Below, piece by piece: positions 1-64,000 of a DNA stretch of 64,000 nt; positions within the stretch are counted from its first letter, which is position 1, and each line of letters begins with the position of its first letter. This DNA comes from a virus, in IMG/VR virus record IMGVR_UViG_3300031576_000019, positions 1-64,000 of that record. One strand, 5' to 3'. Below the pieces are notes generated by a model. It did no database searches and had not been told where the DNA came from. It was given only the letters and a program-made list of their open reading frames with translations. The position numbers and the translations under genes were made by a program.

Positions 1-268
1 GAACGGTCTGATCAATAAACTGCACAAAGACAACATCATTGTTCATCTCGGTCGCCGAGAGCGTCACCAGCACGCCCGCTTTCCCAGAACCATCCGCCAC
101 CGGCAAGGTGCCCAAATCGGTGTAGACCCCAGCATCGGTTACACCCTTAACATCACCCGCTGCAAGCGTTGGGTTGAGTTTGAACGAACCAGAATTAGCC
201 GTGTCCTCCAGCGCGACACGGATTTTGAAGTCTTCGTTCTTCTTGGGCGGGTTATAGGGACTAGCCAT
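1..268 (-). CDS. Phage structural protein, N-terminal part (runs off the window)
   Basis: An open leftward frame starts at ATG 268 with MASPYNPPKKNEDFKIRVAL and stays open to the window edge, about 89 codons. The text is typical of small phage tail or decoration proteins with alternating Ala/Gly/Thr/Val strands (for example VADGSGKAGVLVTLSATEMN). The start codon directly abuts the TAA stop of the upstream sialidase-like gene, so translation is probably coupled. I recognise the style, not a named family. Confidence 0.6.
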   Translation of the reverse strand, partial: MASPYNPPKKNEDFKIRVALEDTANSGSFKLNPTLAAGDVKGVTDAGVYTDLGTLPVADGSGKAGVLVTLSATEMNNDVVFVQFIDQTV

Positions 269-1444
269 TTACATTCCTATCATTGAACGCGCTCGGACAC
301 CTAATTGGAGCGGCGCAGAATAAAGCATAGATGGATCGGGGACTCCACTGTAGTAAAAGGCCACCCCAAACTCGCCAAAGAAGCGCGGGGTAGTTATAAA
401 CCAAGCAGTGTTCCGAGTGACGGTTGTAAGTGTTTTCTCGGTGCTCCAGGTAGCCCCACCATCGGTGGAATACTTATAGTACAGCTGAATAGCACTCTGC
501 CAAGTCTGGCTACCATCCGATAGACCGCCATAGATGACGTACCAGTAACCGCTCACCGTATCAAGCGCAACCCCGCAACCACCCTGATCATCAGTGCTGT
601 TCAAGACTACATTGGCGCTGGTTTCGGTAATGGTTGTGTCGGTGACAATCCAGCATCGCAGATTCGCATTGGCCGTATCTACTGCGCTCCAAGCCACAAT
701 AATGTTGCGCGAATTAGCAATATCCACACAAGCCGCTAAGTGAGGGAAGGAACTGGTCGCGGCTACGTCCGTCATGCTGGTAGCGATGGATGTTTCGGCC
801 CAGGTGTTGGCGCTATCATCGTAACGCTTGACCGACAACTCGTTGGCCGAGGCGTCCCAGAAAATCAACATCACATCGGCTGTGTCAGCATTCCAACCTG
901 GTAAAAGAAGATATTGGTCTTGCGTAGCGCCTTCGGATGGATCCGCAATGGTATCCGTCCACGTCGCGCCTACATCGGTAGAGGACCAGGCCCCATCTTC
1001 CGTGCCCGCATCAATTGAACCCGCCACGCGCAGATCGCCATTTCTCCCGCGTGTTATGGTGAGTGCTCCACCGTTAGCGACAGAGGCACCCGCAAAGACA
1101 GTCGTTTGGGTGGAGAGAGCATCAGATGAAGCGGTGTTGATATTGCGATAAAGAATGTCGGAGCCGACGCTCTCGGTGTAAGCGATATGGATCAGATTGC
1201 CCGAAACATTGCTCCAGCGGTCATACCAGACCGAAATAGCAGTAACCGTCCCAGTAAAAATCAAGGTGGGTACTGACCACGACAAGCCATTGTTGCTTGA
1301 CTTGATGAAGTAGACATCCTGATCCCGTTGGAGATAGACAAGGTACAGCACGCCCGAAAGCGTCTGTACAACATAGTTTGTTCCCCCGCCGGTAAAGATA
1401 GGCGAAGCAATCGTTCCGCCTGCTATAACTTCTGCGCGCGGCAT
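269..1444 (-). CDS. BNR/Asp-box beta-propeller protein (sialidase-like tail fibre)
   Basis: 391 aa. At least three Asp-box-like motifs are visible (SSNNGLSW, SSTDVGATW, YSTDGGATW), spread along the chain as in the blades of sialidase-fold propellers. No sialidase catalytic Arg triad could be assigned. Because it lies among late fibre genes it most likely binds or trims a host surface glycan at the tail tip. It is followed without a gap by the next leftward gene. Function as a receptor-binding propeller is inference. Confidence 0.65.
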   Translation of the reverse strand: MPRAEVIAGGTIASPIFTGGGTNYVVQTLSGVLYLVYLQRDQDVYFIKSSNNGLSWSVPTLIFTGTVTAISVWYDRWSNVSGNLIHIAYTESVGSDILYRNINTASSDALSTQTTVFAGASVANGGALTITRGRNGDLRVAGSIDAGTEDGAWSSTDVGATWTDTIADPSEGATQDQYLLLPGWNADTADVMLIFWDASANELSVKRYDDSANTWAETSIATSMTDVAATSSFPHLAACVDIANSRNIIVAWSAVDTANANLRCWIVTDTTITETSANVVLNSTDDQGGCGVALDTVSGYWYVIYGGLSDGSQTWQSAIQLYYKYSTDGGATWSTEKTLTTVTRNTAWFITTPRFFGEFGVAFYYSGVPDPSMLYSAPLQLGVRARSMIGM

Positions 1445-1450
1445 AGTGTC

Positions 1451-2038
1451 TTAAGCCAGTGTCAGCGTCAAGGTCAACGCCCAAGTGCCACCCGATTTGG
1501 TGCCGAAACTTTCAACTTTACGATTCAACATCCGACCGCCCGATGAGCCATTGAAGATAGCCCACTCGGCCCAAGCGAAGTTGGCATCGCCCGACGCAAA
1601 GGAACTCTGGAATACAATTGAGGCCGCGCCGGAAGTCGTTGCGTCCGTGTGTTGTGGATAGGTGGCGTCCATTACCTTACGGAGCTTGTTGGCGGCGGCC
1701 TGCAGGTCGGTCTGCGTGGCGGCTGCCGCTGTGCTGGAATCACCGACGCCGATATAGGCGTTGCCGTTGTTAAAGTAGGTCAGGGTTTGAGCGGCTGTGC
1801 CAGTGCCGTTTCCAATCAGGCATTGCCAGAGACACGAGGCCCCGCCGTACATCAGCAGGTTGCCCTCGTCCTCAATGACTTCATACGGTTGGGGGGCAAG
1901 GCCTATCGCGACTTGTTCGGGTGTCCAGTCCCCCTCACGCTTTTCCAGCTTCCAATGGCAATGCCATTTCAACCCTTCCAAGCCAGGAAGTGCGACGGAC
2001 AGCGCAGAATCCTCGTTGAGTAAAGATTGGTCAATCAT
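1451..2038 (-). CDS. Phage tail-associated protein, unknown function
   Basis: 195 aa. It contains the segment YIGVGDSSTAAAATQTDLQ and ends MLNRKVESFGTKSGGTWALT. This layout (a short glycine loop, a helix with TDLQ, then a terminal beta domain) is familiar from uncharacterised tail-region proteins of many phages. No signal peptide or membrane segment. It lies between two fibre/glycosidase genes in the late operon, which supports a virion role. Confidence 0.55.
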   Translation of the reverse strand: MIDQSLLNEDSALSVALPGLEGLKWHCHWKLEKREGDWTPEQVAIGLAPQPYEVIEDEGNLLMYGGASCLWQCLIGNGTGTAAQTLTYFNNGNAYIGVGDSSTAAAATQTDLQAAANKLRKVMDATYPQHTDATTSGAASIVFQSSFASGDANFAWAEWAIFNGSSGGRMLNRKVESFGTKSGGTWALTLTLTLA

Positions 2039-2048
2039 GGGTAGACTC

Positions 2049-3092
2049 CTAGGGGTTCACTTTTTTGACGCCCGACTTGTGTACCCAGAGCGCCTTGGGT
2101 ATTTCGATTAATAGGAAGTTATTCATCTCGTCAAGGACTCTTCCGGTCGAACCACCATAGCCCGCCGCAAATGGCTTGAATGAACTACCCGGCCCGAAGC
2201 GCATATTCCGAAAGAGCGGGAGAAGTTCTACTGTAGCGCCAATCCATTCTGAGGCGGGTGGCGGAGCGGCCAACTCAATCAGTCTACTTGCCACCTGGCC
2301 CTCGATATTGTGGTTGTTCCAACCCGCTCCGAGCGTGAAGACAGTGGCACCCAATACGTAGTTATCTTTGGCTAGTTCATTATCAAGCGGAAGCAGGATA
2401 CTGTTGAGATATTGTTCGGCATTACCGTTGAACAGTTCCTTCCAAGACTTGCCAGGAGGCACGCCAAACGGCACGCCGTCCGCGCCACACTCCGTGATAA
2501 GGACAGGCAAGTTTGGATAACCCATCGCAGAGAAGCGCAGGTTATCTTCCCGGTGGCGAAGCAAGAGATACGACCAGGTACTTTGATCGGGGCCAGCGTA
2601 ACTGTGTCGGCCCAGCATAGCCTTGTAGACAACTGCCGCTACGAGTGCTGGATGATATTCTGCCCAGAGCGGGTAGTCTGGATTGCCAACGGCCCAACCT
2701 CCAATAACAGCCGTGCGGTTAAACGTCACCCGTAGAATACGAGCAAACTCGGCCAGAAAAGTAGCGTACCAGCGCATCGCAGTAGTGTCGGTGATGACAC
2801 ACTCGTTTGGTCCCTCCCACAGTTTCACACTGGGATTGAGAAGGATAGGCGATGATAGATATTGATGAGTGTAGGTCGCCGCCATCGCAACCGGGTCAGT
2901 CCCCAGAAGTTGATTGGGATCAAAGGCATTCTCAAACACCCGCCCGACAATCAGTGGGTGATGCGGAAGCGTTTCCGCCTCGGTCGCAAAGGAGAAGTCA
3001 CCCACCATCTTGACAATGGGCGCTCCTCTACGAGTCCATTCTGAGCCAGCGGCGCTCGTTCCGAGAATGTGCGGACCAAGTTTTTTTAACAT
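2049..3092 (-). CDS. Clan-A-like glycoside hydrolase domain protein
   Basis: 347 aa from the ATG at 3092, which is preceded on its own strand by AGGAG. A longer upstream start would overlap the preceding gene and has no such signal. WEGPNE is a good match to the Asn-Glu acid/base motif of clan GH-A TIM barrels, and LITECGADG could hold the nucleophile Glu. It has no secretion signal, unlike its neighbour, so it may be virion-bound and act on host polysaccharide. The exact GH family cannot be told by eye. Confidence 0.6.
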   Translation of the reverse strand: MLKKLGPHILGTSAAGSEWTRRGAPIVKMVGDFSFATEAETLPHHPLIVGRVFENAFDPNQLLGTDPVAMAATYTHQYLSSPILLNPSVKLWEGPNECVITDTTAMRWYATFLAEFARILRVTFNRTAVIGGWAVGNPDYPLWAEYHPALVAAVVYKAMLGRHSYAGPDQSTWSYLLLRHREDNLRFSAMGYPNLPVLITECGADGVPFGVPPGKSWKELFNGNAEQYLNSILLPLDNELAKDNYVLGATVFTLGAGWNNHNIEGQVASRLIELAAPPPASEWIGATVELLPLFRNMRFGPGSSFKPFAAGYGGSTGRVLDEMNNFLLIEIPKALWVHKSGVKKVNP

Positions 3093-3102
3093 CAACACTC
3101 TC

Positions 3103-4278
3103 CTATGGACACGCGACGCGCTGACTTGCTTGTGTACGCAGTGTATCAATAGCGGAAGCGACATCCGGCTGAGTGAGGTACGGAATATCCCACTTCCACA
3201 TGACCAACCCACACGCACCCGGCTCGTTCAACATGAGACCTCCCCAGTTTTCCAGTTCCGCGCCAGTAACGTTTCCGGCCGCGCCCCCTCCGATCAGATT
3301 GATCGCAAAGTAAAGTTTTATCTGACGCGACTGGGCCGCCACGAGATTGGTCGAGATAAAATCTTGAATAGTTCCTTTCCGAATGGTGTACTGCGAGACG
3401 ACCACCGTAACATCCGGTATGGACGAGGCGGGCGCGGCCGCCAGCCAGGTCGCTTCGGTGTACGCGCCAAAAGGTAGCGTTGGCCAGTAAGCTAATGAGT
3501 ATTCAGCGGCAGCCTGCAGGGTGGCATAGGGTATCGGCCAGCCCGGACCATTGGAAGCATCCTGCGGCTCGTCGAATCCAATGTGCGCCAAGAGCGTGCC
3601 GTCTGAAACGTAGCTGGACAAATCTATTCCGGCGAATCGGTCAACGAGCGTCTTCCATTTTGCAAAATCCCACGCGCCACTCGAATCCTTTACCTGCGCT
3701 CCGGTCAGATTGAGCCAAATTCGTATTCCATTGGCTCGGGCGGCTTCCAGCATTGGAATCAAATCATCTGGCTTGCTGGCGAAGGCGCGTAGCGCGCCAG
3801 TGTAACCAGATGCTGGAAATTCTGAATTGGGCAGATGGATCACCCCAAACGGGATGCCCGTTTCGGAGGGAGGCGGCACCTGAGTCGGAATCAGAGTCGC
3901 GGTAGGTAATGGCGTGTTGGTGGGCGTGACCGTAGAGGTCGGCGTATCGGTAGATGTCACCGTTGCTGTCTCGGTCGGTATAAGCGTCATCGTCGCCGTC
4001 TCGGTCGGCGTATCGCTTGGCATAAGTGTGTCGGTGGGTGTGTGAGTCGCCGTTGCCGTTTCGGTCGGAGTATGCGTAATGGTCGGCGTCAATGTCTGAC
4101 AATCACTAATTCCCAGCGGTTCTGTCTGATATTGGCACAGTACAGCCACTGAGAGGGCATTTACAGACGCAATTTCAAGCGTGGCTGGCGCAGACGCAAG
4201 TTGCTGACCCGCCGACAGAGTGGCAATAGTGGTAAAGATTGCAAAGATAATAGACGTGCGTTTGGAGGGCAGTTTCAT
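3103..4278 (-). CDS. Secreted glycosidase-like protein with Thr/Pro repeat linker
   Basis: 391 aa. A signal peptide (MKLPSKRTSIIFAIFTTIATL, cleavage near QQLASA) is followed by a short region and then, at about residues 65-140, a low-complexity linker of TPTETAT/TPTNT repeats. The rest resembles a TIM-barrel hydrolase with IRIWLNLTG, HIGFDEPQD and LYFAINLIGG. Linkers of this kind are frequent in secreted Chloroflexota proteins and unusual in phage virions, so the gene may have been captured from the host. Catalytic residues were not assigned with confidence. Confidence 0.6.
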   Translation of the reverse strand: MKLPSKRTSIIFAIFTTIATLSAGQQLASAPATLEIASVNALSVAVLCQYQTEPLGISDCQTLTPTITHTPTETATATHTPTDTLMPSDTPTETATMTLIPTETATVTSTDTPTSTVTPTNTPLPTATLIPTQVPPPSETGIPFGVIHLPNSEFPASGYTGALRAFASKPDDLIPMLEAARANGIRIWLNLTGAQVKDSSGAWDFAKWKTLVDRFAGIDLSSYVSDGTLLAHIGFDEPQDASNGPGWPIPYATLQAAAEYSLAYWPTLPFGAYTEATWLAAAPASSIPDVTVVVSQYTIRKGTIQDFISTNLVAAQSRQIKLYFAINLIGGGAAGNVTGAELENWGGLMLNEPGACGLVMWKWDIPYLTQPDVASAIDTLRTQASQRVACP

Positions 4279-4286
4279 TTTGGCTC

Positions 4287-5840
4287 CTAGCGGGTCACCA
4301 CACGCCGCACATAGCGGTCGGCGATGGCGCGCGAGTAACGGCCCTGAGGGAAGGCGTTGGTTTCCGGGAGGTCTTCTTCAATATTTTCCTCGAAGCCCAT
4401 GTACCAAAGCAATCCCGCCAGGACAAAAAAGGTAGACACAATATCTTGGGGAATCTTTCCGTCTGGAAGCGCGTACTTGGCAAACTGGTGAACAATGCCC
4501 TCAATCGGAGGAAAGCGCACACGCACTTTTGCCATAATCAGTTTCAGCGACACCATGTAGACCGACTTCTTGACCCCACCCATGTCCATCGGCACAATCG
4601 GCAAATCTTCGGGAAACGACATCTCAGAGTGAACCTTCTGCCCAGCCGTTGAGTCATAGGCCCCCAGACTCGCCCGGTAATAGCCCATCCACTCCATAAA
4701 CTTGTTTACGAATGGACTGTACTTGCCTCCACCATCTCCCCACCAAAAAGCCCGCAGGACCGCCGGGCTGGGATAGTCCGTCACATCAAAAACAAGAACC
4801 ACTGGCGCATTCCGATAGGGTGGTTTACCTTGGCCCGGATCACCTACCACCACATATACTCGGCTTTGTTCGCGCGGAAGCGCCCACAGCACACAGCCAG
4901 CCTTCTGCATCTCATTGTAATGAAAGCCTGGCTCCTCCAACATCACCCCGTCTTTGAGAATCTCTGCCAATCCTTCGTCCAGGCATGGGCCAATCAATTG
5001 ATCCGAGAATTCCTTGCCGCCTCCAATGGGCCGCTTACCGTTCATGTGGATGGCAATCTTCTCCGGGTCATGGCCCATCCGCCGCTTGAACGATTCAATT
5101 TGTTCGGGCGTCAGATTCTTGTTTTGTTCAGTGCTTATTAGCCAACTGCGCTGAACAGGCGTCGCTGGAACACCCTGATCGTAGAGCCACCACAGTTCAG
5201 GGTTATCGGCAGAATTGGCGGTAATGGATAGTCTTCCCATTCTCGCTCGACCCTTTATCTTGCCGCGCACCCGTGTGCCCAGGTTGATAATGGCCGTGGA
5301 TAAGTCATCCACCGATTCGCCCTGGTCAATGTTGACCCAATCTCCGTCCCAAGTCAGGATTTTCTGGGCATTCTTGTCGCTCGACATAAACTCAAGCGTG
5401 CCCTTGTGGATTGCGCCACCCGGATACCGATACTGAATGGTCAGTGTTGGGTAGGGCTTAATGTTCACTTTCCACAGGAACCGATCTTTGTAGATGGTGT
5501 TCTCTAGCCAAGACAGCAAACTGTCGTACATCTGCTTCGATTGCCAAGCGATTGGCGCAACGTTCAGAAACTTGAAATCGGTTATTAATGTGCAGTCTGT
5601 CAGGGCCGAGAAGCCGACGGTAATTGTTTTCGAAGAACCCATACCACCCACGACAACTAAATCAAGTTGGGGGGCTTGATGAAACTCCAACTGCCAAGGT
5701 GGATCAATGTTGTCGTCAAACACCCATCCTTGGCTCTGCTGACGGGTCCGAACATAATAGCCGGTCAGATAGCGCGCGTCTTGTTTCCCAAGCTCAAAAA
5801 CGCGCTGGTCTTCATCGGTTAGGGTGTAAAGGTGTTTCAC
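4287..5840 (-). CDS. terL: Terminase large subunit (DNA packaging ATPase-nuclease)
   Basis: 517 aa, normal for the family. A Walker A-like loop VVVGGMGSSKT lies near residue 65. The likely Walker B is VNIDQGES near 170, and the nuclease half begins around VVVGDPGQGK near 330, with a later acidic patch (LGAYDSTAG). It packages concatemeric DNA into the prohead. Its start overlaps the end of the small membrane-protein gene by 4 bp (ATGA). No small terminase subunit is adjacent; a candidate lies at 35055-35585. Confidence 0.85.
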   Translation of the reverse strand: MKHLYTLTDEDQRVFELGKQDARYLTGYYVRTRQQSQGWVFDDNIDPPWQLEFHQAPQLDLVVVGGMGSSKTITVGFSALTDCTLITDFKFLNVAPIAWQSKQMYDSLLSWLENTIYKDRFLWKVNIKPYPTLTIQYRYPGGAIHKGTLEFMSSDKNAQKILTWDGDWVNIDQGESVDDLSTAIINLGTRVRGKIKGRARMGRLSITANSADNPELWWLYDQGVPATPVQRSWLISTEQNKNLTPEQIESFKRRMGHDPEKIAIHMNGKRPIGGGKEFSDQLIGPCLDEGLAEILKDGVMLEEPGFHYNEMQKAGCVLWALPREQSRVYVVVGDPGQGKPPYRNAPVVLVFDVTDYPSPAVLRAFWWGDGGGKYSPFVNKFMEWMGYYRASLGAYDSTAGQKVHSEMSFPEDLPIVPMDMGGVKKSVYMVSLKLIMAKVRVRFPPIEGIVHQFAKYALPDGKIPQDIVSTFFVLAGLLWYMGFEENIEEDLPETNAFPQGRYSRAIADRYVRRVVTR

Positions 5841-6157
5841 TGGGATGGATCAGGCAATGGCCACTGCCAACCGATTGATTCCAGACCATACCAATCATTC
5901 GCCCTGGCCTCGGATGTCCAATTCAGGCAATAGGACACTACCTCAGCCTCTGTGACACCGGATTGGACAGAAAAGAAAATACAAACGTCGTAGAGGCCGC
6001 GATAGTATTCCGTCTCCGCTGGCTGATCTATCGGCCCTTGGTTCCCGAGTGAGAAACCAAACGAACCCGCCAACAACAGCGCACAGGGCGAGAAAAACAA
6101 CGACAGCACCAGACACCCCTGAAGGAGCTCTCTCCAATATGAGAAATTGAATTTCAT
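5837..6157 (-). CDS. Small membrane protein, unknown
   Basis: 106 aa with one clear hydrophobic segment at about residues 13-33 (CLVLSLFFSPCALLLAG), then a polar tail rich in Tyr, Trp and acidic residues. The start is preceded on its strand by a copy of the dispersed GGAGG hairpin and by AAAGG. It overlaps the terminase gene by ATGA, so it is translated with it. It could be a late lysis or assembly accessory, but nothing identifies it. Confidence 0.5.
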   Translation of the reverse strand: MKFNFSYWRELLQGCLVLSLFFSPCALLLAGSFGFSLGNQGPIDQPAETEYYRGLYDVCIFFSVQSGVTEAEVVSYCLNWTSEARANDWYGLESIGWQWPLPDPSQ

Positions 6158-6172
6158 GTTGGACGACCTTTG

Positions 6173-6187
6173 CCTCCAACCTGGAGG
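6173..6187 (-). repeat. Dispersed SD-hairpin element, variant copy
   Basis: Read on the transcribed minus strand it is CCTCCAGGTTGGAGG. The only change from consensus is in the three-base loop; all six stem pairs are intact. It lies 15 nt before the start of the small membrane-protein gene. Confidence 0.8.
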
Positions 6188-6193
6188 AGGGAA

Positions 6194-6481
6194 CTACTTC
6201 TGGAAAATTTCATCGCGCAAATCCCGGATGGCCCCTAAATAGGCGCGGACATGAACAGTTGGGTCTCCCAGCGAAAAGAGTTCACTTAATTCCAACGCGC
6301 GTGGCCCGCCCTCAAACCTGAATATAACTTTTCCGTTGGGCAGGTTGGGGCTGGGCACACGCCGTGAGGGAAGCCGGTGAACTCCCGAACACACCAGAAA
6401 AGCCGCCTGGTTGACGACATTGGTTTCAAAGGCAGGCACTTCTACGACTGTAATCTTGAGAGGAAGGGAATCTGTCATCAC
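6194..6481 (-). CDS. Unknown late protein
   Basis: 95 aa, MMTDSLPLKITVVEVPAFET to LRDEIFQK. Mixed beta/alpha composition, no motif recognised. The start overlaps the previous gene's stop by 4 bp (ATGA) in a tight leftward operon ahead of the terminase. Confidence 0.6.
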   Translation of the reverse strand: MMTDSLPLKITVVEVPAFETNVVNQAAFLVCSGVHRLPSRRVPSPNLPNGKVIFRFEGGPRALELSELFSLGDPTVHVRAYLGAIRDLRDEIFQK

Positions 6482-6681
6482 TGAATTTTCCCGGTGCCGG
6501 ATGTGCCGGTCGCCTTTCCGACCCGAAACTGTTCTTGCAGAAAATAGACGACCAGATTGTTCGCCAGGGCATGGTAGATACTGACGTTGTAATCGCGCTC
6601 AAAGAAGGTCGGGTCTTGTTTCAACGCTGCTTCTTCAAACTCGGCCAAGTTTCTAACCAAGTATTCCGCCAGAGTTATCAT
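6478..6681 (-). CDS. Unknown small late protein
   Basis: 67 aa, mostly helical, with aromatic-rich text (PTFFERDYNVSIYHALANN) and a Gly/Thr tail. It is joined by ATGA overlaps to both neighbours, so it is a middle gene of a translationally coupled trio. No family recognised. Confidence 0.6.
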   Translation of the reverse strand: MITLAEYLVRNLAEFEEAALKQDPTFFERDYNVSIYHALANNLVVYFLQEQFRVGKATGTSGTGKIQ

Positions 6682-6917
6682 TCGGACACCTGCAGAGAGG
6701 ACGCAACAACAAACATTGCCAACTTCCCCAGAAGTTCCTCGGCCTGAGCCAGAGTGAAACCAAACCTGCTCTGGATAACACCTAGCATCCGTTGCACCTC
6801 CAGCAGGTGGACATATTTCAAGTTGTCCATTGCATCCTGATGGGATTTGTTGATTTCACGTTGAGTCAGTAATGGGAGCGCGACCAGAACCTCGCGCTCC
6901 CCGGTTATTGTCTGCAT
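6678..6917 (-). CDS. Unknown small helical protein
   Basis: 79 aa; MQTITGEREVLVALPLLTQR leads into long amphipathic helices with VQRMLGVIQSRFG and QAEELLGKLA. It is the first gene of the coupled trio and sits directly behind the operator-promoter at 6932-6952 with AAAGGA as ribosome site. Confidence 0.6.
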   Translation of the reverse strand: MQTITGEREVLVALPLLTQREINKSHQDAMDNLKYVHLLEVQRMLGVIQSRFGFTLAQAEELLGKLAMFVVASSLQVSE

Positions 6918-6931
6918 TCATGCTGTCCTTT

Positions 6932-6952
6932 GTGAACTATTATTCACATAAC
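6932..6952 (-). promoter_or_regulatory. Late-type operator at a leftward promoter
   Basis: GTGAA-CTATTA-TTCAC is a perfect-arm copy of the genome-wide operator. On the minus strand a weak -10 (TTATGT) overlaps its upstream edge, and AAAGGA of the next gene follows its downstream edge within 2 nt. A bound protein would cover the transcription start. Confidence 0.6.
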
Positions 6953-7081
6953 GGGGCAGGAAGTCAATCCCTTTGTTGAAGGCCCCAACTGGGTAGACGG
7001 GCCAAATCCACAGTTGTTTCATCTTTCAAGGGACGGCCTCGCCGCGTGTTACTTGCCACTTCTTGAACTGCAGAAAGAGAT

Positions 7082-7243
7082 TCATTGCTTCAGCCACCAG
7101 TCTAGGGCATCCATCGCCCTCAACTCAGGAACGAGTGTGTTACCAAATTTGCCCTGCGTGGCAAAGGCGGTCACGCGCACAAAGCACCACCCGACTAGAT
7201 CACGAGGCAATAACCACGCCAACCATTTCCAAAATTTTTCCAT
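7082..7243 (-). CDS. Unknown Trp-rich small protein
   Basis: 53 aa starting MEKFWKWLAWLLPRDLVGW. The start at 7243 is chosen because AGGAGG lies 7 nt upstream; an in-frame ATG 9 codons earlier has no such site. The Trp-rich amphipathic N-terminus could associate with membranes. Unrecognised. Confidence 0.55.
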   Translation of the reverse strand: MEKFWKWLAWLLPRDLVGWCFVRVTAFATQGKFGNTLVPELRAMDALDWWLKQ

Positions 7244-7282
7244 GTTCAGTCCTCCTGCTCGACCATCCATTGTAATTTGCTC

Positions 7283-7483
7283 CTACAACTCAAAACGAAA
7301 GGTGCGGCATCGCTGACCCGTTGAGTCAAGCACCACCGCCTTCAACACATACATGGGGGCCGGATCCTCCGGCACCACCATCAAATCCGCCACTGCCTCG
7401 CTTTCCCCATACAACTTGCTCACAAAGGCCGGCACTACACCGTTGGCCTCTTTTAGATAAACCTCAAGTCCAATTTTGAGCAT
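7283..7483 (-). CDS. Unknown small late protein
   Basis: 66 aa, MLKIGLEVYLKEANGVVPAF to RCRTFRFEL, all-beta in character. GGAGA lies before the start inside the end of the preceding gene. No family recognised. Confidence 0.5.
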   Translation of the reverse strand: MLKIGLEVYLKEANGVVPAFVSKLYGESEAVADLMVVPEDPAPMYVLKAVVLDSTGQRCRTFRFEL

Positions 7484-7496
7484 GTCTTATCTCCAG

Positions 7497-7850
7497 CTAC
7501 GGGCCAAAGGGATTGCCAATACCAATGTAATTCCGTGTCTCAATCCAACCACCCCCACTGCCGGGAAACAGCGACCGATATTCACCGACATTGTTTCCCC
7601 GACTGTACAGACGCACCCGATACCCAAGACTGGCCGTCTGAAAACGACATCGCTTGCGGAAATCCTCCACCGGCTTGAAGACCGCCACTCGCATTGCGCC
7701 CGTTGCTGGAATAATGACTGCACCCATCTCCTCCGGCGATACCACTACCACTATCACTCGTTCGCCCTCCGAAATGTCTACAAACAAATCTCCCGCCCGA
7801 AGGCTGTCCATTGCTTCAATCGTTTCGGTTTCTGATAGTTGGGGGAACAT
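7497..7850 (-). CDS. Unknown beta-rich protein
   Basis: 117 aa. A run of strands around ERVIVVVVSPEEMGAVIIPA is followed by a basic segment FRKRCRFQ and a Gly-rich tail. The start shares one base with the preceding stop (TAATG-type junction). Could be an adaptor-like virion protein; not recognised. Confidence 0.55.
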   Translation of the reverse strand: MFPQLSETETIEAMDSLRAGDLFVDISEGERVIVVVVSPEEMGAVIIPATGAMRVAVFKPVEDFRKRCRFQTASLGYRVRLYSRGNNVGEYRSLFPGSGGGWIETRNYIGIGNPFGP

Positions 7851-8107
7851 TATGCTGAAACCGGAACCGAAAGTTCCTCAACCTCGGCCTCTTTCCCGCC
7901 CAGTGCATCCCGCGCTATCTCATAGGCGTTCGCCACCGGAGCAGGATAGCCAGGATGGGGTATGCCCAGCTCATGCACAATTCGGTCAAGGGCGAGGCAG
8001 TACTGTCTCAATAGACGAATAGCCGTATCACCCGCACCCTCACTTCGGCTTGGTTCGCCCGGAATCTCCCACATGATGTAATTGGCTAACAGTTGAATTT
8101 GCTCCAT
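7850..8107 (-). CDS. Unknown small helical protein, first gene of the left late operon
   Basis: 85 aa, MEQIQLLANYIMWEIPGEPS with a helical middle and acidic tail. It is the first gene after the divergent region and has a strong AAGGAG site fused to the operator at 8120-8135. No family recognised. Confidence 0.6.
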   Translation of the reverse strand: MEQIQLLANYIMWEIPGEPSRSEGAGDTAIRLLRQYCLALDRIVHELGIPHPGYPAPVANAYEIARDALGGKEAEVEELSVPVSA

Positions 8108-8119
8108 GTATGTCTCCTT

Positions 8120-8146
8120 GTGAATAATTATTCACATTCTACCACA
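8120..8146 (-). promoter_or_regulatory. Leftward late promoter with operator over the start site
   Basis: On the minus strand TGTGGTAGAAT gives an extended -10 (TAGAAT at 8141-8136). It is followed immediately by a perfect operator, GTGAATAATTATTCAC (8135-8120), and then by AAGGAGA of the first late gene. The operator therefore spans about -6 to +10. Confidence 0.7.
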
Positions 8147-8382
8147 TGCCAGAAACACTAAGACCCCGCGTAGGGGAAAGGTGACATAGTTATATATATG
8201 TATAGGTAGAAAGTGAACACCCCCTATACAAAGAATTATTTTTCCCCCATAGCGTTGTTCCTGTGGGGGGTGGGGGGGGGGTAGGGGGGGGGTGCTCCCC
8301 CCGGTGGTGGGGGTGGGGGTGGGTACTCCGGGTCTGGTCTGCGCCCTAATGCGCCGCTTTTGTGCGACGTGCAGACCATCAA
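8147..8382. other. Non-coding part of the divergent region
   Basis: No credible gene. It holds an AT-rich stretch with an inverted repeat TGTATAGG/CCTATACA, the G-tract block, and a hairpin with GGTCTGC/GCAGACC arms just before the tRNA-like element. It separates the leftward late genes from the rightward early genes. Confidence 0.6.
8265..8323 (+). repeat. Long G-tract block (G-quadruplex-forming)
   Basis: Consecutive runs of 6, 9-10 and 9 G separated by one or two bases are followed by TGCT, six C, then GGTGGTGGGGGTGGGGGTGGG. This is far beyond the base composition of the rest of the window. On the plus strand it can form G-quadruplexes; the G-run/C-run pair around TGCT can also form a hairpin. 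Confidence 0.8.
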
Positions 8383-8452
8383 CGCTGTGCGCTTCAACAA
8401 GGCAGGGTGCCGCCCTCACGGGTGCTAATGGGTTCGACTCCCATCACAGCGG
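8383..8452 (+). ncRNA. tRNA-like element, degenerate
   Basis: A 7-bp acceptor-like stem (CGCTGTG/CACAGCG) directly abuts a perfect T-arm (ATGGG-TTCGACT-CCCAT). The middle is poor: a 3-bp D-like arm, then AGGG-TGCCG-CCCT, which could expose GCC (Gly) only if the arm has 3 bp. Four T follow. It may be a decayed tRNA or a deliberate tRNA mimic. Confidence 0.4.
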
Positions 8453-8473
8453 CCTTTTGTTTATCTCACTCGC

Positions 8474-8488
8474 CTCCAAGTTGGAGGA
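8474..8488. repeat. Dispersed SD-hairpin element, exact copy
   Basis: CCTCCAAGTTGGAGG in a gene-free stretch 22 nt after the tRNA-like element; no start codon follows at a useful distance, so here it does not act as a ribosome site for a visible gene. Confidence 0.8.
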
Positions 8489-8790
8489 AATGGACGGGCC
8501 AAGACGTATGCCGATGTGCTTGTCACATCTCATATCATCTTGCTCGTATTATGTCATGTATAAGAGCAATGTCAGCAAGTATTCACCTACCCACTTCGGC
8601 ACCACCAAGGTAAGCAACGATGGTGGCATGATAGCCTTTACTCTCATCACCTTGTTGGCATGTGTACTGTGTGTGCTTGTGCTCGTTGTTCTCCTGTAAT
8701 CCATCACCTATCATCATTGGCCCGCCCCACTCCCATATAGACTATATGCGTACACTGATACGCCTTAGTCGAATGAGAGTGTGTTATGTA

Positions 8791-8970
8791 ATGGTACAAA
8801 TAATCGTCAAAGGCGGCACTGTCACCTATAGCACCACAGTAGAAGCACTTGCCTACCTCCTCTCAGCAGGGTATCGCACCGTGGGAACACCCGTTGTGCA
8901 TGGTAGCCCTGCCTACAAAGCCACGCTCAAGCGTGCTATCACACAGCGCAATGCCGACCTTCACCGCTAA
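8791..8970 (+). CDS. Possible small protein in the divergent region
   Basis: 59 aa, MVQIIVKGGTVTYSTTVEAL, ending KRAITQRNADLHR. The residue pattern (strand, helix, basic C-terminus) looks coded, but there is no Shine-Dalgarno sequence; a TATGTAAT-like box lies just before the start, so it might be leaderless. An upstream in-frame extension looks non-coding. The only likely gene between 8108 and 9648. Confidence 0.4.
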   Translation: MVQIIVKGGTVTYSTTVEALAYLLSAGYRTVGTPVVHGSPAYKATLKRAITQRNADLHR

Positions 8971-9540
8971 GTCACTACGGAGAATGCCCGTAGCGGGCCT
9001 GTACTTCACCATCCAGGCCCGTCGTTCATGGTGCAACCAACCTACTCCCTGTAGCCAAGTACACCCTGCCGTATGTCACCACATACACGGACAGGCCATG
9101 ACATTGTGTCATGTGCGCTGTGTAGAGCATCACCCCTGCCTGCTATATGGGCATCGGCGCTCTAGGCCACGTTGCATTGCCTTATATGCAACCCCTGCAC
9201 AATGTAGCTGTGCATCGCCAGGAGAATAGCACTCCTGCGTAAAGAATACTTCCTCTGACAGTCAGGTAGGCTGTCCCCTATGCACAGGTTGGGTTTCTGA
9301 AACTTGTGTGTTTCTTCACATCCTGCACCTTATATCATCCGTTAATAGATAACATAATGTCTGTCTTTCCATTGTGGTGACACATTGTACAGCCTATGCT
9401 ATCTCTCACCCTACAATGTGCTATGTATAGTAGCACATAGCACTACATAACTACGTATACCTATACCTACATGGTCTGGCGTCGTCAGCATGTAGGTATG
9501 TGGTATGTGTGGGCAGTAAGCCCCTACCCTGTGTGGTGGG
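8971..9540. other. Gene-free array of hairpins
   Basis: No convincing gene. Perfect inverted repeats follow one another: CGGGCCTG/CAGGCCCG, CATGACA/TGTCATG, TGCACA/TGTGCA, CAGGAG/CTCCTG, TGCTATGT/ACATAGCA (9419-9442) and ATACCTACATG/CATGTAGGTAT (9463-9499). The stretch leads directly into the hammerhead ribozyme, so it may be one long structured transcript or the leader of the early region. Confidence 0.55.
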
Positions 9541-9599
9541 GGTGCCGTTTGTGGGTATGTACTCACACTGAGGAGTCCTATTCAGGACGAAACAGCCCC
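9541..9599 (+). ncRNA. Hammerhead ribozyme, type III
   Basis: All core parts are in order. The open stem III 5' strand is GGTGCCGT with T at 9549 as the cleavage-site base. Stem I is TGTGGG-TATGTA-CTCACA, followed by the core CTGAGGA, stem II GTCC-TATTCA-GGAC, GAAA, and the stem III 3' strand CAGCCCC. Stem III has two mismatches; stems I and II are complete. Cleavage after 9549 would give the first early gene a defined 5' end. Confidence 0.75.
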
Positions 9600-9600
9600 T

Positions 9601-9627
9601 GGGCCAATCTAACCGATTGGCCCTTTT
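9601..9627 (+). terminator. Intrinsic terminator-like hairpin
   Basis: GGGCCAATC/GATTGGCCC with a 5-base loop and four T follows the ribozyme and precedes the first small gene by 21 nt, so it may act as attenuator or stabilise the processed 5' end. Confidence 0.65.
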
Positions 9628-9648
9628 GATTCCTTGAAAGGAACTCAC

Positions 9649-9846
9649 ATGAACAACAACACTGGCACTTCTGGAACGCGCACTAACAACTTGTACATTG
9701 GCAGGTCCTACACCGCCCGCCAAGCTAATGCCGCTATCAATGCCCGCCGTGGGCAGATGACGGGTGGCGGGTGCTTTGTGGGGAGCATCCTGCTCTTGGC
9801 GCTTATTGTGACCATCTTGGTCGTCATTCTCCCCCATGTTCGCTAA
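9649..9846 (+). CDS. Small C-terminally anchored membrane protein
   Basis: 65 aa. A polar Asn/Thr-rich N-terminus (MNNNTGTSGTRTNNLYIG) and a helical RQANAAINARRG segment are followed by one membrane span (VGSILLLALIVTILVVIL) at the C-terminus. AAAGGA precedes the start. First gene of the rightward early region. No family recognised. Confidence 0.6.
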   Translation: MNNNTGTSGTRTNNLYIGRSYTARQANAAINARRGQMTGGGCFVGSILLLALIVTILVVILPHVR

Positions 9847-9860
9847 TAAAGGACAATCCC

Positions 9861-10067
9861 ATGAATCCCATCGTCAAAGAAGCCGCCGATATGTTGAAAA
9901 GCGGCACGCCGGCAGTTTTCGTTGAATTGGTTCTGAACGAGAAAGGTTTCAACACTGATGAAGCCGAAGGAATTGTATGGGCCGCCCAGACCCATAACAG
10001 CACACCCGACCAAGCCTTCTTCAATGGCATTGAAGCCGACTTCCGTTCCGCGCTCAACGCGCGCTAA
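9861..10067 (+). CDS. Unknown small helical protein
   Basis: 68 aa, MNPIVKEAADMLKSGTPAVF with a second helix GIVWAAQTHNSTPDQAFF. AAAGGACA precedes the start. The repeated helix-turn-helix text could bind nucleic acid, but this is only a guess. Confidence 0.6.
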   Translation: MNPIVKEAADMLKSGTPAVFVELVLNEKGFNTDEAEGIVWAAQTHNSTPDQAFFNGIEADFRSALNAR

Positions 10068-10141
10068 CTCCGAAAATAGACAGCCACCTGCATTTAGGCG
10101 TTGTCTCATAGTTGTTTTACATCTGTAGTTCTATCTATCAA

Positions 10142-10180
10142 CGCGCCGTAACCCTTGATAGGGATACACGGCGCGTTTTT
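10142..10180 (+). terminator. Intrinsic terminator
   Basis: CGCGCCGT/ACGGCGCG with an inner CCCT/AGGG hairpin and five T, placed 8 nt before the next start codon. Confidence 0.75.
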
Positions 10181-10187
10181 GATTCTC

Positions 10188-10421
10188 ATGTTTGGATTCG
10201 GAAAACCAGTAACAGTAAGCGTTCACCACGGCTCGTTGGCTGAGGCTACGAGCAATGAGCGAAACGCCCATCTGTACGGCGCGGCGGTCTGCACCGCCGA
10301 AGAAGTTGCCCTGTACAACGAGTGGGAGAACATTCCGGTCACCGGTGACCCAGATGCCGGGATTGTGGCGAACGGTTGGGACCCGTCCGCTCTCTACAAC
10401 ATCAAGGTCAAGGGCGAATAG
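10188..10421 (+). CDS. Unknown small early protein
   Basis: 77 aa from ATG 10188, MFGFGKPVTVSVHHGSLAEA to YNIKVKGE. It contains VCTAEEVALYNEWENIPVTG. There is no clear Shine-Dalgarno sequence; the start lies in the T-run end of the preceding terminator, so translation may be leaderless-like. Not recognised. Confidence 0.5.
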   Translation: MFGFGKPVTVSVHHGSLAEATSNERNAHLYGAAVCTAEEVALYNEWENIPVTGDPDAGIVANGWDPSALYNIKVKGE

Positions 10422-10514
10422 CGCAGAAGACAGCCAGCAGGGGACTGGCTGTAATGCGGCAGGCCAATCATGTGTTGGCTTCTGGTTCTCAGCCCCAGAA
10501 GAAAGGAAACATTC

Positions 10515-10711
10515 ATGTTAATTGTGAAATTGTTGCGGGCGAGTGGGCGACTCCTTGAAATCGCCAAGACTACAGATGAGGTTATAGTCCCCGAAATACG
10601 CATTGCGAAGTATGCGGGAGAATCAAACAGATAGATGCCCGGATTCAGGTCGCGGGCTGGTGCGTGTGTCGTGGTTGTGAAGAAATCTTTTGGTTTCTGG
10701 AGGCAGAGTGA
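10515..10711 (+). pseudogene. Zinc-ribbon-like small ORF interrupted by a frame change
   Basis: The AGAAAGGAAAC ribosome site and ATG 10515 open a 39-codon frame (MLIVKLLRASGRLLEIAK) that stops at 10634. The -1 frame takes over around 10600 and reads HCEVCGRIKQ then WCVCRGCEEIF to TGA 10711, a Cys-rich zinc-binding pattern with no start of its own. A frameshift mutation, a sequence error or programmed -1 shifting would all explain this. If none applies, the 39-aa product is the gene. Confidence 0.4.
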
Positions 10712-10815
10712 CGCACGCTAAAAACGTGCGGTAATGCGCTGACTGGTCACAAGCCCAGTTACCTATGGAACGTCCTGCAACCTACTTGGGATACGCAGGG
10801 CGCTTTTGATTCCAG

Positions 10816-11013
10816 ATGACTACTCCCGCGATTGTGCAGACCGCTAACTGGCTCCGTTCAGAAGCCATTGAATTGATTGAAGACAATGCTCACCGAGCGG
10901 TGGGTGGGCGTGATTTGAGCGAGCGCCTTGATGAGGCCCTTGAAAATGTGTGGGAAGCCAAGCGCCTTGCCAACACTGCTGATGTTCTGGAATTCGGCAC
11001 TCCCAACAACTAA
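10816..11013 (+). CDS. Unknown small acidic helical protein
   Basis: 65 aa, MTTPAIVQTANWLRSEAIEL, almost entirely helical and acidic (LSERLDEALENVWEAK). It follows an untranslated stretch of about 100 nt ending GGGCGCTTTTGATTCC, the same tail seen at other junctions of this region. No family recognised. Confidence 0.55.
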   Translation: MTTPAIVQTANWLRSEAIELIEDNAHRAVGGRDLSERLDEALENVWEAKRLANTADVLEFGTPNN

Positions 11014-11038
11014 CTAGCCCCCGTGAAAGGAGGGCACA

Positions 11039-11350
11039 ATGTACATTCAAGTCAACTACGCGCCCTCCGAAGATGGGTACACCCTTCATACAGACTGGGT
11101 TGAGATGGGGGTGATTCGGTTCGTTGATGAGGGTGGGCGTAAGGTCTTGGTTTGCCATGGGGACGAGGAGGGATTAGTGACTGCTCCAGATAGGTACATG
11201 AATTGGGCTGACATTGTAATTTGTTGTCACCCAGCTCAAGTGCAAGAGCGTCAAGGGATTACAACTTTGGGCCGATGGGAAGGCGTGACTGAAATCCGGT
11301 TCTTCCCCAACTTCATTCAGGTATGCCAAGCGGGAGCATACACCATGTAA
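11039..11350 (+). CDS. Unknown small early protein
   Basis: 103 aa, MYIQVNYAPSEDGYTLHTDW to QVCQAGAYTM, beta-rich, with a small-fold domain look (RKVLVCHGDEEGLVTA). A very strong AAAGGAGGG site precedes the start. A variant SD-hairpin element follows the stop. Confidence 0.6.
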   Translation: MYIQVNYAPSEDGYTLHTDWVEMGVIRFVDEGGRKVLVCHGDEEGLVTAPDRYMNWADIVICCHPAQVQERQGITTLGRWEGVTEIRFFPNFIQVCQAGAYTM

Positions 11351-11353
11351 TTC

Positions 11354-11368
11354 CCTCTAAGTTGGAGG
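11354..11368. repeat. Dispersed SD-hairpin element, variant copy
   Basis: CCTCTAAGTTGGAGG: the single stem change gives a U-G pair in the rightward transcript, so the hairpin is kept. Located between a stop codon and a terminator. Confidence 0.75.
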
Positions 11369-11376
11369 GGAAGTCT

Positions 11377-11405
11377 GGCCTTGCCAATCCCGGCAGGGCC
11401 TTTTT
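11377..11405 (+). terminator. Intrinsic terminator
   Basis: GGCCTTGCC/GGCAGGGCC with a short loop and five T, ending 22 nt before the next start codon. Confidence 0.75.
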
Positions 11406-11426
11406 GATTCCATAAGGAGATACAAG

Positions 11427-11753
11427 ATGTTCAATCTTGAGGTAGCTGACCCGCAGACCGTGAAAGCGGCTGTGGGCCAGACTAAAAGCTTGGGGAGCGG
11501 GGCGCGGCTCTCCATAGTGGTTACTCCGGCTGGGGACCCGGAGTTAGCCTTTTACACCACTGATAACAAGTTGGTGGTGAAAGATTCGGTGGCCAATTTG
11601 GGGGCGGCCATGGGGTTGAAGGAAGCCGCCGACTTCCTGGCGCGCTATGCGCGCGCCAATGTGGACGTGCTGGCCATTAACGACTGGGCAACTCCAGTCG
11701 TTAATGATGCGGATGATGGCTACATCCGCGATGAAAACGGCAACATTATTTAG
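11427..11753 (+). CDS. Unknown small early protein
   Basis: 108 aa, MFNLEVADPQTVKAAVGQTK with strands LSIVVTPAGDPELAFYTT and an Asp/Asn-rich tail (DADDGYIRDENGNII). AAGGAGA precedes the start. No family recognised. Confidence 0.6.
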   Translation: MFNLEVADPQTVKAAVGQTKSLGSGARLSIVVTPAGDPELAFYTTDNKLVVKDSVANLGAAMGLKEAADFLARYARANVDVLAINDWATPVVNDADDGYIRDENGNII

Positions 11754-11786
11754 TGTAGATGATGTTTTGCGGATGGCCTTGACCCA

Positions 11787-11841
11787 TTAGGTTTCGGGGT
11801 ATTTCAACATACGTTGAAACCGACTAGTCAAGCGAAAGACA
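11787..11841 (+). ncRNA. Two-hairpin leader, copy A
   Basis: TTAGG-pyrimidine-TTTC, then hairpin TTTCAAC-ATAC-GTTGAAA, then a small GACTAGTC hairpin, then GCGAAA directly before the start codon. Copy B at 12486 matches it block by block. There is no normal Shine-Dalgarno sequence, so the leader may itself recruit or block ribosomes. Confidence 0.65.
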
Positions 11842-12006
11842 ATGAATGTTTTGTTTTACGCCAGTTACGCATTTTGTTGTGAGTGGATCTGGTATCTGGA
11901 GGCTAAAGGCCGCATTGCGCTCTGCTTCTGGGATGACACCCAGAAGTGCTGGGCCATGACGGATAGCATCCGTCTGATCATGACGGATGAGGGACAAACT
12001 GAATAA
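11842..12006 (+). CDS. Small protein of a two-member family (copy A)
   Basis: 54 aa, MNVLFYASYAFCCEWIWYLE, then EAKGRIALCF and SIRLIMTDEGQTE. It aligns with the protein at 12543: L-x2-KGR-x-A near the middle and S-x-R-x4-DEGQ at the end. The hydrophobic N-terminal half may enter a membrane. The gene and its leader were evidently duplicated together. Confidence 0.6.
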   Translation: MNVLFYASYAFCCEWIWYLEAKGRIALCFWDDTQKCWAMTDSIRLIMTDEGQTE

Positions 12007-12100
12007 CACCGAGAGCACGCGCCTAACCCGCGCGTGGAAGGTGGCCAGCGTCCGCATATCTCAAAGTAGCGGAGCATTTCCCACCGGGAGATTGACATGA
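11987..12100 (+). CDS. Possible coupled mini-ORF
   Basis: 37 aa basic peptide (MRDKLNNTESTRLTRAWKVA). It begins inside the end of the previous gene and its TGA overlaps the next ATG (ATGA), the usual coupled arrangement here. No good ribosome site. It may serve mainly to deliver ribosomes to the next gene. Confidence 0.3.
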   Translation: MRDKLNNTESTRLTRAWKVASVRISQSSGAFPTGRLT

Positions 12101-12414
12101 GACAGAGATTTTCCTTTCACGAATTAACCATCACAGCAAATGTAGAGTTTGACCTGCAAAATGGGGAGGTTGAGATTGTGGGCAGTGTTATTTGCGAAGA
12201 AACCAACCGACGCGCGAATTTTTCTTATGCGCGTCATGCCCACAATGTTACGGCGGCTGTGCGTCAAGTTGAGAAGTTAGCAGAGAAAGAAGCTAATAAA
12301 CTGGCCGATGAAGTCTATCGGTTCAAGCAACTTGCGGCCGCCAACCGCAATGCCAATCGCCGCATGGCCTATGACAACCCCGAGGCCGAAGCGGAGTCCT
12401 ACGGAAATAAATAG
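12097..12414 (+). CDS. Unknown small protein with coiled-coil-like C-terminus
   Basis: 105 aa. A beta N-terminal half (FHELTITANVEFDLQNGEVE) leads into a long charged helix (AAVRQVEKLAEKEANKLADE). GGGAGA precedes the start. Followed by an intrinsic terminator. Not recognised. Confidence 0.6.
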   Translation: MRQRFSFHELTITANVEFDLQNGEVEIVGSVICEETNRRANFSYARHAHNVTAAVRQVEKLAEKEANKLADEVYRFKQLAAANRNANRRMAYDNPEAEAESYGNK

Positions 12415-12428
12415 TCTCCAGACCATGA

Positions 12429-12454
12429 GCGCCTCAGATGACTGAGGCGCTTTT
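12429..12454 (+). terminator. Intrinsic terminator
   Basis: GCGCCTCA/TGAGGCGC, 6-base loop, four T. Confidence 0.75.
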
Positions 12455-12485
12455 GTTTGTGGACTATCTCATTATGCCCAAGCGG

Positions 12486-12542
12486 TTAGGCTTTCAGGGT
12501 GTTTCAACACATGCTGAAATCGGCCTGCTAGGCGAAAACAAC
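12486..12542 (+). ncRNA. Two-hairpin leader, copy B
   Basis: Same order as copy A: TTAGGC-TTTC, a TTTCA/TGAAA hairpin, GCCT-GCT-AGGC, then GCGAAAA before the ATG. The second hairpin differs from copy A in sequence but not in pairing, which points to conserved RNA shape. Confidence 0.65.
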
Positions 12543-12710
12543 ATGGACACGACTCTATTCATTGTGCCAGATTACAAGATCGTAGTTTTATGGTTGAGAC
12601 ACCTGGCAAGCAAGGGTCGGGGAGCCTTTGTCTTTGCTATTGGTGGGGGTGCCTTTTCTATTAGCGAATCTTTCCGCATTGTTGCGGCAGATGAAGGGCA
12701 AAGTGACTAA
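12543..12710 (+). CDS. Small protein of a two-member family (copy B)
   Basis: 55 aa, MDTTLFIVPDYKIVVLWLRH, then ASKGRGAFVFAIGGGAF and SFRIVAADEGQSD. Paralogue of the 11842 gene, sharing spacing of the KGR and DEGQ blocks. An in-frame upstream extension would run through the leader and is rejected for that reason. Confidence 0.6.
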   Translation: MDTTLFIVPDYKIVVLWLRHLASKGRGAFVFAIGGGAFSISESFRIVAADEGQSD

Positions 12711-12711
12711 C

Positions 12712-12906
12712 ATGCCCACCCAAGTTGTTGAAATGACGGCCCTTGACTGGGCCAAAGAACAGGCCGCGCTCGCACAGGAACGGAGTGATTGGACAGTCGT
12801 AAGGGAAACGGTTGCCTTCATTGGAGAGATTCAAGGGGCCAACGGCACTCCTGACAACTTCACACTCATATCCGAGAAAGCATCCACAAGTGGGTGGACG
12901 CTTTAG
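12712..12906 (+). CDS. Unknown small early protein
   Basis: 64 aa, MPTQVVEMTALDWAKEQAAL, helical with a polar tail. It starts 2 nt after the stop of the previous gene, so it is probably coupled to it rather than driven by its own weak ribosome site. Not recognised. Confidence 0.5.
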   Translation: MPTQVVEMTALDWAKEQAALAQERSDWTVVRETVAFIGEIQGANGTPDNFTLISEKASTSGWTL

Positions 12907-12924
12907 TTTCTCTTTTCACCTTCG

Positions 12925-12963
12925 CCGACCTGTTCTCTGCAACTGGGAACATGGTCGGTTTTT
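12925..12963 (+). terminator. Intrinsic terminator
   Basis: CCGACC/GGTCGG with an inner GTTC/GAAC pair and five T. Confidence 0.75.
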
Positions 12964-13011
12964 CTTTCAGTTGCTTCGCAAACACCCATGCAAATCCTCA
13001 GGAGACACATC

Positions 13012-13215
13012 ATGTCCAACACACCCTACGCCGTAATCCTGTCAGCCGAGGGGCCTGCCTACGATGAGCATGCCTATGCCGAGGAACAGCAGGCAAATGC
13101 CTGCCCAGACTATCGCCCTGAGCCCAATGGGGCTGAGGTTGTGATAACGACAGGCCTGAATGCGGTTGGCTTCTTGGCCAACCTGGTTGCCTCAGCCTTC
13201 CCTGGCCCACGCTAG
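13012..13215 (+). CDS. Unknown small early protein
   Basis: 67 aa, MSNTPYAVILSAEGPAYDEH; an acidic Ala/Glu middle and a hydrophobic C-terminus (VGFLANLVASAFPGPR). AGGAGA precedes the start. Not recognised. Confidence 0.55.
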   Translation: MSNTPYAVILSAEGPAYDEHAYAEEQQANACPDYRPEPNGAEVVITTGLNAVGFLANLVASAFPGPR

Positions 13216-13240
13216 AGTCGGTTTAGGGGATAATTGAATA

Positions 13241-13336
13241 ATGAACGACACACTCTTGGGCCAAATTGTTGGCCTAATTCTTTTGATTGGGGTGGCGCTG
13301 TACTTCATTGACAGCCTGAAACGCCCTAAGCGGTAA
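13241..13336 (+). CDS. Single-span membrane micropeptide
   Basis: 31 aa: MNDTLLGQ, one membrane span of about 17 residues (IVGLILLIGVALYFI), then a basic end (DSLKRPKR). The positive-inside rule predicts the N-terminus outside. GGGGAT is a modest ribosome site. The shape fits phage micro-holins or envelope modulators, without proof. Confidence 0.5.
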   Translation: MNDTLLGQIVGLILLIGVALYFIDSLKRPKR

Positions 13337-13366
13337 GTCCTGCTTCTATTTCCTGTCTACCTATCA

Positions 13367-13391
13367 CTGGCCCTCCAACTTGGAGGGCCAG
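13367..13391. terminator. Terminator-like hairpin built on the SD-hairpin element
   Basis: CTGG-CCCTCCAA-C-TTGGAGGG-CCAG is a perfect 25-nt inverted repeat that contains an exact element copy (13372-13386). Only a short T stretch follows, so it could terminate weakly or protect RNA ends. Confidence 0.6.
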
Positions 13392-13412
13392 TTTGCTTTT
13401 AAGGAGATCGCT

Positions 13413-13568
13413 ATGAATCCAGAAGAATATAACATCCCCAGCGCGTATGAAATCGCGCTGGAAGACGCGGTAGAGTCGGCCATTGAAAGTGGGGCCGACT
13501 CAGATGTAGCCATCGAAGTAGCCGCGGAGGCAATAGCGGCCGGGGAAGATAGTGTGGAAGGGTGGTAA
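13413..13568 (+). CDS. Small very acidic protein
   Basis: 51 aa, MNPEEYNIPSAYEIALEDAV then repeated Ala/Glu/Asp helix text (ESAIESGADSDVAIEVAAEA). Strong AAGGAGA site. Small acidic phage proteins of this type often mimic DNA or RNA; that is speculation here. Confidence 0.55.
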   Translation: MNPEEYNIPSAYEIALEDAVESAIESGADSDVAIEVAAEAIAAGEDSVEGW

Positions 13569-13570
13569 TA

Positions 13571-14200
13571 ATGGACTACACCTCAGTCATCGAGCAACTC
13601 GTCGCGGAGGGACGCGACGATGATGCAATCAAATACATGTCCTCTCGTCAGGCCGAGGGTCTGATGTGGGAGGATATGAAGGGGTTGGCCAAGGTCTTTT
13701 TCTGTTGCTCAACATTCCAAGAGTGGGCGGAGTTGAGTAACCGGATAGAAAATCAGACTGACATTCCTATTCTCTCCGACCCGGAGAGAATAATAAGGTT
13801 GGTCGTGAACTTCGATGGGGGGTCGAAGAACAATGGGTCGGTCACTCAAGTAGGCTATGGGTCTTATCGAGTGATATGGTGGGAGAGCCAGGGTTGGAAG
13901 CCTATAAGCCGTCTTCAATTCGGAGCCGTTACTTCCAACGTGGCAGAGTACATGACCGCCATTGCCGCCTTGGAAGATACCAAGGTGAATTTGGAGAAGG
14001 GTGGCTTTCAACCACGCAAAGCCAGGGTTGAGATGCGCGGGGACTCAGCCTTGGTTATCAACCAGGTACAGAGGTTATGGAAGATTTCTTCCACAATGGC
14101 CCCATGGGCGGACTGCTTGAGCAACGCGGCTCAGGACTTTGGGGAAGTGATGTGGGTGAAAGTCCCACGCGAGGAGAACGTGCGAATACTTGGCCATTAG
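13571..14200 (+). CDS. RNase H-like domain protein
   Basis: 209 aa. Residues after about 80 carry the RNase HI order: FDGGSKNNG (first Asp), TSNVAEYMTAI (Glu) and EMRGDSALVI (Asp). It would remove RNA from RNA-DNA hybrids during replication. The C-terminus looks cut: the text VPREENVRILGH stops where relatives read on as REENERA; that continuation exists in another frame for only 14 codons. The extra N-terminal 80 residues are not recognised. ATG 13571 is preferred to an upstream GTG. Confidence 0.7.
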   Translation: MDYTSVIEQLVAEGRDDDAIKYMSSRQAEGLMWEDMKGLAKVFFCCSTFQEWAELSNRIENQTDIPILSDPERIIRLVVNFDGGSKNNGSVTQVGYGSYRVIWWESQGWKPISRLQFGAVTSNVAEYMTAIAALEDTKVNLEKGGFQPRKARVEMRGDSALVINQVQRLWKISSTMAPWADCLSNAAQDFGEVMWVKVPREENVRILGH

Positions 14201-14213
14201 TTTGGAGGCTACT

Positions 14214-15644
14214 ATGAACATCAACAAACTGCTCAGTAATGATGAGGGCTTGATTGAGTTCTTCATGCCCGTCATTCAGGGACATGCGCTAAAGTTGCGC
14301 GATTACGCTGATGGGGTACAGGAGGGAGTGCTTCAACTCCTGCGAGCGGCAAAGTCGTTTGATGCGACCAAGGGTCCGCTCGTGCCCTATTTCGCGTTGC
14401 GCTTGATGGGGTTGCGTGACGGAGAACGCGACAAGGCCAAAGCGGGTGAACAATCGCTGGAGGCTTTGGAGGAAGACTTTGACCGCGAGTTTCCCGCAAT
14501 GGACCATCCCGACGCTGACCTTGCGGCCAGCCTCAGTCTGATAGAGGACGAAATATCGTTTGAGGCCAAGCGGTTGGATGGGTGGGCCGAGAACATACTC
14601 AACGATTTTCTCATATACACCGTGCCTACCAGTAAGGATGAACGCGACGAGAAACTAGCTTGGGCTAAACGCTTCTTTGGCCTTATTCCTTTGGTTGAGG
14701 AGGATGTGCTGACCGTCCGCTATTCCGAGCGCATTCAGATTGAGCGGAAAAAGATGGCGGGCCAAGCCTATCGTATCTTTGCCGATGATGTTGAGCCCGA
14801 GGCCGATGGCACTTGGGATTGGGACGAGGTTCAGGCCCTCAACGCCGATGGTGAACCAGATTTCCTCGAGGACTATGCCGATAACAAAACGGGCTTTGGC
14901 CAGTTCAATGTGTCTTGTACTATGTACGGGCTGTACGATGTTTACGACAGCTGTGGCAAGTGGCGCGGCATTACCAAGCGCCACCCAACCGAGTTTCGCA
15001 TGTGGACGTTGGTACCACACACAGAAATGCGCGAGATTTGGCATGCGCCCTTTGGAATAAACACCAAGCAGACAAGGGGGGCGCCCTACATCAGCCCGTA
15101 CTTCGGTACGCGAGGCGAGGACTGGTCAGATGAGGACTGGAAGGCAGAAATGGAAGAGGAAGCCGACTTTGACGAGTTCTTGGCCTATCAACCAACTCCC
15201 GAGGACGTTCGGCACCTGACCGAACGCCCCACCCTGGCCGAAGCCACCTCCAAGTTGGAGGGATTCCTCTGCAAGCTCGATGTTTATAATCGGGCCTTCG
15301 TTATGGCCACTCTAAGTGGCAAAGGGCCATCCGCTTGCTGGCAAGCCGCCAGAGATGCGGTAGCCGCCAAGAAAGCCCGCCAAGTTAACTTGGCGAAAAT
15401 TCGCAAGTGGGAGGCCGAAATGATTGAGCGTCTTCGGCCTCTGACCGTCAAGGCCGCTACCGAGACCGGTCTCGTGCTTACCACCGGCCAGAAATTGGCC
15501 TGGGAACAAGCGATTGAGTGTGCAAGGTATGTCCTCCCCGTCAGTGGCCTCCCCTTCAAGATGCTGGGAAGTATCTACCAGCACATTCATAACCCATTGG
15601 CCGACAAGTTTGTGAACGTGAAGTTGGCCGACCTGACAGTCTAA
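14214..15644 (+). CDS. Divergent sigma-70-like factor with large insertion
   Basis: 476 aa. Residues about 5-80 follow sigma region 2: ADGVQEGVLQLLRAAKSF, then PLVPYFALRLMGLRDGERDK. Near the C-terminus (about residue 360-400) LDVYNRAFVMATLSGKGPSA could be the region-4 HTH. The long acidic middle has no counterpart that I recognise. Strong TTTGGAGG site. It contains an SD-hairpin copy read as SKLEG. A phage sigma factor would fit the many extended -10 promoters, but this is inference. Confidence 0.5.
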   Translation: MNINKLLSNDEGLIEFFMPVIQGHALKLRDYADGVQEGVLQLLRAAKSFDATKGPLVPYFALRLMGLRDGERDKAKAGEQSLEALEEDFDREFPAMDHPDADLAASLSLIEDEISFEAKRLDGWAENILNDFLIYTVPTSKDERDEKLAWAKRFFGLIPLVEEDVLTVRYSERIQIERKKMAGQAYRIFADDVEPEADGTWDWDEVQALNADGEPDFLEDYADNKTGFGQFNVSCTMYGLYDVYDSCGKWRGITKRHPTEFRMWTLVPHTEMREIWHAPFGINTKQTRGAPYISPYFGTRGEDWSDEDWKAEMEEEADFDEFLAYQPTPEDVRHLTERPTLAEATSKLEGFLCKLDVYNRAFVMATLSGKGPSACWQAARDAVAAKKARQVNLAKIRKWEAEMIERLRPLTVKAATETGLVLTTGQKLAWEQAIECARYVLPVSGLPFKMLGSIYQHIHNPLADKFVNVKLADLTV

Positions 15645-15647
15645 ATC

Positions 15648-15662
15648 CCTCCAACTTGGAGG
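15648..15662. repeat. Dispersed SD-hairpin element, exact copy
   Basis: Starts 4 nt after the stop of the sigma-like gene and abuts the long hairpin at 15669. Confidence 0.8.
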
Positions 15663-15668
15663 AGAAAC

Positions 15669-15728
15669 ACAGGTGGAGGCGCTTCTTGGCCTCCACCTGT
15701 GAATAATCGTTCACTTTTCTGGTAGGAT
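15669..15728 (+). promoter_or_regulatory. Hairpin, operator and early-type promoter
   Basis: A 12-bp perfect hairpin (ACAGGTGGAGGC/GCCTCCACCTGT, probable terminator of the sigma gene) runs into an exact-arm operator, GTGAATAATCGTTCAC (15699-15714). Five bases later comes the extended -10 TGGTAGGAT (15720-15728). The operator covers the -35 and spacer. Confidence 0.7.
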
Positions 15729-15737
15729 GGAGACAGT

Positions 15738-15797
15738 ATGAGCAAGAATCTCACCCCTGAGCAACGCGACAAATTCAAGAGGTCAGCGCGAATTTGA
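15738..15797 (+). CDS. Leader micropeptide
   Basis: 19 aa, MSKNLTPEQRDKFKRSARI, with GGAG before ATG. It may be the N-terminal remnant of a longer gene or a leader peptide; the next ATG follows its TGA by 2 nt. Confidence 0.35.
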   Translation: MSKNLTPEQRDKFKRSARI

Positions 15798-15799
15798 GC

Positions 15800-15931
15800 A
15801 TGTGCGCTGTGACTCAGACTGAGTTGCTTCGCAGAGATGGGGATAAACCAGAGGCATATTCTGGCCCATCCTTATACGAGGACTGCCCAAAAAGTTGCTT
15901 CGCAGGAGACCCAAATGAAATGGATTATTGA
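15800..15931 (+). CDS. Possible micropeptide containing two mini-hairpin copies
   Basis: 43 aa, MCAVTQTELLRRDGDKPEAY, ending GDPNEMDY. Two copies of the TTGC-TTC-GCAR hairpin (15823, 15894) lie in it in different frames. Could equally be untranslated leader. Confidence 0.3.
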   Translation: MCAVTQTELLRRDGDKPEAYSGPSLYEDCPKSCFAGDPNEMDY

Positions 15932-16019
15932 TGGCTTGAGGGGGAATCGGATGACCAGGAGAAGGAACGGAATCCTTCTGTCCTTAGAGGAGGTACTATC
16001 GGCTTACCCACTTGCATAG
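15915..16019 (+). CDS. Small basic peptide
   Basis: 34 aa, MKWIIDGLRGNRMTRRRNGI, then LLSLEEVLSAYPLA. AGGAG, supplied by the end of a mini-hairpin copy, precedes the start. Unrecognised. Confidence 0.4.
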   Translation: MKWIIDGLRGNRMTRRRNGILLSLEEVLSAYPLA

Positions 16020-16028
16020 GTGGTCTAT

Positions 16029-16112
16029 GTGAGTGACAGCGGGGGAGAATCCTGGCGACGGATCTGGGACTGTGTTTATGGGGAATACGAAGAACAGCCG
16101 GAGGTCAAATGA
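16029..16112 (+). CDS. Coupled micropeptide with GTG start
   Basis: 27 aa, MSDSGGESWRRIWDCVYGEY. Its TGA overlaps the next ATG (ATGA), the same coupling as in the genes that follow. Confidence 0.35.
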   Translation: MSDSGGESWRRIWDCVYGEYEEQPEVK

Positions 16113-16294
16113 AGTGCTCCATCTGTGGTCACGAAACCATTAAACGTGACCCACCCTACTGTACTACCTGTACTTTGGTCACCTCCAACTTGGAGGACAT
16201 GCTGAGAACCAAGGGGGGGCGGAAGTACATTGTTGAACTAGCCGAACATCTGAAAAAGGAGAAATCCGATGACAATCGACCAAGTGATTGTTGA
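16109..16294 (+). CDS. Small zinc-ribbon protein
   Basis: 61 aa. CSICGHE and YCTTCTL give a Cys4 zinc knuckle at residues 3-21; the rest is a basic helix (VELAEHLKKEK). GGAGG precedes the start. It contains an exact SD-hairpin copy read as SNLED. Probable nucleic-acid-binding accessory. Confidence 0.6.
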   Translation: MKCSICGHETIKRDPPYCTTCTLVTSNLEDMLRTKGGRKYIVELAEHLKKEKSDDNRPSDC

Positions 16295-16436
16295 ACTGGC
16301 AGCTCTGCTGGCTGCCGAGGAAAGCGAGCTCATTGTCTTCCTGGCTCCGCTCCCGCTGGAGTTGGACTTGGACGATGAGACTCCATCGTCCGAGAAAATC
16401 CGCCAGTACAAGAACTGGCTGGATGAACAAGGATAA
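16269..16436 (+). CDS. Small acidic protein
   Basis: 55 aa, MTIDQVIVELAALLAAEESE, strongly acidic helix followed by DDETPSSEKIRQYKNWLDEQ. AAGGAGA precedes the start, which lies inside the end of the zinc-ribbon gene in another frame. Not recognised. Confidence 0.5.
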   Translation: MTIDQVIVELAALLAAEESELIVFLAPLPLELDLDDETPSSEKIRQYKNWLDEQG

Positions 16437-16440
16437 GAAT

Positions 16441-16617
16441 ATGTACAAGTGTTCATTTTGTCACAAATCCGTAGGACACAATGGGTATTTGTGTGAGGGG
16501 CTTGTCTGCCGGAAACTTCTTCTTGAAAGCCTTGCTAAGGCCTACCAAGCCGAGGGCTTTCAGATAGACATGGCTCTTGACGAGGCAACAAATATCATCT
16601 TGATTGCTATGACATGA
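16441..16617 (+). CDS. Small zinc-finger protein
   Basis: 58 aa. CSFCHKS and YLCEGLVC give a four-Cys site near the N-terminus, followed by a helical region. AAGGA precedes the start; an ATG six codons upstream is possible. Overlaps the next gene by ATGA. Confidence 0.55.
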   Translation: MYKCSFCHKSVGHNGYLCEGLVCRKLLLESLAKAYQAEGFQIDMALDEATNIILIAMT

Positions 16618-16823
16618 AATATTCCAATCTCTTTCAAGATTATCAGCCACGTCAAGGGAAGGCGTGGCTGCGTAGTCTCCCATCCGACATCCGCAAGAAT
16701 TTCTCCGTCATCGGCCTCATGGTTCAGCGTGAACTCAATCTCAACATCCACAGTATTGGCGGACGGGCCAATGTACAGAGAGCGAAGCGCGACTATCGCG
16801 GACGCTTTGTCAGGAAAGGCTGA
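16614..16823 (+). CDS. Small basic protein
   Basis: 69 aa, MKYSNLFQDYQPRQGKAWLR with a very basic end (RAKRDYRGRFVRKG). Likely to bind nucleic acid. Coupled to the zinc-finger gene by ATGA overlap. Not recognised. Confidence 0.55.
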   Translation: MKYSNLFQDYQPRQGKAWLRSLPSDIRKNFSVIGLMVQRELNLNIHSIGGRANVQRAKRDYRGRFVRKG

Positions 16824-16923
16824 TATGAATCATTGAGAATGTCTTTCTCACCGTGACCGAGGGCATCGTCGTCCATCAGGTCAATGTTGCCCTTTCGCCC
16901 TCGTCTGTAAAAGATTGTTCACA

Positions 16924-17241
16924 ATGTCCCCGAAACTTCTCCCCACTCCTAATCCATCCATCACCTTGGTCGTTATAGGCACAAACGTCCCCAAATATAT
17001 GCCCGTCCTATATGGCTATGGACCAATGCTGGATTATCCCGTTCGGAATCTTCAACGGGCCATTGAAGAGGCCGAGAGTATCTTGTGTCGCCTTGACACA
17101 AATCTAAGGGCCTCGCTCCGCCGCAAAGGAGGCGGTTGGGAGCCTCGTCCACCACCTCTAAGTTCTATCGATCCCTCATTCTACGAGGGAAGGGACGAGA
17201 GTTACTTCGCAGAATATACTCAGGAGATGAACCATGTGTAA
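16924..17241 (+). CDS. Unknown protein
   Basis: 105 aa from ATG 16924, MSPKLLPTPNPSITLVVIGT. A degenerate operator half (GATTGTTCAC) ends 2 nt before the start, so the gene may be regulated like its neighbours. Helical middle (RNLQRAIEEAESILCR), Tyr/Glu-rich end. Not recognised. Confidence 0.5.
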   Translation: MSPKLLPTPNPSITLVVIGTNVPKYMPVLYGYGPMLDYPVRNLQRAIEEAESILCRLDTNLRASLRRKGGGWEPRPPPLSSIDPSFYEGRDESYFAEYTQEMNHV

Positions 17242-17617
17242 AGTTGTCAATGCTCGCAGAATATTGTTCGACGTTTTCATCGGACGGGCAAGTTCTTATC
17301 GGGCTGTCCGTCACAACCACAGTGTAGTTCGTAGTTCCACGGAAAACATTCTCCGAAGTACAGAGGGCTACTTTGGCAATCTACACCCAATAGGATGGTG
17401 CAATGTTTGTAAATGCAACCATGACCGATTGGGATGCCTTGAAGCCTACACCAACAGTTTCGCCCAGCGTGTCAAGAATGATCCCGAATTTCGGGAGGCG
17501 ATTGAAAGCCTGCGCGGTCAAACACTTGGATGTTTCTGTTCGCCCATGGCCTGCCATGGGCACGTCATTCAAGCCCATCTCAACAAGACCTCGTTGCTTA
17601 GTAGGGAGCAAGCATGA
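17234..17617 (+). CDS. DUF4326 family protein
   Basis: 127 aa. The DUF4326 signature is clear: VVNARRILFDVFIGRAS at the start and LGCFCSPMACHGHVI near the end, with ND-PEF-x-EAIESLRG between. The family is common in phages and has conserved Cys/His that may bind metal; no function is established. The usual Gly-Asn-Pro-Phe part is altered here (HNHSVVRSS), so it may be a diverged member. Confidence 0.8.
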   Translation: MCKVVNARRILFDVFIGRASSYRAVRHNHSVVRSSTENILRSTEGYFGNLHPIGWCNVCKCNHDRLGCLEAYTNSFAQRVKNDPEFREAIESLRGQTLGCFCSPMACHGHVIQAHLNKTSLLSREQA

Positions 17618-17826
17618 TGAAACTACCCGCTACCCCAGCTCAACAACGAGCCGAAGTAAGGGAGGCGATTGACCTCTATGTCGAGGTCTTCAACCGTTCT
17701 CCCACCCCCGATCAACTTGCTGACTTCATGCCGGAATATACCCCGAAAGAAGTAGCGGTACTCTGGCACGAAGCCACCCTTATAGAAGGAGAACCCCATG
17801 AATCCCAAGACGGTCAAGGAAGTTGA
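17614..17826 (+). CDS. Small helical protein, first of three similar
   Basis: 70 aa. PTPDQLADFMPEYTPKEVAV LWHEA resembles segments of the proteins at 18330 and 18537: a helix, a short turn with Pro, then V-x3-W. This could be a minimal HTH-type fold. Coupled to DUF4326 by ATGA overlap. Confidence 0.5.
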   Translation: MMKLPATPAQQRAEVREAIDLYVEVFNRSPTPDQLADFMPEYTPKEVAVLWHEATLIEGEPHESQDGQGS

Positions 17827-18349
17827 GTTTGAATTAGCCGCTCAACTTGCCGAAGCCGAAGAATGTCCAATGACTGTTATCGAGTGTGACATTCTAACTG
17901 TCCCTGAGGGAATTATCGTCCACCAAACTAATGCGCTGGGCTATATGGGGGCCGGGCTGGCGCTCAAAGTTCGACAGAAGTGGCCACAGGTCTATCAAAG
18001 TTATCGGGATAGTCCTCCAGCCCTCGGGCGTGTTCAACTTATTCGGGTAGCCTCAGGGCTTTGGGTGTGTAACCTGTGCGGGCAAGCGAGCATTGGGCGA
18101 AAGCGTCAACATACAAGCTATGACGCCATTCAACGGGGGCTTCAACACCTGGCGAACCTGGTGTTCGCCGATTCCGAGCTCAATGTAGTCAATGTCTACA
18201 TCCCCTTTGGCATGGGGGCCGGATTGGGCGGCGGCGACTGGCGCATTATTGAGCGCACCATTGCTCAGGAATTCCCAACGGCCATACTCTGCAAATTGCC
18301 AGAAGAAGTTGCTTCGCAGAAACAGGGGTATGAAACCGAAACCAGATGA
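17798..18349 (+). CDS. Macro-domain protein (ADP-ribose binding or hydrolysis)
   Basis: 183 aa. Signature segments are GIIVHQTNALGYMGAGLAL (about 39-57, ligand loop with Asn), LGRVQLIRV, and VYIPFGMGAGLGGGDWRIIE (about 133-152), as in poly/mono-ADP-ribose glycohydrolase-type macro domains. Such a protein could remove ADP-ribose placed by host defence enzymes or toxins. The C-terminus contains a mini-hairpin copy (VASQ). Its start overlaps the previous gene in another frame. Confidence 0.8.
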   Translation: MNPKTVKEVEFELAAQLAEAEECPMTVIECDILTVPEGIIVHQTNALGYMGAGLALKVRQKWPQVYQSYRDSPPALGRVQLIRVASGLWVCNLCGQASIGRKRQHTSYDAIQRGLQHLANLVFADSELNVVNVYIPFGMGAGLGGGDWRIIERTIAQEFPTAILCKLPEEVASQKQGYETETR

Positions 18350-18521
18350 ACCTCACTACAACTTTGAGCCAGACCCAACCTCCTCTGAACTTATAGAGGA
18401 GATTTTTGAGAATTGGCAAATGTTGGCCAGTGAACTGCCCTCGGCCAGCCAACTGGTTATCGTATTAGCCGAGGATGTACCAGAAGTGGTCGTGCGGGAT
18501 TGGTATGCCGACCACGTTTAG
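18330..18521 (+). CDS. Small acidic protein, second of three similar
   Basis: 63 aa, MKPKPDEPHYNFEPDPTSSE, then ASQLVIVLAEDVPEVVVRDW. The last 30 residues match the pattern of the 17614 and 18537 proteins. AGGGG before the start. Overlaps the macro gene. Confidence 0.5.
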   Translation: MKPKPDEPHYNFEPDPTSSELIEEIFENWQMLASELPSASQLVIVLAEDVPEVVVRDWYADHV

Positions 18522-18536
18522 TTGAAGGAGAAGCGC

Positions 18537-18737
18537 ATGATCCCAAAAGAAATGGACGAGAGCGTGCGGAAGCTCTGGAGCTCTGTCACCCCTGACGAGG
18601 CCGAGTCGGGCCTCATTCAGGAAGTAGACAACGATATGTCAGCAGGCCACACACTTCCCGAACTACAGGAAGTGCTGGCCAACGAAGTTCCGCCCTTAAA
18701 AGTGGCGGCTTGGTGGCATGGGGTAACACGAAGATAA
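18537..18737 (+). CDS. Small protein, third of three similar
   Basis: 66 aa, MIPKEMDESVRKLWSSVTPD, ending LPELQEVLANEVPPLKVAAW W HGVTRR, the clearest version of the shared motif. GAAGGAGA fixes the start. A mini-hairpin copy begins at its stop. Confidence 0.5.
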   Translation: MIPKEMDESVRKLWSSVTPDEAESGLIQEVDNDMSAGHTLPELQEVLANEVPPLKVAAWWHGVTRR

Positions 18738-18761
18738 TTGCTTCGCAGATAGAAATTGAAG

Positions 18762-18845
18762 GGCTGGACAGGCGCAGGGACATGGGTTCAATTCCCATCC
18801 AGCCTTGTTGGCCGTGAGATAGATGGGCTGCAGACCGTATCTATC
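18762..18845 (+). ncRNA. tRNA-minihelix-like element plus hairpin
   Basis: GGCTGG (18762) pairs with CCAGCC (18804), and between them a perfect T-arm ATGGG-TTCAATT-CCCAT stacks directly on that stem. D and anticodon arms are replaced by a 14-nt loop. A second hairpin GATAGAT/ATCTATC follows (18818-18845). It looks like the top half of a tRNA without the rest. Confidence 0.5.
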
Positions 18846-18909
18846 CTAGTCGCCTAATCAAACCCTTAGCACTCGCCGAATGAAACGCGGCGAGAAAGGA
18901 AAACACACC

Positions 18910-19332
18910 ATGAAAGCCAACATCACCGGGAACATCGGTTCATTAACGGAGCGCATCCTCCCGGACGGGCGCACCATCCTGAACGTACGCGTGAAAGAAA
19001 CTGGGGAACGCGGCGCTTGGTACACCGGTACCGCTGTGGGAGCGAAAGCAGCCGCTCTAGTCGTCCTTTTGAAGATCGGTGACTTTGTTCGGATCGGCCT
19101 CAACGGGCTGGAGGTCAAGCACTACGAAGGCACCGATGCCACAACCGGCGAGAAAATCGCCAAGACTGACCTGCAAGGCTTCGTTGGTTATGTGCGTGGC
19201 CTGAGCCGCAAACTGGCCGATGGGCAACGGGTAAAGAATCCGTACAACATCAACCTCTTCGCTACCCGCGATGAGGAAATGTTGCCGGAAGACGTTCTGG
19301 CCCCCGAAGCCGAAGTCGAAATCGCCCTGTAG
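18910..19332 (+). CDS. SSB-like OB-fold protein
   Basis: 140 aa. MKANITGNIGSLTERILPDG and DGRTILNVRVKETGERG follow the first strands of bacterial single-strand DNA-binding proteins. There is a basic linker, no C-terminal DDxxF tip, and an acidic Ala/Glu/Val end instead. A second, canonical SSB lies at 23207, so this one may be specialised. GAAAGGAAA before ATG 18910; an earlier ATG lies inside a hairpin. Confidence 0.6.
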   Translation: MKANITGNIGSLTERILPDGRTILNVRVKETGERGAWYTGTAVGAKAAALVVLLKIGDFVRIGLNGLEVKHYEGTDATTGEKIAKTDLQGFVGYVRGLSRKLADGQRVKNPYNINLFATRDEEMLPEDVLAPEAEVEIAL

Positions 19333-19381
19333 GTATCCACCGCACAACCTGGCGAGAGCAGGGCCTAAACCACCCTGCTCT

Positions 19382-19396
19382 CCTCCAACTTGGAGG
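19382..19396. repeat. Dispersed SD-hairpin element supplying a ribosome site
   Basis: CCTCCAACTTGGAGG; its GGAGG lies 7 nt before the ATG of the 19404 gene and is that gene's only Shine-Dalgarno sequence. Confidence 0.85.
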
Positions 19397-19403
19397 AAAC
19401 CTA

Positions 19404-19766
19404 ATGGCACGAGGTCGAGATCGTTTAATCCGCTCCTACCCTGTTCTGGAAGGGGCCAAAGAAGAGGACGTATCCGCTCTCAGAGTTGAAGTCAGTTACC
19501 GTATGGGTGGGACGAACTTCTTTCGCGGTGGCTGGGACCCACGCGGGTATGTAGTCGAAGCAGGCATATACACCCATCGTGACGGCATGACCCCCCATTG
19601 TCCCACCGACTGTGTGTACAAGTTCTTGGTTGAGGCCAAAGCCTTCAGCCCCAAGAAGCTGGCCAGCATTGTCCCGAGTGACGAAGACATTCAGGCCGTC
19701 GTCAAGTATGTCTTGGCCCGTCCAGCCCACAAAGATGTGAAATTGGGCGAACCAGTGAATATGTGA
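19404..19766 (+). CDS. Unknown protein translated from an SD-hairpin
   Basis: 120 aa, MARGRDRLIRSYPVLEGAKE; strands around RVEVSYRMGGTNFF and a helical C-terminus (SDEDIQAVVKYVLARP). The two Cys/His in DGMTPHCPTDCVYKF could bind metal. Not recognised. Confidence 0.55.
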   Translation: MARGRDRLIRSYPVLEGAKEEDVSALRVEVSYRMGGTNFFRGGWDPRGYVVEAGIYTHRDGMTPHCPTDCVYKFLVEAKAFSPKKLASIVPSDEDIQAVVKYVLARPAHKDVKLGEPVNM

Positions 19767-19770
19767 TCCC

Positions 19771-20034
19771 ATGATAGAAAATCTCCCCGGGTGTGCTGAA
19801 GCCAATCGGTTAGGCTATTCACTTCATCACTACGCTGGCAACGGTCAGTCGGCTAGTTATGTGAAGGACGGGATTTTCTTGGAGGTGTATAACGATGGCG
19901 ATACCGCGAAACTGACAGTTGCCATTGGCTTGATCAGCTTAAGCACTGGTGACTTCCAGTTTCCACATCCAAGGTTTGACATCTTTGAGAAAGTCATGAT
20001 CCGCTCGTATACAGCCATTCAGAATAGCATGTGA
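19771..20034 (+). CDS. Unknown small protein
   Basis: 87 aa, MIENLPGCAEANRLGYSLHH to RSYTAIQNSM. Starts 4 nt after the preceding stop. Its stop codon lies inside the operator of the tmRNA promoter. Not recognised. Confidence 0.5.
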   Translation: MIENLPGCAEANRLGYSLHHYAGNGQSASYVKDGIFLEVYNDGDTAKLTVAIGLISLSTGDFQFPHPRFDIFEKVMIRSYTAIQNSM

Positions 20035-20060
20035 ATAATCTTTCACTCCTATGGTACAAT
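20031..20060 (+). promoter_or_regulatory. Operator and extended -10 promoter of the tmRNA
   Basis: GTGAATAATCTTTCAC (20031-20046), five bases, then TGGTACAAT (-10 TACAAT at 20055-20060). Transcription would begin near 20067, 16 nt before the mature tmRNA 5' end. Confidence 0.75.
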
Positions 20061-20082
20061 CTCGCCAGTACCTTTACAACTT

Positions 20083-20394
20083 GGGCGTGAATTTGGTCTC
20101 GACAGGATAGGCGGGAAGTGAATTGCAGGCGGAGAAGCGCAGACCTCCTAAAATCGGCGCAACCTTTCAAGTGCTGAAGCACCCATTGCGGTGGATTCCC
20201 TGTTTGGGTTCCGCCCCGGCCAACTGGCCGAAAGCCTGTTCGCAGGCGTCTCCGTGACCGCGTAAGTGTCCGGTGGTGGAAGTCGGTCATCCCCGAAACC
20301 GACACAGATGAAGACGCTGACGGCGTACCGTCTAAGCCTGTAGGAATTTGCTTCGCAAGTGTCTTGGACGCCGGATCGTTACCGGCCACGTCCA
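20083..20394 (+). ncRNA. ssrA: Transfer-messenger RNA (tmRNA), phage-encoded
   Basis: 312 nt. The 5' GGGCGTG pairs fully with 3' CACGTCC (20387-20393, one G-U) and A is the discriminator. The 5' part has the tmRNA signature TCTCGACAGG. The T-arm is GCCGG-ATCGTTA-CCGGC; helix 2 is ACAGG/CCTGT beside CTAAGCCTGTAG. A tag frame ending TAA 20263-20265 reads AESLFAGVSVTA, with a proteolysis-type end; its first codon is uncertain. CCA is not encoded. A mini-hairpin copy caps one helix. It would rescue stalled ribosomes. Confidence 0.85.
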
Positions 20395-20531
20395 CAGTTA
20401 TCCCGGCCAGCGGTGCTTTCTCGTTAGACGTTAGCCACTGTCCTCCGTCCGGGATAGAAAGAGTAGTTGGGGTTATGGCGGGCCGCGTAGGTTTTGTCCA
20501 GCCGCCGCCCAGCCCGCCCCCATTATTACTA

Positions 20532-20599
20532 GACAAGTATCGGGTGGAATGGAAATAGACCTCCGTAATCGAGCACATCTGGCTGGCCCGATACTTGTC
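20532..20599. ncRNA. Long-arm hairpin after the tmRNA
   Basis: GACAAGTATCGGG and CCCGATACTTGTC are a perfect 13-bp inverted repeat around a 42-nt loop. No gene between; the stretch 20395-20620 otherwise shows only scattered short stems. Confidence 0.65.
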
Positions 20600-20620
20600 C
20601 GACTTTACGACAACCCTTTA

Positions 20621-20702
20621 GGGGCCTGGATTGCAGAGTAAACCGCCGATACACACCCATTGAGGTTGAGGCGCGATAGAAACTCTGAGGACGAAAGGCC
20701 CC
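20621..20702 (+). ncRNA. Extended three-stem hairpin
   Basis: Nested stems GGGGCCT/AGGCCCC, CAGAGT/ACTCTG and CGCC/GGCG, separated by internal loops, occupy the leader of the next gene. It ends 50 nt before that gene's start and could control it. Confidence 0.5.
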
Positions 20703-20752
20703 ACCAACTTCTTCTAGGATTGTGGAATACGTCAGGTTCTAAGAGGCCCAAG

Positions 20753-21046
20753 ATGAAAATCGGCGTGACGATTGATGAAGTCCGACAGCAAGGCACGCAG
20801 ACCGCTTATGTGCCCTCCCGTTTGCACGGTCATAACCTTGACTTGCAACACCCCGATGTGGAGTTTGGCTTTGTTACCAGTGTCAAGTCCATCGGCGCTT
20901 TCTGTCGCTTCTGGTCCAAATTTGTTCCTGACGAACTACGGACCACAGCAAACAGTGAGATGGCCCCATTTCACAGTCTGGCGCTCCATGAGGGTCATTC
21001 GGAAGAGGCAGTGGCCAAACAGTTGAAGAAAATTATGGGCGGTTAG
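20753..21046 (+). CDS. Unknown protein
   Basis: 97 aa from ATG 20753, MKIGVTIDEVRQQGTQTAYV to AVAKQLKKIMGG. An upstream ATG at 20660 would translate the structured leader and is less likely. The stop codon lies inside the tRNA gene that follows, so the transcript carries both. Not recognised. Confidence 0.5.
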   Translation: MKIGVTIDEVRQQGTQTAYVPSRLHGHNLDLQHPDVEFGFVTSVKSIGAFCRFWSKFVPDELRTTANSEMAPFHSLALHEGHSEEAVAKQLKKIMGG

Positions 21047-21109
21047 TTCAGTTGGGAGAACGTCTGCGCTGCAAGCAGAATGTCGTGGGTTCGAGTCCCA
21101 CATCGTCCA
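21037..21109 (+). tRNA. tRNA-Ala, anticodon UGC
   Basis: Complete 73-nt cloverleaf: acceptor GGGCGGT/ATCGTCC (two G-U), D-arm GTTC/GAAC, anticodon arm TCTGC-GCTGCAA-GCAGA, T-arm GTGGG-TTCGAGT-CCCAC, discriminator A, CCA not encoded. Pairing puts UGC at 34-36 but leaves C, not U, at position 33, which is unusual. Confidence 0.85.
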
Positions 21110-21614
21110 CATGCTTACGAAGGTAGCAAACTGTGTGCATTCATCCTGGAAGGACAGGACTGGCCAGATAAGTACAAGTATGCCTCGGTGGAGGTAATTG
21201 CCAGAGAGAATGATTCCCACCAATGCGGTGGGCCTCAGGAGATCAGCCGGAATCAAGCCCGGCCAATGCACACGACAGGTGCGGTCAAGAGTAAGACCGT
21301 AAATCGGCAGGCGCTAAACTGCCAGCCTGTCTTGACAGAGACAACCGCTCAAGCGTCCGGTATTAGGCGTTGGACGGGCCGACGCAGGCCATTTCATGTA
21401 AGCCCTGTCTCTGTCCTCCGAAATGCCAAAGGGCTCGTTTGCCCGGAGGCCTGGGATGTGGTGGGCCGCTTATAAATGGCCTAGCTGGACGAGGGTAATT
21501 GCCCCTGACAGTGAATAACTAGCCACCCTCACCCGCAACTGTGTGGCATCCCAGACAAACTCTTTCCCGGTGTAACCGGTGACCATCATTCACGGAAGAT
21601 TTTATGGGCGCAAA
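21110..21614. other. Structured gene-free region after the tRNA
   Basis: Stem GACAGG/CCTGTC (21274-21331) encloses two perfect hairpins, CGGTC-AAGAGTAA-GACCG and GGCAG-GCGCTAAA-CTGCC. Next comes GACAGAGAC/GTCTCTGTC (21334-21415) with an inner CGTCC/GGACG. A wider CTGGGATG/CATCCCAG pair spans 21451-21554. The open frame across this stretch has no start and is broken by these stems; I see no gene. Confidence 0.6.
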
Positions 21615-21884
21615 ATGAAACAAACCGCTTATGAATTGGCCGAAAGACTTCTACAAACTGAGAGAGAACGACACTCTCTCAACACGCAGGAGCGCAGGCT
21701 ACTCCTTTCGGCAGTGGACATGATTACTCGGGGCCTGGGTAAATGGATTTTTTGCCGTAGTGTCCTCCGTCAGGATCAACATCCTACGATGGTCTGGCAA
21801 CCACCCGATAGTAAGGTTCCAGACCAAGAGCAGGAATTCGAGAATAGGGTCACTTCCGAAATTCTTCATTGGACCTCTGATTGA
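21615..21884 (+). CDS. Unknown helical protein
   Basis: 89 aa from ATG 21615, MKQTAYELAERLLQTERERH, long charged helices, then WQPPDSKVPDQEQEFENRV. No strong ribosome site. Last rightward gene before a convergent gene; a bidirectional terminator follows. Confidence 0.5.
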   Translation: MKQTAYELAERLLQTERERHSLNTQERRLLLSAVDMITRGLGKWIFCRSVLRQDQHPTMVWQPPDSKVPDQEQEFENRVTSEILHWTSD

Positions 21885-21962
21885 TAATCTTGGCGACCGC
21901 GCGCATTACACCTACACAGTCTAAAGAGTTTCTCCTGTCTCAACCTGATTTGCCCAAAATTG

Positions 21963-21989
21963 AAACACCCTCCAACTTGGAGGGTGTTT
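21963..21989. terminator. Bidirectional terminator containing an SD-hairpin copy
   Basis: AAACACCCTCCAA-C-TTGGAGGGTGTTT is a perfect 27-nt inverted repeat with A and T runs at its ends, so it can stop transcription from both the rightward and the convergent leftward gene. The inner 15 nt (21969-21983) are an exact element copy. Confidence 0.8.
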
Positions 21990-21993
21990 TATA

Positions 21994-22650
21994 TTATTCG
22001 TCCGGGGCTTCTTCTCGTTCGTACTTGCGAGAACGGCGATTATAGCTCGGTGGATAATTTATTTGATCTCCATTTCGGTTTTGCGGAGCGCCGGCTGTCC
22101 TCCGTGCCTCATCCTCGGCCCATTCCAGCCAGTCTAATCTGCGTCGGAAGATGGCCTGAATGAGATCATTGAAGTGGTGTAGCATGGTCGCTACCGCCCA
22201 GGCCATCACCTCCTCTACCCCCACCACTCCGATACATACACCGTGCCCCAAAATCCACACCAGGCTCCAAGGCACGGCCTCGGCGTGTTCTACCCGCCAC
22301 TGACCGATATTCGTCATGGCATCCAGCGTCGCCGCCCCAGCCCAGACATACAACCAGCCCGTCCGGGGGCTCAGCGCCAGCGTAAACAGTCCGCGCCAGT
22401 TCTGGGACCCGGACAGATTGGTTGGTCGAGACTTGCTTCGCATCCATAGCGCGAAGTTTTGGCCAAACTGGATCACAATCCCAATTGGCCAGGCCATCTC
22501 GGCCACCGAAATCAGGTGGCTATAGTTGACCGTTTGTTCCAGTGACCACCAGCCCACAAAGGCTAGACACAGCGCGAAAGATGCGTATAGCACAGCATTG
22601 ATGAGGGCTGAACCAAAGTTCAGGGCGGGAAAGTCCAACTTCTTAGGCAT
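21994..22650 (-). CDS. Polytopic membrane protein, unknown
   Basis: 218 aa. Hydrophobic stretches around residues 15-35 (LINAVLYASFALCLAFVGWW), 50-68, 88-106 and 130-150 suggest four spans, followed by a charged cytoplasmic tail. It is one of two leftward genes within the rightward early block. AAAGGAAAA precedes the start. Transcribed from the divergent promoter at 22674. It could act in exclusion or immunity, as lone lysogeny genes often do; nothing confirms it. Confidence 0.55.
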   Translation of the reverse strand: MPKKLDFPALNFGSALINAVLYASFALCLAFVGWWSLEQTVNYSHLISVAEMAWPIGIVIQFGQNFALWMRSKSRPTNLSGSQNWRGLFTLALSPRTGWLYVWAGAATLDAMTNIGQWRVEHAEAVPWSLVWILGHGVCIGVVGVEEVMAWAVATMLHHFNDLIQAIFRRRLDWLEWAEDEARRTAGAPQNRNGDQINYPPSYNRRSRKYEREEAPDE

Positions 22651-22673
22651 CTTGGGTTTTCCTTTCTAGGCTC

Positions 22674-22719
22674 AGTTTACCACGAAAAAGTGAACAATGT
22701 TTCACTTTTCTGGTATAGT
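22674..22719. promoter_or_regulatory. Divergent promoters sharing one operator
   Basis: Operator GTGAACAATGTTTCAC (22690-22705) has TGGTATAGT five bases to its right for the rightward gene. On the opposite strand TGGTAAACT (22682-22674) lies seven bases away for the leftward membrane-protein gene. One bound protein would control both. Confidence 0.7.
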
Positions 22720-22735
22720 CATCCCAGAGGTTAAT

Positions 22736-23122
22736 ATGAAAAAGATTTGGACTGATGACGAAATTGTAGAAGCCGTCTTGAGGGACGCCCGTCGGCAGGT
22801 AGAGGCAGGCCATTTTCTCGACATGCACGTCTATGGTGTAAGACCTCTCAATAGCGGTAAATATCGCCCATCATATAGAAAGAAGTCTCGTGTGTGCTTC
22901 GTTGGCGCCACCCTGTTAAGTCGCAGGTCAGTCGGGGGTAAATTCTACTTCCAGCACACTGTCTTCGCCGACATATTCGGCAAAGACGAAGAATGGGGCA
23001 TGGCCTTTCAGGACGCTGTTTTGAAAAGTCGTAAGAAGTCCCGGAGGGAAAACTATCTCTCCGGCTTCCAAGTTGGCGAAGCCTGTCTAAGGCAAGCCGA
23101 GTCTGAGAGCCTGTTGAAGTAG
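22736..23122 (+). CDS. Unknown basic protein
   Basis: 128 aa, MKKIWTDDEIVEAVLRDARR, then a basic beta part (SGKYRPSYRKKSRVCFVGAT) and KSRKKSRRENYLSG. May bind nucleic acid. First gene behind the shared operator; a mini-hairpin copy and then an SD-hairpin copy follow its stop. Not recognised. Confidence 0.5.
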   Translation: MKKIWTDDEIVEAVLRDARRQVEAGHFLDMHVYGVRPLNSGKYRPSYRKKSRVCFVGATLLSRRSVGGKFYFQHTVFADIFGKDEEWGMAFQDAVLKSRKKSRRENYLSGFQVGEACLRQAESESLLK

Positions 23123-23139
23123 TTGCTTTGCAGGTTCTT

Positions 23140-23154
23140 CCTCCAAGTTGGAGG
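23140..23154. repeat. Dispersed SD-hairpin element, exact copy
   Basis: Lies 6 nt after a mini-hairpin copy, in the leader of ssb but too far from its start to act as ribosome site. Confidence 0.8.
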
Positions 23155-23206
23155 GATTTACCAAGCCCCGCGCCTCCAAAATGGGCCGGGAAAGAAAGGA
23201 AACATT

Positions 23207-23632
23207 ATGTACCAATCGTTAACCCTTATCGGCAATCTCGGCAAGGACCCTGAGTTGCGCTTCACCCCCAGTGGTCAACAAGTATGTAACTTCTCGGTTG
23301 CCACTTCTGAAAAGTGGACGGGCCAGGATGGTCAGGCCCACGATAAGACCATCTGGTGGCGCGTGACCTGCTGGGGAAAGCAAGCTGAGAACGTCAACAC
23401 CTACCTCAAAAAAGGCAACCGGGTGCTGGTCGTTGGCCGGATAACCGGTGACGACAGTGGCAACCCACGCACCTTCACCCGTACCAATGGAGAGACAGGC
23501 TCCTCGTTTGAAGTGACGGCACAGACTATCAAATTCCTCACACCCAAGGGTGAGGGCGGTGCGGCCACCGTAACCCCCACTTCTACTGAAACAGCGGATA
23601 GCTGGGGCGGCGACGACACCCTTCCCTTCTAG
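23207..23632 (+). CDS. ssb: Single-stranded DNA-binding protein
   Basis: 141 aa, textbook SSB: LTLIGNLGKDPELRFTPSGQ at the start, WWRVTCWGKQAENVNTYLKK in the OB fold, a Thr/Gly linker and the acidic tip GGDDTLPF that recruits partner proteins. It coats single strands in replication and recombination. GAAAGGAAA before ATG 23207. Confidence 0.95.
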   Translation: MYQSLTLIGNLGKDPELRFTPSGQQVCNFSVATSEKWTGQDGQAHDKTIWWRVTCWGKQAENVNTYLKKGNRVLVVGRITGDDSGNPRTFTRTNGETGSSFEVTAQTIKFLTPKGEGGAATVTPTSTETADSWGGDDTLPF

Positions 23633-23753
23633 GACTCTCTGGGTGCCATGTTAAGCTCTGTGGCATGGTAAATGGTTTGACTTTGCCGCCCTCCTCTGGT
23701 CAGGTGAGACACAACTAAACCAGCTCAGTAGATTTAGATTGAAAGAGGATGCT

Positions 23754-24473
23754 ATGAACCCCACCTTAATAAGAATCCCAGCGGGCAGGCTTTTGATGGG
23801 GAGCAAGGCCACCAATTCTTTGGCGCAAGATAGTGAGAAGCCTCAGCACACGGTGGATCTTCCTGAGTATTTCATTGGCCGGACGCCGGTTACCAATGCC
23901 CAATACCGCGCGTTTGCCGAGGCCCATAAACCGGATTGGAAACCCAGCGCCGCTGATGACCACCCGGTCGTAAATGTCAGTTGGCATGAGGCGGTGGCGT
24001 ATTGCGATTGGTTGACACAGAAACTGCGGAAGAGCGGAGCATTGCCAGCGGATGGCACCGTGCGTTTGCCCACCGAGGCCGAATGGGAAAAAGCGGCGCG
24101 CGGTTCGGAGGGACTCATTTATCCGTGGGGCAATGACTTTGACCCGGCCAAATGCAACACCAGTGAAGGTGGCAAGGGCGGCACAACGCCCGTCGGCGCA
24201 TATTCCCCAGAGGGCGATAGCCCTTACGGGGTGGCGGATATGGTCGGGAACGTGTGGGAGTGGTATAGCAGTTTGTACAAGTCTTATCCCTACAAGCCGG
24301 ATGATGGTCGAGAAAACTTGAAAGCCGATGATAATGTCGCCCGTGTGCTGCGGGGCGGCGCGTTCTATGACGTTGACTGGTACGCGCGCTGTGCGTACCG
24401 CTACGGGAACTACCCGGGCTATCGTATCAGGTACCTCGGGTTTCGGGTGTGTGTAAGTAGGAGAAACAACTAG
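23754..24473 (+). CDS. FGE/SUMF1-fold protein with variable-type C-terminus
   Basis: 240 aa. FIGRTPVTNAQYRAF, HPVVNVSWHEAVAYCDWLT, RLPTEAEWEKAARG and NVWEWYSSLY are the formylglycine-enzyme-type C-lectin fold. After VLRGGAF the end is rich in Tyr/Asp/Gly/Ile at sites where relatives carry Asn, with third codon bases mostly C or T, then LGFRV. That is how variable proteins of diversity-generating retroelements look. No reverse transcriptase or template copy was seen in the window. Ligand display is the likely role; enzymatic function is doubtful. Confidence 0.75.
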   Translation: MNPTLIRIPAGRLLMGSKATNSLAQDSEKPQHTVDLPEYFIGRTPVTNAQYRAFAEAHKPDWKPSAADDHPVVNVSWHEAVAYCDWLTQKLRKSGALPADGTVRLPTEAEWEKAARGSEGLIYPWGNDFDPAKCNTSEGGKGGTTPVGAYSPEGDSPYGVADMVGNVWEWYSSLYKSYPYKPDDGRENLKADDNVARVLRGGAFYDVDWYARCAYRYGNYPGYRIRYLGFRVCVSRRNN

Positions 24474-24521
24474 CAAAGATATCTGGGATGTCTGGACATC
24501 TTGCCCTAAAGGTAAGCACAA

Positions 24522-24617
24522 ATGAACGTGAAACAACGACTAGAGATTCTGCGGGTGGCCGCGCATAAATGGCAGACAGATCGCCTCATCAAATACCTTT
24601 CTGGAAAGGTCAAATAA
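24522..24617 (+). CDS. Truncated paralogue micropeptide
   Basis: 31 aa. MNVKQRLEILRVAAHKWQ matches the start of the 25086 protein (MNQKQRLEILRVAVKATQ) and then diverges to KYLSGKVK. Either a remnant of a duplication or a short form. AAAGG before the start. Confidence 0.4.
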   Translation: MNVKQRLEILRVAAHKWQTDRLIKYLSGKVK

Positions 24618-24645
24618 CAATGACCCTCAGGTTGGGAATTTTTCA

Positions 24646-25089
24646 ATGAATGGCAGGCCGAACATGACTCGAAATGAACTCAAGGCCCGTATCTGGCAGG
24701 CTATCACCGATGCTGAGAAGCTACACGTTCGGATTTTGCCGAACACCTTCAGCTTTGAACCAATCAACAATCGGGTAACTGCCAAGGGAAATCGGTGTTG
24801 TCCAATGACGGCCTGCGCCTTGGGTCAACCCGTTCAGCAAGCACCCGATGGCTACTGGATGATTGTGACTGCTATTCAGAATGCACTGGGAGTGGAATAC
24901 GCCTGGGTCATGGCTTTTACAAGCGGTTATGACAAGCCCGAAGAGACTCTTGAAGAAATGGACGAGAGATACACTGCTCAGCTCGATGCTCTCTTGCTCG
25001 GTCAAGAAATTCGTCACGAGATGGACGCGCGCGGTCTAGTCCCCGAACCCACTGTCCAGCCCAAAAAGAAAGCGAGAAAGAAGAAATGA
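24646..25089 (+). CDS. Unknown protein, paralogue of the next gene
   Basis: 147 aa (or 141 from ATG 24664). CCPMTACALGQPVQ and AWVMAFTSGYDKPEE correspond to CPIGALCL and TFYSAFDGDDQDED in the 25086 protein. The two genes are tandem duplicates that have diverged. Lysine-rich end (KKKARKKK). Coupled to the next gene by ATGA overlap. Family not recognised. Confidence 0.55.
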   Translation: MNGRPNMTRNELKARIWQAITDAEKLHVRILPNTFSFEPINNRVTAKGNRCCPMTACALGQPVQQAPDGYWMIVTAIQNALGVEYAWVMAFTSGYDKPEETLEEMDERYTAQLDALLLGQEIRHEMDARGLVPEPTVQPKKKARKKK

Positions 25090-25442
25090 ATCAAAAGCAA
25101 CGACTGGAAATCCTGCGCGTAGCGGTCAAGGCGACCCAGAAGAAGGGCATCCCCATTATAGAGGGTGGATTTGGGGTTTCCTTCCTAAGCAACGGTCGGG
25201 CTTATAAGAGGACAGAGACAGATGGTGTATGCCCCATCGGTGCGCTGTGCCTTCATTACCAGACCGGGATTATTGGTTATGGCGAGAATATGAAGATACT
25301 TCTTGGTCTGCGAACGGGCGAGGGTGACAACTTCTGCAAAACCTTTTATAGCGCCTTTGATGGGGATGACCAAGATGAAGATAGTTCGCTGCGAGCGTTT
25401 TGGCTGGGCAAGAAGCTAAGAAAAGAATTCATCAAAGCATAA
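25086..25442 (+). CDS. Unknown protein, paralogue of the previous gene
   Basis: 118 aa, MNQKQRLEILRVAVKATQKK, then DGVCPIGALCLHYQ and a terminal helix AFWLGKKLRKEF. It shares its N-terminus with the 24522 micropeptide and its core with the 24646 protein. Confidence 0.55.
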   Translation: MNQKQRLEILRVAVKATQKKGIPIIEGGFGVSFLSNGRAYKRTETDGVCPIGALCLHYQTGIIGYGENMKILLGLRTGEGDNFCKTFYSAFDGDDQDEDSSLRAFWLGKKLRKEFIKA

Positions 25443-25444
25443 TC

Positions 25445-25459
25445 CCTCCAAGTTGGAGG
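25445..25459. repeat. Dispersed SD-hairpin element, exact copy
   Basis: 2 nt after a stop codon, followed 10 nt later by an intrinsic terminator. Confidence 0.8.
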
Positions 25460-25469
25460 AAAACTAGTA

Positions 25470-25496
25470 ACGGCAGGTATAGACCCTGCCGTTTTT
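25470..25496 (+). terminator. Intrinsic terminator
   Basis: ACGGCAGG/CCTGCCGT and five T, 12 nt before the next start codon. Confidence 0.75.
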
Positions 25497-25508
25497 GGAC
25501 TCTAGCCT

Positions 25509-26141
25509 ATGTCGACTATCCGCATCTCAAATGGTGGGGGCGCTTCGGCGCTCGTGTACTCCTACGCTATTTCAGTTGAGAAAGAAAAGTCGCCCATCAT
25601 TGTCTGGTTAGAGCTTGCCCCTGACCACCCCAAACAGATTGGCGCAATCTGGGCCTCACTCGTCGGGGGTGACAAAGAACTCATCCGCATCTGGGATGAA
25701 GACAAGGGTAAAACCTTTACCGCCACTGGCCTCAACCGACGGTACATCAAGATCACCGAGGAGGTTCCAACGGTCTATGCCCGCCCCCGCCCCCGCTTCA
25801 CTCGCTTGGTGGCCCCCGAGATGGTCAAGCCAGACGGAAACATTGGTAACAAGACCATGTACGTCGCTGAGTGGCGCGGCACAACCAAGAACGGGAAGTC
25901 AGTGTGCTTGCCACCCACCAAGGTCCTGGCCGCTCTGCTTGAGAACCACAGCATCTACCCAATCCGTTTGGATTGGGGCGAATATCTACTCGAACAGGCC
26001 ATTGAAGATGGACGAGCTATGCCGTTTCAGACAGGCGGGCCAGCTCCACAGGGATACACTATTTCTGCTGATACACCCTGGCGGGATTACATTGAGGCCG
26101 GCGTGAGGACTAGCTTCCTCCAACTTGGAGGTGAAAAATGA
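25509..26141 (+). CDS. Unknown protein
   Basis: 210 aa, MSTIRISNGGGASALVYSYA; beta-rich first half (IVWLELAPDHPKQIGAIWAS), Pro/Arg segment VYARPRPRFTRL, then a helical part. The last codons overlie an SD-hairpin copy (LQLGG) whose GGAGG serves the next gene. Not recognised. Confidence 0.55.
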   Translation: MSTIRISNGGGASALVYSYAISVEKEKSPIIVWLELAPDHPKQIGAIWASLVGGDKELIRIWDEDKGKTFTATGLNRRYIKITEEVPTVYARPRPRFTRLVAPEMVKPDGNIGNKTMYVAEWRGTTKNGKSVCLPPTKVLAALLENHSIYPIRLDWGEYLLEQAIEDGRAMPFQTGGPAPQGYTISADTPWRDYIEAGVRTSFLQLGGEK

Positions 26142-26668
26142 GCGAAATATGGAAGCCCGTTCCGGGACACGAAAACAGATATGAAGCTTCAAGTTTTGGC
26201 AGAGTCCGTTCTCTTGTTTGTCGTAGCGGAAGACGAAAGAAACCTCTTGTGTTGCGCCCCTCAGTGTCAAAACTTGGGTACCTTAATCTCACAATAGTTC
26301 GCAACGGTTCTAAAGCCAATTCAACAGTCCACATTTTTGTTGCAACTGCTTTTCTTGGCCCTTGTCCAGTCGGGATGGAGGTGAATCACAAGGATGGCGA
26401 CAAGTCTAATAGTTGCCCTGACAATCTTGAATACCTCACACGAGGAGAAAATATCAAACATGCTTATCAGACTGGACTTCGGAAGCCTCTGCGAAGCGAG
26501 GATGTACACAAGGCAGTCCTGACATGGGAAAAGGTCCGCAAGATCCGTAGCCTGTTTGACACTGGCGAATTTTCGCAAAGCGAACTCGCTACTCAATTTG
26601 GGGTAGAAAGAACAACCATCGGTCAAGTAGTTCGTCATACGACTTGGCGAGAAAGGAGCCAAGGATGA
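26138..26668 (+). CDS. HNH homing-endonuclease-type protein (NUMOD4 + HNH)
   Basis: 176 aa. The NUMOD4 part is IWKPVPGHENRYEASSFGRV (residues 4-23). The HNH part is VHIFVATAFLGPCP, EVNHKDGDKSNSCPDNLEYL and NIKHAYQTG. An HTH at the end is QSELATQFGVERTTIGQVVR. Free-standing homing enzymes of this type cut a related allele and spread by repair. Its GGAGG comes from the SD-hairpin at 26117-26131, 6 nt upstream. Confidence 0.9.
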   Translation: MSEIWKPVPGHENRYEASSFGRVRSLVCRSGRRKKPLVLRPSVSKLGYLNLTIVRNGSKANSTVHIFVATAFLGPCPVGMEVNHKDGDKSNSCPDNLEYLTRGENIKHAYQTGLRKPLRSEDVHKAVLTWEKVRKIRSLFDTGEFSQSELATQFGVERTTIGQVVRHTTWRERSQG

Positions 26669-29600
26669 GATTGGCAGGCCAGAGCAAGTTGGGTTTTTAT
26701 CCAACCCCGAGTGCTACTCTAAAACTTATCCCTTCTTGGCTCTCTATTGTTCAGGAAGGAACTCGTCGTTACCTGGACCCATGTTGTGGAACGGGCGAGG
26801 CATTAGCCACCATAGAAAGGATGCGCGGTCCCGCAGAAACGTATGGAATAGAACTGTCGGACGTTCGTGAACTAGAAGCAAAAACCCGTCTCACGACTAC
26901 GATTTGTTGCGGTTACGAGTATTCCCAAATTACCGACGACACTTTTTCATTGGTACTTTTGAATCCGCCGTATGATGGCGAGGGAGACACAGGTGGTGGG
27001 GCAAGGATGGAAGAGACCTTCCTGCTCAACACCACCTCCCGCATCACACCAAGGGGTATTCTCCTTTATCTCATTCCCCACATCCGCTTGCACAATGAGA
27101 AGATTGCCCGCCACCTGGCTGGCTGGTATTCTGACCTGCGCTGTTTCAAATTTGCCAAAGAAGATTACGAGGTCTTTGACCAAATCATCTTGTTTGGCGT
27201 GCGGCGGGCCGAATATAAGGCCCCAACCGCCGAGGCCCAAAACGAAATCCTCAATATCTGGTCGGTTGGGAATCTGGTAGACCGCTACGATGAAGTAGTT
27301 GGCGAGAAGGGGAAGGCTCACCGTGTAGCTGTTCCAGCACCCATGCCCTTCTTTGTTGCTGGGCAGGGTGAGTATGCCGTCCCTGATGCGCCTCTGCGCG
27401 GGCGGCATGGGGCTCCCTTCAAATTCCAATACCTAATTGTGTCTGACGAGGACAAGATTCGTGAGTCCGAGCGGGCCGCAGGCCGACTCATCCGGGGCAA
27501 CGCTTGGCGTGACCTCACTCCGCGTCTTGAGCCACTGGTAATTGAACCAGCCATGGAGCCCAAGAAGGGCCATATCGCTATGCAGGTCAGTGGTGGTCTG
27601 CTTGGCACCAATCTCCTCAACGACCAGGGGCGCGTCATTCTCCTGAAAGGTTCGGTTATCAAGCGGTCCGTCACGAAGAAGGTAGTACAACCTGTAGACG
27701 AGGAGGGCGCGGAACCCCAGCCAGAGGAAGATGACGACAAAGAACATATGAATAAGGTAGAGATGGAGGAGCGTTTCTACACCAGTATGGCCGTGCTGTC
27801 GGAGGCCGGTGAACTCACCATTACCGAGGATGTATCGGAGGTCAAGGAACTGTTGGTCAAGCATGTGGCTCAACTGGCCGATGTGGTTCAGGCCCGAAAC
27901 CAGCCGCGCTACAGCATGAATCCTAAACCATGGGAGTGGGCTATCTTTGACAACCTCTCGCGTAGCCGACAACTACCGGGCCGAAACGAAACGGGCTTGA
28001 CCGACTTTCAGAAGCACTTGACCGTTGCAATGGGACGTTTGTGTCTGGCTGATGGGGCCGGGTTTATCAATGCGGAAATGGGAAGCGGCAAAACCACCAT
28101 TGGTATCTCTATTGCTGAATATCTCAGTGCGGCCAAGACACGCAAGAATAAAGCGCCTGTTTATCCGGTCCTGGTCGTCGGACCTGGCATTGTTACTGGT
28201 AAAGAGAACTGGCCAAAGGAAATTCCCGAGGTCATCCCTGGCGCGAAAGCCCGAGTGATTGAAGTGGGAGCGAAAGCCGCTCCCAGGCCGATGAAGATTG
28301 GACAGTATCTTTTCTCCATCTTGGGATTACATCTCAATAAGTCCGACTTTGAAGGGAAGAATGCCTACGGATGCCTTAACTTGCTCAAAAGGATAACCTC
28401 CGAGCAGAAATTGCGCGTGCCCAAGGCTATTGCTAAAGCGGTAGAGTTTTCACTGCACGAGGCCGAGAAGCGCAAGCCTATTCGCCGACGCGGAGCTACT
28501 CATCCCAATCTGCTTGATGGTCGCATAGGTGGTTTCCTGTGGCTAGGACTGGATATGCCGCGCGACCCCGCTACTGAGGATGACCGCCGCTACTCGGTCG
28601 CCCAATTTCTGGACGAGTACGCCAGTGGCGTAATGCCTCTCAAGTCCTTCGCTATTTTGTCGCACGAGACGGCCAAGCTGGGCCCAGGACGGGTGCCAGC
28701 CATCGTTGAGCGGAGCATCCTGAGTAGTAGTGACTCTATTGTGGTCTGCGCCTGTCCCATTTGTGGCACTCCGCTTCAAGATGTAGACCCTAAGACAGAG
28801 GAGAAGTTTTATATCACGCCCTCCAACTTGGAGGAGTGGATTGGCGCTAAACGCCGGTTCTGCGTGGCGCCCATGCGTTCTCATAATGACAAGGCCCATC
28901 GGGCTGAGATCGGCAAGCGGATTTGGGACCCGGATAAGGGCAAGCATGTCGTGATGGTAAACGACGAACACGACCAGCCCCATGTGTGCGGGAGTCCCCT
29001 GTTTTCGTACACCTATTACCGCCGAGAAGCGGCCGCCAGTTACATTGCCAAGAAAGCCAAGAAGAAGTTTGGCCTGATGCTAATGGACGAAATCCACAAG
29101 GCGAAGGCCAAGGGCACAGGCGTCGGGCAAACACTGACTCTGCTCAGCAACGCCATTCCCTATACCGTTGGTCTGACTGGAACTCTCTTTGGCGGATACA
29201 GCACATCCATCTTCTGGCTTCTCTATCGGCTAGCCCCGGAAGTGCGCCAAGAGTTTGGCTTCAACGACGAGCAACGGTGGGTGGAACGTTACGGGCTTAT
29301 CAAAAAGGTTTTCTATAGGGACAAGGAACTTGAGGAAGATGGTTCCTTTACCGGCAAGAAACACTTTGAAACCGTGACCGAACGGCCCGGCATCTCGCCC
29401 GCCATTGTTGGAACAGGATTGAAGTTCTGCTCCTTTAGCAGTCTCACTGACATTGGCTTGCCATTGCCTAAGTATTCGGAGGAGATTGCCCGCATTGCTC
29501 CCTCGGACGATATGAAGAAACAGTATCTTGAGGCCGACAAGGGTGTTTATGATTGGGCTATCAGCCGAATGCACGAACCGGGCGGCAAAGGTGCAATTGG

Positions 29601-30531
29601 CGTCTGGTTGACCTCGGCCCTCAATCGGCCCAGTTCAATGTGGCGCTATGAGAAGGTAACCTTCAAGGCTCGCATCAGTGGCCGCGGCAAGTGGGCCATC
29701 CGGGCCGAAGAAGACGTGGCCGAGTTTGAGTCTGTGGTTCCTCCGGGTGGGATCGTGGTGGTGGACGGGAAAGAGATTTACAGGCCCGATTTATCAGTCC
29801 TGCTCCCCAAAGAAGATTGGCTGGCCACAACCGCTCGTAACGAGATGGTCCAGGGCCGCAAGACGCTGGTGTATGTGCGTCAGACTGGCACCCGCGACAT
29901 TCAGCCCCGACTTCAGGCGGTACTAGAAGCGCGCGGTTTGCGGGTAGGAATTCTGCGCCCATCCCTGGCCCCAGTCAAGCGTGCGACTTGGATTAAGCAG
30001 AACGCTCCCAAATTCGACGTTCTGCTGACCAATGCGCGCCTGGTGGAGGTCGGCCTGAACCTGACAATGTTCGCCACCGCAATCTTCTATGAACTGGAAT
30101 GGTCGCTCTACACGCTCTGGCAGGCCATGCGTCGTCTGTATCGACCTGGCGCCCCTCTCCCGGTCAAGCTGTACTTCCCGGTCTACACTGGCACGATGGA
30201 GGAGAAGGTCATTGACCTGATGGGGGCCAAGATGATGGCCGCTCAGGCCTTCTATGGCGATGAGGTGGGTGGTGCATTAGTGGAAGACGGTGACACCGGT
30301 GACTTACTGGAAGATTTGGTCCGTTCAGCCATGGGCGATCTAAAAATTGGACGGGCCGAGGGTCTTTTCTCGCTGGGTAATGACCTGCTGGTAACCGAAA
30401 GTCCGATGGGTAGTCCAACCGCCGTCAGCCCACGGATGAAGACTATGAGCGAGATGTTGGCTCTGGTCCAAACTAGCGTCAGTCACAGGAAGAAGGTTGT
30501 CGTCCCCGACACCCAATTCTCGATGTTCTAA
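26665..30531 (+). CDS. DUF6094 methyltransferase fused to SNF2-like helicase
   Basis: 1288 aa. The N-terminal methyltransferase has LGFYPTPSATLKLIPSW and YLDPCCGTGEALATIE (AdoMet site), then the catalytic LLNPPYDGEGD (N6-adenine type). Around residue 465 the helicase begins: EMGSGKTTIGI (Walker A), MLMDEIHKAKAKG (motif II), LTGTLFGGY, and at the end WQAMRRLYRPGAPLP (motif VI). A Cys cluster (CACPICGTPL) suggests an inserted zinc finger. It holds an SD-hairpin copy (PSNLEEW). Such giants could be anti-restriction or replication-coupled; the role is inferred. Start chosen by AAAGGAG. Confidence 0.85.
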   Translation: MRLAGQSKLGFYPTPSATLKLIPSWLSIVQEGTRRYLDPCCGTGEALATIERMRGPAETYGIELSDVRELEAKTRLTTTICCGYEYSQITDDTFSLVLLNPPYDGEGDTGGGARMEETFLLNTTSRITPRGILLYLIPHIRLHNEKIARHLAGWYSDLRCFKFAKEDYEVFDQIILFGVRRAEYKAPTAEAQNEILNIWSVGNLVDRYDEVVGEKGKAHRVAVPAPMPFFVAGQGEYAVPDAPLRGRHGAPFKFQYLIVSDEDKIRESERAAGRLIRGNAWRDLTPRLEPLVIEPAMEPKKGHIAMQVSGGLLGTNLLNDQGRVILLKGSVIKRSVTKKVVQPVDEEGAEPQPEEDDDKEHMNKVEMEERFYTSMAVLSEAGELTITEDVSEVKELLVKHVAQLADVVQARNQPRYSMNPKPWEWAIFDNLSRSRQLPGRNETGLTDFQKHLTVAMGRLCLADGAGFINAEMGSGKTTIGISIAEYLSAAKTRKNKAPVYPVLVVGPGIVTGKENWPKEIPEVIPGAKARVIEVGAKAAPRPMKIGQYLFSILGLHLNKSDFEGKNAYGCLNLLKRITSEQKLRVPKAIAKAVEFSLHEAEKRKPIRRRGATHPNLLDGRIGGFLWLGLDMPRDPATEDDRRYSVAQFLDEYASGVMPLKSFAILSHETAKLGPGRVPAIVERSILSSSDSIVVCACPICGTPLQDVDPKTEEKFYITPSNLEEWIGAKRRFCVAPMRSHNDKAHRAEIGKRIWDPDKGKHVVMVNDEHDQPHVCGSPLFSYTYYRREAAASYIAKKAKKKFGLMLMDEIHKAKAKGTGVGQTLTLLSNAIPYTVGLTGTLFGGYSTSIFWLLYRLAPEVRQEFGFNDEQRWVERYGLIKKVFYRDKELEEDGSFTGKKHFETVTERPGISPAIVGTGLKFCSFSSLTDIGLPLPKYSEEIARIAPSDDMKKQYLEADKGVYDWAISRMHEPGGKGAIGVWLTSALNRPSSMWRYEKVTFKARISGRGKWAIRAEEDVAEFESVVPPGGIVVVDGKEIYRPDLSVLLPKEDWLATTARNEMVQGRKTLVYVRQTGTRDIQPRLQAVLEARGLRVGILRPSLAPVKRATWIKQNAPKFDVLLTNARLVEVGLNLTMFATAIFYELEWSLYTLWQAMRRLYRPGAPLPVKLYFPVYTGTMEEKVIDLMGAKMMAAQAFYGDEVGGALVEDGDTGDLLEDLVRSAMGDLKIGRAEGLFSLGNDLLVTESPMGSPTAVSPRMKTMSEMLALVQTSVSHRKKVVVPDTQFSMF

Positions 30532-30542
30532 AGGTGATATAA

Positions 30543-30656
30543 ATGGCAAGCAAGTTTGTTCGCACTGAACGCCGGGATGTCCAAGTCTTAACACTCATGT
30601 CCTACCATGTCCGACCTGGAGAGAATCAGTTCTTCTGTAAAACGCAACGGGCTTGA
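30543..30656 (+). CDS. Small basic protein
   Basis: 37 aa, MASKFVRTERRDVQVLTLMS to FFCKTQRA. AAGGTGA precedes the start 12 nt after the helicase stop. Unrecognised. Confidence 0.45.
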   Translation: MASKFVRTERRDVQVLTLMSYHVRPGENQFFCKTQRA

Positions 30657-30671
30657 GAGTTGTGGGGGCCG

Positions 30672-30746
30672 ATGCCAGAAAGCGAAAACGTTTGTCGTCT
30701 TAGGCGTTGGCCTATTGACCGGATAATCTTTGTCGGCACAAAATAA
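30672..30746 (+). CDS. Possible micropeptide
   Basis: 24 aa, MPESENVCRLRRWPIDRIIF; weak ribosome site (GGGGG). It fills the space before the next gene; could be non-coding. Confidence 0.25.
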   Translation: MPESENVCRLRRWPIDRIIFVGTK

Positions 30747-30755
30747 GGAGCCATC

Positions 30756-31100
30756 ATGCGTTTGTACATTGCAACTCGAACAGAAGAAGACGGACCACAA
30801 GTATCCGTTCAGGATGTCGAGAAAGCCACATCCTACCCACTCAAACATATACTCCGTCACTCGCCCAATGGCTTTGAGTGGCATTATGGCGGGAGCGGAC
30901 CGGCGGACCTCGCGCTTAGTATCTTGGCCGATTACTTTGGTGAACAGGATATCGACCCCGCCAGTTTTCTCTATAAGACTCGTTCCGAGCGTCTCTACCA
31001 AGCCTTCAAGTGGCGTTTCATTGCGCCTGCACCAAGAGGAGACTGGATTCTCGCGGAAGGAGATATTACCGCCTGGCTCAAACACGAGGGTGAAATCTAG
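30756..31100 (+). CDS. DUF6166-like protein
   Basis: 114 aa. GFEWHYGGSGPADLALSILA is the hallmark segment of the DUF6166 family of small phage and plasmid proteins, followed by YQAFKWRFIAPAPRGDW. Function unknown. AAGGAG precedes the start. Confidence 0.7.
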   Translation: MRLYIATRTEEDGPQVSVQDVEKATSYPLKHILRHSPNGFEWHYGGSGPADLALSILADYFGEQDIDPASFLYKTRSERLYQAFKWRFIAPAPRGDWILAEGDITAWLKHEGEI

Positions 31101-31104
31101 TTTC

Positions 31105-31119
31105 CCTCCAAGTTGGAGG
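31105..31119. repeat. Dispersed SD-hairpin element, exact copy
   Basis: Sits 4 nt after a stop codon and is followed at once by a mini-hairpin copy and a terminator, so three small hairpins stand in a row before radC. Confidence 0.8.
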
Positions 31120-31139
31120 GATTAGTTGCTTCGCAGAGT

Positions 31140-31167
31140 AGCCTCATAGAAATATGAGGCTCTTTTT
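31140..31167 (+). terminator. Intrinsic terminator before radC
   Basis: AGCCTCATA/TATGAGGCT with a GAAA loop, then CTTTTT. Confidence 0.8.
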
Positions 31168-31181
31168 AGTTGGAGGTCTGT

Positions 31182-31832
31182 ATGCAAGAAGAAACAATCT
31201 ACCCAACTGGGGACAAGCCCTATGAACGAGTCCTTCGCAATCCGCGAGGCTGTTCCCAACTCGAATTGTTGGTCACCATTGTAGGGGAAAGACCGGCCCG
31301 CAATCTACTCCAAGCAGCTGGCGATCTGTCTGGTATCTATCGCATGGGGGTACACGACCTGCTAGGCATAGATGGCCTGGGAGAACGGCGGACCGCGATG
31401 ATTATGGCCATACGTGAGGTAGCGAACCTTTCCATGGTTCCACTGGCCCGCTCGGTCACCGATTCAGCTGGTGCTGCCTATGCTCTGTTTCGCCCAAATT
31501 TCGTGGGCCGCGAACAGGAATATCTGTATGTTCTTTTGCTCGACACTCGCAATCGCGCTATTGGCCAGCCCATTGAAATCTATCACGGGTCACTCAACAC
31601 CTCGCTGATTCGGGTCAGCGAAGTTTTCTGCGTCGCGATCAAAGCCAATGCGGCCTCCATTGTGATAGCCCACAACCATCCCAGCGGCGACCCCTCGCCC
31701 AGCCCCGAAGATGTGGCCGTGACCCGCGCCCTCATCGAAGCCGGGAAACTGTTGGATGTGGAGGTGCTGGATCATCTGGTCGTTGGCGACAATCGCTTTG
31801 TATCAATGCAAGAACGCGGCCTGGCCTTCTAA
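31182..31832 (+). CDS. radC: RadC-family protein (JAB/MPN metallo-domain)
   Basis: 216 aa. A helix-hairpin-helix part (VHDLLGIDGLGERRTAMI) precedes the JAB domain with the metal motif HNHPSGDPSPSPED and an upstream Glu (SEVF). RadC proteins are frequent in phages and mobile elements; the once-claimed DNA repair role is doubtful. GGAGG before ATG 31182. Confidence 0.9.
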   Translation: MQEETIYPTGDKPYERVLRNPRGCSQLELLVTIVGERPARNLLQAAGDLSGIYRMGVHDLLGIDGLGERRTAMIMAIREVANLSMVPLARSVTDSAGAAYALFRPNFVGREQEYLYVLLLDTRNRAIGQPIEIYHGSLNTSLIRVSEVFCVAIKANAASIVIAHNHPSGDPSPSPEDVAVTRALIEAGKLLDVEVLDHLVVGDNRFVSMQERGLAF

Positions 31833-31846
31833 TTAGGAGGAATAGT

Positions 31847-32263
31847 ATGGATCCCATCACCGAAATCCAAACCGTCTTATGTGCAGCTGGCCAGGGGGAA
31901 GAACAGGCTATGGCGCTTGTTCACAAAATGTGCATAATTATTCACATGATTGACGACTCCCCTACTCTGCTTAAACGCGCCGAGACACTTCATGTTCGTT
32001 GGACCCTGCACGCCGCCCAGCTCCGCGTTCTTAGTACGTTCAAGTTTCTGCCAGATGAAAATCTCCACAACACCGCCAAGGCTGAAGCCTATGAAGCCTG
32101 CGCGTGGCAGATGGGTGAGTTGATTTCTCTTATCAAAGGACTCAACTCATGTTCACCCCTAGCACTCTCCTCGAACGAACCATCGGAACAAACCAACTGG
32201 CTGCAGAAATCCTCATTGGCCTTGCCTACCACATCCCGATTGACCGCGCCAAGCGGTGGGTAG
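31847..32263 (+). CDS. Unknown protein with long overlap into the next gene
   Basis: 138 aa, MDPITEIQTVLCAAGQGEEQ, helical up to about residue 100 (EAYEACAWQMGELISLIKGL). The last 38 residues (Ser/Pro-rich) come from sequence that also codes the next gene in another frame. This tail may be the result of a lost stop codon. It contains a degenerate operator (GCATAATTATTCAC at 31933). AGGAGG before the start. Confidence 0.5.
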   Translation: MDPITEIQTVLCAAGQGEEQAMALVHKMCIIIHMIDDSPTLLKRAETLHVRWTLHAAQLRVLSTFKFLPDENLHNTAKAEAYEACAWQMGELISLIKGLNSCSPLALSSNEPSEQTNWLQKSSLALPTTSRLTAPSGG

Positions 32264-32415
32264 AGCCTAGTCCGTTCACCATTTTTGCACTCAATTTAGA
32301 AGGGATAACCGACGCCGCCATTGCGCGGGAATTTGGCGTTTCGCCGGTTGTCGTGTTTCACCGCAAGGCGGTTATTCGCCAAGTGACTGCCGACATCTTG
32401 GCGCTGGAGGAATAG
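32149..32415 (+). CDS. Small HTH protein
   Basis: 88 aa. GITDAAIAREFGVSPVVVFHRK is a plausible helix-turn-helix near the C-terminus. The N-terminal half lies within the previous reading frame. A DNA-binding regulator is likely; one of several candidates for recognising the dispersed operator. Confidence 0.6.
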   Translation: MFTPSTLLERTIGTNQLAAEILIGLAYHIPIDRAKRWVEPSPFTIFALNLEGITDAAIAREFGVSPVVVFHRKAVIRQVTADILALEE

Positions 32416-32730
32416 ATGTTAGATCAGATACAGAGAATGGTCGGAGGAGCTCGCAGACAACTTTTCCCCACTCCCACCGAGACGCTCATCATGGACCTCG
32501 AGCGGTTTATTGAGCACATCGAGTCTACTCCCGGTCTAAAGCGGTGGGAAATTCGATTTCCCCGCAAAGCCGTTCGGCAGGCCAAGGCGGGTGAGATGGT
32601 TATATTGAAGCAATTTAACGCGCGCTTGGAACTCCGGGCGCGGAAGTGTAGTCTAGCGGTTTTTTACGATCTCGCTCACGATCCGCGCGGCGAGGATGGC
32701 ATCATTGTTGAAAGGAAACGCAGCAGATGA
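32416..32730 (+). CDS. Unknown basic protein
   Basis: 104 aa, MLDQIQRMVGGARRQLFPTP; basic beta part (WEIRFPRKAVRQAKAGEMV). Starts directly after the previous stop and overlaps the next gene by ATGA. Not recognised. Confidence 0.55.
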   Translation: MLDQIQRMVGGARRQLFPTPTETLIMDLERFIEHIESTPGLKRWEIRFPRKAVRQAKAGEMVILKQFNARLELRARKCSLAVFYDLAHDPRGEDGIIVERKRSR

Positions 32731-32918
32731 AGATTATCAAACTGACACTTGTAGTGTCAGAGGAGATCGTCGATGATCTCTTGAACAATGTTATTCCGGG
32801 GGAGGTGGTTTATTACAGCACTCAGCCCGGTATTCTCACCACCGAGCTCCGCCACCGGATTGCCACTTGGGAGAATCTCGCGCGCCAAATTCAGACCCAG
32901 AAGGACAGCCAAGCATGA
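32727..32918 (+). CDS. Unknown small protein
   Basis: 63 aa, MKIIKLTLVVSEEIVDDLLN then TTELRHRIATWENLARQIQT, beta-alpha. ATGA coupling on both sides. Confidence 0.55.
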   Translation: MKIIKLTLVVSEEIVDDLLNNVIPGEVVYYSTQPGILTTELRHRIATWENLARQIQTQKDSQA

Positions 32919-33310
32919 AAAACCTCGTCATTAGCAAGAGTTTTTCACATCTCTGGCCCGCGCCAGAGATTTTCGTTATCCCACTCACGGCCGAAAATGT
33001 GAGTTTCCTTAACCATCTATGTGTGAATGTGAGGCTAGATCTGACTGTGCTACTAACGATCTATCCCAGAAGCGAGTTTGTTGTTGAGGCGCGGGCCCTG
33101 TTTGCCATCCACGAAGATCGCCCAGAATCGCTGGACGAAACGTGGATGATTGTTGACCAACACGCGGAATTTCCCTCTAAGTTAGAGGGCGGCAACCAAT
33201 ATCTTGTGTGTGACCAAGAGGGCTTCACCCTCCGAGTCTATGCCGACGAGGGCGGTGACTATGCCGACTCCGAAGATATTGAGTGGAAAGTTCTGGAGCA
33301 AATCGAATGA
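32915..33310 (+). CDS. Unknown protein
   Basis: 131 aa, MKNLVISKSFSHLWPAPEIF; acidic C-terminus (VYADEGGDYADSEDIEWKVL). It carries the SD-hairpin variant CCTCTAAGTTAGAGG (33174-33188, read SKLEG), in which both stem partners changed together. ATGA coupling on both sides. Not recognised. Confidence 0.55.
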   Translation: MKNLVISKSFSHLWPAPEIFVIPLTAENVSFLNHLCVNVRLDLTVLLTIYPRSEFVVEARALFAIHEDRPESLDETWMIVDQHAEFPSKLEGGNQYLVCDQEGFTLRVYADEGGDYADSEDIEWKVLEQIE

Positions 33311-33522
33311 AAACCGTCATTCTTATAAGGCAAACATCCGAGCCGTTTACAGATAACGAACGACAAGAGACAGCAAGAATTCTGCGAGCGTTGGCTGAAC
33401 GTGTTGAACGGTTGCCATACTTCTCGCCAGGGGCCGATATGCCTCTTTTTGATAAGAATGGTGATGAGACAGGCTTCTGTACCGTTCTCACTGATACCGC
33501 CGTGTGGAGAATTGCAGAATGA
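33307..33522 (+). CDS. Unknown small protein
   Basis: 71 aa, MKTVILIRQTSEPFTDNERQ, helical middle (ARILRALAERVERLPYF), then GDETGFCTVLTDTAVW. ATGA coupling on both sides. Confidence 0.55.
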   Translation: MKTVILIRQTSEPFTDNERQETARILRALAERVERLPYFSPGADMPLFDKNGDETGFCTVLTDTAVWRIAE

Positions 33523-34067
33523 CCCCCATGCAGAAGATCATCGAAACCATACTGGCTAATCACAACCTGCTTGGGGCCTTCAACGATCCCGAATGTCATG
33601 AGTTACACCTGAAACTGGAAAACAAGCCCTACATGCCACTCGTGATTGAGAAGGTCGGGGCTGACACCATATCTGTTTGTCACTTCTTTATACAAGAAGG
33701 CGATGTGATGTATGACCCAGAACTGACCTTCGGCTGGCTGGATTGGGTACCAACCTCAATTACCCAACATCCGCTGGGTCGGTACGCCGAGGTTTTCCGA
33801 GCTGTAGGTGACAACCCGCGAGCACTATGCGACTCCCAACTACTCAGAGAGTTGAAATCATTTGCAACGATGTGGGCTACAAACATCAAAGACCAAGGTT
33901 TTACCGGTGACAATGTGAAAGCCAAGAGTCTAAGCCACTCGCAGGTGACTGGAAAGCCGAATGTAGAAGACGACTATGTTGAGCCAGCCATTCCGTTCAG
34001 TTTGCCTGACGATGCCGATATTCAGCCAGTCTATGACCAAGTAGATACAGGCTGGGGAATAGATTGA
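33519..34067 (+). CDS. DUF6908-like protein
   Basis: 182 aa. MPLVIEKVGADTISVCHFFI followed by QEGDVMYDPELTFGW matches the DUF6908 core as I remember it (a strand, HYF, then NGD-x2-x-DPEM). Acidic C-terminal tail. Function unknown. Coupled by ATGA to the previous gene. Confidence 0.6.
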   Translation: MTPMQKIIETILANHNLLGAFNDPECHELHLKLENKPYMPLVIEKVGADTISVCHFFIQEGDVMYDPELTFGWLDWVPTSITQHPLGRYAEVFRAVGDNPRALCDSQLLRELKSFATMWATNIKDQGFTGDNVKAKSLSHSQVTGKPNVEDDYVEPAIPFSLPDDADIQPVYDQVDTGWGID

Positions 34068-34080
34068 CAGGTGAAGGATT

Positions 34081-34410
34081 ATGCCAGATTACAGATTGAC
34101 CTATGCTCGCATAGTTATTATGGAGACTTACATCATCGGGGCCAAAGACCAGGAGGATGCTACGGAAATAGCCTTCAAGTTAGAGACAGAGGGAAAACTT
34201 GGCCTACAAAAGTGTCAAACGCGCCGCGCGCTGGATGGTTGGGAGCCCAAACAAGCCAGTTTAATCCGCGAGATTGTGGACGATGACACGATCTGGGAGA
34301 TTGAGAAATTGTCCGGCCTTGACTTTGATGCAGAAGACGAGAGTGTATTTCGAGCCGAAGCTGTTCACCTTGAGGCCGCTTACGAAGACCGGATAGGAGA
34401 ACTAGAATGA
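34081..34410 (+). CDS. Unknown protein, DpnD/PcfM-like start
   Basis: 109 aa. YRLTYARIVIMETYIIGAKD followed by QEDATEIAFKLE resembles the short beta-beta-alpha start of DpnD/PcfM-type proteins; the rest (IREIVDDDTIWEIEKL) is not matched. Coupled to the next gene by ATGA. Confidence 0.45.
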   Translation: MPDYRLTYARIVIMETYIIGAKDQEDATEIAFKLETEGKLGLQKCQTRRALDGWEPKQASLIREIVDDDTIWEIEKLSGLDFDAEDESVFRAEAVHLEAAYEDRIGELE

Positions 34411-34829
34411 GACTGCAACCTAGTGGTGCCTATTGCACTGGCGACCTCATTTGTGCCTATCGGTTAGAAGATAAGACGCGCAAGAACCAGTTTAGGAAAG
34501 ATACGGTAGCCCTATTACGCGCAGTGGGCAAACTCATGTTGGAGCAAGGCTATGTTAAACAATCTGTCGCCTTCAATATGGGTGGCATAGCGGTTTCGGG
34601 GGATGCCCATGCCGAGTATCTCAACTTAAGCAATCTACAGGCCGTCTATTGCACCATCAATCAAACCTTTGTCGTTGGCCCGCGCGAAGACGGTATCTGC
34701 ATTCGGGCCGTTATCCGTCAGTACAGTGATGCCCGCCCTAGATATGATGGCCCCAATCACTGGTTCTCCGGCGATCTGGATGACGAGCAATTAGCGCGCG
34801 TTTTGATAAAGATAATGGAGACTCCATGA
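34407..34829 (+). CDS. Unknown protein
   Basis: 140 aa, MRLQPSGAYCTGDLICAYRL; helix TVALLRAVGKLMLEQGY, then strands. ATGA coupling on both sides. Not recognised. Confidence 0.55.
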   Translation: MRLQPSGAYCTGDLICAYRLEDKTRKNQFRKDTVALLRAVGKLMLEQGYVKQSVAFNMGGIAVSGDAHAEYLNLSNLQAVYCTINQTFVVGPREDGICIRAVIRQYSDARPRYDGPNHWFSGDLDDEQLARVLIKIMETP

Positions 34830-35092
34830 TAAAACAACAAATTCGATTTAACGTTAGCGACAAAGATAGCTCTTCTCCCGCCCTCTGCCCTTGTCGTGTG
34901 ACGGTTGACCAATACGGGAATATGGAGTTGTTCGTTGAGGGCTATGGCACCGCCGACTCAGAGGTGAGCAAAGGTCCCATTGCCCACCTAGAACTATGGC
35001 AGGGCCAACTGCGCTTATTGGTCTGGCCAGACATCAAAAACGAGGAACCCCTGATTATTGATCTGGGGCAGGCGCGGGAGTCGCTTCGATAA
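34826..35092 (+). CDS. Unknown beta-rich protein
   Basis: 88 aa, MIKQQIRFNVSDKDSSSPAL; strands CRVTVDQYGNMELFVEGY and LELWQGQLRLLVW. Last gene of the coupled rightward series; its end overlaps the convergent leftward gene by 38 bp. Confidence 0.55.
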   Translation: MIKQQIRFNVSDKDSSSPALCPCRVTVDQYGNMELFVEGYGTADSEVSKGPIAHLELWQGQLRLLVWPDIKNEEPLIIDLGQARESLR

Positions 35093-35585
35093 CCGTAACC
35101 GGTTCTTCCTCCAAGTTGGAGGGATGATTAACCTGCTGACCGATGAAGGTGGGGTTGAACATGGCAATCTGCGGCTTGGCTTCTCCGCCCTCCGACTCAT
35201 TATTACCGATGGCCTGGTCCAGAGTGTCCTTCAAGACGGCCCAAATGAACTTAGCGGCCGCCGTAGAATTCTCGATTGGTAGTCCTTCCCCTTGGGCAAT
35301 CTTGCGTTGGTGCCGCACGATTTCGGGGAAGCCCATCACCGCCTCCAATTGAGCCGCCAAGATAATCCCCTTCTTCAACCGCCCCACCATATCCTGAACA
35401 TCTGGCTTCGCCATCCAGCGATAGTAGGTGGCGCTATCCAGCCCATGCGCTTCAAGCGCCCGTGTAAGAGTAAAGCCGGGGCGCATCGCTAATGCGACCA
35501 CCTGTAGCACCTCCTTGATACGTTTCAGGCGCGGCACATTTTCTAAATCAGCATTTTCAATCATTAGAGCGGGAGTGTTAGACAT
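35055..35585 (-). CDS. HTH protein, possible terminase small subunit
   Basis: 176 aa. An N-terminal HTH (FTLTRALEAHGLDSATYYRW) is followed by helices QDMVGRLKKGIILAAQLEAV and AAAKFIWAVLKDTLDQAI, the layout of phBC6A51-type small terminase subunits. It is alone on the minus strand within early genes, so a regulator is the other option. SD-hairpin copy 35108-35122 is read as SNLEE. Confidence 0.45.
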   Translation of the reverse strand: MSNTPALMIENADLENVPRLKRIKEVLQVVALAMRPGFTLTRALEAHGLDSATYYRWMAKPDVQDMVGRLKKGIILAAQLEAVMGFPEIVRHQRKIAQGEGLPIENSTAAAKFIWAVLKDTLDQAIGNNESEGGEAKPQIAMFNPTFIGQQVNHPSNLEEEPVTVIEATPAPAPDQ

Positions 35586-35598
35586 AAGGGGAAGTATA

Positions 35599-35646
35599 AA
35601 GCAATTTGGTCAATCTGTGAATAAAGGTTCACGTTTCTGGTATGAT
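35599..35646. promoter_or_regulatory. Operator with rightward, possibly also leftward, promoter
   Basis: GTGAATAAAGGTTCAC (35617-35632) then TGGTATGAT (-10 TATGAT 35641-35646) for the rightward pair. On the minus strand TATACT about 18 bases from ATTCAC could serve the HTH gene. Confidence 0.65.
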
Positions 35647-35662
35647 GCTTTCAGAGGCAAAT

Positions 35663-35815
35663 ATGCAACCCCAAGAGTTCTTCACCATGCTCTCAATAAT
35701 GCCTAATGACGAGGCCACTGTTGAGGAATGGCAGAGAGTTATTCGCTCTGCCAGTTGGTGGCTAACTTTCTTCAATGCACTTGACGACCAGGAAGACATC
35801 AATGGCCAAAAATAG
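35663..35815 (+). CDS. Small acidic protein
   Basis: 50 aa, MQPQEFFTMLSIMPNDEATV, then EEWQRVIRSASWWLTFFNAL. AGAGG before the start. Its end overlaps the DUF5131 gene, so the two form a small operon behind the operator. Confidence 0.5.
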   Translation: MQPQEFFTMLSIMPNDEATVEEWQRVIRSASWWLTFFNALDDQEDINGQK

Positions 35816-36620
35816 CAAGATTTCATGGTGCGATAACACCTTTAACGGCTGGATTGGTTGCACTGAGGTTGCGGAAGGTTGCGAGCATTGCTACGCGAAG
35901 TATCTCTCGGCCCGAATGAACTGGGCTGAGTGGGGCGATGACAAGCCGCGCTATCGCACCTCGGCTGCCAACTGGAAGAAGCCCTTGACTTGGGATAGAG
36001 CCGCCAAAAAGGAAGGCAAGCGCATCCGCAACTTCGCCTTCTCTCTGTCGGACGTGTTTGACGTGAGGGTGCCATTTCAATGGCTTGTGGATTTTGGTCA
36101 ACTGGTCAATGGAACAACCCACACTGACTGGTTGATTCTCACCAAGCGGTTCACTATCCCCAAGAAACATCCTAACGTATTTGACTGGTCAAAAGTCTGG
36201 CTGGGTTATTCAGTCGCCGGTCAGGAAGACCTGCACGGCTTTGACCACATCGCCGATATTCCATCCAAATACCGCTGGATTTCCTACGAGCCCGCCATTG
36301 GCCCGGTAGATTTTGAACCAGTTCTCAAAACGGGCCAACTCAACTGGATTGTAGTGGGTGGTGAAAGTAACCAATACGACTCAGGGAAGCTTGTCCCAGC
36401 CAGGGCCTTTGATGTGAGCTGGGCCTACAGCGTTATTGCCCAGTGCCGAAAATATAAAGTCCCGGTTTTCGTCAAACAATTGGGGAGCAGGCCCTATCGC
36501 TCACCCCAACACAAAAAAGCCACCGGCTACAACATCTCGCTCAAGGATGGTCATGGGGCCGACCCATGGGAATGGCCCGAAGATTTGTGGGTACAAGAGT
36601 TTCCTGACGAGGAATTTTAG
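35802..36620 (+). CDS. DUF5131 (phage Gp37/Gp68-like) protein
   Basis: 272 aa. The family signature is strong: ISWCDNTFNGWIGCTEVAEG and CEHCYAKYLSARM at the N-terminus, LTKRF in the middle, and VVGGESN plus FVKQLG at the end. The Cys pattern resembles radical-SAM-like metal sites, but the reaction is unknown. Common in phages. A mini-hairpin copy begins at its stop codon. Confidence 0.85.
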   Translation: MAKNSKISWCDNTFNGWIGCTEVAEGCEHCYAKYLSARMNWAEWGDDKPRYRTSAANWKKPLTWDRAAKKEGKRIRNFAFSLSDVFDVRVPFQWLVDFGQLVNGTTHTDWLILTKRFTIPKKHPNVFDWSKVWLGYSVAGQEDLHGFDHIADIPSKYRWISYEPAIGPVDFEPVLKTGQLNWIVVGGESNQYDSGKLVPARAFDVSWAYSVIAQCRKYKVPVFVKQLGSRPYRSPQHKKATGYNISLKDGHGADPWEWPEDLWVQEFPDEEF

Positions 36621-36656
36621 TTGCTTCGCAGAATCTTTTTAGAAAGGAACTTTGGT

Positions 36657-36968
36657 ATGGGCATGCACTTCACCACCATCACCGGCGTAACCGTCAACGA
36701 ATTTTATGCAAATCAGCGAGCCGAGCTTGCGCGAGTATCTTGCCTCGCTATTCGCCGTCTCACCGGCAAGAATCCCGCTCTGCTGGTGCGCATCACCAAT
36801 TTCCGGGATTATTCGGCTTGGCTTCCTCTTCCCGTTGAGCCGCGCTCCACACTCGACTTCCGAGTGGTCAGCAAATTGGCCGAACTTCGTGATTGCCAGA
36901 GCCTGGATGAAGACCCAGACTTCAATCGCACCGAGGGTTGGTATAGCGAACTGACCACCGAGGACTAA
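36657..36968 (+). CDS. Unknown protein
   Basis: 103 aa, MGMHFTTITGVTVNEFYANQ; AIRRLTGKNPALLVRITNFR in the middle, acidic end. AGAAAGGA precedes the start, downstream of a mini-hairpin. Not recognised. Confidence 0.55.
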   Translation: MGMHFTTITGVTVNEFYANQRAELARVSCLAIRRLTGKNPALLVRITNFRDYSAWLPLPVEPRSTLDFRVVSKLAELRDCQSLDEDPDFNRTEGWYSELTTED

Positions 36969-37174
36969 TGCCCCCTCACAAGACACCTCAGACGGATATT
37001 CGGAAACAGAAGGGGCAGGCTACCTATACCGAACGTCTTGACAATGTTGGCTTGACCATTTGCCCTGTCTGTGAGGGTGATTCTTTTGAGTTTGTCAACA
37101 ATGGGGCCAAGTGCCTGACCTGCGGCGTCGTTTTTAGTGAGGACAGAGAGCAATTCCTATGGCAAAGCCAGTAA
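36968..37174 (+). CDS. Small zinc-ribbon protein
   Basis: 68 aa. ICPVCEGDSFEF and KCLTCGVVF form a Cys4 ribbon at residues 32-53 after a basic N-terminus. Overlaps the methyltransferase gene by 16 bp in another frame, so it may be co-translated with it. Confidence 0.6.
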   Translation: MPPHKTPQTDIRKQKGQATYTERLDNVGLTICPVCEGDSFEFVNNGAKCLTCGVVFSEDREQFLWQSQ

Positions 37175-38988
37175 AGCGCCCCTATACGGTAGTGGATTTA
37201 TTCTGTGGACACGGTGGTTTTACCCACGCGGCCGTACGGGCCATCAAGAAGCTGGGTGGTGTCATTGAACACTTCATCGCCGTCAATCATTGGGACGACG
37301 CCATTGCCACACATGAGGAGAATCACAAGTTCGCCACTCACTATCTCAGCAAGGTGCAGGAAGTCAAACCACGAGAGGCGGTCCCCTCGGGGCGGGTAGA
37401 CATTCTATTGGCGGGGCCAGAGTGTACCTTCCACAGTAACGCTGCAGGTGAGCGCCCGATCAACGACCAAAGCCGTATCATGGCTTGGGCGATCCTGGAT
37501 TGGCTAGAGAAGCTCTATATCAATTGCTTCATCATTGAAAACGTGCCAGAGTTTATGAAGTGGGGACCGCTGAATGCTGACCAGAGCCGCAACAAAAAGA
37601 TGCAGGGGGCAACCTTCCTGTCCTACATCACGGCGCTAGAAGCTTTGGGCTACAACGTCACCTACAAAGTCGCCAACTCGGCTGATTATGGGGGTGTCAC
37701 CACCCGCCAGCGCCTATTCATCATGGGCCGCAAGAAGCATCTGCCTTTCCCGCTTTTCCCCGAACCAACTCATATCTCGCGCAAGAAACTAACCAAAAAC
37801 AAATCGCAGTTCTCCATGGTTAGCATCAATCGGAAGCCCTGGCGGGCCGCGCGGGAAATCATTGACTGGGATGTGCCATCTTACTCTATCTTCATGTCCT
37901 CTGAAGATGCCCGAAAAGTTGGTGTGCGTCGGCCGCTGGCTCCGAATACCGTGCGTCGGGCCCTAACGGGTCTGTTTAAGTTTGGCCTGCCCGGAATCCA
38001 GATTGACGATATATCGGGCACGGTACAAAACCTCATGCCGTTCTTGGTGGGCGTAGGTGGGCCAACTGCTCAGCGCATCCCAAGCGATATTGACCTGCCC
38101 GTTCATACCTTACACGGCACTAACAATCTTGGCGGTTCTGAACCCTATCTGATAAAAATGTGCGGGTCGAACAATGCGGCCGACGCTAATCTCCCCTCTC
38201 CAACTATTACAGCCGATGGTAACCACATTGGCCTGGCCCAGCCCTTTCTCTTGGGCCAGCAAAGCGCCGCACGGCCTCGGCCCACTAGCCAGCCCATCCC
38301 GACGATTGCAACGGCTGGCGCCATCAGCCTGAGCCAGTCTGTGGTCATGTTTGACCGAGGCGGAGATGATAAATACTTTCGGGGAGCGCCCGATGATAGG
38401 CCATTAGGAACGCTGACCACTCAGATGGTTCCCAGCCTCATCACGCCCGAGGCCTGGATAGCGCAGGTGACTCATGCATGCGGCGACCGCATCTTCCCAC
38501 TCAATATCCCGCTTCTGACTTTTGCGGGTCATGGCGACATAGGGTTGTGTAATCCGTATGTCATGGCGACCGACCAAACACATAGCCGAAGTGTGTCGGT
38601 TTACTCGTTAGATGGACCTGTCCTGACCATCACAACCAAGAACCGTTTGGTGCTGGCGACACCCTTTATTGCCCAGTTCAATGGCACGTCCATTGGTGGG
38701 TCAATTGACCGGCCCGTTGGTTCGTTCACTACCCGTGACCGGTTTGGCCTGTGCTTCCCGGTTTTCAGCGGAGGCTATCTGCTGGTAGACATTCTTTTTC
38801 GTATGTTCCAACCACATGAAATGGCCATGGCAATGGGCCTGCCACGAAGCTACAAGTTTATGAGTGTTGGCATGGTCAAGGGCAAGCGGGTCGTGAAGAA
38901 AGCCAGCAAAAAGGATGCGACCAAAATGATTGGCAATGCGGTAGAAGGCCACGTTGGGTATCACCTGGTCCATAGCCTGCTCTCCTAA
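37159..38988 (+). CDS. DNA (cytosine-5) methyltransferase
   Basis: 609 aa. Motif I VVDLFCGHGGFTHAA, motif IV LLAGPECTFHSNA with the catalytic Cys near residue 92, motif VI IIENVPEF, and motif X MIGNAVEGHVGYHL. The target-recognition part is long, with repeated stretches ending in ITTKNR or FTTRDR. Motif IV is the PEC type rather than PPC, as in several phage enzymes. Likely protects phage DNA from restriction. Confidence 0.9.
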   Translation: MAKPVKRPYTVVDLFCGHGGFTHAAVRAIKKLGGVIEHFIAVNHWDDAIATHEENHKFATHYLSKVQEVKPREAVPSGRVDILLAGPECTFHSNAAGERPINDQSRIMAWAILDWLEKLYINCFIIENVPEFMKWGPLNADQSRNKKMQGATFLSYITALEALGYNVTYKVANSADYGGVTTRQRLFIMGRKKHLPFPLFPEPTHISRKKLTKNKSQFSMVSINRKPWRAAREIIDWDVPSYSIFMSSEDARKVGVRRPLAPNTVRRALTGLFKFGLPGIQIDDISGTVQNLMPFLVGVGGPTAQRIPSDIDLPVHTLHGTNNLGGSEPYLIKMCGSNNAADANLPSPTITADGNHIGLAQPFLLGQQSAARPRPTSQPIPTIATAGAISLSQSVVMFDRGGDDKYFRGAPDDRPLGTLTTQMVPSLITPEAWIAQVTHACGDRIFPLNIPLLTFAGHGDIGLCNPYVMATDQTHSRSVSVYSLDGPVLTITTKNRLVLATPFIAQFNGTSIGGSIDRPVGSFTTRDRFGLCFPVFSGGYLLVDILFRMFQPHEMAMAMGLPRSYKFMSVGMVKGKRVVKKASKKDATKMIGNAVEGHVGYHLVHSLLS

Positions 38989-38997
38989 AGAAACATC

Positions 38998-39392
38998 ATG
39001 GCACAAGCTGGACTATTCGACACCTAATTCCAACAGCAGGATGCGATTGACCAAGACAAGGCTGACCGCTCCATTCGGGAGGCGCACAAGAAGTCTTGGA
39101 AGTCGTCTTGGGAATGGAACGGACCAAGTGCGGACGACTGGATTCAGTTTGACTGTGTTCGGGCCATCTCGATGGACGATGGCGAAAGCCACTTTGTCTA
39201 TATGGCTCTGGCTTTCGTTATTGAGTATGACCCCGAGAGCGAAATATCCATTGTGGAATACTGGGGCGCGCCCCTCATCCTCTTAATGGACACAGGTTTA
39301 TGCTTCTCCCAGAAGACATTTGGCCCCACGTCAAACTGATGCGTGGGGAAATCACGATTGAACAACTTGAAAAGATGAAGGTGAAACCATGA
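38998..39392 (+). pseudogene. Interrupted gene: in-frame TAA and terminal frame change
   Basis: MAQAGLFDT is followed by TAA (39025) and then, in the same frame, FQQQDAIDQDKADRS and a long coded stretch (DDWIQFDCVRAISMDDGES). From 39300 the -1 frame takes over (MLLPEDIWPHVKLM, then RGEITIEQLEKMKVKP) and ends by ATGA overlap with the next gene. CAA to TAA explains the first lesion. Readthrough, sequence error or decay remain open. Confidence 0.6.
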
Positions 39393-39694
39393 GCGATACC
39401 ATGAACTGGCCCCTAAAAGAAGGTTGGGTTTGTGAAGTCTGCGGGGAATTCCATGGGCTGACCTGCATGTCTACCCACGCTTACTGTTATTGTAATCACT
39501 GTCATGTTCAATACTGGATGCGTGACTATGAAAATCTCCAATCTGTCGTGGACACACCTCTCCTGGACGTGGAGACGGGCTGGATCAATGCAGTTAAGGA
39601 GGGCTGGAAAGCGTGGCATCGCGCCATAGACGATTGGACCGAGGCCGATTGGGACAAGGCAAAAAGGTTGGCGAGTGTTGAGGAGCATCTATGA
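39389..39694 (+). CDS. Small zinc-finger protein
   Basis: 101 aa. VCEVCGEFHGLTC and YCYCNHCHV supply Cys/His for metal binding in the first 50 residues; the rest is Trp-rich and helical (KAWHRAIDDWTEADW). ATGA coupling on both sides. Confidence 0.6.
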   Translation: MSDTMNWPLKEGWVCEVCGEFHGLTCMSTHAYCYCNHCHVQYWMRDYENLQSVVDTPLLDVETGWINAVKEGWKAWHRAIDDWTEADWDKAKRLASVEEHL

Positions 39695-40026
39695 ACACTA
39701 CCGCTTATCTTATCAACCGTGATGTGGCCATTGAACTCTACGATATTGGTCATCCCGCCATCCCTGGTGAGCGCGAATACCCACTTGAATTCTACCGGGT
39801 TATCTTTGAATTCGTCTCGGTTGACAACTGGGAAGATGTTGCTGGTTGCCTGAATGACTGGCGTGACCGCACTACGGATGCTATTGCTGAACACACCCAT
39901 CTGCAAGACTGGGAATATCACGACTTCTCTGGTGCAAACTTAGTCTTCTTCGGCCCTGACCAAAAGCACACCATGATCGGTGGCTTTTCCATCGATGTCG
40001 AAATTCAAGGAACGAGCCCACTATGA
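39691..40026 (+). CDS. Unknown protein
   Basis: 111 aa, MNTTAYLINRDVAIELYDIG; FYRVIFEFVSVDNWEDVAGC, later LVFFGPDQKHTMIGGFSID. ATGA coupling on both sides. Not recognised. Confidence 0.55.
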   Translation: MNTTAYLINRDVAIELYDIGHPAIPGEREYPLEFYRVIFEFVSVDNWEDVAGCLNDWRDRTTDAIAEHTHLQDWEYHDFSGANLVFFGPDQKHTMIGGFSIDVEIQGTSPL

Positions 40027-40412
40027 ACAACATCGAACTCAATCAACCGACCCAAAAGTTTATAAATTGGACAGACGAAATGCCCTTTTTTGTTATCTCC
40101 GACATCCTAAACGCGCGCCGCCGAGATGACCATCCATGGATGCGCTGTGGTCTGTGTGGCCACACTTTTGAAGCAGGTGATTGGGCACGGTAGCGTTTTG
40201 GAAATCCCAATATTTTTGTGTGTGCGGCCTGTGACTGTCCCAAAGATGAGATGCTGGCGAAGCAGGAGATACTCCGTGACCTTGTGCACCGTCTCTTTTG
40301 GGATTATTTGGCCAATAATGATAGTGGGTATCCGTCTCTTGATTTGAATTATCACTGGAACAAAGGCCAGATCGTCCGACCCTATTATCGCAATCCGAGA
40401 ATAGGAAAATGA
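40023..40412 (+). pseudogene. Zinc-finger gene with in-frame TAG
   Basis: The frame reads CGLCGHTFEAGDWAR, then TAG at 40191, then RFGNPNIFVCAACDCPKDEM and on to TGA 40412, which overlaps the next ATG. The two CxxC halves on either side of the TAG form one zinc site, so the stop interrupts a single domain; CAG to TAG is the simplest origin. Other genes here end at TAG normally. Confidence 0.65.
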
Positions 40413-41179
40413 GCAACCGCTTCTATCTCCATCCCAACGGACACTATGTCCCATCCGTCACGACCATCACCTCCATCTTGGCCAAGCCAAGCCTGGAACG
40501 TTGGAAACAAGAACAAGTCATCGAGGCCGCTTTTGCCCTTGGTCCCGTCAGCGCCGACATGATTCTGGATACCGCCGCCCAGAAGAGTCGGGAAGCCACC
40601 GAATTTGGGACCCAGATACATGAGGCCTTGGCCCTCCTGCATCAGAATCTGCCTTGGTGGAATCACCCTGTTTGTGACGACCCGCGTGCTATTCCGATGC
40701 TGTTAACCTATAGAGATACTTTTCTCGTTCCATCCACCGTAGTGGATGGGCACAGACAAGTCGAACAACCTGTCTTCGGTATGACACCCAATGGTTTGGG
40801 CTACGCTGGCACGCCCGACCTGGTGTGTTACCTTCTTCCCGGCGCCATTATCAAGCGCACCCCTAAGGGCAGGAACATCCAAACCCATTGTCCTCCGCTC
40901 CTGGCCTATGCCATCATTGATGTCAAAACCTCCGATGCCATCTGGCCCGACTATGGCCTCCAACTTGGAGGCTATGGAAGCATGTGCTCTATGCCTCCCA
41001 CTTATCTTCTGTCTGTGCGGATGGACAAAAGCAGCTCTACTGATCTGGAGATAATATCTTGGCCAGTGAACGAAGCGATCCAGGCCTTTCTCAACTTGGT
41101 GCAACTCTGGTATTGGCTCAATCCTAAGGCCTGCGAGAGACAGACCAGGAGAATAGCAGACAGTACCATCAGAGCATGA
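40409..41179 (+). CDS. PD-(D/E)XK nuclease, Cas4/RecB-like
   Basis: 256 aa. FGTQIHEALALLH, GYAGTPDLVCY, IIDVKTSDA and YGLQLGGYG are the His, Asp, Asp-x-Lys and Gln-x3-Tyr motifs of RecB-type exonucleases. The last motif coincides with an exact SD-hairpin copy (40957-40971). Probably trims DNA ends in recombination together with the ATPase at 49817. Confidence 0.8.
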   Translation: MSNRFYLHPNGHYVPSVTTITSILAKPSLERWKQEQVIEAAFALGPVSADMILDTAAQKSREATEFGTQIHEALALLHQNLPWWNHPVCDDPRAIPMLLTYRDTFLVPSTVVDGHRQVEQPVFGMTPNGLGYAGTPDLVCYLLPGAIIKRTPKGRNIQTHCPPLLAYAIIDVKTSDAIWPDYGLQLGGYGSMCSMPPTYLLSVRMDKSSSTDLEIISWPVNEAIQAFLNLVQLWYWLNPKACERQTRRIADSTIRA

Positions 41180-41197
41180 GATTAGAACGCTTGTTTC

Positions 41198-41226
41198 ATA
41201 GACAATTATTCACATTCCCCTATAAT
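41198..41226 (+). promoter_or_regulatory. Promoter with half-degenerate operator
   Basis: The right arm ATTATTCAC is intact and the left arm is changed to ATAGA; TATAAT (41221-41226) follows after seven bases. Drives the winged-helix gene 41268. Confidence 0.6.
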
Positions 41227-41267
41227 GATTGGAAACCCGTAAGAAAGAATCATCATAGGAGATATAA

Positions 41268-41555
41268 ATGCTTGACACACTGGAAGATGTCAAACCTCGC
41301 AACCGCCGCGCCCTGATGATTATTGTAGACTACTGGGAAAAGAACCGGATGGGCATGACTAACCCAGAGCTCAAAGACGCACTCAATACCGTCTACGCAG
41401 AAGGCTTGGTCAGCACCCAACAAACCCATCGGATTGTGGTAGACTTGCGAAATAATCAGCTTCTGGGCGACAACCCCAGTGTTCATCGAAGCATCATCCC
41501 CACCGAACAAGCTGTCCGCCTGACCAAACGCTGGAAACGCAAAGCCTCCGTGTGA
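41268..41555 (+). CDS. Winged-helix-like small protein, regulator candidate
   Basis: 95 aa. NRRALMIIVDYWEKNRMGMT, ELKDALNTVYAEGLVSTQQT and HRIVVDLRNNQLLGD follow a winged-helix course; the end is basic (LTKRWKRKASV). It has its own promoter with a weak operator, as expected for an autoregulated repressor. Recognition of the operator family is not shown. Confidence 0.5.
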   Translation: MLDTLEDVKPRNRRALMIIVDYWEKNRMGMTNPELKDALNTVYAEGLVSTQQTHRIVVDLRNNQLLGDNPSVHRSIIPTEQAVRLTKRWKRKASV

Positions 41556-41568
41556 GGGGGCTTTTTTT
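41541..41568 (+). terminator. Intrinsic terminator
   Basis: AAAGCCTCC/GGGGGCTTT with seven T; overlaps the stop codon of the winged-helix gene. Confidence 0.8.
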
Positions 41569-41580
41569 ATCCTCTCCTAT

Positions 41581-41596
41581 GTGAAAGATTATTCAC
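41581..41596 (+). promoter_or_regulatory. Operator abutting a start codon
   Basis: GTGAAAGATTATTCAC ends 1 nt before the ATG at 41598 and takes the place of a ribosome site. The only rightward copy with this late-type position. Confidence 0.65.
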
Positions 41597-41597
41597 G

Positions 41598-42242
41598 ATG
41601 GCAACCGAGCGTGACCTCCAACACCAAATCAAACGCACCTTCGAGGCCCTGGGCGGGCGGGCCCGGAAACGGAATGACCTGGGCCATATGTTGCGCGCCC
41701 TGGGAAAAGCCAAGGCCGGCGCGGCACCCTCCGGCGAGCCCGACTACACGGCCACTCTGGACGGTCTGGCCTTTTATATCGAGGCCAAGGACTCCGACAG
41801 CGGAAGCGCCGGCCTCCGCTACTCGTTCAAGGAGCTCACGCCCGAACAGCGTGTCTTCCTACACCACTACGAAACATATTCATATCTCTGGCTGTGGATG
41901 GGCCAGCGCATCAATAGCGCCGAATATCCTCTTAGGGCTTGGCTAATTCCTTGGCCAAAATACTATGCGGTTGAGGTAGAGTTCCGGGAGGCCGGTCTGT
42001 TAAGCATGGCCTATCTACACCCCAAAGAACTCAAACATCGGGAGCAAGGATTATCGGCGGTAAATAAACTTGGTTCCTATGAGCTTATCTGGTTCGGTGA
42101 CGGCATCTGGCGCATTCCACCTCTACATGAACTTTGGCGCCGTTCCGCCGCGCTCCACTATCGTGAGCCCGAACGGGGCCTGGAAAGCGAAGTTCATATT
42201 CGCCGTGTTCCCTCCAAGTTGGAGGAAGTCCATGTCGGATGA
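41598..42242 (+). CDS. VRR-Nuc/Holliday-resolvase-like nuclease
   Basis: 214 aa. SGEPDYTATLDGLAFYIEAK has the Pro-Asp then Glu-x-Lys spacing of PD-(D/E)XK resolvases (RecU/VRR-Nuc type), after an Arg-rich start (LGGRARKRNDLGHML). It may resolve recombination or replication branches. No Shine-Dalgarno; the operator sits there instead. An SD-hairpin copy near the end is read SKLEE. Confidence 0.7.
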   Translation: MATERDLQHQIKRTFEALGGRARKRNDLGHMLRALGKAKAGAAPSGEPDYTATLDGLAFYIEAKDSDSGSAGLRYSFKELTPEQRVFLHHYETYSYLWLWMGQRINSAEYPLRAWLIPWPKYYAVEVEFREAGLLSMAYLHPKELKHREQGLSAVNKLGSYELIWFGDGIWRIPPLHELWRRSAALHYREPERGLESEVHIRRVPSKLEEVHVG

Positions 42243-42966
42243 AGCCGTCGGTCTCTATGAACAAATCCGTCAGGCCGCCAAGGCCGAGGTCTACGCCCGC
42301 TACCCCAGCGCCACCGAAACCGAGTGCGACGAGAGTATCCATCGCCAGGCCGAAGTGCTATTCGAGACTTTCAAGCGCACTGCCAGCCTCCGCACACTCG
42401 CCGACCGCTCCCTGCGCTGGCAGGCCGTTCACATCGCCGCCTCCGGTCTATGGGCCTACACCCCAGGCGAATATGCTTCCCCCGAGGAGTTCATCTCCGA
42501 GGCCCTCGCCGCTGTCTGGGGCGATGAGCCCCAAGAGAGTTCTACCTATCACGACCTGATGAGCACAGTTAAGATTGTTCAATACGCTAAAGCCGAAGGC
42601 ATTGAGGGCGTAGACGCCCTGTGGACCGACAACCGAGTAGGCAACACCCGCGTCGCCATCCCATATCTCAATGCCTTGATGCAACAGTCCGAAGCCCACG
42701 CTCAGTTCCAACAGACTGTTCGAGATGTCCTCGCGCTCAATCACGCCGACTTTCGAGAAAAGTACCCCACCTCGCCTCGCTCCGGTCTGCCCGTCATGCC
42801 CGGTTGGAAATATGTTTTGCCCGACGGCCGCTGGTACCTTGTCGTAGAGGGCCAGTCCGAAGTACAGTATCAGTTTGCGCTCCGGGCCCTGGGCAACAAG
42901 CTCTCTGAGCATCATGGTACAGGTCAGGAAGAGTTTCTTTTCGCGCTTCAACGGAGGAAGATATGA
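42232..42966 (+). CDS. Unknown protein translated from an SD-hairpin
   Basis: 244 aa from ATG 42232, MSDEAVGLYEQIRQAAKAEV; mostly helical, ending GWKYVLPDGRWYLVVEGQS. GGAGG of the hairpin 42211-42225, inside the upstream coding end, is its ribosome site (6 nt spacing). Not recognised. Confidence 0.6.
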   Translation: MSDEAVGLYEQIRQAAKAEVYARYPSATETECDESIHRQAEVLFETFKRTASLRTLADRSLRWQAVHIAASGLWAYTPGEYASPEEFISEALAAVWGDEPQESSTYHDLMSTVKIVQYAKAEGIEGVDALWTDNRVGNTRVAIPYLNALMQQSEAHAQFQQTVRDVLALNHADFREKYPTSPRSGLPVMPGWKYVLPDGRWYLVVEGQSEVQYQFALRALGNKLSEHHGTGQEEFLFALQRRKI

Positions 42967-43190
42967 ATCAGACCCACGCCTTTGCACTTGCAGATGACGC
43001 TCAGAACCTTGTCATTCAATCACTTCGGCTGGGAGTCATTGCCAGTTTGCCCCAGGCCATAGATATATTTCGGGAGGCCATACAGTCTTACCCCCCTGAC
43101 TGTCCACCGCCTGACCATGACTGGCCTGCAATTTGGGAGGGCCAAGCGTTACTCGTTGACCTGATTTATCAAGGCTTCACAAGCGCATAA
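42963..43190 (+). CDS. Unknown small protein
   Basis: 75 aa, MNQTHAFALADDAQNLVIQS, helical, Pro-rich turn (PPDCPPPDHDWP). ATGA overlap with the previous gene. Confidence 0.55.
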   Translation: MNQTHAFALADDAQNLVIQSLRLGVIASLPQAIDIFREAIQSYPPDCPPPDHDWPAIWEGQALLVDLIYQGFTSA

Positions 43191-43208
43191 ACTGCGCGAG
43201 CTCTGTCT

Positions 43209-43223
43209 CCTCCAGGTTGGAGG
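43209..43223. repeat. Dispersed SD-hairpin element, loop variant
   Basis: CCTCCAGGTTGGAGG; change is in the loop only. Lies between a stop codon and the 43243 promoter. Confidence 0.75.
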
Positions 43224-43242
43224 AAAGACCGAGCCGCCCGGT

Positions 43243-43273
43243 GTGAATAATCTTTCACAACCTGTGGTATAAT
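43243..43273 (+). promoter_or_regulatory. Operator and consensus extended -10 promoter of the pseudoknot RNA
   Basis: GTGAATAATCTTTCAC (43243-43258), then TGTGGTATAAT with a perfect -10 (43268-43273), the strongest -10 in the window. The start would be near 43280, 10 nt before the pseudoknot. Confidence 0.8.
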
Positions 43274-43289
43274 CCTTTTACAAACGCCG

Positions 43290-43426
43290 TTTGGCAGCGG
43301 CCATGAGTGACACAGGACCCCCAAAGACCTCTCGCATGGTCTGTTGGTTTGTTAGGCCACCCCACTTGTCCTGTGTGGGGCTGCCAAATAGGCCGACAGC
43401 TAATAGACCAGCCGAGAGGTCTTTGG
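43290..43426 (+). ncRNA. Large pseudoknotted leader RNA
   Basis: Helix 1 has two blocks: TTTGGCAGC (43290) with GCTGCCAAA (43380-43388), and ACACAGGAC (43310-43318) with GTCCTGTGT (43368-43376). Helix 2 has its 5' strand inside the loop of helix 1 and its 3' strand beyond it: CCAAAGACCTCTCG (43321-43334) with CGAGAGGTCTTTGG (43413-43426), and TGGTCTGTT with AATAGACCA (one G-U). In all 41 pairs form an H-type pseudoknot. It ends 4 nt before AAGGAGA of the next gene. Confidence 0.8.
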
Positions 43427-43442
43427 TTTAGAAGGAGAGAAT

Positions 43443-44066
43443 ATGTTTTCTTTTAGAGTAGAAGCCAGAGGGGTTCCGTTCTCAATTTGGTACCCCGAGG
43501 GGATTATGGTTGACCCAGACCAGATTGATCCAAGTAATTCTAAGCATATACAGGCTCTCGCCGAGATAATTGTCTACTACAAGAAAAACAAGGCGGGTTT
43601 CAACCTAGAATCTATGATGGGGTGTGGGGACGAGTTCTACTATTTTGGTAGCCCAGAACAAATGAAGGATGTGACAGAACTTTATGAAACCGTTGTGCGC
43701 GAAGGATGCGATATAAGCACAGATGCTCTAGCGCAGGCAAAGAAGATAAGGGATGTTTACTATGGCTTCACTCCCAAACCCGTAAGGCCCCCCAAGGCTA
43801 GGCCAGAAAAGTCGAGACACGGTTTTGTGTACTTGCTTAGGTCGGACACTGGATATTGGAAGATTGGCCGAACGGTCAACCCCGCCAGTCGCGAAAAAAC
43901 ATTTGGTGTGAAACTCCCCTTCGTTGTTCGGTTTGAGCATCTAATTGAAACCAATGACATGATCGCTCTTGAGCTTCGCTTACACAACCACTTCTCCAAA
44001 AAGCGTGTAGATGGCGAGTGGTTTGATCTATCCTCCGAAGACACAGCCTACATCAAGAGCCTATAA
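43443..44066 (+). CDS. GIY-YIG-like (T5orf172/MUG113) protein
   Basis: 207 aa. The C-terminal half has GFVYLLRSDTGYWKIGRTVN, then ALELRLHNHFSKKRVDGEWF, the course of T5orf172-type GIY-YIG-like domains. The N-terminal half (VEARGVPFSIWYPEGIMVDP) is unknown. AAGGAGA lies just downstream of the leader pseudoknot, so translation could depend on that RNA. A nuclease or nucleic-acid-binding role is likely. Confidence 0.75.
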   Translation: MFSFRVEARGVPFSIWYPEGIMVDPDQIDPSNSKHIQALAEIIVYYKKNKAGFNLESMMGCGDEFYYFGSPEQMKDVTELYETVVREGCDISTDALAQAKKIRDVYYGFTPKPVRPPKARPEKSRHGFVYLLRSDTGYWKIGRTVNPASREKTFGVKLPFVVRFEHLIETNDMIALELRLHNHFSKKRVDGEWFDLSSEDTAYIKSL

Positions 44067-44070
44067 GCCC

Positions 44071-45072
44071 ATGAGCATTTCACTCCTCGCAAAAGTTTTC
44101 TACATTGATCCAAAGACCTGCGATCAACCAGAGAAGTGTGTTCTCTCGGCCCTGGCTGACCATGCCAACGATGAGGGTTACTCTGTCTGGCCTAGCAATG
44201 CGCGGCTGGCCTGGAAATCCTCAATGAGCGTGCGTGGTATTCAAAAGGTGATTGACCGACTGATCGAGAAGAAGTTTGTAGAGATTGTCAGAGAGGCAAA
44301 TAATGGGCGAACAACTAACGAATATCGTCTTGTGGTTGAAGAAATTGAGGCGGTTTCGGCCAATCATAAGGATAGGTTTTTTGATGGGCCAGATGGTCTT
44401 ACCCACGAACCCCGTTCAGGGGCACCCCTGAACCCCGTTCATCCCACCCCTGAACCCCGTTCACCCGAACCATCATATAAGCCATCAAAAGAAACACCAG
44501 AAACGGAGAATGACAAAACCGGTCATTCTCCGGCTTCACATAATCTTTCACATCTGAGGCCACAGATAATGGAGGTTCCAAGCCATCTCAAGGTAAAAGA
44601 AAAGATGACCTATACAGGTCGATGCGATCAGTGTGAACAAATAATCACACAGTCTGATTTGGCCTGCCCGGGGCAAGGCTGTGGGCGTCCAGTTCAATGG
44701 ATTGGGGGTCGGACGAAGAAAGAGACGGGTAGGGTCACAAAACCCGCCTACGGCCCGCTCAGCGCGTTTACGCTCAAAGTGCTCAAGTTTGCCCAGGGGA
44801 CCGTAGACTACAAGTTTGACTGGCCGTCTCCGATGAAGGGCCAAACTTCCTCCAACTTGGAGGGACGCTTCCTATCCTTTGAACAAAGCCTGGGTGAGGC
44901 GAAAGTTATGTCAATTATCGAAAAGTGTGGGCAGGTCGGAGATAAGGGACTGGGACTCCTCAAGCACGCTATCAACTGCCTGGCGACCAATTCCGACCCG
45001 ACCGCCAGGGGCCAACGGCCAGTTGCTTCGCAGAGTCTTGAAACGAAAGGAGAAATAGATTGGGACGCTTAG
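44071..45072 (+). CDS. Replication initiator-like protein (winged HTH, zinc ribbon)
   Basis: 333 aa. Residues about 20-75 form a phage O-type winged helix (VLSALADHANDEGYSVWPSN, then GIQKVIDRLIEKKFVEIV). A Pro-rich linker coded by three iterons follows, then a ribbon (CDQCEQIITQ, CPGQGCGRP) and a helical end. An SD-hairpin copy (SNLEG) and a mini-hairpin copy (VASQ) lie near the end. The helicase and primase that follow support an initiation role. Confidence 0.7.
   Translation: MSISLLAKVFYIDPKTCDQPEKCVLSALADHANDEGYSVWPSNARLAWKSSMSVRGIQKVIDRLIEKKFVEIVREANNGRTTNEYRLVVEEIEAVSANHKDRFFDGPDGLTHEPRSGAPLNPVHPTPEPRSPEPSYKPSKETPETENDKTGHSPASHNLSHLRPQIMEVPSHLKVKEKMTYTGRCDQCEQIITQSDLACPGQGCGRPVQWIGGRTKKETGRVTKPAYGPLSAFTLKVLKFAQGTVDYKFDWPSPMKGQTSSNLEGRFLSFEQSLGEAKVMSIIEKCGQVGDKGLGLLKHAINCLATNSDPTARGQRPVASQSLETKGEIDWDA
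44407..44463. repeat. Iterons, candidate replication origin
   Basis: Three copies of palindromic TGAAC-CCC-GTTCA (first T replaced by C) begin at 44406, 44429 and 44451. The 22-23 bp spacing puts them on the same DNA face. They lie inside the initiator gene, as in the lambda origin within gene O. Confidence 0.7.
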
Positions 45073-46049
45073 TGCAATCCGCCGATTTGACGTATCTCAC
45101 TCCTGACACCCTTACGGCCGGGCTGGATTACATTGATTATATCCAGAAGAACCAAGGCCGCGCCATCGAGTTACCTATTGCCTCTCCGCTCGTTCAGGAT
45201 TACTGCCCACCCGTCATTCCTGGCCATATCATGCTGGTTGTGGCCCAAAGTCATAATGGCAAGACGGAGTTTCTGGAAGCTCTGGCAAAGCATAATGCCC
45301 TGCGCGCCGCCAAGCATAACCCCAAGGCCGTAGTAGCCTTTGTACATCTTGAGGAAAACATTCAGGATGCCAGCCTCAAGCAAATCTCACGGCTGTCTGG
45401 CGTGCCCATGGGAAAGTTGGCCCGCGGCGAAGTCAATCTTGCCGACCTGCGCCTCAATCCAGAACTCAACAAAATCAACGATGCTCCTATCGCTCGGATT
45501 GCCGTCAGCATGAGAACGGGCGACAGCCAGTACACCGCCAAGCGATTATATCGCCCTGAAATCCATCGCCAGTTGAAGGCACTCGAAAGCGAGGGTTGGG
45601 AGATCGTCCTGCTTATTGTGGACTATCTCACCGCTCTGCCGACCGACGCCAAGGATGACGAGGAGCGGCGCCTGAAGGTGCGTGAGGATTTATACGAGTT
45701 CCGAGACTGGGGGAATGCCATGCGCTTTCCAGTAGCCTCTGGTAGCCAAGCCAAGCAGAAGCTAGAAGGCGCTCCTGCACCAGGCATTATGCTTCCCGGT
45801 CTTTATGACATTACTGAGAGTAAAGATGTGGCCGAACGATCCGATAGAGTCTATACCTTCTGGATGCCCAAGACCACAAACTTGCTTGGCAAGACTTTTG
45901 ACTTTGGTAAACACACTTTGCGTGTGACCAACGACCTCATTCTCATGCGCGTGTGCAAGCAAAAGGGTGGCTTGCAATCTGGACGTATCTTTATTTGTCG
46001 GTGGAATTATGCTACTGGCACCATTGAGCTTCATCCCGAATACAACTAG
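45060..46049 (+). CDS. DnaB-like replicative helicase (RecA-fold)
   Basis: 329 aa with TTG start after AAAGGAG. The P-loop is modified (VVAQSHNGKTEFL), then VAFVHLEENIQDA (H1a-type), VLLIVDYLTALPT (Walker B) and a C-terminal Arg segment. It lacks the N-terminal DnaB domain, as do some phage helicases. Works at the fork with the next-door primase. Its start lies inside the initiator gene end. Confidence 0.75.
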   Translation: MGRLVQSADLTYLTPDTLTAGLDYIDYIQKNQGRAIELPIASPLVQDYCPPVIPGHIMLVVAQSHNGKTEFLEALAKHNALRAAKHNPKAVVAFVHLEENIQDASLKQISRLSGVPMGKLARGEVNLADLRLNPELNKINDAPIARIAVSMRTGDSQYTAKRLYRPEIHRQLKALESEGWEIVLLIVDYLTALPTDAKDDEERRLKVREDLYEFRDWGNAMRFPVASGSQAKQKLEGAPAPGIMLPGLYDITESKDVAERSDRVYTFWMPKTTNLLGKTFDFGKHTLRVTNDLILMRVCKQKGGLQSGRIFICRWNYATGTIELHPEYN

Positions 46050-46052
46050 CCT

Positions 46053-47078
46053 ATGGACAAACTCTCGCAAGCCCACATAGGCCAGGCCAAGAGCGCCGAC
46101 GTTTTGTCATTGGCCAGTCAAATGACCAAGCTCAAGAAGAAGTCCAACTCGCCTCATTTTGGTGAGGAATGGAAGGGGCCTTGCCCTCGCTGTGGTGGCG
46201 AGGACCGGTTTGCGGTTCGGACAGGTATCAACCGTTGGGCTTGTCGCCAGTGTACTGGCATCAACAAGGATTGCTGGTTTGACGCTATTGCCTTGATTTG
46301 GTTCATTGAGACTTGGCAAACACGGCCACAGGGTAAAGACTTTATCTGGTGTGTCAACTCTATCCTCGACAAGAAACTGCCTACCGCTCCAACACCTGAA
46401 CCTGAAGACTCGGCTGGCCGACAAGAAGCCTTGGCCCGCTTTACCAACACTGAGCTCTGGCAGGAACTTCACCGGCGCATGACCCAAGAGAACAGGGATT
46501 GGTGGACGGCGCGCGGCGTGCCGCCCGTCTGGCAGGATAAGTTCACCCTTGGCTTCACGCCCGACTGGACCGTGCAATATCACGAGAAACCGTATCATAC
46601 ACCCGCTTACTCAATCCCATATCGAAGCCTCGAAAACAAAGTTCACAATCTACAATTCCGACTCACCAACCCACCCGCGCCTGGTGACAGGTATCGTTGG
46701 ATAGGAAAACTTGGCGCCTCGTTTTTTGTTGGCCAGCCCGAGATGGGCCTGACCGAAGAAGTCTTTATCGCCGAGGGCGCTATCAAGGCGATGGTCTTCA
46801 TCAGCGAGTTTGTACAGGGCCAGCAGGTGCTCGCTACGCCTACCAATGGTTCCTGGGCTGGCATGCCCGACGCCATCAAGGGCAGGGTCAAGCGGGCTTG
46901 GATTATCCTTGACCCCGACAGCAACCATCGCGCCCACGGCTTAGGTAATGAGATTGGTCGGGATGTAGCCCGCATCATCACTCTGCCTGCCAAGCTGGAC
47001 GATCTGATCTTGCACGGCATGGAATATAGGGACTTTGACCGGATGCGCTATTTTGCCCGCCCGCCCCGTTTGATATGA
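46053..47078 (+). CDS. DNA primase (zinc-finger and TOPRIM)
   Basis: 341 aa. CPRCGGEDRFAVRTGINRWA then CRQC form the template-binding zinc site at about residues 44-66. VFIAEGAIKAMVF holds the TOPRIM Glu and AWIILDPDSN the Asp-x-Asp. Makes RNA primers for the lagging strand. Its stop codon lies in the next operator. Confidence 0.8.
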   Translation: MDKLSQAHIGQAKSADVLSLASQMTKLKKKSNSPHFGEEWKGPCPRCGGEDRFAVRTGINRWACRQCTGINKDCWFDAIALIWFIETWQTRPQGKDFIWCVNSILDKKLPTAPTPEPEDSAGRQEALARFTNTELWQELHRRMTQENRDWWTARGVPPVWQDKFTLGFTPDWTVQYHEKPYHTPAYSIPYRSLENKVHNLQFRLTNPPAPGDRYRWIGKLGASFFVGQPEMGLTEEVFIAEGAIKAMVFISEFVQGQQVLATPTNGSWAGMPDAIKGRVKRAWIILDPDSNHRAHGLGNEIGRDVARIITLPAKLDDLILHGMEYRDFDRMRYFARPPRLI

Positions 47079-47104
47079 ATAATGGTTCACTTTTGAGGTA
47101 CAAT
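47075..47104 (+). promoter_or_regulatory. Operator-promoter
   Basis: ATGAATAATGGTTCAC (one arm base changed), then AGGTACAAT (-10 TACAAT 47099-47104); an SD-hairpin follows in the transcript leader. Confidence 0.65.
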
Positions 47105-47105
47105 C

Positions 47106-47120
47106 CCTCCAAGTTGGAGG
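47106..47120. repeat. Dispersed SD-hairpin element at a transcript 5' end
   Basis: Exact copy beginning 2 nt after the -10 box, so it would lie at the extreme 5' end of the mRNA; its GGAGG is 12 nt from the ATG of the next gene. Confidence 0.8.
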
Positions 47121-47132
47121 AGAGACCAAGAC

Positions 47133-47510
47133 ATGAACATCACCATCCACTGCCCCTACTGCCGTAAAGATAAGCACATCACCGATCATCGCGGCTCGTG
47201 GCCCAAGCGCTGTCGGGATGAGGCCTGTCGGCAAGCTCATAATCGCGCATACATTAAGGCACGGCGGGCCAATCCCCAACCCATCAAAGCTCATCGTAAG
47301 CGCAAGTCAGGTGAACGCCTGACGACCTTCTATATCGTTAGTGACCCTGACACGGAAATAGGTTTCCTGTCGGGCGCGCGTATTAATGCGGTCGAGGCGA
47401 CACTTGAACTTGGATGCTTCTCTCCTAACACTATCCTCAAACAAGCTGGACACCATTTCCGAGTAACTGGTGAGATTGGTAGTAATCAGACTCTACAGGA
47501 GATACCATGA
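47133..47510 (+). CDS. Zinc-finger protein
   Basis: 125 aa. HCPYCRKDKHITDH and RCRDEACRQAH make a metal site at the N-terminus, followed by a basic linker and a beta domain (LTTFYIVSDPDTEIGFLSGA). Coupled to the next gene by ATGA. Not recognised further. Confidence 0.6.
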   Translation: MNITIHCPYCRKDKHITDHRGSWPKRCRDEACRQAHNRAYIKARRANPQPIKAHRKRKSGERLTTFYIVSDPDTEIGFLSGARINAVEATLELGCFSPNTILKQAGHHFRVTGEIGSNQTLQEIP

Positions 47511-47998
47511 ATATTGATATTGAAATCCAATTGCTTCGGGCATTGGTGGAAAATCTACCCACCTATCGCCAACAACGGCAATGTTCATCCAAAGGAGGCA
47601 AGGGCGGGCAGGCAGTATTGATCGTGATGCCCTTTCAGAAAATCCTCACCGACAAATCCCGCGAGATGCGCCTGGACTGTCTCAAACTCATATTTCCCTT
47701 TGGCCCGTCTGGGCCTGTCACTAGCACCAACAGTCTCAGTGACGCTGAGACGCATGTGCTTATCAACTACTTCTATGATGTCGATAATGGCGAAGGCGTT
47801 ACAGCCTCCACCCAACTCTCGGCAGAGGCTTGGAGCCTCATTCCTCTTCTTGAACAACAGGTGTTGGAGAATGGCCGTCAAGCGCTGATTGCACAGGGCC
47901 AACTTGAACTGCCAGTGGTTAACCCTGACCCCTTCTCCCAATTCTACGCTTTATCTCTGACCGAAAAGCGGGCCCTGATGTACGGAGAACCTGAATGA
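47507..47998 (+). CDS. Unknown protein
   Basis: 163 aa, MNIDIEIQLLRALVENLPTY; SLSDAETHVLINYFYDVDNG in the middle and a helical end. ATGA coupling on both sides. Not recognised. Confidence 0.55.
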   Translation: MNIDIEIQLLRALVENLPTYRQQRQCSSKGGKGGQAVLIVMPFQKILTDKSREMRLDCLKLIFPFGPSGPVTSTNSLSDAETHVLINYFYDVDNGEGVTASTQLSAEAWSLIPLLEQQVLENGRQALIAQGQLELPVVNPDPFSQFYALSLTEKRALMYGEPE

Positions 47999-48180
47999 AT
48001 AACCAGTGGGAATATCGCTACGCCAGCACAACCTCATTCTCGGTTAGCCCGGAAAAGTTTTTGACGCTTCTTAACAAACTTGGCCAGGAAGGCTGGGAAG
48101 TCGTCTGCAATCTGCCATTTGAGCGTTTGCTTCTCAAACGCCAACTTGATACCGAAATTCCGATAGAGGAGGAAAGATGA
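47995..48180 (+). CDS. DUF4177-like small protein
   Basis: 61 aa. WEYRYASTTSF, then LLNKLGQEGWEVVCNLPF and LLLKRQL follow the DUF4177 pattern (a helix with LN-x-LG-x-EGWE between strands). A similar protein lies at 49109. ATGA coupling on both sides. Confidence 0.65.
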   Translation: MNNQWEYRYASTTSFSVSPEKFLTLLNKLGQEGWEVVCNLPFERLLLKRQLDTEIPIEEER

Positions 48181-49100
48181 TTATCGCTATTGACGTTGAC
48201 GACACCGTAGCCGAACTGGTCCCGGCCTGGTTGAATGCTTACAATGACAAATACTCTGGTGATGGCCCAGACTTGAAGTATGACGAGATCGCTTACTGGA
48301 CCGCCATTCCTGATAAAGCCAGATGCGGGGCAAAAGTCTATAACCTACTAACCAGTGATCTCTATAACAACGTGAAGCCAATCAATGGCGCGTGTCAGGC
48401 TGTAGACAAGCTTGTTTCCGCTGGTCACGAAATCTGGTTTGCCACAACCGCCATGAGAGAACACGCTGGAGCAAAAGCGACCTGGCTTCGACGGCACAGT
48501 TTTATCAACGACATCTATTCGCCTGAAACTATCGCTCCCATCTACATTGAGACACCCGACAAGACTCGTCTCAGAGCCGACATCATTGTGGACGACAAAC
48601 CAGAGACGGTTGAGAGGTTTCCCGGCTACGCCATTTTGTACGATAGGCCCTGGAATCAGGAGTGTCGGACAATCCGACGCGCGCACAATTGGGAAGAGGT
48701 GTTGAAATTCATTGGTGACATTGAGCCACTCAACAAGGCTCAACAAGGCTCAACTGGTCAGAGAGAGCGTTTCCGACATACTACCGAGGACCGGTGCCCG
48801 GAACAGACTCAAGCGTTCCGAGAACTCATCGAGGCTATGTATCAGACCCATCTCGACAAAAATGCTGATTATTCACCAGCTAACATTTTGGCGACTGGCC
48901 AGGTTGGATTAGTCACGCGGTTGTGGGACAAGACGGCTCGTCTCCTTAACCTGCAAGGGTTTCGGTTCTCCATTGAAGAGGCGGGCACCTATGAGCCACC
49001 ACGCCAACCCAAGAACGAGTCCATCGAAGATACCTATATGGACCTGGCTGTGTATGCCCTTATTGGCCTGATTGTGCGCCAAGGCAAATGGGGCAAGTGA
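48177..49100 (+). CDS. HAD 5'-nucleotidase fused to Nmad1/DUF1599 domain
   Basis: 307 aa. The N-terminal half has the HAD nucleophile IAIDVDDTVAELVPAW, IWFATTAMREHAG, and IIVDDKPETVERFPG, as in 5'(3')-deoxyribonucleotidases. From about residue 205 the DUF1599 text follows: HLDKNADYSPANILATGQVG, LWDKTARLLNL, SIEDTYMDLAVYALIGLIV. Family knowledge links both to nucleotide supply or base modification in phage DNA. The fusion suggests one pathway. Confidence 0.75.
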   Translation: MIIAIDVDDTVAELVPAWLNAYNDKYSGDGPDLKYDEIAYWTAIPDKARCGAKVYNLLTSDLYNNVKPINGACQAVDKLVSAGHEIWFATTAMREHAGAKATWLRRHSFINDIYSPETIAPIYIETPDKTRLRADIIVDDKPETVERFPGYAILYDRPWNQECRTIRRAHNWEEVLKFIGDIEPLNKAQQGSTGQRERFRHTTEDRCPEQTQAFRELIEAMYQTHLDKNADYSPANILATGQVGLVTRLWDKTARLLNLQGFRFSIEEAGTYEPPRQPKNESIEDTYMDLAVYALIGLIVRQGKWGK

Positions 49101-49108
49101 AGCCAACC

Positions 49109-49300
49109 ATGAAATACCACTACCTATATGTGTTGAGTGAAAATCCCATTAATCCCTTGTATCCACCGCGCGTGCTTGTAGATATTGAGGCGAGTGGTCA
49201 ATTAACCCTGACGCCGCTCAACGAACTAAGCGATCTGGGCTGGAATGTGCTTTGTCAAATCTCTGGCACTGGCCCTGACCTGGTTTACTTGCTCAAATGA
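49109..49300 (+). CDS. DUF4177-like small protein, second copy
   Basis: 63 aa, MKYHYLYVLSENPINPLYPP; LNELSDLGWNVLCQ and LVYLLK match the 47995 protein. An ATG 21 nt upstream, inside the previous gene, is an alternative start. Coupled to the next gene by ATGA. Confidence 0.55.
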   Translation: MKYHYLYVLSENPINPLYPPRVLVDIEASGQLTLTPLNELSDLGWNVLCQISGTGPDLVYLLK

Positions 49301-49752
49301 CTCCTCAACGCGCCACCCTCAAGGCCCTGAAACTGGAAACAAACCGTCGCTTCATCGCCCCCAACCCACACCCACCCTCAGACCGAGGGTGGGTTAGTCT
49401 CGGCGCTATCCCTAAACGCGCGGGTTACTACAACCAATGTGAGCTCTGTGGGGCTTTCGGTTTCAACCTGCGTTTTGATCTGCATGAAGTAATCGTTACG
49501 CGGGCTGATGTGCGTGGAAATAAGGCCCTTGGCGAAATGATAACAGAGGCCGAGGAGAACACGCTCCTCGTCTGTCAGCATTGCAACTCCGGCGTGGCAA
49601 ATCGAGCCGAGGGTCACCGCGACTTTCTCGTGGGAAAACTGGTTGAACAGTACGGCTTCGCCAAAGTCTATAACTGGGTAGCGGGCTTGCCCATGAAGAA
49701 CAAGCAGGAATATCTGGAAAGGGTCCAGGCCCACAATTGCTCCAAAACGTGA
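49297..49752 (+). CDS. HNH-like endonuclease
   Basis: 151 aa. QCELCGAFGFNL, LRFDLHEVIVTRADVRG and LLVCQHCNSGVANRAEG give the two CxxC and the central Asp-x-His of zinc-type HNH folds. The stop codon lies in the next operator. Could nick DNA in packaging or replication. Confidence 0.65.
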   Translation: MTPQRATLKALKLETNRRFIAPNPHPPSDRGWVSLGAIPKRAGYYNQCELCGAFGFNLRFDLHEVIVTRADVRGNKALGEMITEAEENTLLVCQHCNSGVANRAEGHRDFLVGKLVEQYGFAKVYNWVAGLPMKNKQEYLERVQAHNCSKT

Positions 49753-49778
49753 ACTATTGTTCACGTTTCTGGTATAGT
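49749..49778 (+). promoter_or_regulatory. Operator-promoter of the recombination ATPase
   Basis: GTGAACTATTGTTCAC, five bases, TGGTATAGT (-10 TATAGT 49773-49778). Confidence 0.75.
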
Positions 49779-49816
49779 ACGGCTATCTGTTACTCACTTA
49801 TCTTTCAGGAGAAAGT

Positions 49817-50827
49817 ATGTCATACACCGTAACTTCAAGCAGAAACGTGAACATGCGGAACAAAAAGATTATTCTGTGGGGCGGCCCCGGTTCGCGCAAG
49901 ACGGAAACAGTCCTTCGGAACTTCCCGAATGTCTTGCTCATTGATAGCGAGGGGAACTCAGACCAGTGTGTAGATGTTCCAGAAATCCCGGAATTTCTAC
50001 AAGTCAAGACCAAGGATGTTGAGGTGGCCCGCCAGATATTAGTGGATGTGGGCACAAGCAAAGCCAAAATGCCAGATGGTCAACTGATTGAGACGGTCTG
50101 CATTGACTCCGAAACTCTTTTGTGGTGGGTGCGCCAAGAGTTTGGCGCTAATGTCGCCGAAAGCCGGGCCGTGCGCTACAACCGTAGCAAAGACGAGGCT
50201 AATATGACACAGGCCGATTGGAATATCTCCAAGCGGCCACTCAAAGAATTCCACACTTCATTGGCCAATTGCCCGGTGCGCTACATTGTGTTGATTGGAC
50301 GTGAGAAGGACCAATATGTCCAACGTCCAGGCTCCTCAAAGCCTGACGATAAAATCAAAGTTGGTGTAGAAGCCGACTTGATGAAGGGAACTGACTATGA
50401 AGCTAATCTCAGTTTCCGGTTTGGTTACGAGGATATTTTGGCCGAGAACCAAGCCCCAAAACCGGGGCCGTGGTTTTGTGAAGTCACCAAGGTGCAGGGT
50501 TCGCTCGGAAAAGAACTTGCCAAAGGCAAGCGTTTCAAGGAGTTTCCTTGGAGCATTATCCAGAAACACAGTCAGGTCTTGAAGCCATCTGTTGGCGCCG
50601 AGACGAGCGATGCGGGCACGGGTAGGGCGGGCGCAGAGGCGCTAGAGTCGGCCAGCAAGACCGAGGAGTGGACGAAGGCGGAAGCGGGTGTCAAGCGCAA
50701 ACGGTTTGAGTTGGAGGCCCAATCCATCACTCCCAGCTGGAAGAAAGTCTTCACCGACGCCAAGTTAGGGTATGACCCCGACAAAGAAGCCGAGTTGCTG
50801 GAGTTGCTTCGTAAGAGTGTTGCCTAA
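49817..50827 (+). CDS. Sak4/RecA-like recombination ATPase (AAA_24)
   Basis: 336 aa. KIILWGGPGSRKTETVLR (P-loop), NVLLIDSEGNSD and ETVCIDSETLLWW (Walker B), as in phage Sak4-type single-strand annealing helpers. The C-terminal part is longer than usual (Ala/Gly/Glu linker, then SWKKVFTDAKLGYD). AGGAGA before the start. Confidence 0.75.
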   Translation: MSYTVTSSRNVNMRNKKIILWGGPGSRKTETVLRNFPNVLLIDSEGNSDQCVDVPEIPEFLQVKTKDVEVARQILVDVGTSKAKMPDGQLIETVCIDSETLLWWVRQEFGANVAESRAVRYNRSKDEANMTQADWNISKRPLKEFHTSLANCPVRYIVLIGREKDQYVQRPGSSKPDDKIKVGVEADLMKGTDYEANLSFRFGYEDILAENQAPKPGPWFCEVTKVQGSLGKELAKGKRFKEFPWSIIQKHSQVLKPSVGAETSDAGTGRAGAEALESASKTEEWTKAEAGVKRKRFELEAQSITPSWKKVFTDAKLGYDPDKEAELLELLRKSVA

Positions 50828-50842
50828 GATGGAAGAAGGAGC

Positions 50843-51115
50843 ATGAGTGACCCTGCGGAGGAATTCCAAGCACTCTTTCAAAGGCAGGCTTTAGCAGATC
50901 GACTACTCAATCGGGCGCGACTTGTGATAGAGGCGTTTCTCAGAATACACATCCAAGAAGCCATCTACCCCACCGAGAACGAGCTAGCCGCGGGGTGCGC
51001 CACTTGGATTAGCAATCATGAGTCGCCCCGATTGGGCTGTCCTCAGGAGGAACTCGCGCAAGTGTTGTACCTAACTTATCTGCTTGGTTATTTCCGTGGA
51101 GTAAAAGAGATATGA
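50843..51115 (+). CDS. Unknown small helical protein
   Basis: 90 aa, MSDPAEEFQALFQRQALADR, ending LAQVLYLTYLLGYFRGVKEI. AGGAGC before the start; overlaps the next gene by ATGA. Confidence 0.55.
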   Translation: MSDPAEEFQALFQRQALADRLLNRARLVIEAFLRIHIQEAIYPTENELAAGCATWISNHESPRLGCPQEELAQVLYLTYLLGYFRGVKEI

Positions 51116-51858
51116 GCACATTCACCTCTAACTTGGAGGGAAAACTACTCGACATAATCAGCGCGACTACACCCTGGCTGGCGCCACTCATGCCAGCCTA
51201 CATGGCCTGGTACAACATGATCCACGTCTTGGAGTGGCCTCCTTTGTTGGCCTTTTTTGGGGCGACTACTATTGAATTCTTGGGCCTAAGCACCGTCCAT
51301 ACCACATTCCAGTTCTGGACGTACAACGAGGCCCGTCAGTATCGCTTCCAGACGGCCTTGGACAGCCTTACAAAGAACAAGCGTGCTAAGAAGGCCGTCC
51401 GGGGGGCATCCGGCCTTGCCAAGACGCGCCTGACGGCCTTAGCGGGGGGCTTTTACCTGACTCTCGTAATTGTGGTGAACGTAATCCTGGACTTGAAGTC
51501 ACCCCCAGAGCAGATTATAGCCAAAGTCCTGCTCTCGCTGATTTCCATTGTGGCCGCTATTACGCTAGCTCTGCGCGCTCAACACAAGCGTCAGTTGGCC
51601 GAAGTGGAACAGTTGCGAGAGAACCGTAGAGTTGCAAGGGTGGTTTCACGGAAACCAAATGAACCAGTAATAGTTGCACCCCAACGGGCCAAAGACAAAG
51701 TGCGGGATTACTTGGCGGGGAACCCCAACATGGCCCATAGACCCACCGAATTGGCTCGTCTTCTGGGCCTCAGTGAGGGTACGGTTAAGTCGGCTATTCA
51801 TAGAATGGAAAAAGTAAACAACAATGATGCGCTAATCCCTTCTGTAATCGTGAGTTGA
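51112..51858 (+). CDS. Membrane protein with C-terminal winged HTH
   Basis: 248 aa. Hydrophobic parts at about 20-65 (LAPLMPAYMAWYNM and PPLLAFFGATTIEFLGLSTV) and two spans at 115-155 (GGFYLTLVIVVNVIL; VLLSLISIVAAITLAL) are followed by a charged helix. The end is an HTH: HRPTELARLLGLSEGTVKSA, IHRMEK. A membrane-tethered DNA-binding protein could anchor the genome or sense the envelope. SD-hairpin variant near the N-terminus (SNLEG). Confidence 0.6.
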   Translation: MSTFTSNLEGKLLDIISATTPWLAPLMPAYMAWYNMIHVLEWPPLLAFFGATTIEFLGLSTVHTTFQFWTYNEARQYRFQTALDSLTKNKRAKKAVRGASGLAKTRLTALAGGFYLTLVIVVNVILDLKSPPEQIIAKVLLSLISIVAAITLALRAQHKRQLAEVEQLRENRRVARVVSRKPNEPVIVAPQRAKDKVRDYLAGNPNMAHRPTELARLLGLSEGTVKSAIHRMEKVNNNDALIPSVIVS

Positions 51859-51995
51859 ATGGCGGAGTAAAAGAGGCACCGCTCTCAAAGAAGGCCCAGG
51901 CATGTGCCCGCGACCATGCCTATTACGAATGCACTGCCATTGAGTGCATCCAAAACGCTATCACAAAAAGCCACAAACGCCCATTGCACAAATGA
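51855..51995 (+). CDS. Possible micropeptide, TTG start
   Basis: 46 aa, MNGGVKEAPLSKKAQACARD then HAYYECTAIECIQNAITKS; begins inside the previous stop region. No ribosome site, so uncertain. The next 116 bases show no feature. Confidence 0.3.
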   Translation: MNGGVKEAPLSKKAQACARDHAYYECTAIECIQNAITKSHKRPLHK

Positions 51996-52111
51996 GGCAC
52001 AAGAATCGCTCAGGATCACCAGAAGTTTCGCCAGGGTGACACACTTGGGTCCGTCGCGAATAGTCTAGAAACAGAAAACGTCTGCTTGAGAACAGAGTAG
52101 GAAGTGGTGAA

Positions 52112-52567
52112 ATGACATTTGATGAGTTTTTCGACGGTGAAAAGGGTAGTCTGGTTGACATTGCCTATACAAAGGCCGAGTGCAGAGAAATTGAAGATGC
52201 GTTTAGAATCGTCTTTCAGTTCGCCCGGGCCACTACGCTGGAAGAGTGCGTGAAAATAATCCGCCAATGTGCGAAAGATTGGGCCATGTTGTCGAACGTT
52301 GAACTAGATGAAAAATATGGCGAGCTGGACTCAGCCACCGTAGCGGAGCTCGCTATCGCCGTCATTGAATCTACCGCAAAACCGATTGAATTTGTAGTAG
52401 AGGAGGTAGAAGAATGTATGTGTGAACACTCTTTCAGTGTCCACTCCTCTGGTGGGTGCTCCAAATGTGGCTGTCTTTGGGCGGAGACATGGGAAGACTA
52501 TATGTCTCGTAGAGAGAATGAGGCCTCCCCCACCCTGCCGAAAAGCCCTTCCGGGGCCCAAGAGTAG
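52112..52567 (+). CDS. Unknown protein with C-terminal Cys/His cluster
   Basis: 151 aa, MTFDEFFDGEKGSLVDIAYT; acidic helical body, then CMCEHSFSVHSSGGCSKCGC, a probable zinc site. GTGGTGAA precedes the start, so the ribosome site is weak. Not recognised. Confidence 0.55.
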   Translation: MTFDEFFDGEKGSLVDIAYTKAECREIEDAFRIVFQFARATTLEECVKIIRQCAKDWAMLSNVELDEKYGELDSATVAELAIAVIESTAKPIEFVVEEVEECMCEHSFSVHSSGGCSKCGCLWAETWEDYMSRRENEASPTLPKSPSGAQE

Positions 52568-52585
52568 GGGGTTTTGGACAACCAA

Positions 52586-52726
52586 ATGGCCAAGAAAACC
52601 AAAACAACTAAAACAACCACTCCAAGAGCGCGTCTAAAACTTCTACATAACGAGCTCAGGTTTCTCCAGATGCGCGAGTGTCAACGCAGTATGCTGGCAA
52701 AAAGGAAGACAACATGGACATCTTGA
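52586..52726 (+). CDS. Small very basic peptide
   Basis: 46 aa, MAKKTKTTKTTTPRARLKLL, then RFLQMRECQRSMLAKRKTT. Lys/Thr-rich start suggests nucleic-acid binding. It overlaps the next gene. Confidence 0.4.
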   Translation: MAKKTKTTKTTTPRARLKLLHNELRFLQMRECQRSMLAKRKTTWTS

Positions 52727-52857
52727 TGAGCACTGTCTTTTGCGCGACCTGTAGCATCCCCTTTACCGCCGCCAGTGATTTTATTGAGCGCCGCCAACAA
52801 GATCACGCTACGTTTTGGTGTCCGGCTGGACACGCAAACTGCTTCAATTCCCCGTAA
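52714..52857 (+). CDS. Small zinc-finger protein
   Basis: 47 aa, MDILMSTVFCATCSIPFTAA, then TFWCPAGHANCF: a CxxC plus CxxxH/C site. AAAGGAAG gives a strong ribosome site inside the previous ORF. Last rightward gene. Confidence 0.55.
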   Translation: MDILMSTVFCATCSIPFTAASDFIERRQQDHATFWCPAGHANCFNSP

Positions 52858-53332
52858 CGCAATAGCACCCGAGCCGGGGAGAAGTGAGACGAAATGAAAT
52901 TTAGATTTCAATTAGGTCGACGGGCAAATCGAGAATAGGAATTTATCTTTGCTATTACTGTGCCAAATTCCATCTAATCAAGCGCCAGAACCTTCTTGGC
53001 ATTATTCTGACAATGTAGTTGCTCGTCAACAATTGGTCCGGGCCGCGATGTTACTTGTTCGCCGTAAACGCGCCAGTCTTAAAAAGAGGAAAACTGCCAT
53101 TTGAAATAATGTAGTTGCAAGTGAAATTAATGTGCCGAACCTCATATTATGATATTCAGTACAGCACGCCAGACTCCTACCTCACCTAAAGCGAGACCTC
53201 GAGAAGGGCTAGGGCGCGCACGCGCCGGAAAGAAAACGAAGACGCCCTGAAAGAATAATCTAGTGCCCCACCTACACATTACTGGTGAAATTTTGCGCTG
53301 GAATAACATGCCCGAATAAATGGGCGGTCTTA
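52858..53332. other. Intergenic region beside the integrase, attachment-site candidate
   Basis: No gene. AATGTAGTTGC occurs twice (53012 and 53108), and TTACTGTGCC/TTAATGTGCC flank them at 52955 and 53127. A phage attachment site usually lies next to the serine integrase gene, which is here. Composition is more AT-rich than the surroundings. The crossover site itself is not identified. Confidence 0.4.
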
Positions 53333-54805
53333 TCAAGCCAAATTATCAAGAGTAAGTCTAAGCTCACCTTGCATGACATAAACAGCCGGTAGAGCCGTTC
53401 TTATAATATCAATCGCCTCTCCCAGATCCCCATCAAAAAGACCGGGCGCGCGCAGAATCTCCAGCGCCTCATCAATATCCATACTCTCAAGGGCCTCGTT
53501 GGTAATCAGATTCAAGCCCGCAATTTCAGCCCTGAGCGCCTCGGCTTTGCGCGACTTCTCTTTCACTTGGTCTTCTAAGACGACGCGCGCACCCTGGAAT
53601 ACCAGCGATTCAATAGACCTGGAAAACCCCGCAATCTCGTTATCCAGCATGGCAAGTTCTCCTTGCAGACGGGTCAGACCCTTGGCGGTTTCCGGTCCGA
53701 CGCTAAAAGAGTCGTCGGCATAGTACGCCTCCAATTCTTCGCGCGTTACACTCCTAAACATATCTTCCAGGGCCTCCACAATTTTGTGCTCATACATTGA
53801 ATTGGAGACATGAGGAATCTCCATCCCCGAATTCCGGGAGGCTACCCGGTTGAGGTAATGGGCGCACCCATAATTAGGAATACTCCGACCCCTAATCCAG
53901 CTGACTCCCCCTCGCCGCATCGGGCCACCACATAAGCCACAAAACAAAAAGTCCCGGAAAGGAGAACTCTGCCACCGGCCACGCGGGTGTTCACGCCGAC
54001 GCCGAGCAATCTCCAATTCCACCCTTAGACAAGTCTCGGCATCCCACATCTTGGGATGCCGGCCAGGAGACAGGACTCCGTTATAGACCGAGAAACCCCT
54101 ATACCAAGGGCTATTGATAATCCTCGTCACATGGCCGTATTTGAGTTGACGGCTACTTCCAGGCGGGAGCGGCAAGCGCCGCCATATTTCAATGTAGGAC
54201 ATGCCAGACAATAGATACTCGGCCAGCGTAGTAAACCACATTCGCCAGCCCTCATCAATGACATACCCCACCGTCTTTCCAGAATCATCCCGGACACTGT
54301 TGTAGCCAATCGCGCCGTTCCCGCCATGGTGCATCCCGCGTTTAGCTCGCCCCTCATGGCCCATTCGTATCCTGTCCCGGATTCGATCCAGTTCCATCTT
54401 GTTGACTGCCGCTAAAAGGTAAAATGTCCGCAGGTCAAAATTACCGGAAACCAGGATAACCTGTATGCGTGTCTGTTCAAGCATATCCCCAAATGGAACG
54501 GCGGGCCGCACTCCCCGACACAGCCGATCATCCGTCCTGGCATAGATCAACTCATACTTCTGAGCGTAGCCGTCTGCAATCAGACGCAGAAACTCCGGTC
54601 GATCAGCCCGCTCACCCCCTGGTTCTACCCAGCGCCTCCCCACTCGATAGCGCTTGTTGTCCACATACTGGTCAATAATTTCTACCCCATCCCTGATCGC
54701 ACGCTTGCGCGAGTCCTCCAGCTGAACCGGGATGGAGACTTTATCCTCCCCGCCCTGTCCCTCGCTGTCACTTATCCTGGCGTAGACAACGCCTCTCTTG
54801 CTCAT
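53333..54805 (-). CDS. Large serine recombinase (phage integrase)
   Basis: 490 aa. Catalytic domain: VVYARISDSEG with the nucleophile Ser near residue 12, then YARTDDRLCR and MELDRIRDRIRMGHEGRAK. A recombinase domain follows (GNGAIGYNSVRDDSGKTVGY), then a zinc ribbon (LFCGLCGGPMRRGG, YGCAHYLN) and a coiled coil near 375-430. This is the normal length of large serine integrases. It points to a temperate life style. Its ribosome site is the GGAGG of an SD-hairpin, 9 nt upstream. Confidence 0.9.
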   Translation of the reverse strand: MSKRGVVYARISDSEGQGGEDKVSIPVQLEDSRKRAIRDGVEIIDQYVDNKRYRVGRRWVEPGGERADRPEFLRLIADGYAQKYELIYARTDDRLCRGVRPAVPFGDMLEQTRIQVILVSGNFDLRTFYLLAAVNKMELDRIRDRIRMGHEGRAKRGMHHGGNGAIGYNSVRDDSGKTVGYVIDEGWRMWFTTLAEYLLSGMSYIEIWRRLPLPPGSSRQLKYGHVTRIINSPWYRGFSVYNGVLSPGRHPKMWDAETCLRVELEIARRRREHPRGRWQSSPFRDFLFCGLCGGPMRRGGVSWIRGRSIPNYGCAHYLNRVASRNSGMEIPHVSNSMYEHKIVEALEDMFRSVTREELEAYYADDSFSVGPETAKGLTRLQGELAMLDNEIAGFSRSIESLVFQGARVVLEDQVKEKSRKAEALRAEIAGLNLITNEALESMDIDEALEILRAPGLFDGDLGEAIDIIRTALPAVYVMQGELRLTLDNLA

Positions 54806-54814
54806 CTCGAATCT

Positions 54815-54829
54815 CCTCCAACTTGGAGG
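54815..54829 (-). repeat. Dispersed SD-hairpin element at the integrase start
   Basis: Exact copy; on the minus strand its GGAGG is 9 nt before the integrase ATG. If the hairpin forms, the integrase ribosome site is hidden. Confidence 0.85.
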
Positions 54830-54846
54830 GAATCTAGCACAAGAGT

Positions 54847-54879
54847 CCTAAAACGCAAAACCGGCCTATTCAGCCGGTT
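54847..54879 (-). terminator. Intrinsic terminator, leftward
   Basis: On the minus strand AACCGGC/GCCGGTT with a 7-base loop, then TTTTGCGTTTT; overlaps the stop of the 54866 gene. Confidence 0.75.
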
Positions 54880-55186
54880 GATAGACTTGCATATTCGGTC
54901 GAACTGTCCAGTCAGGGGACGCAAGTTGGGATACCCAAATCCTATTGCCCACATAGACATGGCGGGAGATGTAGGCCAGGTCAGCCAACGGCGAGCCAAA
55001 TGTTTCTAGTTTCCTGACAAACTCGTTCTGGCGCAGACCGATCTGCAGGAGTAGATCGCTAGCCACCTTCCACTCGCCTTGCGAACACAATCCCTCGCCC
55101 TCCATCTCCTTGCGTGAAATAGGCAACCGGGCGTGCGAACGAAACACCATTGCCTCCAATACCCGATCCAACCGATTAGCATCCAT
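54866..55186 (-). CDS. Unknown protein between holin and integrase
   Basis: 106 aa, MDANRLDRVLEAMVFRSHAR; helical first half with VASDLLLQIGLRQNEFVRKL, C-terminus with Trp and Pro. It has an inverted-repeat control region upstream and its own terminator, so it is a separate unit; an immunity or excision function would fit the position. Strong AAGGAGA site. Not recognised. Confidence 0.5.
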   Translation of the reverse strand: MDANRLDRVLEAMVFRSHARLPISRKEMEGEGLCSQGEWKVASDLLLQIGLRQNEFVRKLETFGSPLADLAYISRHVYVGNRIWVSQLASPDWTVRPNMQVYQPAE

Positions 55187-55210
55187 CTCAATCTCCTTCT
55201 ACTTGTCATA

Positions 55211-55251
55211 ATTATATCCCAAGTATATCCCAAATCGAGACTTGGGATATC
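55211..55251 (-). promoter_or_regulatory. Triple ATATCCCAA operator-like repeat
   Basis: ATATCCCAA occurs twice as a direct repeat and once inverted (TTGGGATAT), giving a 9-bp perfect inverted repeat with an 8-base spacer upstream of the 54866 gene. It is unrelated to the GTGAA operator family. Confidence 0.5.
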
Positions 55252-55255
55252 TGCT

Positions 55256-55624
55256 CTACTCAGGCTTGGCCTCGGTCACCATAACCGGACCGAAGATGTT
55301 CAGGTCACGCACAGCGTCTTCAAGATAGGCAGTCAGAACAAGGCTGTCAATCCTGGGGAAACCCAAACGTTCCAATTCGGCCTCAATAAAGGTCAGCGCC
55401 GCGCGCTTTTTGATTAGTCCTTCCTCGGACGCGAAATACTGTTCGGCATAACCAACCCCGGTACGGATAACCGAAGACAGCAATTGACGTTGAGTTTCCG
55501 TGGCGTTGGCTTTCAGCCAATCACCCACGCCCAACTTGATGGTTGCAATCCAAGTCGCGCCCGCGCCTACGAGCAGGACCAGAATTGAGACAATGACACC
55601 GTTGATGAGAGATGCGAATTCCAT
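55256..55624 (-). CDS. Phage holin, LLH family
   Basis: 122 aa. One N-terminal span (LINGVIVSILVLLVGAGATW) is followed by the family's helix text: RTGVGYAEQYFASEEGLIKK, LTFIEAELERLGF, VLTAYLEDAVRDLN. Holins open the membrane for the endolysin (here 60851-61783). GGAGA before the start. Confidence 0.75.
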   Translation of the reverse strand: MEFASLINGVIVSILVLLVGAGATWIATIKLGVGDWLKANATETQRQLLSSVIRTGVGYAEQYFASEEGLIKKRAALTFIEAELERLGFPRIDSLVLTAYLEDAVRDLNIFGPVMVTEAKPE

Positions 55625-55636
55625 GAGAGTTCTCCT

Positions 55637-55897
55637 TTATTTGTTGCGTAGACGTTCAACTTGGTTGGCAGCCTGGCGCAGGGCTTTGGCAAACTCGCGC
55701 GCCTGTGCTGGTGAATAGCCCGCTGTTAGGATAGGCTTGGGGAACCTCACCACCACCCGATCTTTATACTCAAAGCACTCAAATCGAATCGGCCCCTCAT
55801 CACCAGGCAGAGACAGGATATCCTCTACGGTCTCTTTCATCTGCGAATCCATCGCGGCCTGCACAGCGTGGTCAACTAAAAAATTAGAACTTTCCAT
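55637..55897 (-). CDS. Unknown small protein
   Basis: 86 aa from ATG 55897, MESSNFLVDHAVQAAMDSQM; beta part FECFEYKDRVVVRFPKPI, helix QAREFAKALRQAANQVERL. CGGAGAA before the start; longer starts would overlap the phosphoesterase. Not recognised. Confidence 0.55.
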   Translation of the reverse strand: MESSNFLVDHAVQAAMDSQMKETVEDILSLPGDEGPIRFECFEYKDRVVVRFPKPILTAGYSPAQAREFAKALRQAANQVERLRNK

Positions 55898-55899
55898 GT

Positions 55900-56913
55900 C
55901 TATTCTCCGGTATAACCTTTGCCAATCTGAACGGCCAACTCCTGGCCCTCCAACCGGCATACTAATCGTCCGCCCATCTTCAAGAAACGGGCCGGGATAA
56001 TCTCGCTCCAATCCAGTGAGTAGCGCGCAAAGCCAAGGCCATGCACCCAGTTGGTCCAGGAACGTTTCATTTTCTTATAGTGTGGATGCAGATCGCACAG
56101 ACACCCACACTCCAAACCCTCAATCCCGTTGTCCATCACCACATGAGCAAAGCGGTGGTTATGGCCCACCATCACCGAGCGTACCACCCGTCCCCGCCGA
56201 TTGCCCGAGTCCGCAATCTCTGCCCGCACCGACTCGCCCGGCAGACTCTTTATTTTTGAGCCGTGGATGACCCGCAAGGTGTCGCCAGCCAAGAAGGCTT
56301 CAATTAACCGGCTTTCATCAATCGCAACCAGATTGTGGAATTTCAATTCATCAATCTCGGCTAGCTCAGGGGCCTTCCTGTAAATAAATCGCTGGTAGCG
56401 GGTATAAGTGTGATTGTCCATCACCCACCAGACCTCCGCATCCGGGGCCGCACTTTGCAGAGCTCGCCGCTTCAACTTTTCGTCCTTCAGCTCATCGGCT
56501 ACCGAATAACGCGGTCCGTCCGGTGCAAACTCGCCCAGCGTCTCAAAATCCATTGCGTCATTACCCCAAGTAATATGATTGGGAGCCATCAACTCAATGC
56601 ACTTGAGCGCCAGTTCCCACGCATACGGGTCAGCGTATAGGCCATGGGCATCGGTCGGGTTAGCCAACATCAACACCTCTTTCCCCACCGGGGGCTGATA
56701 TTCTGCTATTCGATGATTGGAAACAGCAGAAGCAGTATTGAGGGCTACGGGAGTAAAGGTGGTTGGAAGGTGATACTGACGATATTCCCTTAGTCGGCGA
56801 GAGAGCGTCTCGGGCCGCATTCCCAAACTTGCGGCAGTGGCAGAAACATCAAGACTACTATTACTGACCAGCTTAGTCTTTTGTTCATCTGTCAAATCAG
56901 TCCATGTCGCCAT
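55900..56913 (-). CDS. Calcineurin-like phosphoesterase with N-terminal HTH
   Basis: 337 aa. An HTH lies at 20-42 (DVSATAASLGMRPETLSRRL). Then the metal motifs: NPTDAHGLY (D-x-H), ITWGNDAMDFETLG (G-D/N), WVMDNHTYTRY (GNH type, with MDNH), VIHGSK and VMVGHNHRF (GHxH). Several positions differ from the consensus, so activity may be altered. The substrate could be a DNA end or a nucleotide. Lies in the late region. Confidence 0.7.
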   Translation of the reverse strand: MATWTDLTDEQKTKLVSNSSLDVSATAASLGMRPETLSRRLREYRQYHLPTTFTPVALNTASAVSNHRIAEYQPPVGKEVLMLANPTDAHGLYADPYAWELALKCIELMAPNHITWGNDAMDFETLGEFAPDGPRYSVADELKDEKLKRRALQSAAPDAEVWWVMDNHTYTRYQRFIYRKAPELAEIDELKFHNLVAIDESRLIEAFLAGDTLRVIHGSKIKSLPGESVRAEIADSGNRRGRVVRSVMVGHNHRFAHVVMDNGIEGLECGCLCDLHPHYKKMKRSWTNWVHGLGFARYSLDWSEIIPARFLKMGGRLVCRLEGQELAVQIGKGYTGE

Positions 56914-57326
56914 TAAGGTCCTTTCAATAGAACATGCAAGCGTTGCAAGATGCCAGTTTCATAAAACAGGAAGACTACCAAAACCATGCTTGCAATATCC
57001 TGAATTGCCCTGCGCGGATTAGCCTGAAACGCCGCCATCCATGACTTGTGTTGCGGGTTATCCGGCTTCAAGTGGGTCGCCATTAAAGTCTTCAACTCCT
57101 GCACCGACTCCGCCGTGTTCTGAGTCGCCTTGAGAATCGTCACCAGTTCCTTCTGGTGTTGCTCCGTTTCCTCCCGAAGCACCGTCACCGTCTCCAACAG
57201 GCCCGGCCGGCCGTTCCCCTCCAATAGGCGAGCGATCCGCTCCGTCGAGGCTGTCAGCGTTTCCAGATGCGCCTCCATCCGGCCCAGTCGCGGACTGGGC
57301 CGGGGTTTGATTTGTGGCATGAGCAA
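56913..57326 (-). CDS. Coiled-coil protein with C-terminal membrane span
   Basis: 137 aa (or 121 from ATG 57278). HLETLTASTERIARLLEGNG and VLREETEQHQKELVTILKAT form a coiled coil; a span follows at the end (DIASMVLVVFLFYETGIL). It is read across the 3' part of the next upstream gene in another frame for about 270 nt. It resembles phage spanin or holin partners in shape only. Confidence 0.5.
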   Translation of the reverse strand: MLMPQIKPRPSPRLGRMEAHLETLTASTERIARLLEGNGRPGLLETVTVLREETEQHQKELVTILKATQNTAESVQELKTLMATHLKPDNPQHKSWMAAFQANPRRAIQDIASMVLVVFLFYETGILQRLHVLLKGP

Positions 57327-57621
57327 TGTCCTGTTCTTTCTTTAGCCCCGCCTTGAACTTCTCAGCCCGTAGTCCATCCCGGATGATTTGCAAAATGTCA
57401 ATCACCTCATCAAACGAGATGTTCTGCGACCCAACAATGCGGAACTCCTTGGTCAGCGGTTTGAAGAAAAATCCAAAGAATTTCTCGGTGGACACAATCT
57501 CAAACGCCATCTGCTCAATCGCGGCCAATTGCGTCTCTGGATTATCACTGCCCGTCATCTCGGCCATCCGTTGCGCGAACTGTTGCTTCTGGTTTCCCCG
57601 GTTGCGTGCGCCTTTGCTCAT
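57058..57621 (-). CDS. Unknown late protein with Gly/Asp-rich tail
   Basis: 187 aa. The first 115 residues look like a folded phage protein (QLAAIEQMAFEIVSTEKFFG, DVIDILQIIRDGLRAEKFK-like text); the last 70 are Gly/Asp/Ala-rich and come from the sequence that also codes the coiled-coil protein. AGGAGA lies beside the operator. Possibly a chaperone or tail assembly protein. Confidence 0.5.
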   Translation of the reverse strand: MSKGARNRGNQKQQFAQRMAEMTGSDNPETQLAAIEQMAFEIVSTEKFFGFFFKPLTKEFRIVGSQNISFDEVIDILQIIRDGLRAEKFKAGLKKEQDIAHATNQTPAQSATGPDGGASGNADSLDGADRSPIGGERPAGPVGDGDGASGGNGATPEGTGDDSQGDSEHGGVGAGVEDFNGDPLEAG

Positions 57622-57631
57622 AGTGTCTCCT

Positions 57632-57654
57632 GTGAATAATATTTCACAATTCTA
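57632..57654 (-). promoter_or_regulatory. Leftward late promoter with operator over the start site
   Basis: Minus strand: TAGAAT (57654-57649), one base, GTGAAATATTATTCAC, then AGGAGA and ATG. Same arrangement as 8120 and 61798. Confidence 0.7.
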
Positions 57655-57673
57655 CTTTTTTGGGGGGAATTTG

Positions 57674-59098
57674 TCAACTCAATTTCCGTCGCCGTATATG
57701 TTTCTCCAGCGCCCCCAGGGTGGGGTAGAGCACATGGCGCGCGCGCTTGGAATAGTCCAATTCCAATCCAGCGATAAGAACACCGGTCGCCAGTAGTGAG
57801 TCTACGTCGGGCCGGAAGCCCTCGGTCGGCCCACCAGACAGCGGATTCACAAATTGTGGATCAAGGGCCTTGCTGTTTGCATGCGCGTCAAGGGCTGGGA
57901 TACCATTCGGCCAATTGTTTGGGCCAATGGTTGTCCAAAAGGCTTGATCGCCACCTAAGTCTAGTGAGTTCCCATCCGCTCCTTTGGCAATGGTGTTGTA
58001 GCGCAGGATACCACCTGAGGGGTCAGGTCGTCCCACTGCAACCAGGTCAAAGTCAATGGAATACAGGAAGGGTTCAGTAATAGTGTTGTACTCAATGGTC
58101 ACGTTGGCCCAGGTATTACCGTTGTTGACGTTAGCCGCGCTATGCCAATAGTGAATCCCACGCCCACACTTGGCCAGAATGTTGTTTGAGACAGAAATCT
58201 TATAAAGTGTCCCATCCCCATTGGCCTCATTGGCCATCATCACACCATGCGCGGGTCGAGCATCCCGATAGTAGGTCGTATTGGTAGAGTAGCAATAGTT
58301 GTCCTTGATGGTGACGTAATCCGTCGTCACGCCCTCCTCGCACGGCGCATCAAGATAGAAGCAGGTGCTCCACACATCATGGATGATGTTTCCAAACGCC
58401 GAGCCAGTGCCGTGATAGAAGTTGATGCCCTCACCCCACGACAGGGAAACGTTGTTACCCGTAATTAGCCAGCGCCGCGAAACATGCCCATCTGGCCAGT
58501 TGAAGCATGAGATGACGCTGGCCCAGCCACTTCCACCGAGGGCATTGTTCTCGTTCTCCATTACACAGTTGTAAAGGCGGTTCGAGATAACGGCAATATC
58601 GTCGCCGCTCCCGCCAATAGCCCGCCGTTCGATTTCAAACAGCGTATTATTTGATATGATAATGCAGGCGCAGGATGTAACCGAAATGCCCCGCTCGGTT
58701 GAGTTCTTGAATGTCATTCCGTCCAGGATGCAATAGCTGGCTGACGAGAACCGCACCAGTGAATCGTTGGCCGCCAGCGTTGCCGAAACTCCGTCAATAA
58801 TCACTGGCCCGTCTCCGGCCGCCTTGAAGATAACCCAGGCCGTCACTGTTCCTACCGAGGTAATCGTCTGCATTCCCGAAGGCGTATAAGTCCCGCCATG
58901 CACCAGTATCACCGTCCCCGCCCCCGCCACCTGACTCGCCTTCTGCAAAGTTGCGTATGGCGCGGCCAAGCTGCCGATACCTGTCGTGTCGTTCCCTGTC
59001 CCCACCCCGGGCGGCGGGGATGAAGTTGGAGCGACGTGCAACTCAACGGGTATCGGCAGGCCACCCCCTTCGCCAAACAAAATTAATTGAACTAACAT
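57674..59098 (-). CDS. Right-handed beta-helix tailspike-like protein
   Basis: 474 aa. Early part TGIGSLAAPYATLQKASQVA then VILVHGGTYTPSG is the usual entry of pectate-lyase-type helices. Coils repeat as CIIISNNTLFEI, WLITGNNVSLSW, VTIKDNYCYSTN, ISVSNNILAKC and VTIEYNTITEP. Such proteins bind or cut host polysaccharides. No catalytic residues assigned. Confidence 0.8.
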   Translation of the reverse strand: MLVQLILFGEGGGLPIPVELHVAPTSSPPPGVGTGNDTTGIGSLAAPYATLQKASQVAGAGTVILVHGGTYTPSGMQTITSVGTVTAWVIFKAAGDGPVIIDGVSATLAANDSLVRFSSASYCILDGMTFKNSTERGISVTSCACIIISNNTLFEIERRAIGGSGDDIAVISNRLYNCVMENENNALGGSGWASVISCFNWPDGHVSRRWLITGNNVSLSWGEGINFYHGTGSAFGNIIHDVWSTCFYLDAPCEEGVTTDYVTIKDNYCYSTNTTYYRDARPAHGVMMANEANGDGTLYKISVSNNILAKCGRGIHYWHSAANVNNGNTWANVTIEYNTITEPFLYSIDFDLVAVGRPDPSGGILRYNTIAKGADGNSLDLGGDQAFWTTIGPNNWPNGIPALDAHANSKALDPQFVNPLSGGPTEGFRPDVDSLLATGVLIAGLELDYSKRARHVLYPTLGALEKHIRRRKLS

Positions 59099-59113
59099 GG
59101 ATGAATTTCTGGC

Positions 59114-59830
59114 CTATCGCCAGATCGGCCACAACGTTCCCATGTCGGACAACGAAATCGGAATGTCCCACACAGCCACCTGCCCAATAAAGCCATCCCA
59201 GACGCTGTTACTGGCTTGACGACAGCCAAGATTACAGCGCAAGGTGCTCAGACTACCGGTATACGCCGCCGTAATAGCTGCTGTTCCCTCTACTCGACCA
59301 TTGAAAATGGCCTGCATCAGCAAGCGCGAGAAGGACCAAATCATCCCCATCATAAAGGGCGTATCCCAAGAACCCATATTCCCCCGCACCACTTGCGCCG
59401 AACCCGCGCCTCCAACATAGTTCCAATTCACTTGGGCCAAGGCGTCGTCACCTGTCATAAATACACCGTTGTTACTGTCTACTTCAATCCGTAGAAGATT
59501 CTTGGACAGACCACTGCTCCAGACCGCAGTGCTGGAGGGTTTGGCAAAAACAACCGCTGCGCCCTCCTGGCCATTGAATATCGTGTTGAGGGCTGAGGAA
59601 TAGACATTGATCTGACTCGCTGAACCGCCCCCGGCAAACGATGCACAGCGCCGTCCGTCCCCGAGAGTAGGTTGGTCAAGGGTGACAGATGTGGCAACAG
59701 CATCGGCTAGGTGACCGGTGCAATCCTTGATAGCCGTTCCTGCCCGCTCCTCACATACCCAATGTGCAATGCGATGGCCAGGAGCAATAGTCGCAATCCG
59801 GTCATAGAGTTCGTAATTTCTATTGGGCAT
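59114..59830 (-). CDS. LamG/concanavalin-like domain protein
   Basis: 238 aa. The jelly-roll ends with RCNLGCRQASNSVWDGFIGQ VAVWD, the common LamG closing motif, and starts with IAHWVCEERAGTAIKDCTGH. Carbohydrate-binding fibre component. Its stop is followed by the beta-helix gene. Confidence 0.7.
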   Translation of the reverse strand: MPNRNYELYDRIATIAPGHRIAHWVCEERAGTAIKDCTGHLADAVATSVTLDQPTLGDGRRCASFAGGGSASQINVYSSALNTIFNGQEGAAVVFAKPSSTAVWSSGLSKNLLRIEVDSNNGVFMTGDDALAQVNWNYVGGAGSAQVVRGNMGSWDTPFMMGMIWSFSRLLMQAIFNGRVEGTAAITAAYTGSLSTLRCNLGCRQASNSVWDGFIGQVAVWDIPISLSDMGTLWPIWR

Positions 59831-60838
59831 TTAGGCTTTGGGTCGCTTGAAGATTAGACGGAACTCAAACACCTCTGCCGAGACGGGCACATAGGCATTT
59901 CGCACCACGAGCAGTCCGTATATGTCTTGCAGACTTCCAGTACACTTGAGGGGAAGACTGAGACCCTGAACGGGGAAGATCACGTTTCCGTCCGCGCCCG
60001 CCGTAGCATCCCCCACATAGTAAGCGTTGAGTGGGATCACCCCAATCAGAGTGGCCAGCTCGGCATCCGTGGGTGTAAACAAGGCGTTGTCATTGTCGGG
60101 TGTCACCGAGGCGTCAAACAGCCAAAGCTCAAATTGGCCCTTGAGTGTTTGGTTTGCGCCGTCAATCAAGATGGCCCCAACAACTTCATTAGATCCGGCC
60201 GGAAGCGGCGTCACACCCGTAAAGGTAATTTTTACTGGCGCACTGGTGCTGTTGGTGACAGCATCTCCCGCCGCATAGGTGGTTGTATTGGCTGGCCGAG
60301 TAAAGCTAGCGTTTACCGAGGGTGTATCACCCTCGTAGATGTAGAGCCGATTGAGAGCATCAAAGATGGGCAGAGTATATTCACCATCAGCCGATGGCAA
60401 CGATGCTGGCACGTCTTTACGGACACCCATAACCGCCACCCCTTTATCAGTTGACGCATGGGCGGAATCCTCCGTGTGCATGATGTCTTCATCACTGGCG
60501 AGTGTGACAGCTAGTGCATTCGCTTTGGTTTTCTGCCCCAGACTGACAGGAAGAAGCGCAATCAGACTGGTAATACGTTGAGCGATGCGTTGCAGGCGCC
60601 CATTAAGGCCGCTGGAAGCTGTGTCGGAAGCTGGAGCCGTTTCAGTCAGTGCGCCCGTGATGGCGCCAATGGCAACATCGGTTACAGTCTTAGCATCATC
60701 CGTGCCCGAAAATTCAACCAGGCCCACTGGCGCAATATGAACACTCGCATCACCCGAATAAGTTACTTGCCGGGTAGCGATCTTGCTCCCGGAGGGTACG
60801 GTTGAGACAGTCGTTTGGGTCGTAAGATTATCAGCCAC
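59831..60838 (-). CDS. Phage structural protein
   Basis: 335 aa. GLNGRLQRIAQRITSLIALL then PVSLGQKTKANALAVTLASD and KGVAVMGVRKDV is text seen in many phage virion proteins of unknown detail, followed by a beta domain. The start codon is preceded by AGGAAG. It lies between endolysin and LamG genes. Confidence 0.65.
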   Translation of the reverse strand: MADNLTTQTTVSTVPSGSKIATRQVTYSGDASVHIAPVGLVEFSGTDDAKTVTDVAIGAITGALTETAPASDTASSGLNGRLQRIAQRITSLIALLPVSLGQKTKANALAVTLASDEDIMHTEDSAHASTDKGVAVMGVRKDVPASLPSADGEYTLPIFDALNRLYIYEGDTPSVNASFTRPANTTTYAAGDAVTNSTSAPVKITFTGVTPLPAGSNEVVGAILIDGANQTLKGQFELWLFDASVTPDNDNALFTPTDAELATLIGVIPLNAYYVGDATAGADGNVIFPVQGLSLPLKCTGSLQDIYGLLVVRNAYVPVSAEVFEFRLIFKRPKA

Positions 60839-60850
60839 AGAACACTTCCT

Positions 60851-61783
60851 TTACACAAATACGGATGCGGACACCCAATAGTCAGGGGTCGCACTAATTT
60901 GAATCCAGCCATCCAGCGTGATACGCGAGATCAGACATTCCCAAGTGACGTTTCGTAGGACATTGATTTCTTTTCCATGCGGCTTGTCACAAACCGGGAA
61001 ATTTTGAAGAATAGGCTTTCGGCGCTTGCCAGACAGGAAGGCCCACTTGGGTGGTAGACCTCCACGCGCATTCATATCAACATTGCCCGCAATCCCAAGC
61101 ACACGCCCGCCAGCTGAATACTGCCAGGTATGCCACTTATTCCATTGGCCAAAGAGACTGGGCCCGATTTCATTGTAGCCCGCTACCCACAGTGGGAAGG
61201 CCGAGAAGTCCTCACCTCCAGTACAGTAGTTCCAAGCCCAGCCATTCGTGTACAAGATAGGTTGAGTGCGCCCGTCCAGCCATTCCTCTAGGTGAAATAG
61301 CGCCAGACCAAGTTCTTTAGTGTATGCGCGTTGGTCAATCGTCTCATAACCCTCACCAACCTTGCGAGGCTCCACATCCCATACCGGAGGCAACTCACCC
61401 CTATCCCCCTCCAAGTTGGAGGAAAACCAGTCGGCTTGGGTGACGCCTTTTGTGCCGGCAATATGATAGTGATACGCCTGTCGGGGGATACCTACTCGTT
61501 TAGCCTCAGCCCAGTTGCGCTTAAATTGGGTGTCCAGGCCCGTAATGCCCAGCGTGGCCCGGATAGCGACAAACGCTGGATTAGCTTGGGCCAGTTTGTC
61601 CCAATCAATCACACCCTGATGCCTTGATACATCCAGGCCAAGTCCTATTCTGGGTGGCAGAACAATCGGGGCAGGCGGCGAAATAATCGGAGGCACCGGA
61701 ACCAGCCTCAGAATGGCATAGCCCTCTTGAAAAGCATCGTAGGGAACATCAATGACGGGAATATCAGGGGGAAAGTCAGGCAT
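60851..61783 (-). CDS. GH25 endolysin (lysozyme)
   Basis: 310 aa from ATG 61783 (AAGGAGA). The GH25 core is GLDVSRHQGVIDWDKL (first Asp), FVAIRATLG, AYHYHI, PVWDVEP (catalytic Asp/Glu) and PILYTNGWAW. The C-terminal 80 residues (EINVLRNVTWECLISRITLD) look like an SH3-type wall binder. A Pro-rich N-terminal linker precedes the barrel, so it may be virion-linked. SD-hairpin copy read SNLEG. Confidence 0.9.
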   Translation of the reverse strand: MPDFPPDIPVIDVPYDAFQEGYAILRLVPVPPIISPPAPIVLPPRIGLGLDVSRHQGVIDWDKLAQANPAFVAIRATLGITGLDTQFKRNWAEAKRVGIPRQAYHYHIAGTKGVTQADWFSSNLEGDRGELPPVWDVEPRKVGEGYETIDQRAYTKELGLALFHLEEWLDGRTQPILYTNGWAWNYCTGGEDFSAFPLWVAGYNEIGPSLFGQWNKWHTWQYSAGGRVLGIAGNVDMNARGGLPPKWAFLSGKRRKPILQNFPVCDKPHGKEINVLRNVTWECLISRITLDGWIQISATPDYWVSASVFV

Positions 61784-61797
61784 CAGTTTATCTCCTT

Positions 61798-61819
61798 GTG
61801 AACAATTATTCATATAATA
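61798..61819 (-). promoter_or_regulatory. Leftward late promoter with operator over the start site
   Basis: Minus strand: TATTAT (61819-61814) directly followed by ATGAATAATTGTTCAC and then AAGGAGA of the endolysin gene. Confidence 0.7.
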
Positions 61820-61836
61820 GGGCAAAAAGAAAGGGT

Positions 61837-64000
61837 CTACCCCACCACGCTCAACTCAACCGCACTAACCTGCGCCGTGCCAGCAAAGGTGTCCCCCGCC
61901 ACATTACCATCCCGAAAGAGACGGAATCCAACCGCATCACCTTCGGAGAAACTTGAAAGTGACATCGTGCCACTATTAGTTCCTACCCGGTTGACCACAC
62001 CCGGGCCAGAGACAAATAGATTTACAGAAGCAGTCGCCGAGCCTGGCAAGTCTGTTCCGCTCACGAGCCGCCGCACCTCGCCCACAAAGTTGCACTGTCC
62101 AGTATCGGTGGTAGATGGCGACCACCATATCTTAACTGTCAGCGTGCGACCTGACCAACCACGCGGTAGAGAAATGTTCCAGTCTGTGATTGAATCCAAC
62201 CCATTGTCTAAATATTGGATGAAACCATTGTTTGAGAATGAACCAAGAGTAACGCCTACTCCCAGATGCGCCGCCGAGTGGATCAGCCCAACACGCGGCT
62301 GTCCGAGCGGCACCGTCCTGGACGCATCGTTAATGAAATAAGGCCAGGACTGAGTTGAATCAGCAAACAGGCGAACGTAGTTGGCTGGTGGGCTTGCTGG
62401 AGCTGCGATTTCCCGAAAGTCTATGACTCCTTCGGGAACGGTTGTTGTAGGCGCAGTGCCTACGACTAGGCCAGCGCCTGTAAGAGTCAGGTAGTTAACA
62501 TCCGCTCCAGCACCCGCCGAATCGCAATGGAGCACAAGCGAGACAGGGGTTGCGCCGCCACTATAGGAAGCGAGTAGCTCAAGCAGGCCTTTTCCACTGT
62601 TAGCCGATGTTTCGCCAGCAGACTGAATCTGTAGAGACGAAACGGGCCGACCTGACGACATAGGGCCGTGTAGAAGTTGACCGGCATAAGTGGCGACGCC
62701 CGCCGAAGAACTGTGGGTCTGTAGGAAGGTCTTGGTCACCCCACCTAGAGTGTCGACAAACCTAAGCGCCTTAGCGTCTTCGTAAGCTAAATTGCCAACC
62801 AGGATTTCCAAACCTGTGTTGCCAATTCGAATACTATCCCCACCAGCGATAATGTAACCAGAAGTATCAATATAAGCCTGTGTAGTCGTCCCACCCCGGA
62901 AGTTGAACCTCCCCAAACTCTGGTCCCAGAATAGATTGGCTTTGCTGGCCGAGTTATCCCCAATCAAAATATCGCCCGCCGCAAAGACCGAGGCTTCTCC
63001 ATTGTAGGTTTGTGCGTTGTTGAAGATCACTAGAGCGGTAGAGGACGGGGTGGCAATATCTCGGCCAATGAACACATCGCCATCCGCTTGAAGGTCAATT
63101 GCGACGGTCGTTCCCGTCCTAAGTCTAAGTCCCAAAGGGGTAATCTTTAGATTTGGCTTGGCGGATGTGTTATCTCCAATCAGAACATCTCCAGAACTCA
63201 TGCTCTCGGAATTGTAGGTCTGGGCTATATTGAAAATGGCCAGATTGGTAGTCGCCGGTGCGCTTACATCCCTGCCTACCAGAATATCACCATTAGCCCT
63301 CCACTGCCCAATGCGTGTACCAGCACCATTAAGGATACGTAGGCCATTGATTACATCTACTGTCAGGCTGGTCTTTCCTGTGCCATATTCACCCAGACCA
63401 ATGCCATAAGTATCAGAAACGTAATCGTATGAACCATTTAGATTTCCCAGCCGCGCGCGCAAGGCCTGAATTGCCCAGGGCGCTCCTAAGTGTGTCACCA
63501 TACTTAGATTAGGGGCCGCTCCAATTGCGCCATCCGCTGACTGCGATATCACCCCCGCACCCGACTGACCATAGTTCACTATGGCGACACCCTTGCGGAA
63601 GGTATAGTTCGTGCCAATAGCGGGTGACCGCTTAGCTATGCCGAGCCTCCAGTAAGTCGTTTGGTCTACCTTGCCGACCACTAATCCCCAAAATGCGCCC
63701 GTTGCCGGGTCCTTGATGTACACCACATCCCCCACTGTCCACAACGCTCCGGCTGTCGCATGGGTGATCCCATCTGGGTCAGTCACGTCTACATTGACAG
63801 CCGACAGGTCCCACGGCCAAGCCTTGCCACTCCCAGAGTTATAAAGAACGGTGTACTCTGCGTCACCTAAAGCCCGTCGCCAGACCGACACTTCATCAAT
63901 CCGCCCATTCATATAGGCCGACCCATTGGTACGCCCAATCTCAAATGCCTTAGTGCTGTCCTGAGCCCCTACCGTATGCGCGGTGGCGTCTGCGAGGCCA
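61837..64000 (-). CDS. Large fibre/LamG structural protein, 5' part outside the window
   Basis: At least 721 codons, open to the window edge. The first visible part (FEIGRTNGSAYMNGRIDEVS) is the end of a LamG domain, so the true start lies beyond 64000. The middle repeats NGDILVGRDVSAPATTNLAI and GDVFIGRDIATPSSTALVIF with NIAQTYNSE/NNAQTYNGE, typical of fibre shafts; the end is a beta domain. Host-recognition fibre. Confidence 0.75.
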   Translation of the reverse strand, partial: GLADATAHTVGAQDSTKAFEIGRTNGSAYMNGRIDEVSVWRRALGDAEYTVLYNSGSGKAWPWDLSAVNVDVTDPDGITHATAGALWTVGDVVYIKDPATGAFWGLVVGKVDQTTYWRLGIAKRSPAIGTNYTFRKGVAIVNYGQSGAGVISQSADGAIGAAPNLSMVTHLGAPWAIQALRARLGNLNGSYDYVSDTYGIGLGEYGTGKTSLTVDVINGLRILNGAGTRIGQWRANGDILVGRDVSAPATTNLAIFNIAQTYNSESMSSGDVLIGDNTSAKPNLKITPLGLRLRTGTTVAIDLQADGDVFIGRDIATPSSTALVIFNNAQTYNGEASVFAAGDILIGDNSASKANLFWDQSLGRFNFRGGTTTQAYIDTSGYIIAGGDSIRIGNTGLEILVGNLAYEDAKALRFVDTLGGVTKTFLQTHSSSAGVATYAGQLLHGPMSSGRPVSSLQIQSAGETSANSGKGLLELLASYSGGATPVSLVLHCDSAGAGADVNYLTLTGAGLVVGTAPTTTVPEGVIDFREIAAPASPPANYVRLFADSTQSWPYFINDASRTVPLGQPRVGLIHSAAHLGVGVTLGSFSNNGFIQYLDNGLDSITDWNISLPRGWSGRTLTVKIWWSPSTTDTGQCNFVGEVRRLVSGTDLPGSATASVNLFVSGPGVVNRVGTNSGTMSLSSFSEGDAVGFRLFRDGNVAGDTFAGTAQVSAVELSVVG

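Follow-up and report, generated by a model that had tools for sequence, protein, structure and literature searches.

By its sequence and covariance-model match, the plus-strand segment 20083-20397 of the phage DNA studied here is a one-piece tmRNA gene. It probably yields a working RNA of the ordinary trans-translation type, which would use the SmpB, AlaRS and EF-Tu of the host to rescue ribosomes during takeover. The window, 64,000 nucleotides in total, covers the opening 64 kb of an IMG/VR record of 90,773 bases. The final 127 bases of this record duplicate its beginning, and the genome is therefore complete, circularly closed and about 90.6 kb long. The presence of a serine integrase, an SPP1-type portal, a tail tube protein and a replication module of DnaD/DnaB-like/primase genes at 44-47 kb shows that this is a tailed phage with a temperate lifestyle. 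Three IMG/VR protein scans and tblastn of the integrase, helicase and portal yielded no near relative. DNA comparison with annotated phages also gave no sequence match, and the portal had no match in 195 genomes from the phylum of the Victivallales. The features relevant to the gene are as follows (window coordinates):

20030-20047 (+), predicted phage operator, 18-bp palindrome TGTGAATAATTATTCACA, here TGTGAATAATCTTTCACT; one of 10 window sites
20052-20060 (+), extended -10 element TGGTACAAT, at a fixed distance from the operator
20083-20397 (+), one-piece tmRNA gene (ssrA-like), by Rfam RF00023 (E 2.1e-28)
20083-20089 (+), 5' strand of the acceptor stem, GGGCGUG, pairing with CACGUCC at 20387-20393; read from the sequence
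20103-20130 (+), 5' strand of H2, CAGGAUA / GAAGUGAAUU / GCAGGC; MFE fold and Rfam alignment
20131-20160 (+), PK1-like pseudoknot, GGAG (20131-34) with CUCC (20145-48) and GCGC (20137-40) with GCGC (20157-60)
20173-20262 (+), probable tag reading frame AEAPIAVDSLFGFRPGQLAESLFAGVSVTA, 30 codons; A86 rule and resume-context profile
20263-20265 (+), tag stop codon UAA, closing the 20173 frame
20332-20343 (+), tmRNA signature CUAAGCCUGUAG (the CUAAGCxUGUAG strand), intact, on the 3' side of H2
20336-20366 (+), 3' strand of H2; MFE fold and Rfam alignment
20348-20357 (+), dispersed phage 10-mer TTGCTTCGCA, inside H2
20370-20386 (+), T-arm GCCGG-AUCGUUA-CCGGC with variant loop; RF00023 alignment
21037-21109 (+), tRNA-Ala(UGC), located 640 nt downstream of the tmRNA and likewise with a G3-U70 pair; ARAGORN and RF00005 (59 bits)
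53333-54805 (-), serine integrase, 33 kb from the tmRNA

RF00023 aligned end to end (model 1-374) with 77.6 bits, far above its cut-off of 47, so that the covariance scan proposed as a check of the original prediction clearly identifies a tmRNA. The tRNA-Ala-like false positives of this model score no higher than about 43 bits at a length of about 77 nt, whereas the match here covers 315 nt and all 374 model positions. The original prediction had assigned the tmRNA to 20031-20394, which located the gene correctly but included the promoter, as the RNA starts at 20083. The unconstrained MFE fold of -128 kcal/mol (z -3.1; none of 100 shuffles as low) recovered the acceptor, the T-arm and most of H2. 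An antisense ORF over the tmRNA (19994-20578) has codon statistics like those of a shadow frame or the antisense of a known gene, and the stretch is therefore not a protein gene.

The tRNA-like end, the 5' signature and helix 2 named in the original prediction are all present. The 7-bp acceptor carries the pair G3-U70 (G20085, U20391), whose absence would have spoken against alanylation, and the discriminator A73 corresponds to A20394, so that the alanine identity determinants are in place. The 5' signature reads GGUCUCGAC and the D-region UUUGGUCUCGACAGG. An anticodon arm is absent, and the long H2 joins the TLD to the MLD in three paired blocks including G-U pairs: 20103-09/20360-66 (7 bp), 20115-24/20345-54 (10 bp, two G-U) and 20125-30/20336-41 (6 bp). 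All pairs of the acceptor (7/7) and the T-stem (5/5) are intact. The encoded 3' end is ACAG without CCA; maturation would be carried out by host RNase P, 3' nucleases and CCA-adding enzyme, and the mature RNA is expected to comprise 20083-20394 plus C20395, with CCA completed enzymatically. The PK1-like stems occur in the right order and in register with the Rfam PK1 region and represent a candidate read from the sequence. The PK2-PK4 part of the RF00023 alignment matched poorly and with low posterior; PK2-PK4 are dispensable, and in E. coli they can be replaced (PMC2481249).

As also predicted, one helix carries the dispersed mini-hairpin: the phage contains TTGCTTCGCA in 10 exact copies, without exception on the plus strand (12971, 15824, 15895, 18309, 18738, 20348, 22433, 31126, 36621 and 45023), and the one at 20348 lies in H2. 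The element often occurs as AGTTGCTTCGCAGA, and several copies are located close to gene ends.

Two features had not been registered originally, the aberrant T-loop and the failure of ARAGORN to call the gene. In the T-loop AUCGUUA, A54/U58 replace the usual U54/A58; a U54-A58 T-loop is typical of tmRNA, although not strictly defining. ARAGORN reported only the tRNA-Ala at 21037. An exact search of IMG/VR for T-arms with the AUCGUUA loop returned one other place (L021), compared to at least 120 matches for the canonical T-arm. Among 84,980 bacterial and archaeal species genomes, the variant T-arm was found in one stretch (L020). In annotated phages, the five variant-T-arm matches that were opened (Xanthomonas Rb1, two Bongovirus mycobacteriophages, one Mesorhizobium phage and one Pseudomonas phage) all had other T-loops. 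Thus, the AUCGUUA variant is rare and recurrent, and in this survey it was confined to two viruses and TLD-only RNAs.

The second viral example, a 316-nt tmRNA from a 110-kb virus (L021; IMG/VR contig 3300000228_000004, 11536-11851, minus strand), has the identical T-loop and was likewise missed by ARAGORN. As the two missed tmRNAs share AUCGUUA, the loop appears to be the cause of the miss. Surveys based on ARAGORN, on which current phage counts rest, hence miss at least this T-loop class. The 5' end of the L021 tmRNA is nearly identical to that of the phage RNA (GGGCGUGAA..UGGU.UCGACAGGA; shared part GGGCGUGAA..UGGUNUCGACAGGA). It differs in an unrelated, AT-rich MLD, a 13-residue tag and an encoded CCA, and the L021 stretch contained no protein related to this phage.

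The reading frame of a tmRNA is determined by A86, which precedes the resume codon by four nucleotides, and C or G can take the place of U85 (PMC2481249). In the phage RNA the resume context reads ...UUUCAAGU-GCU, with C20168 at the U85 position, a change reported to be harmless in E. coli (PMC2481249), A20169 as the equivalent of A86, and GCU at 20173-75. The resume GCU falls on RNA position 91, and the viral one-piece tmRNAs that ARAGORN called in 137 viral loci mostly resume at 85-99. In a resume-context profile built from 30 viral one-piece tmRNA contexts and run over the whole RNA, 20173 ranked second; the first rank, 20310, is located beyond the tag region and would begin with Glu. At 20173, the -1 frame stops at the second codon and the +1 frame begins with Leu. 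The tag very probably consists of 30 encoded residues starting from GCU 20173. The tag originally proposed, AESLFAGVSVTA, has the correct frame, yet covers only the last 12 codons, and its start at 20227 ranked 48th with a strongly negative score.

Together with the charged alanine the tag would comprise 31 residues, which is long, yet within the range of 8-33 seen in viruses, where such tags are common; the comparison set consisted of 94 ARAGORN tmRNA calls in 137 viral loci picked by T-arm or 5'-end pattern. As about one third of such frames are open for 30 codons by chance (estimated from base composition), the tag length is no evidence in itself. The tag ends in -SVTA and not in the usual -AA, with which 87 of the 94 sampled viral tags end. 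In the MFE fold, a short hairpin, GUGC-UGAA-GCAC, includes the resume codon and could hinder resumption. Two other viral one-piece tmRNAs of about 297 nt in IMG/VR (L061 and L087) have related, unusual 23-residue tags, GTLITESALRNKLETFVRISVAA and GTFITESALRNKIAEFVRVPVAA, with Gly as first residue.

The gene is preceded by the same operator-promoter type as early phage genes, in agreement with the original prediction. The operator palindrome, allowing up to three mismatches, occurs at 10 sites in the window versus 0.01 expected, with further sites downstream. Operator and GGTANNAT combine at constant spacing into five composites in the window, compared with none expected from 100 shuffles. The composite before the tmRNA gene, at 20030-20060, has no mismatch, and a sister composite at 43242, which has one additional base, is located ahead of the replication module. 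The tmRNA begins 23 nt downstream of its promoter and shares operator and promoter geometry with other phage promoters. A consensus sigma-70 scan did not find a promoter, since a TTGACA box is lacking in this promoter of the extended -10 type; the -35 region is covered by the repeated operator. We infer that a repressor acts at the predicted operator. It would keep the tmRNA off or at low levels in the lysogen, and upon infection or induction the tmRNA would be expressed alongside the early and replication genes.

In IMG/VR, the operator 18-mer was found in one 39-kb contig; the stretch of it that was compared has no protein in common with the phage. Operators also immediately precede ribosome-binding sites of genes on the minus strand (6931, 8119, 57631, 61797 and 85330 in record coordinates), an arrangement that resembles the stoperators of cluster A mycobacteriophages. 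The highly repeated palindrome CCTCCAA[C/G]TTGGAGG, which is unrelated to the operator and represents a second dispersed element, occurs at 25 sites in the phage (e.g., 13373, 15649, 19383, 21970, 31106 and 47107); these are often intergenic and often supply GGAGG before a start codon.

To our knowledge, phage tmRNAs have no settled function. SmpB was not found among the phage genes, and any trans-translation must therefore rely on host SmpB. Following charging by host AlaRS, the RNA would be brought by host SmpB and EF-Tu.GTP to ribosomes stalled on broken mRNA. Alanine and the 30-residue tag would then be added and the ribosome freed at UAA, so that ribosomes may keep cycling during takeover. 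The product would be marked with a tag ending in -VTA, which host proteases may treat differently from the host tag. The swapped U54-A58, the hairpin at the resume codon and the -TA tag end count against a working tmRNA.

The gene may instead be a captured host ssrA in decay that is now non-functional, which we consider unlikely. Decay would be in line with the variant T-loop together with the ARAGORN failure, the missing CCA, the tag end other than AA, and the poorly matched PK2-PK4 region with its low Rfam posterior. However, acceptor, T-stem and H2 blocks are without a broken pair, the resume context and the stop codon are intact, and a phage promoter whose composite motif is perfect is dedicated to the gene. 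In addition, the AUCGUUA T-loop also occurs in the unrelated virus L021, in a tmRNA that is otherwise sound.

We would give somewhat less weight still to a reading in which the tmRNAs of mobile elements and the TLD-only RNAs form a class with a rewired T-loop AUCGUUA, the phage tmRNA being a specifically altered, host-independent rescue RNA missed by standard annotation. To the same doubtful degree, the altered loop in such a class might remove a T-arm motif that is used by T54/A58 modification enzymes, by T-loop introns or integrases, or by RNA-targeting host defences.

Phage-borne tmRNAs are already known, being present in 402 of 18,146 phages, about 2% (PMC9004378), and the present gene is a divergent addition rather than a new kind. 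Mycobacteriophages Bxz1, Wildcat and Bongo and Bacillus phage G (PMC4131195) likewise are tailed phages with a complete one-piece tmRNA, tRNA genes nearby and presumed use of host SmpB. In contrast, the phage described here has the T-loop AUCGUUA, a 30-codon tag, a temperate lifestyle and operator control, and its tmRNA is mainly distinguished by the long tag and the unusual T-loop. The methylophage Melnitz also has its tmRNA directly after an early promoter, and early expression has been proposed there; however, that tmRNA consists of two pieces and is associated with a glutamine riboswitch, whereas the present one is one-piece and linked to an operator (PMC9004378).

Mycobacteriophage DS6A carries a TLD-only tmRNA (PMC4131195), and following the role proposed for it, the phage RNA could act as a decoy that mainly titrates host SmpB or AlaRS or blocks host trans-translation. 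Apart from this precedent, such a role would fit the finding that TLD-only RNA inhibits experimentally (PMC11915505) and that the phage is without its own SmpB. The TLD is common to both phage RNAs, but H2, the PK1-like element and the full tag frame with its stop codon, and thus the mRNA-like part missing in DS6A, are retained here, and we regard a decoy as quite improbable. A slim chance remains with the view that the gene exists for the sake of its tag and that this tag would divert truncated phage proteins from host ClpXP and AA-directed proteolysis. The long tag ending in -SVTA is in keeping with this view, as is the tag of the similar L021 tmRNA, ENNINYTGMVQVA (frame by the A86 rule), which also does not end in AA. 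However, -AA is kept in most sampled viral tags, and a hydrophobic/Ala C-terminal end may still be degraded. Hardly any credence can be given to the notion that this is no tmRNA gene at all and represents a chance or tRNA-like covariance match or an attachment-site remnant: Rfam/Infernal tmRNA searches are prone to false positives (PMC4131195) and ARAGORN was negative, but the score extends over the whole model and is accompanied by G3-U70, H2, PK1-like stems and the resume context, the RNA is complete and not a 3' fragment, and the distant integrase is of the serine type. As an operator-tied tmRNA of a temperate phage with a 30-residue non-AA tag, the gene provides a clean test case for ribosome rescue, degradation-tag swap or block of the host system.

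Further RNA elements were observed in the phage. Around the tmRNA, no Rfam match to GOLLD or ROOL, the large ornate phage RNAs, was obtained, and folding z-scores were unremarkable with the exception of single hairpins. Between the tmRNA and the tRNA-Ala, a perfect 13-bp inverted repeat closes a 68-nt element (20532-20599, plus strand; fold z -3.7), which may be a processing or termination structure. Upstream, at 18761-18805 (+), a 45-nt tRNA/tmRNA-like minihelix consists of acceptor and T-arm without D or anticodon arm (GGGCUGG .. GACAGG .. GGAC AUGGG UUCAAUU CCCAU CCAGCCU); it matched RF00023 weakly (16.8 bits, E 7e-4), and its single-strand MFE does not favour the T-arm. The early region on the plus strand also contains a Type-P5 twister ribozyme (10702-10758; Rfam RF02684, 49.5 bits).

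The T-loop pattern and a set of mini-tmRNAs from uncultured Victivallales bins are more novel leads than the phage tmRNA itself. These TLD-only RNAs are 81 nt long, have an encoded CCA and were located at the following sites:

L020, 4393-4473, mini-tmRNA
L020, 5098-5178, mini-tmRNA
G001, C33:9764-9844, mini-tmRNA
G001, C252:2030-2110, mini-tmRNA
G001, C184:5793-5873, mini-tmRNA
G032, C102:1984-2064, mini-tmRNA

Five of them occur in one genome (G001) beside a normal 355-nt ssrA with the tag ANEEYALAA, and one in a second genome; the pattern was matched in 2 of 120 members of the order. The T-loop AUCGUUA is present in three of the five. The mini-tmRNA on C184 is flanked by a kinase-like gene and by VWA and PP2C genes, a set that resembles the TerY-P triad.
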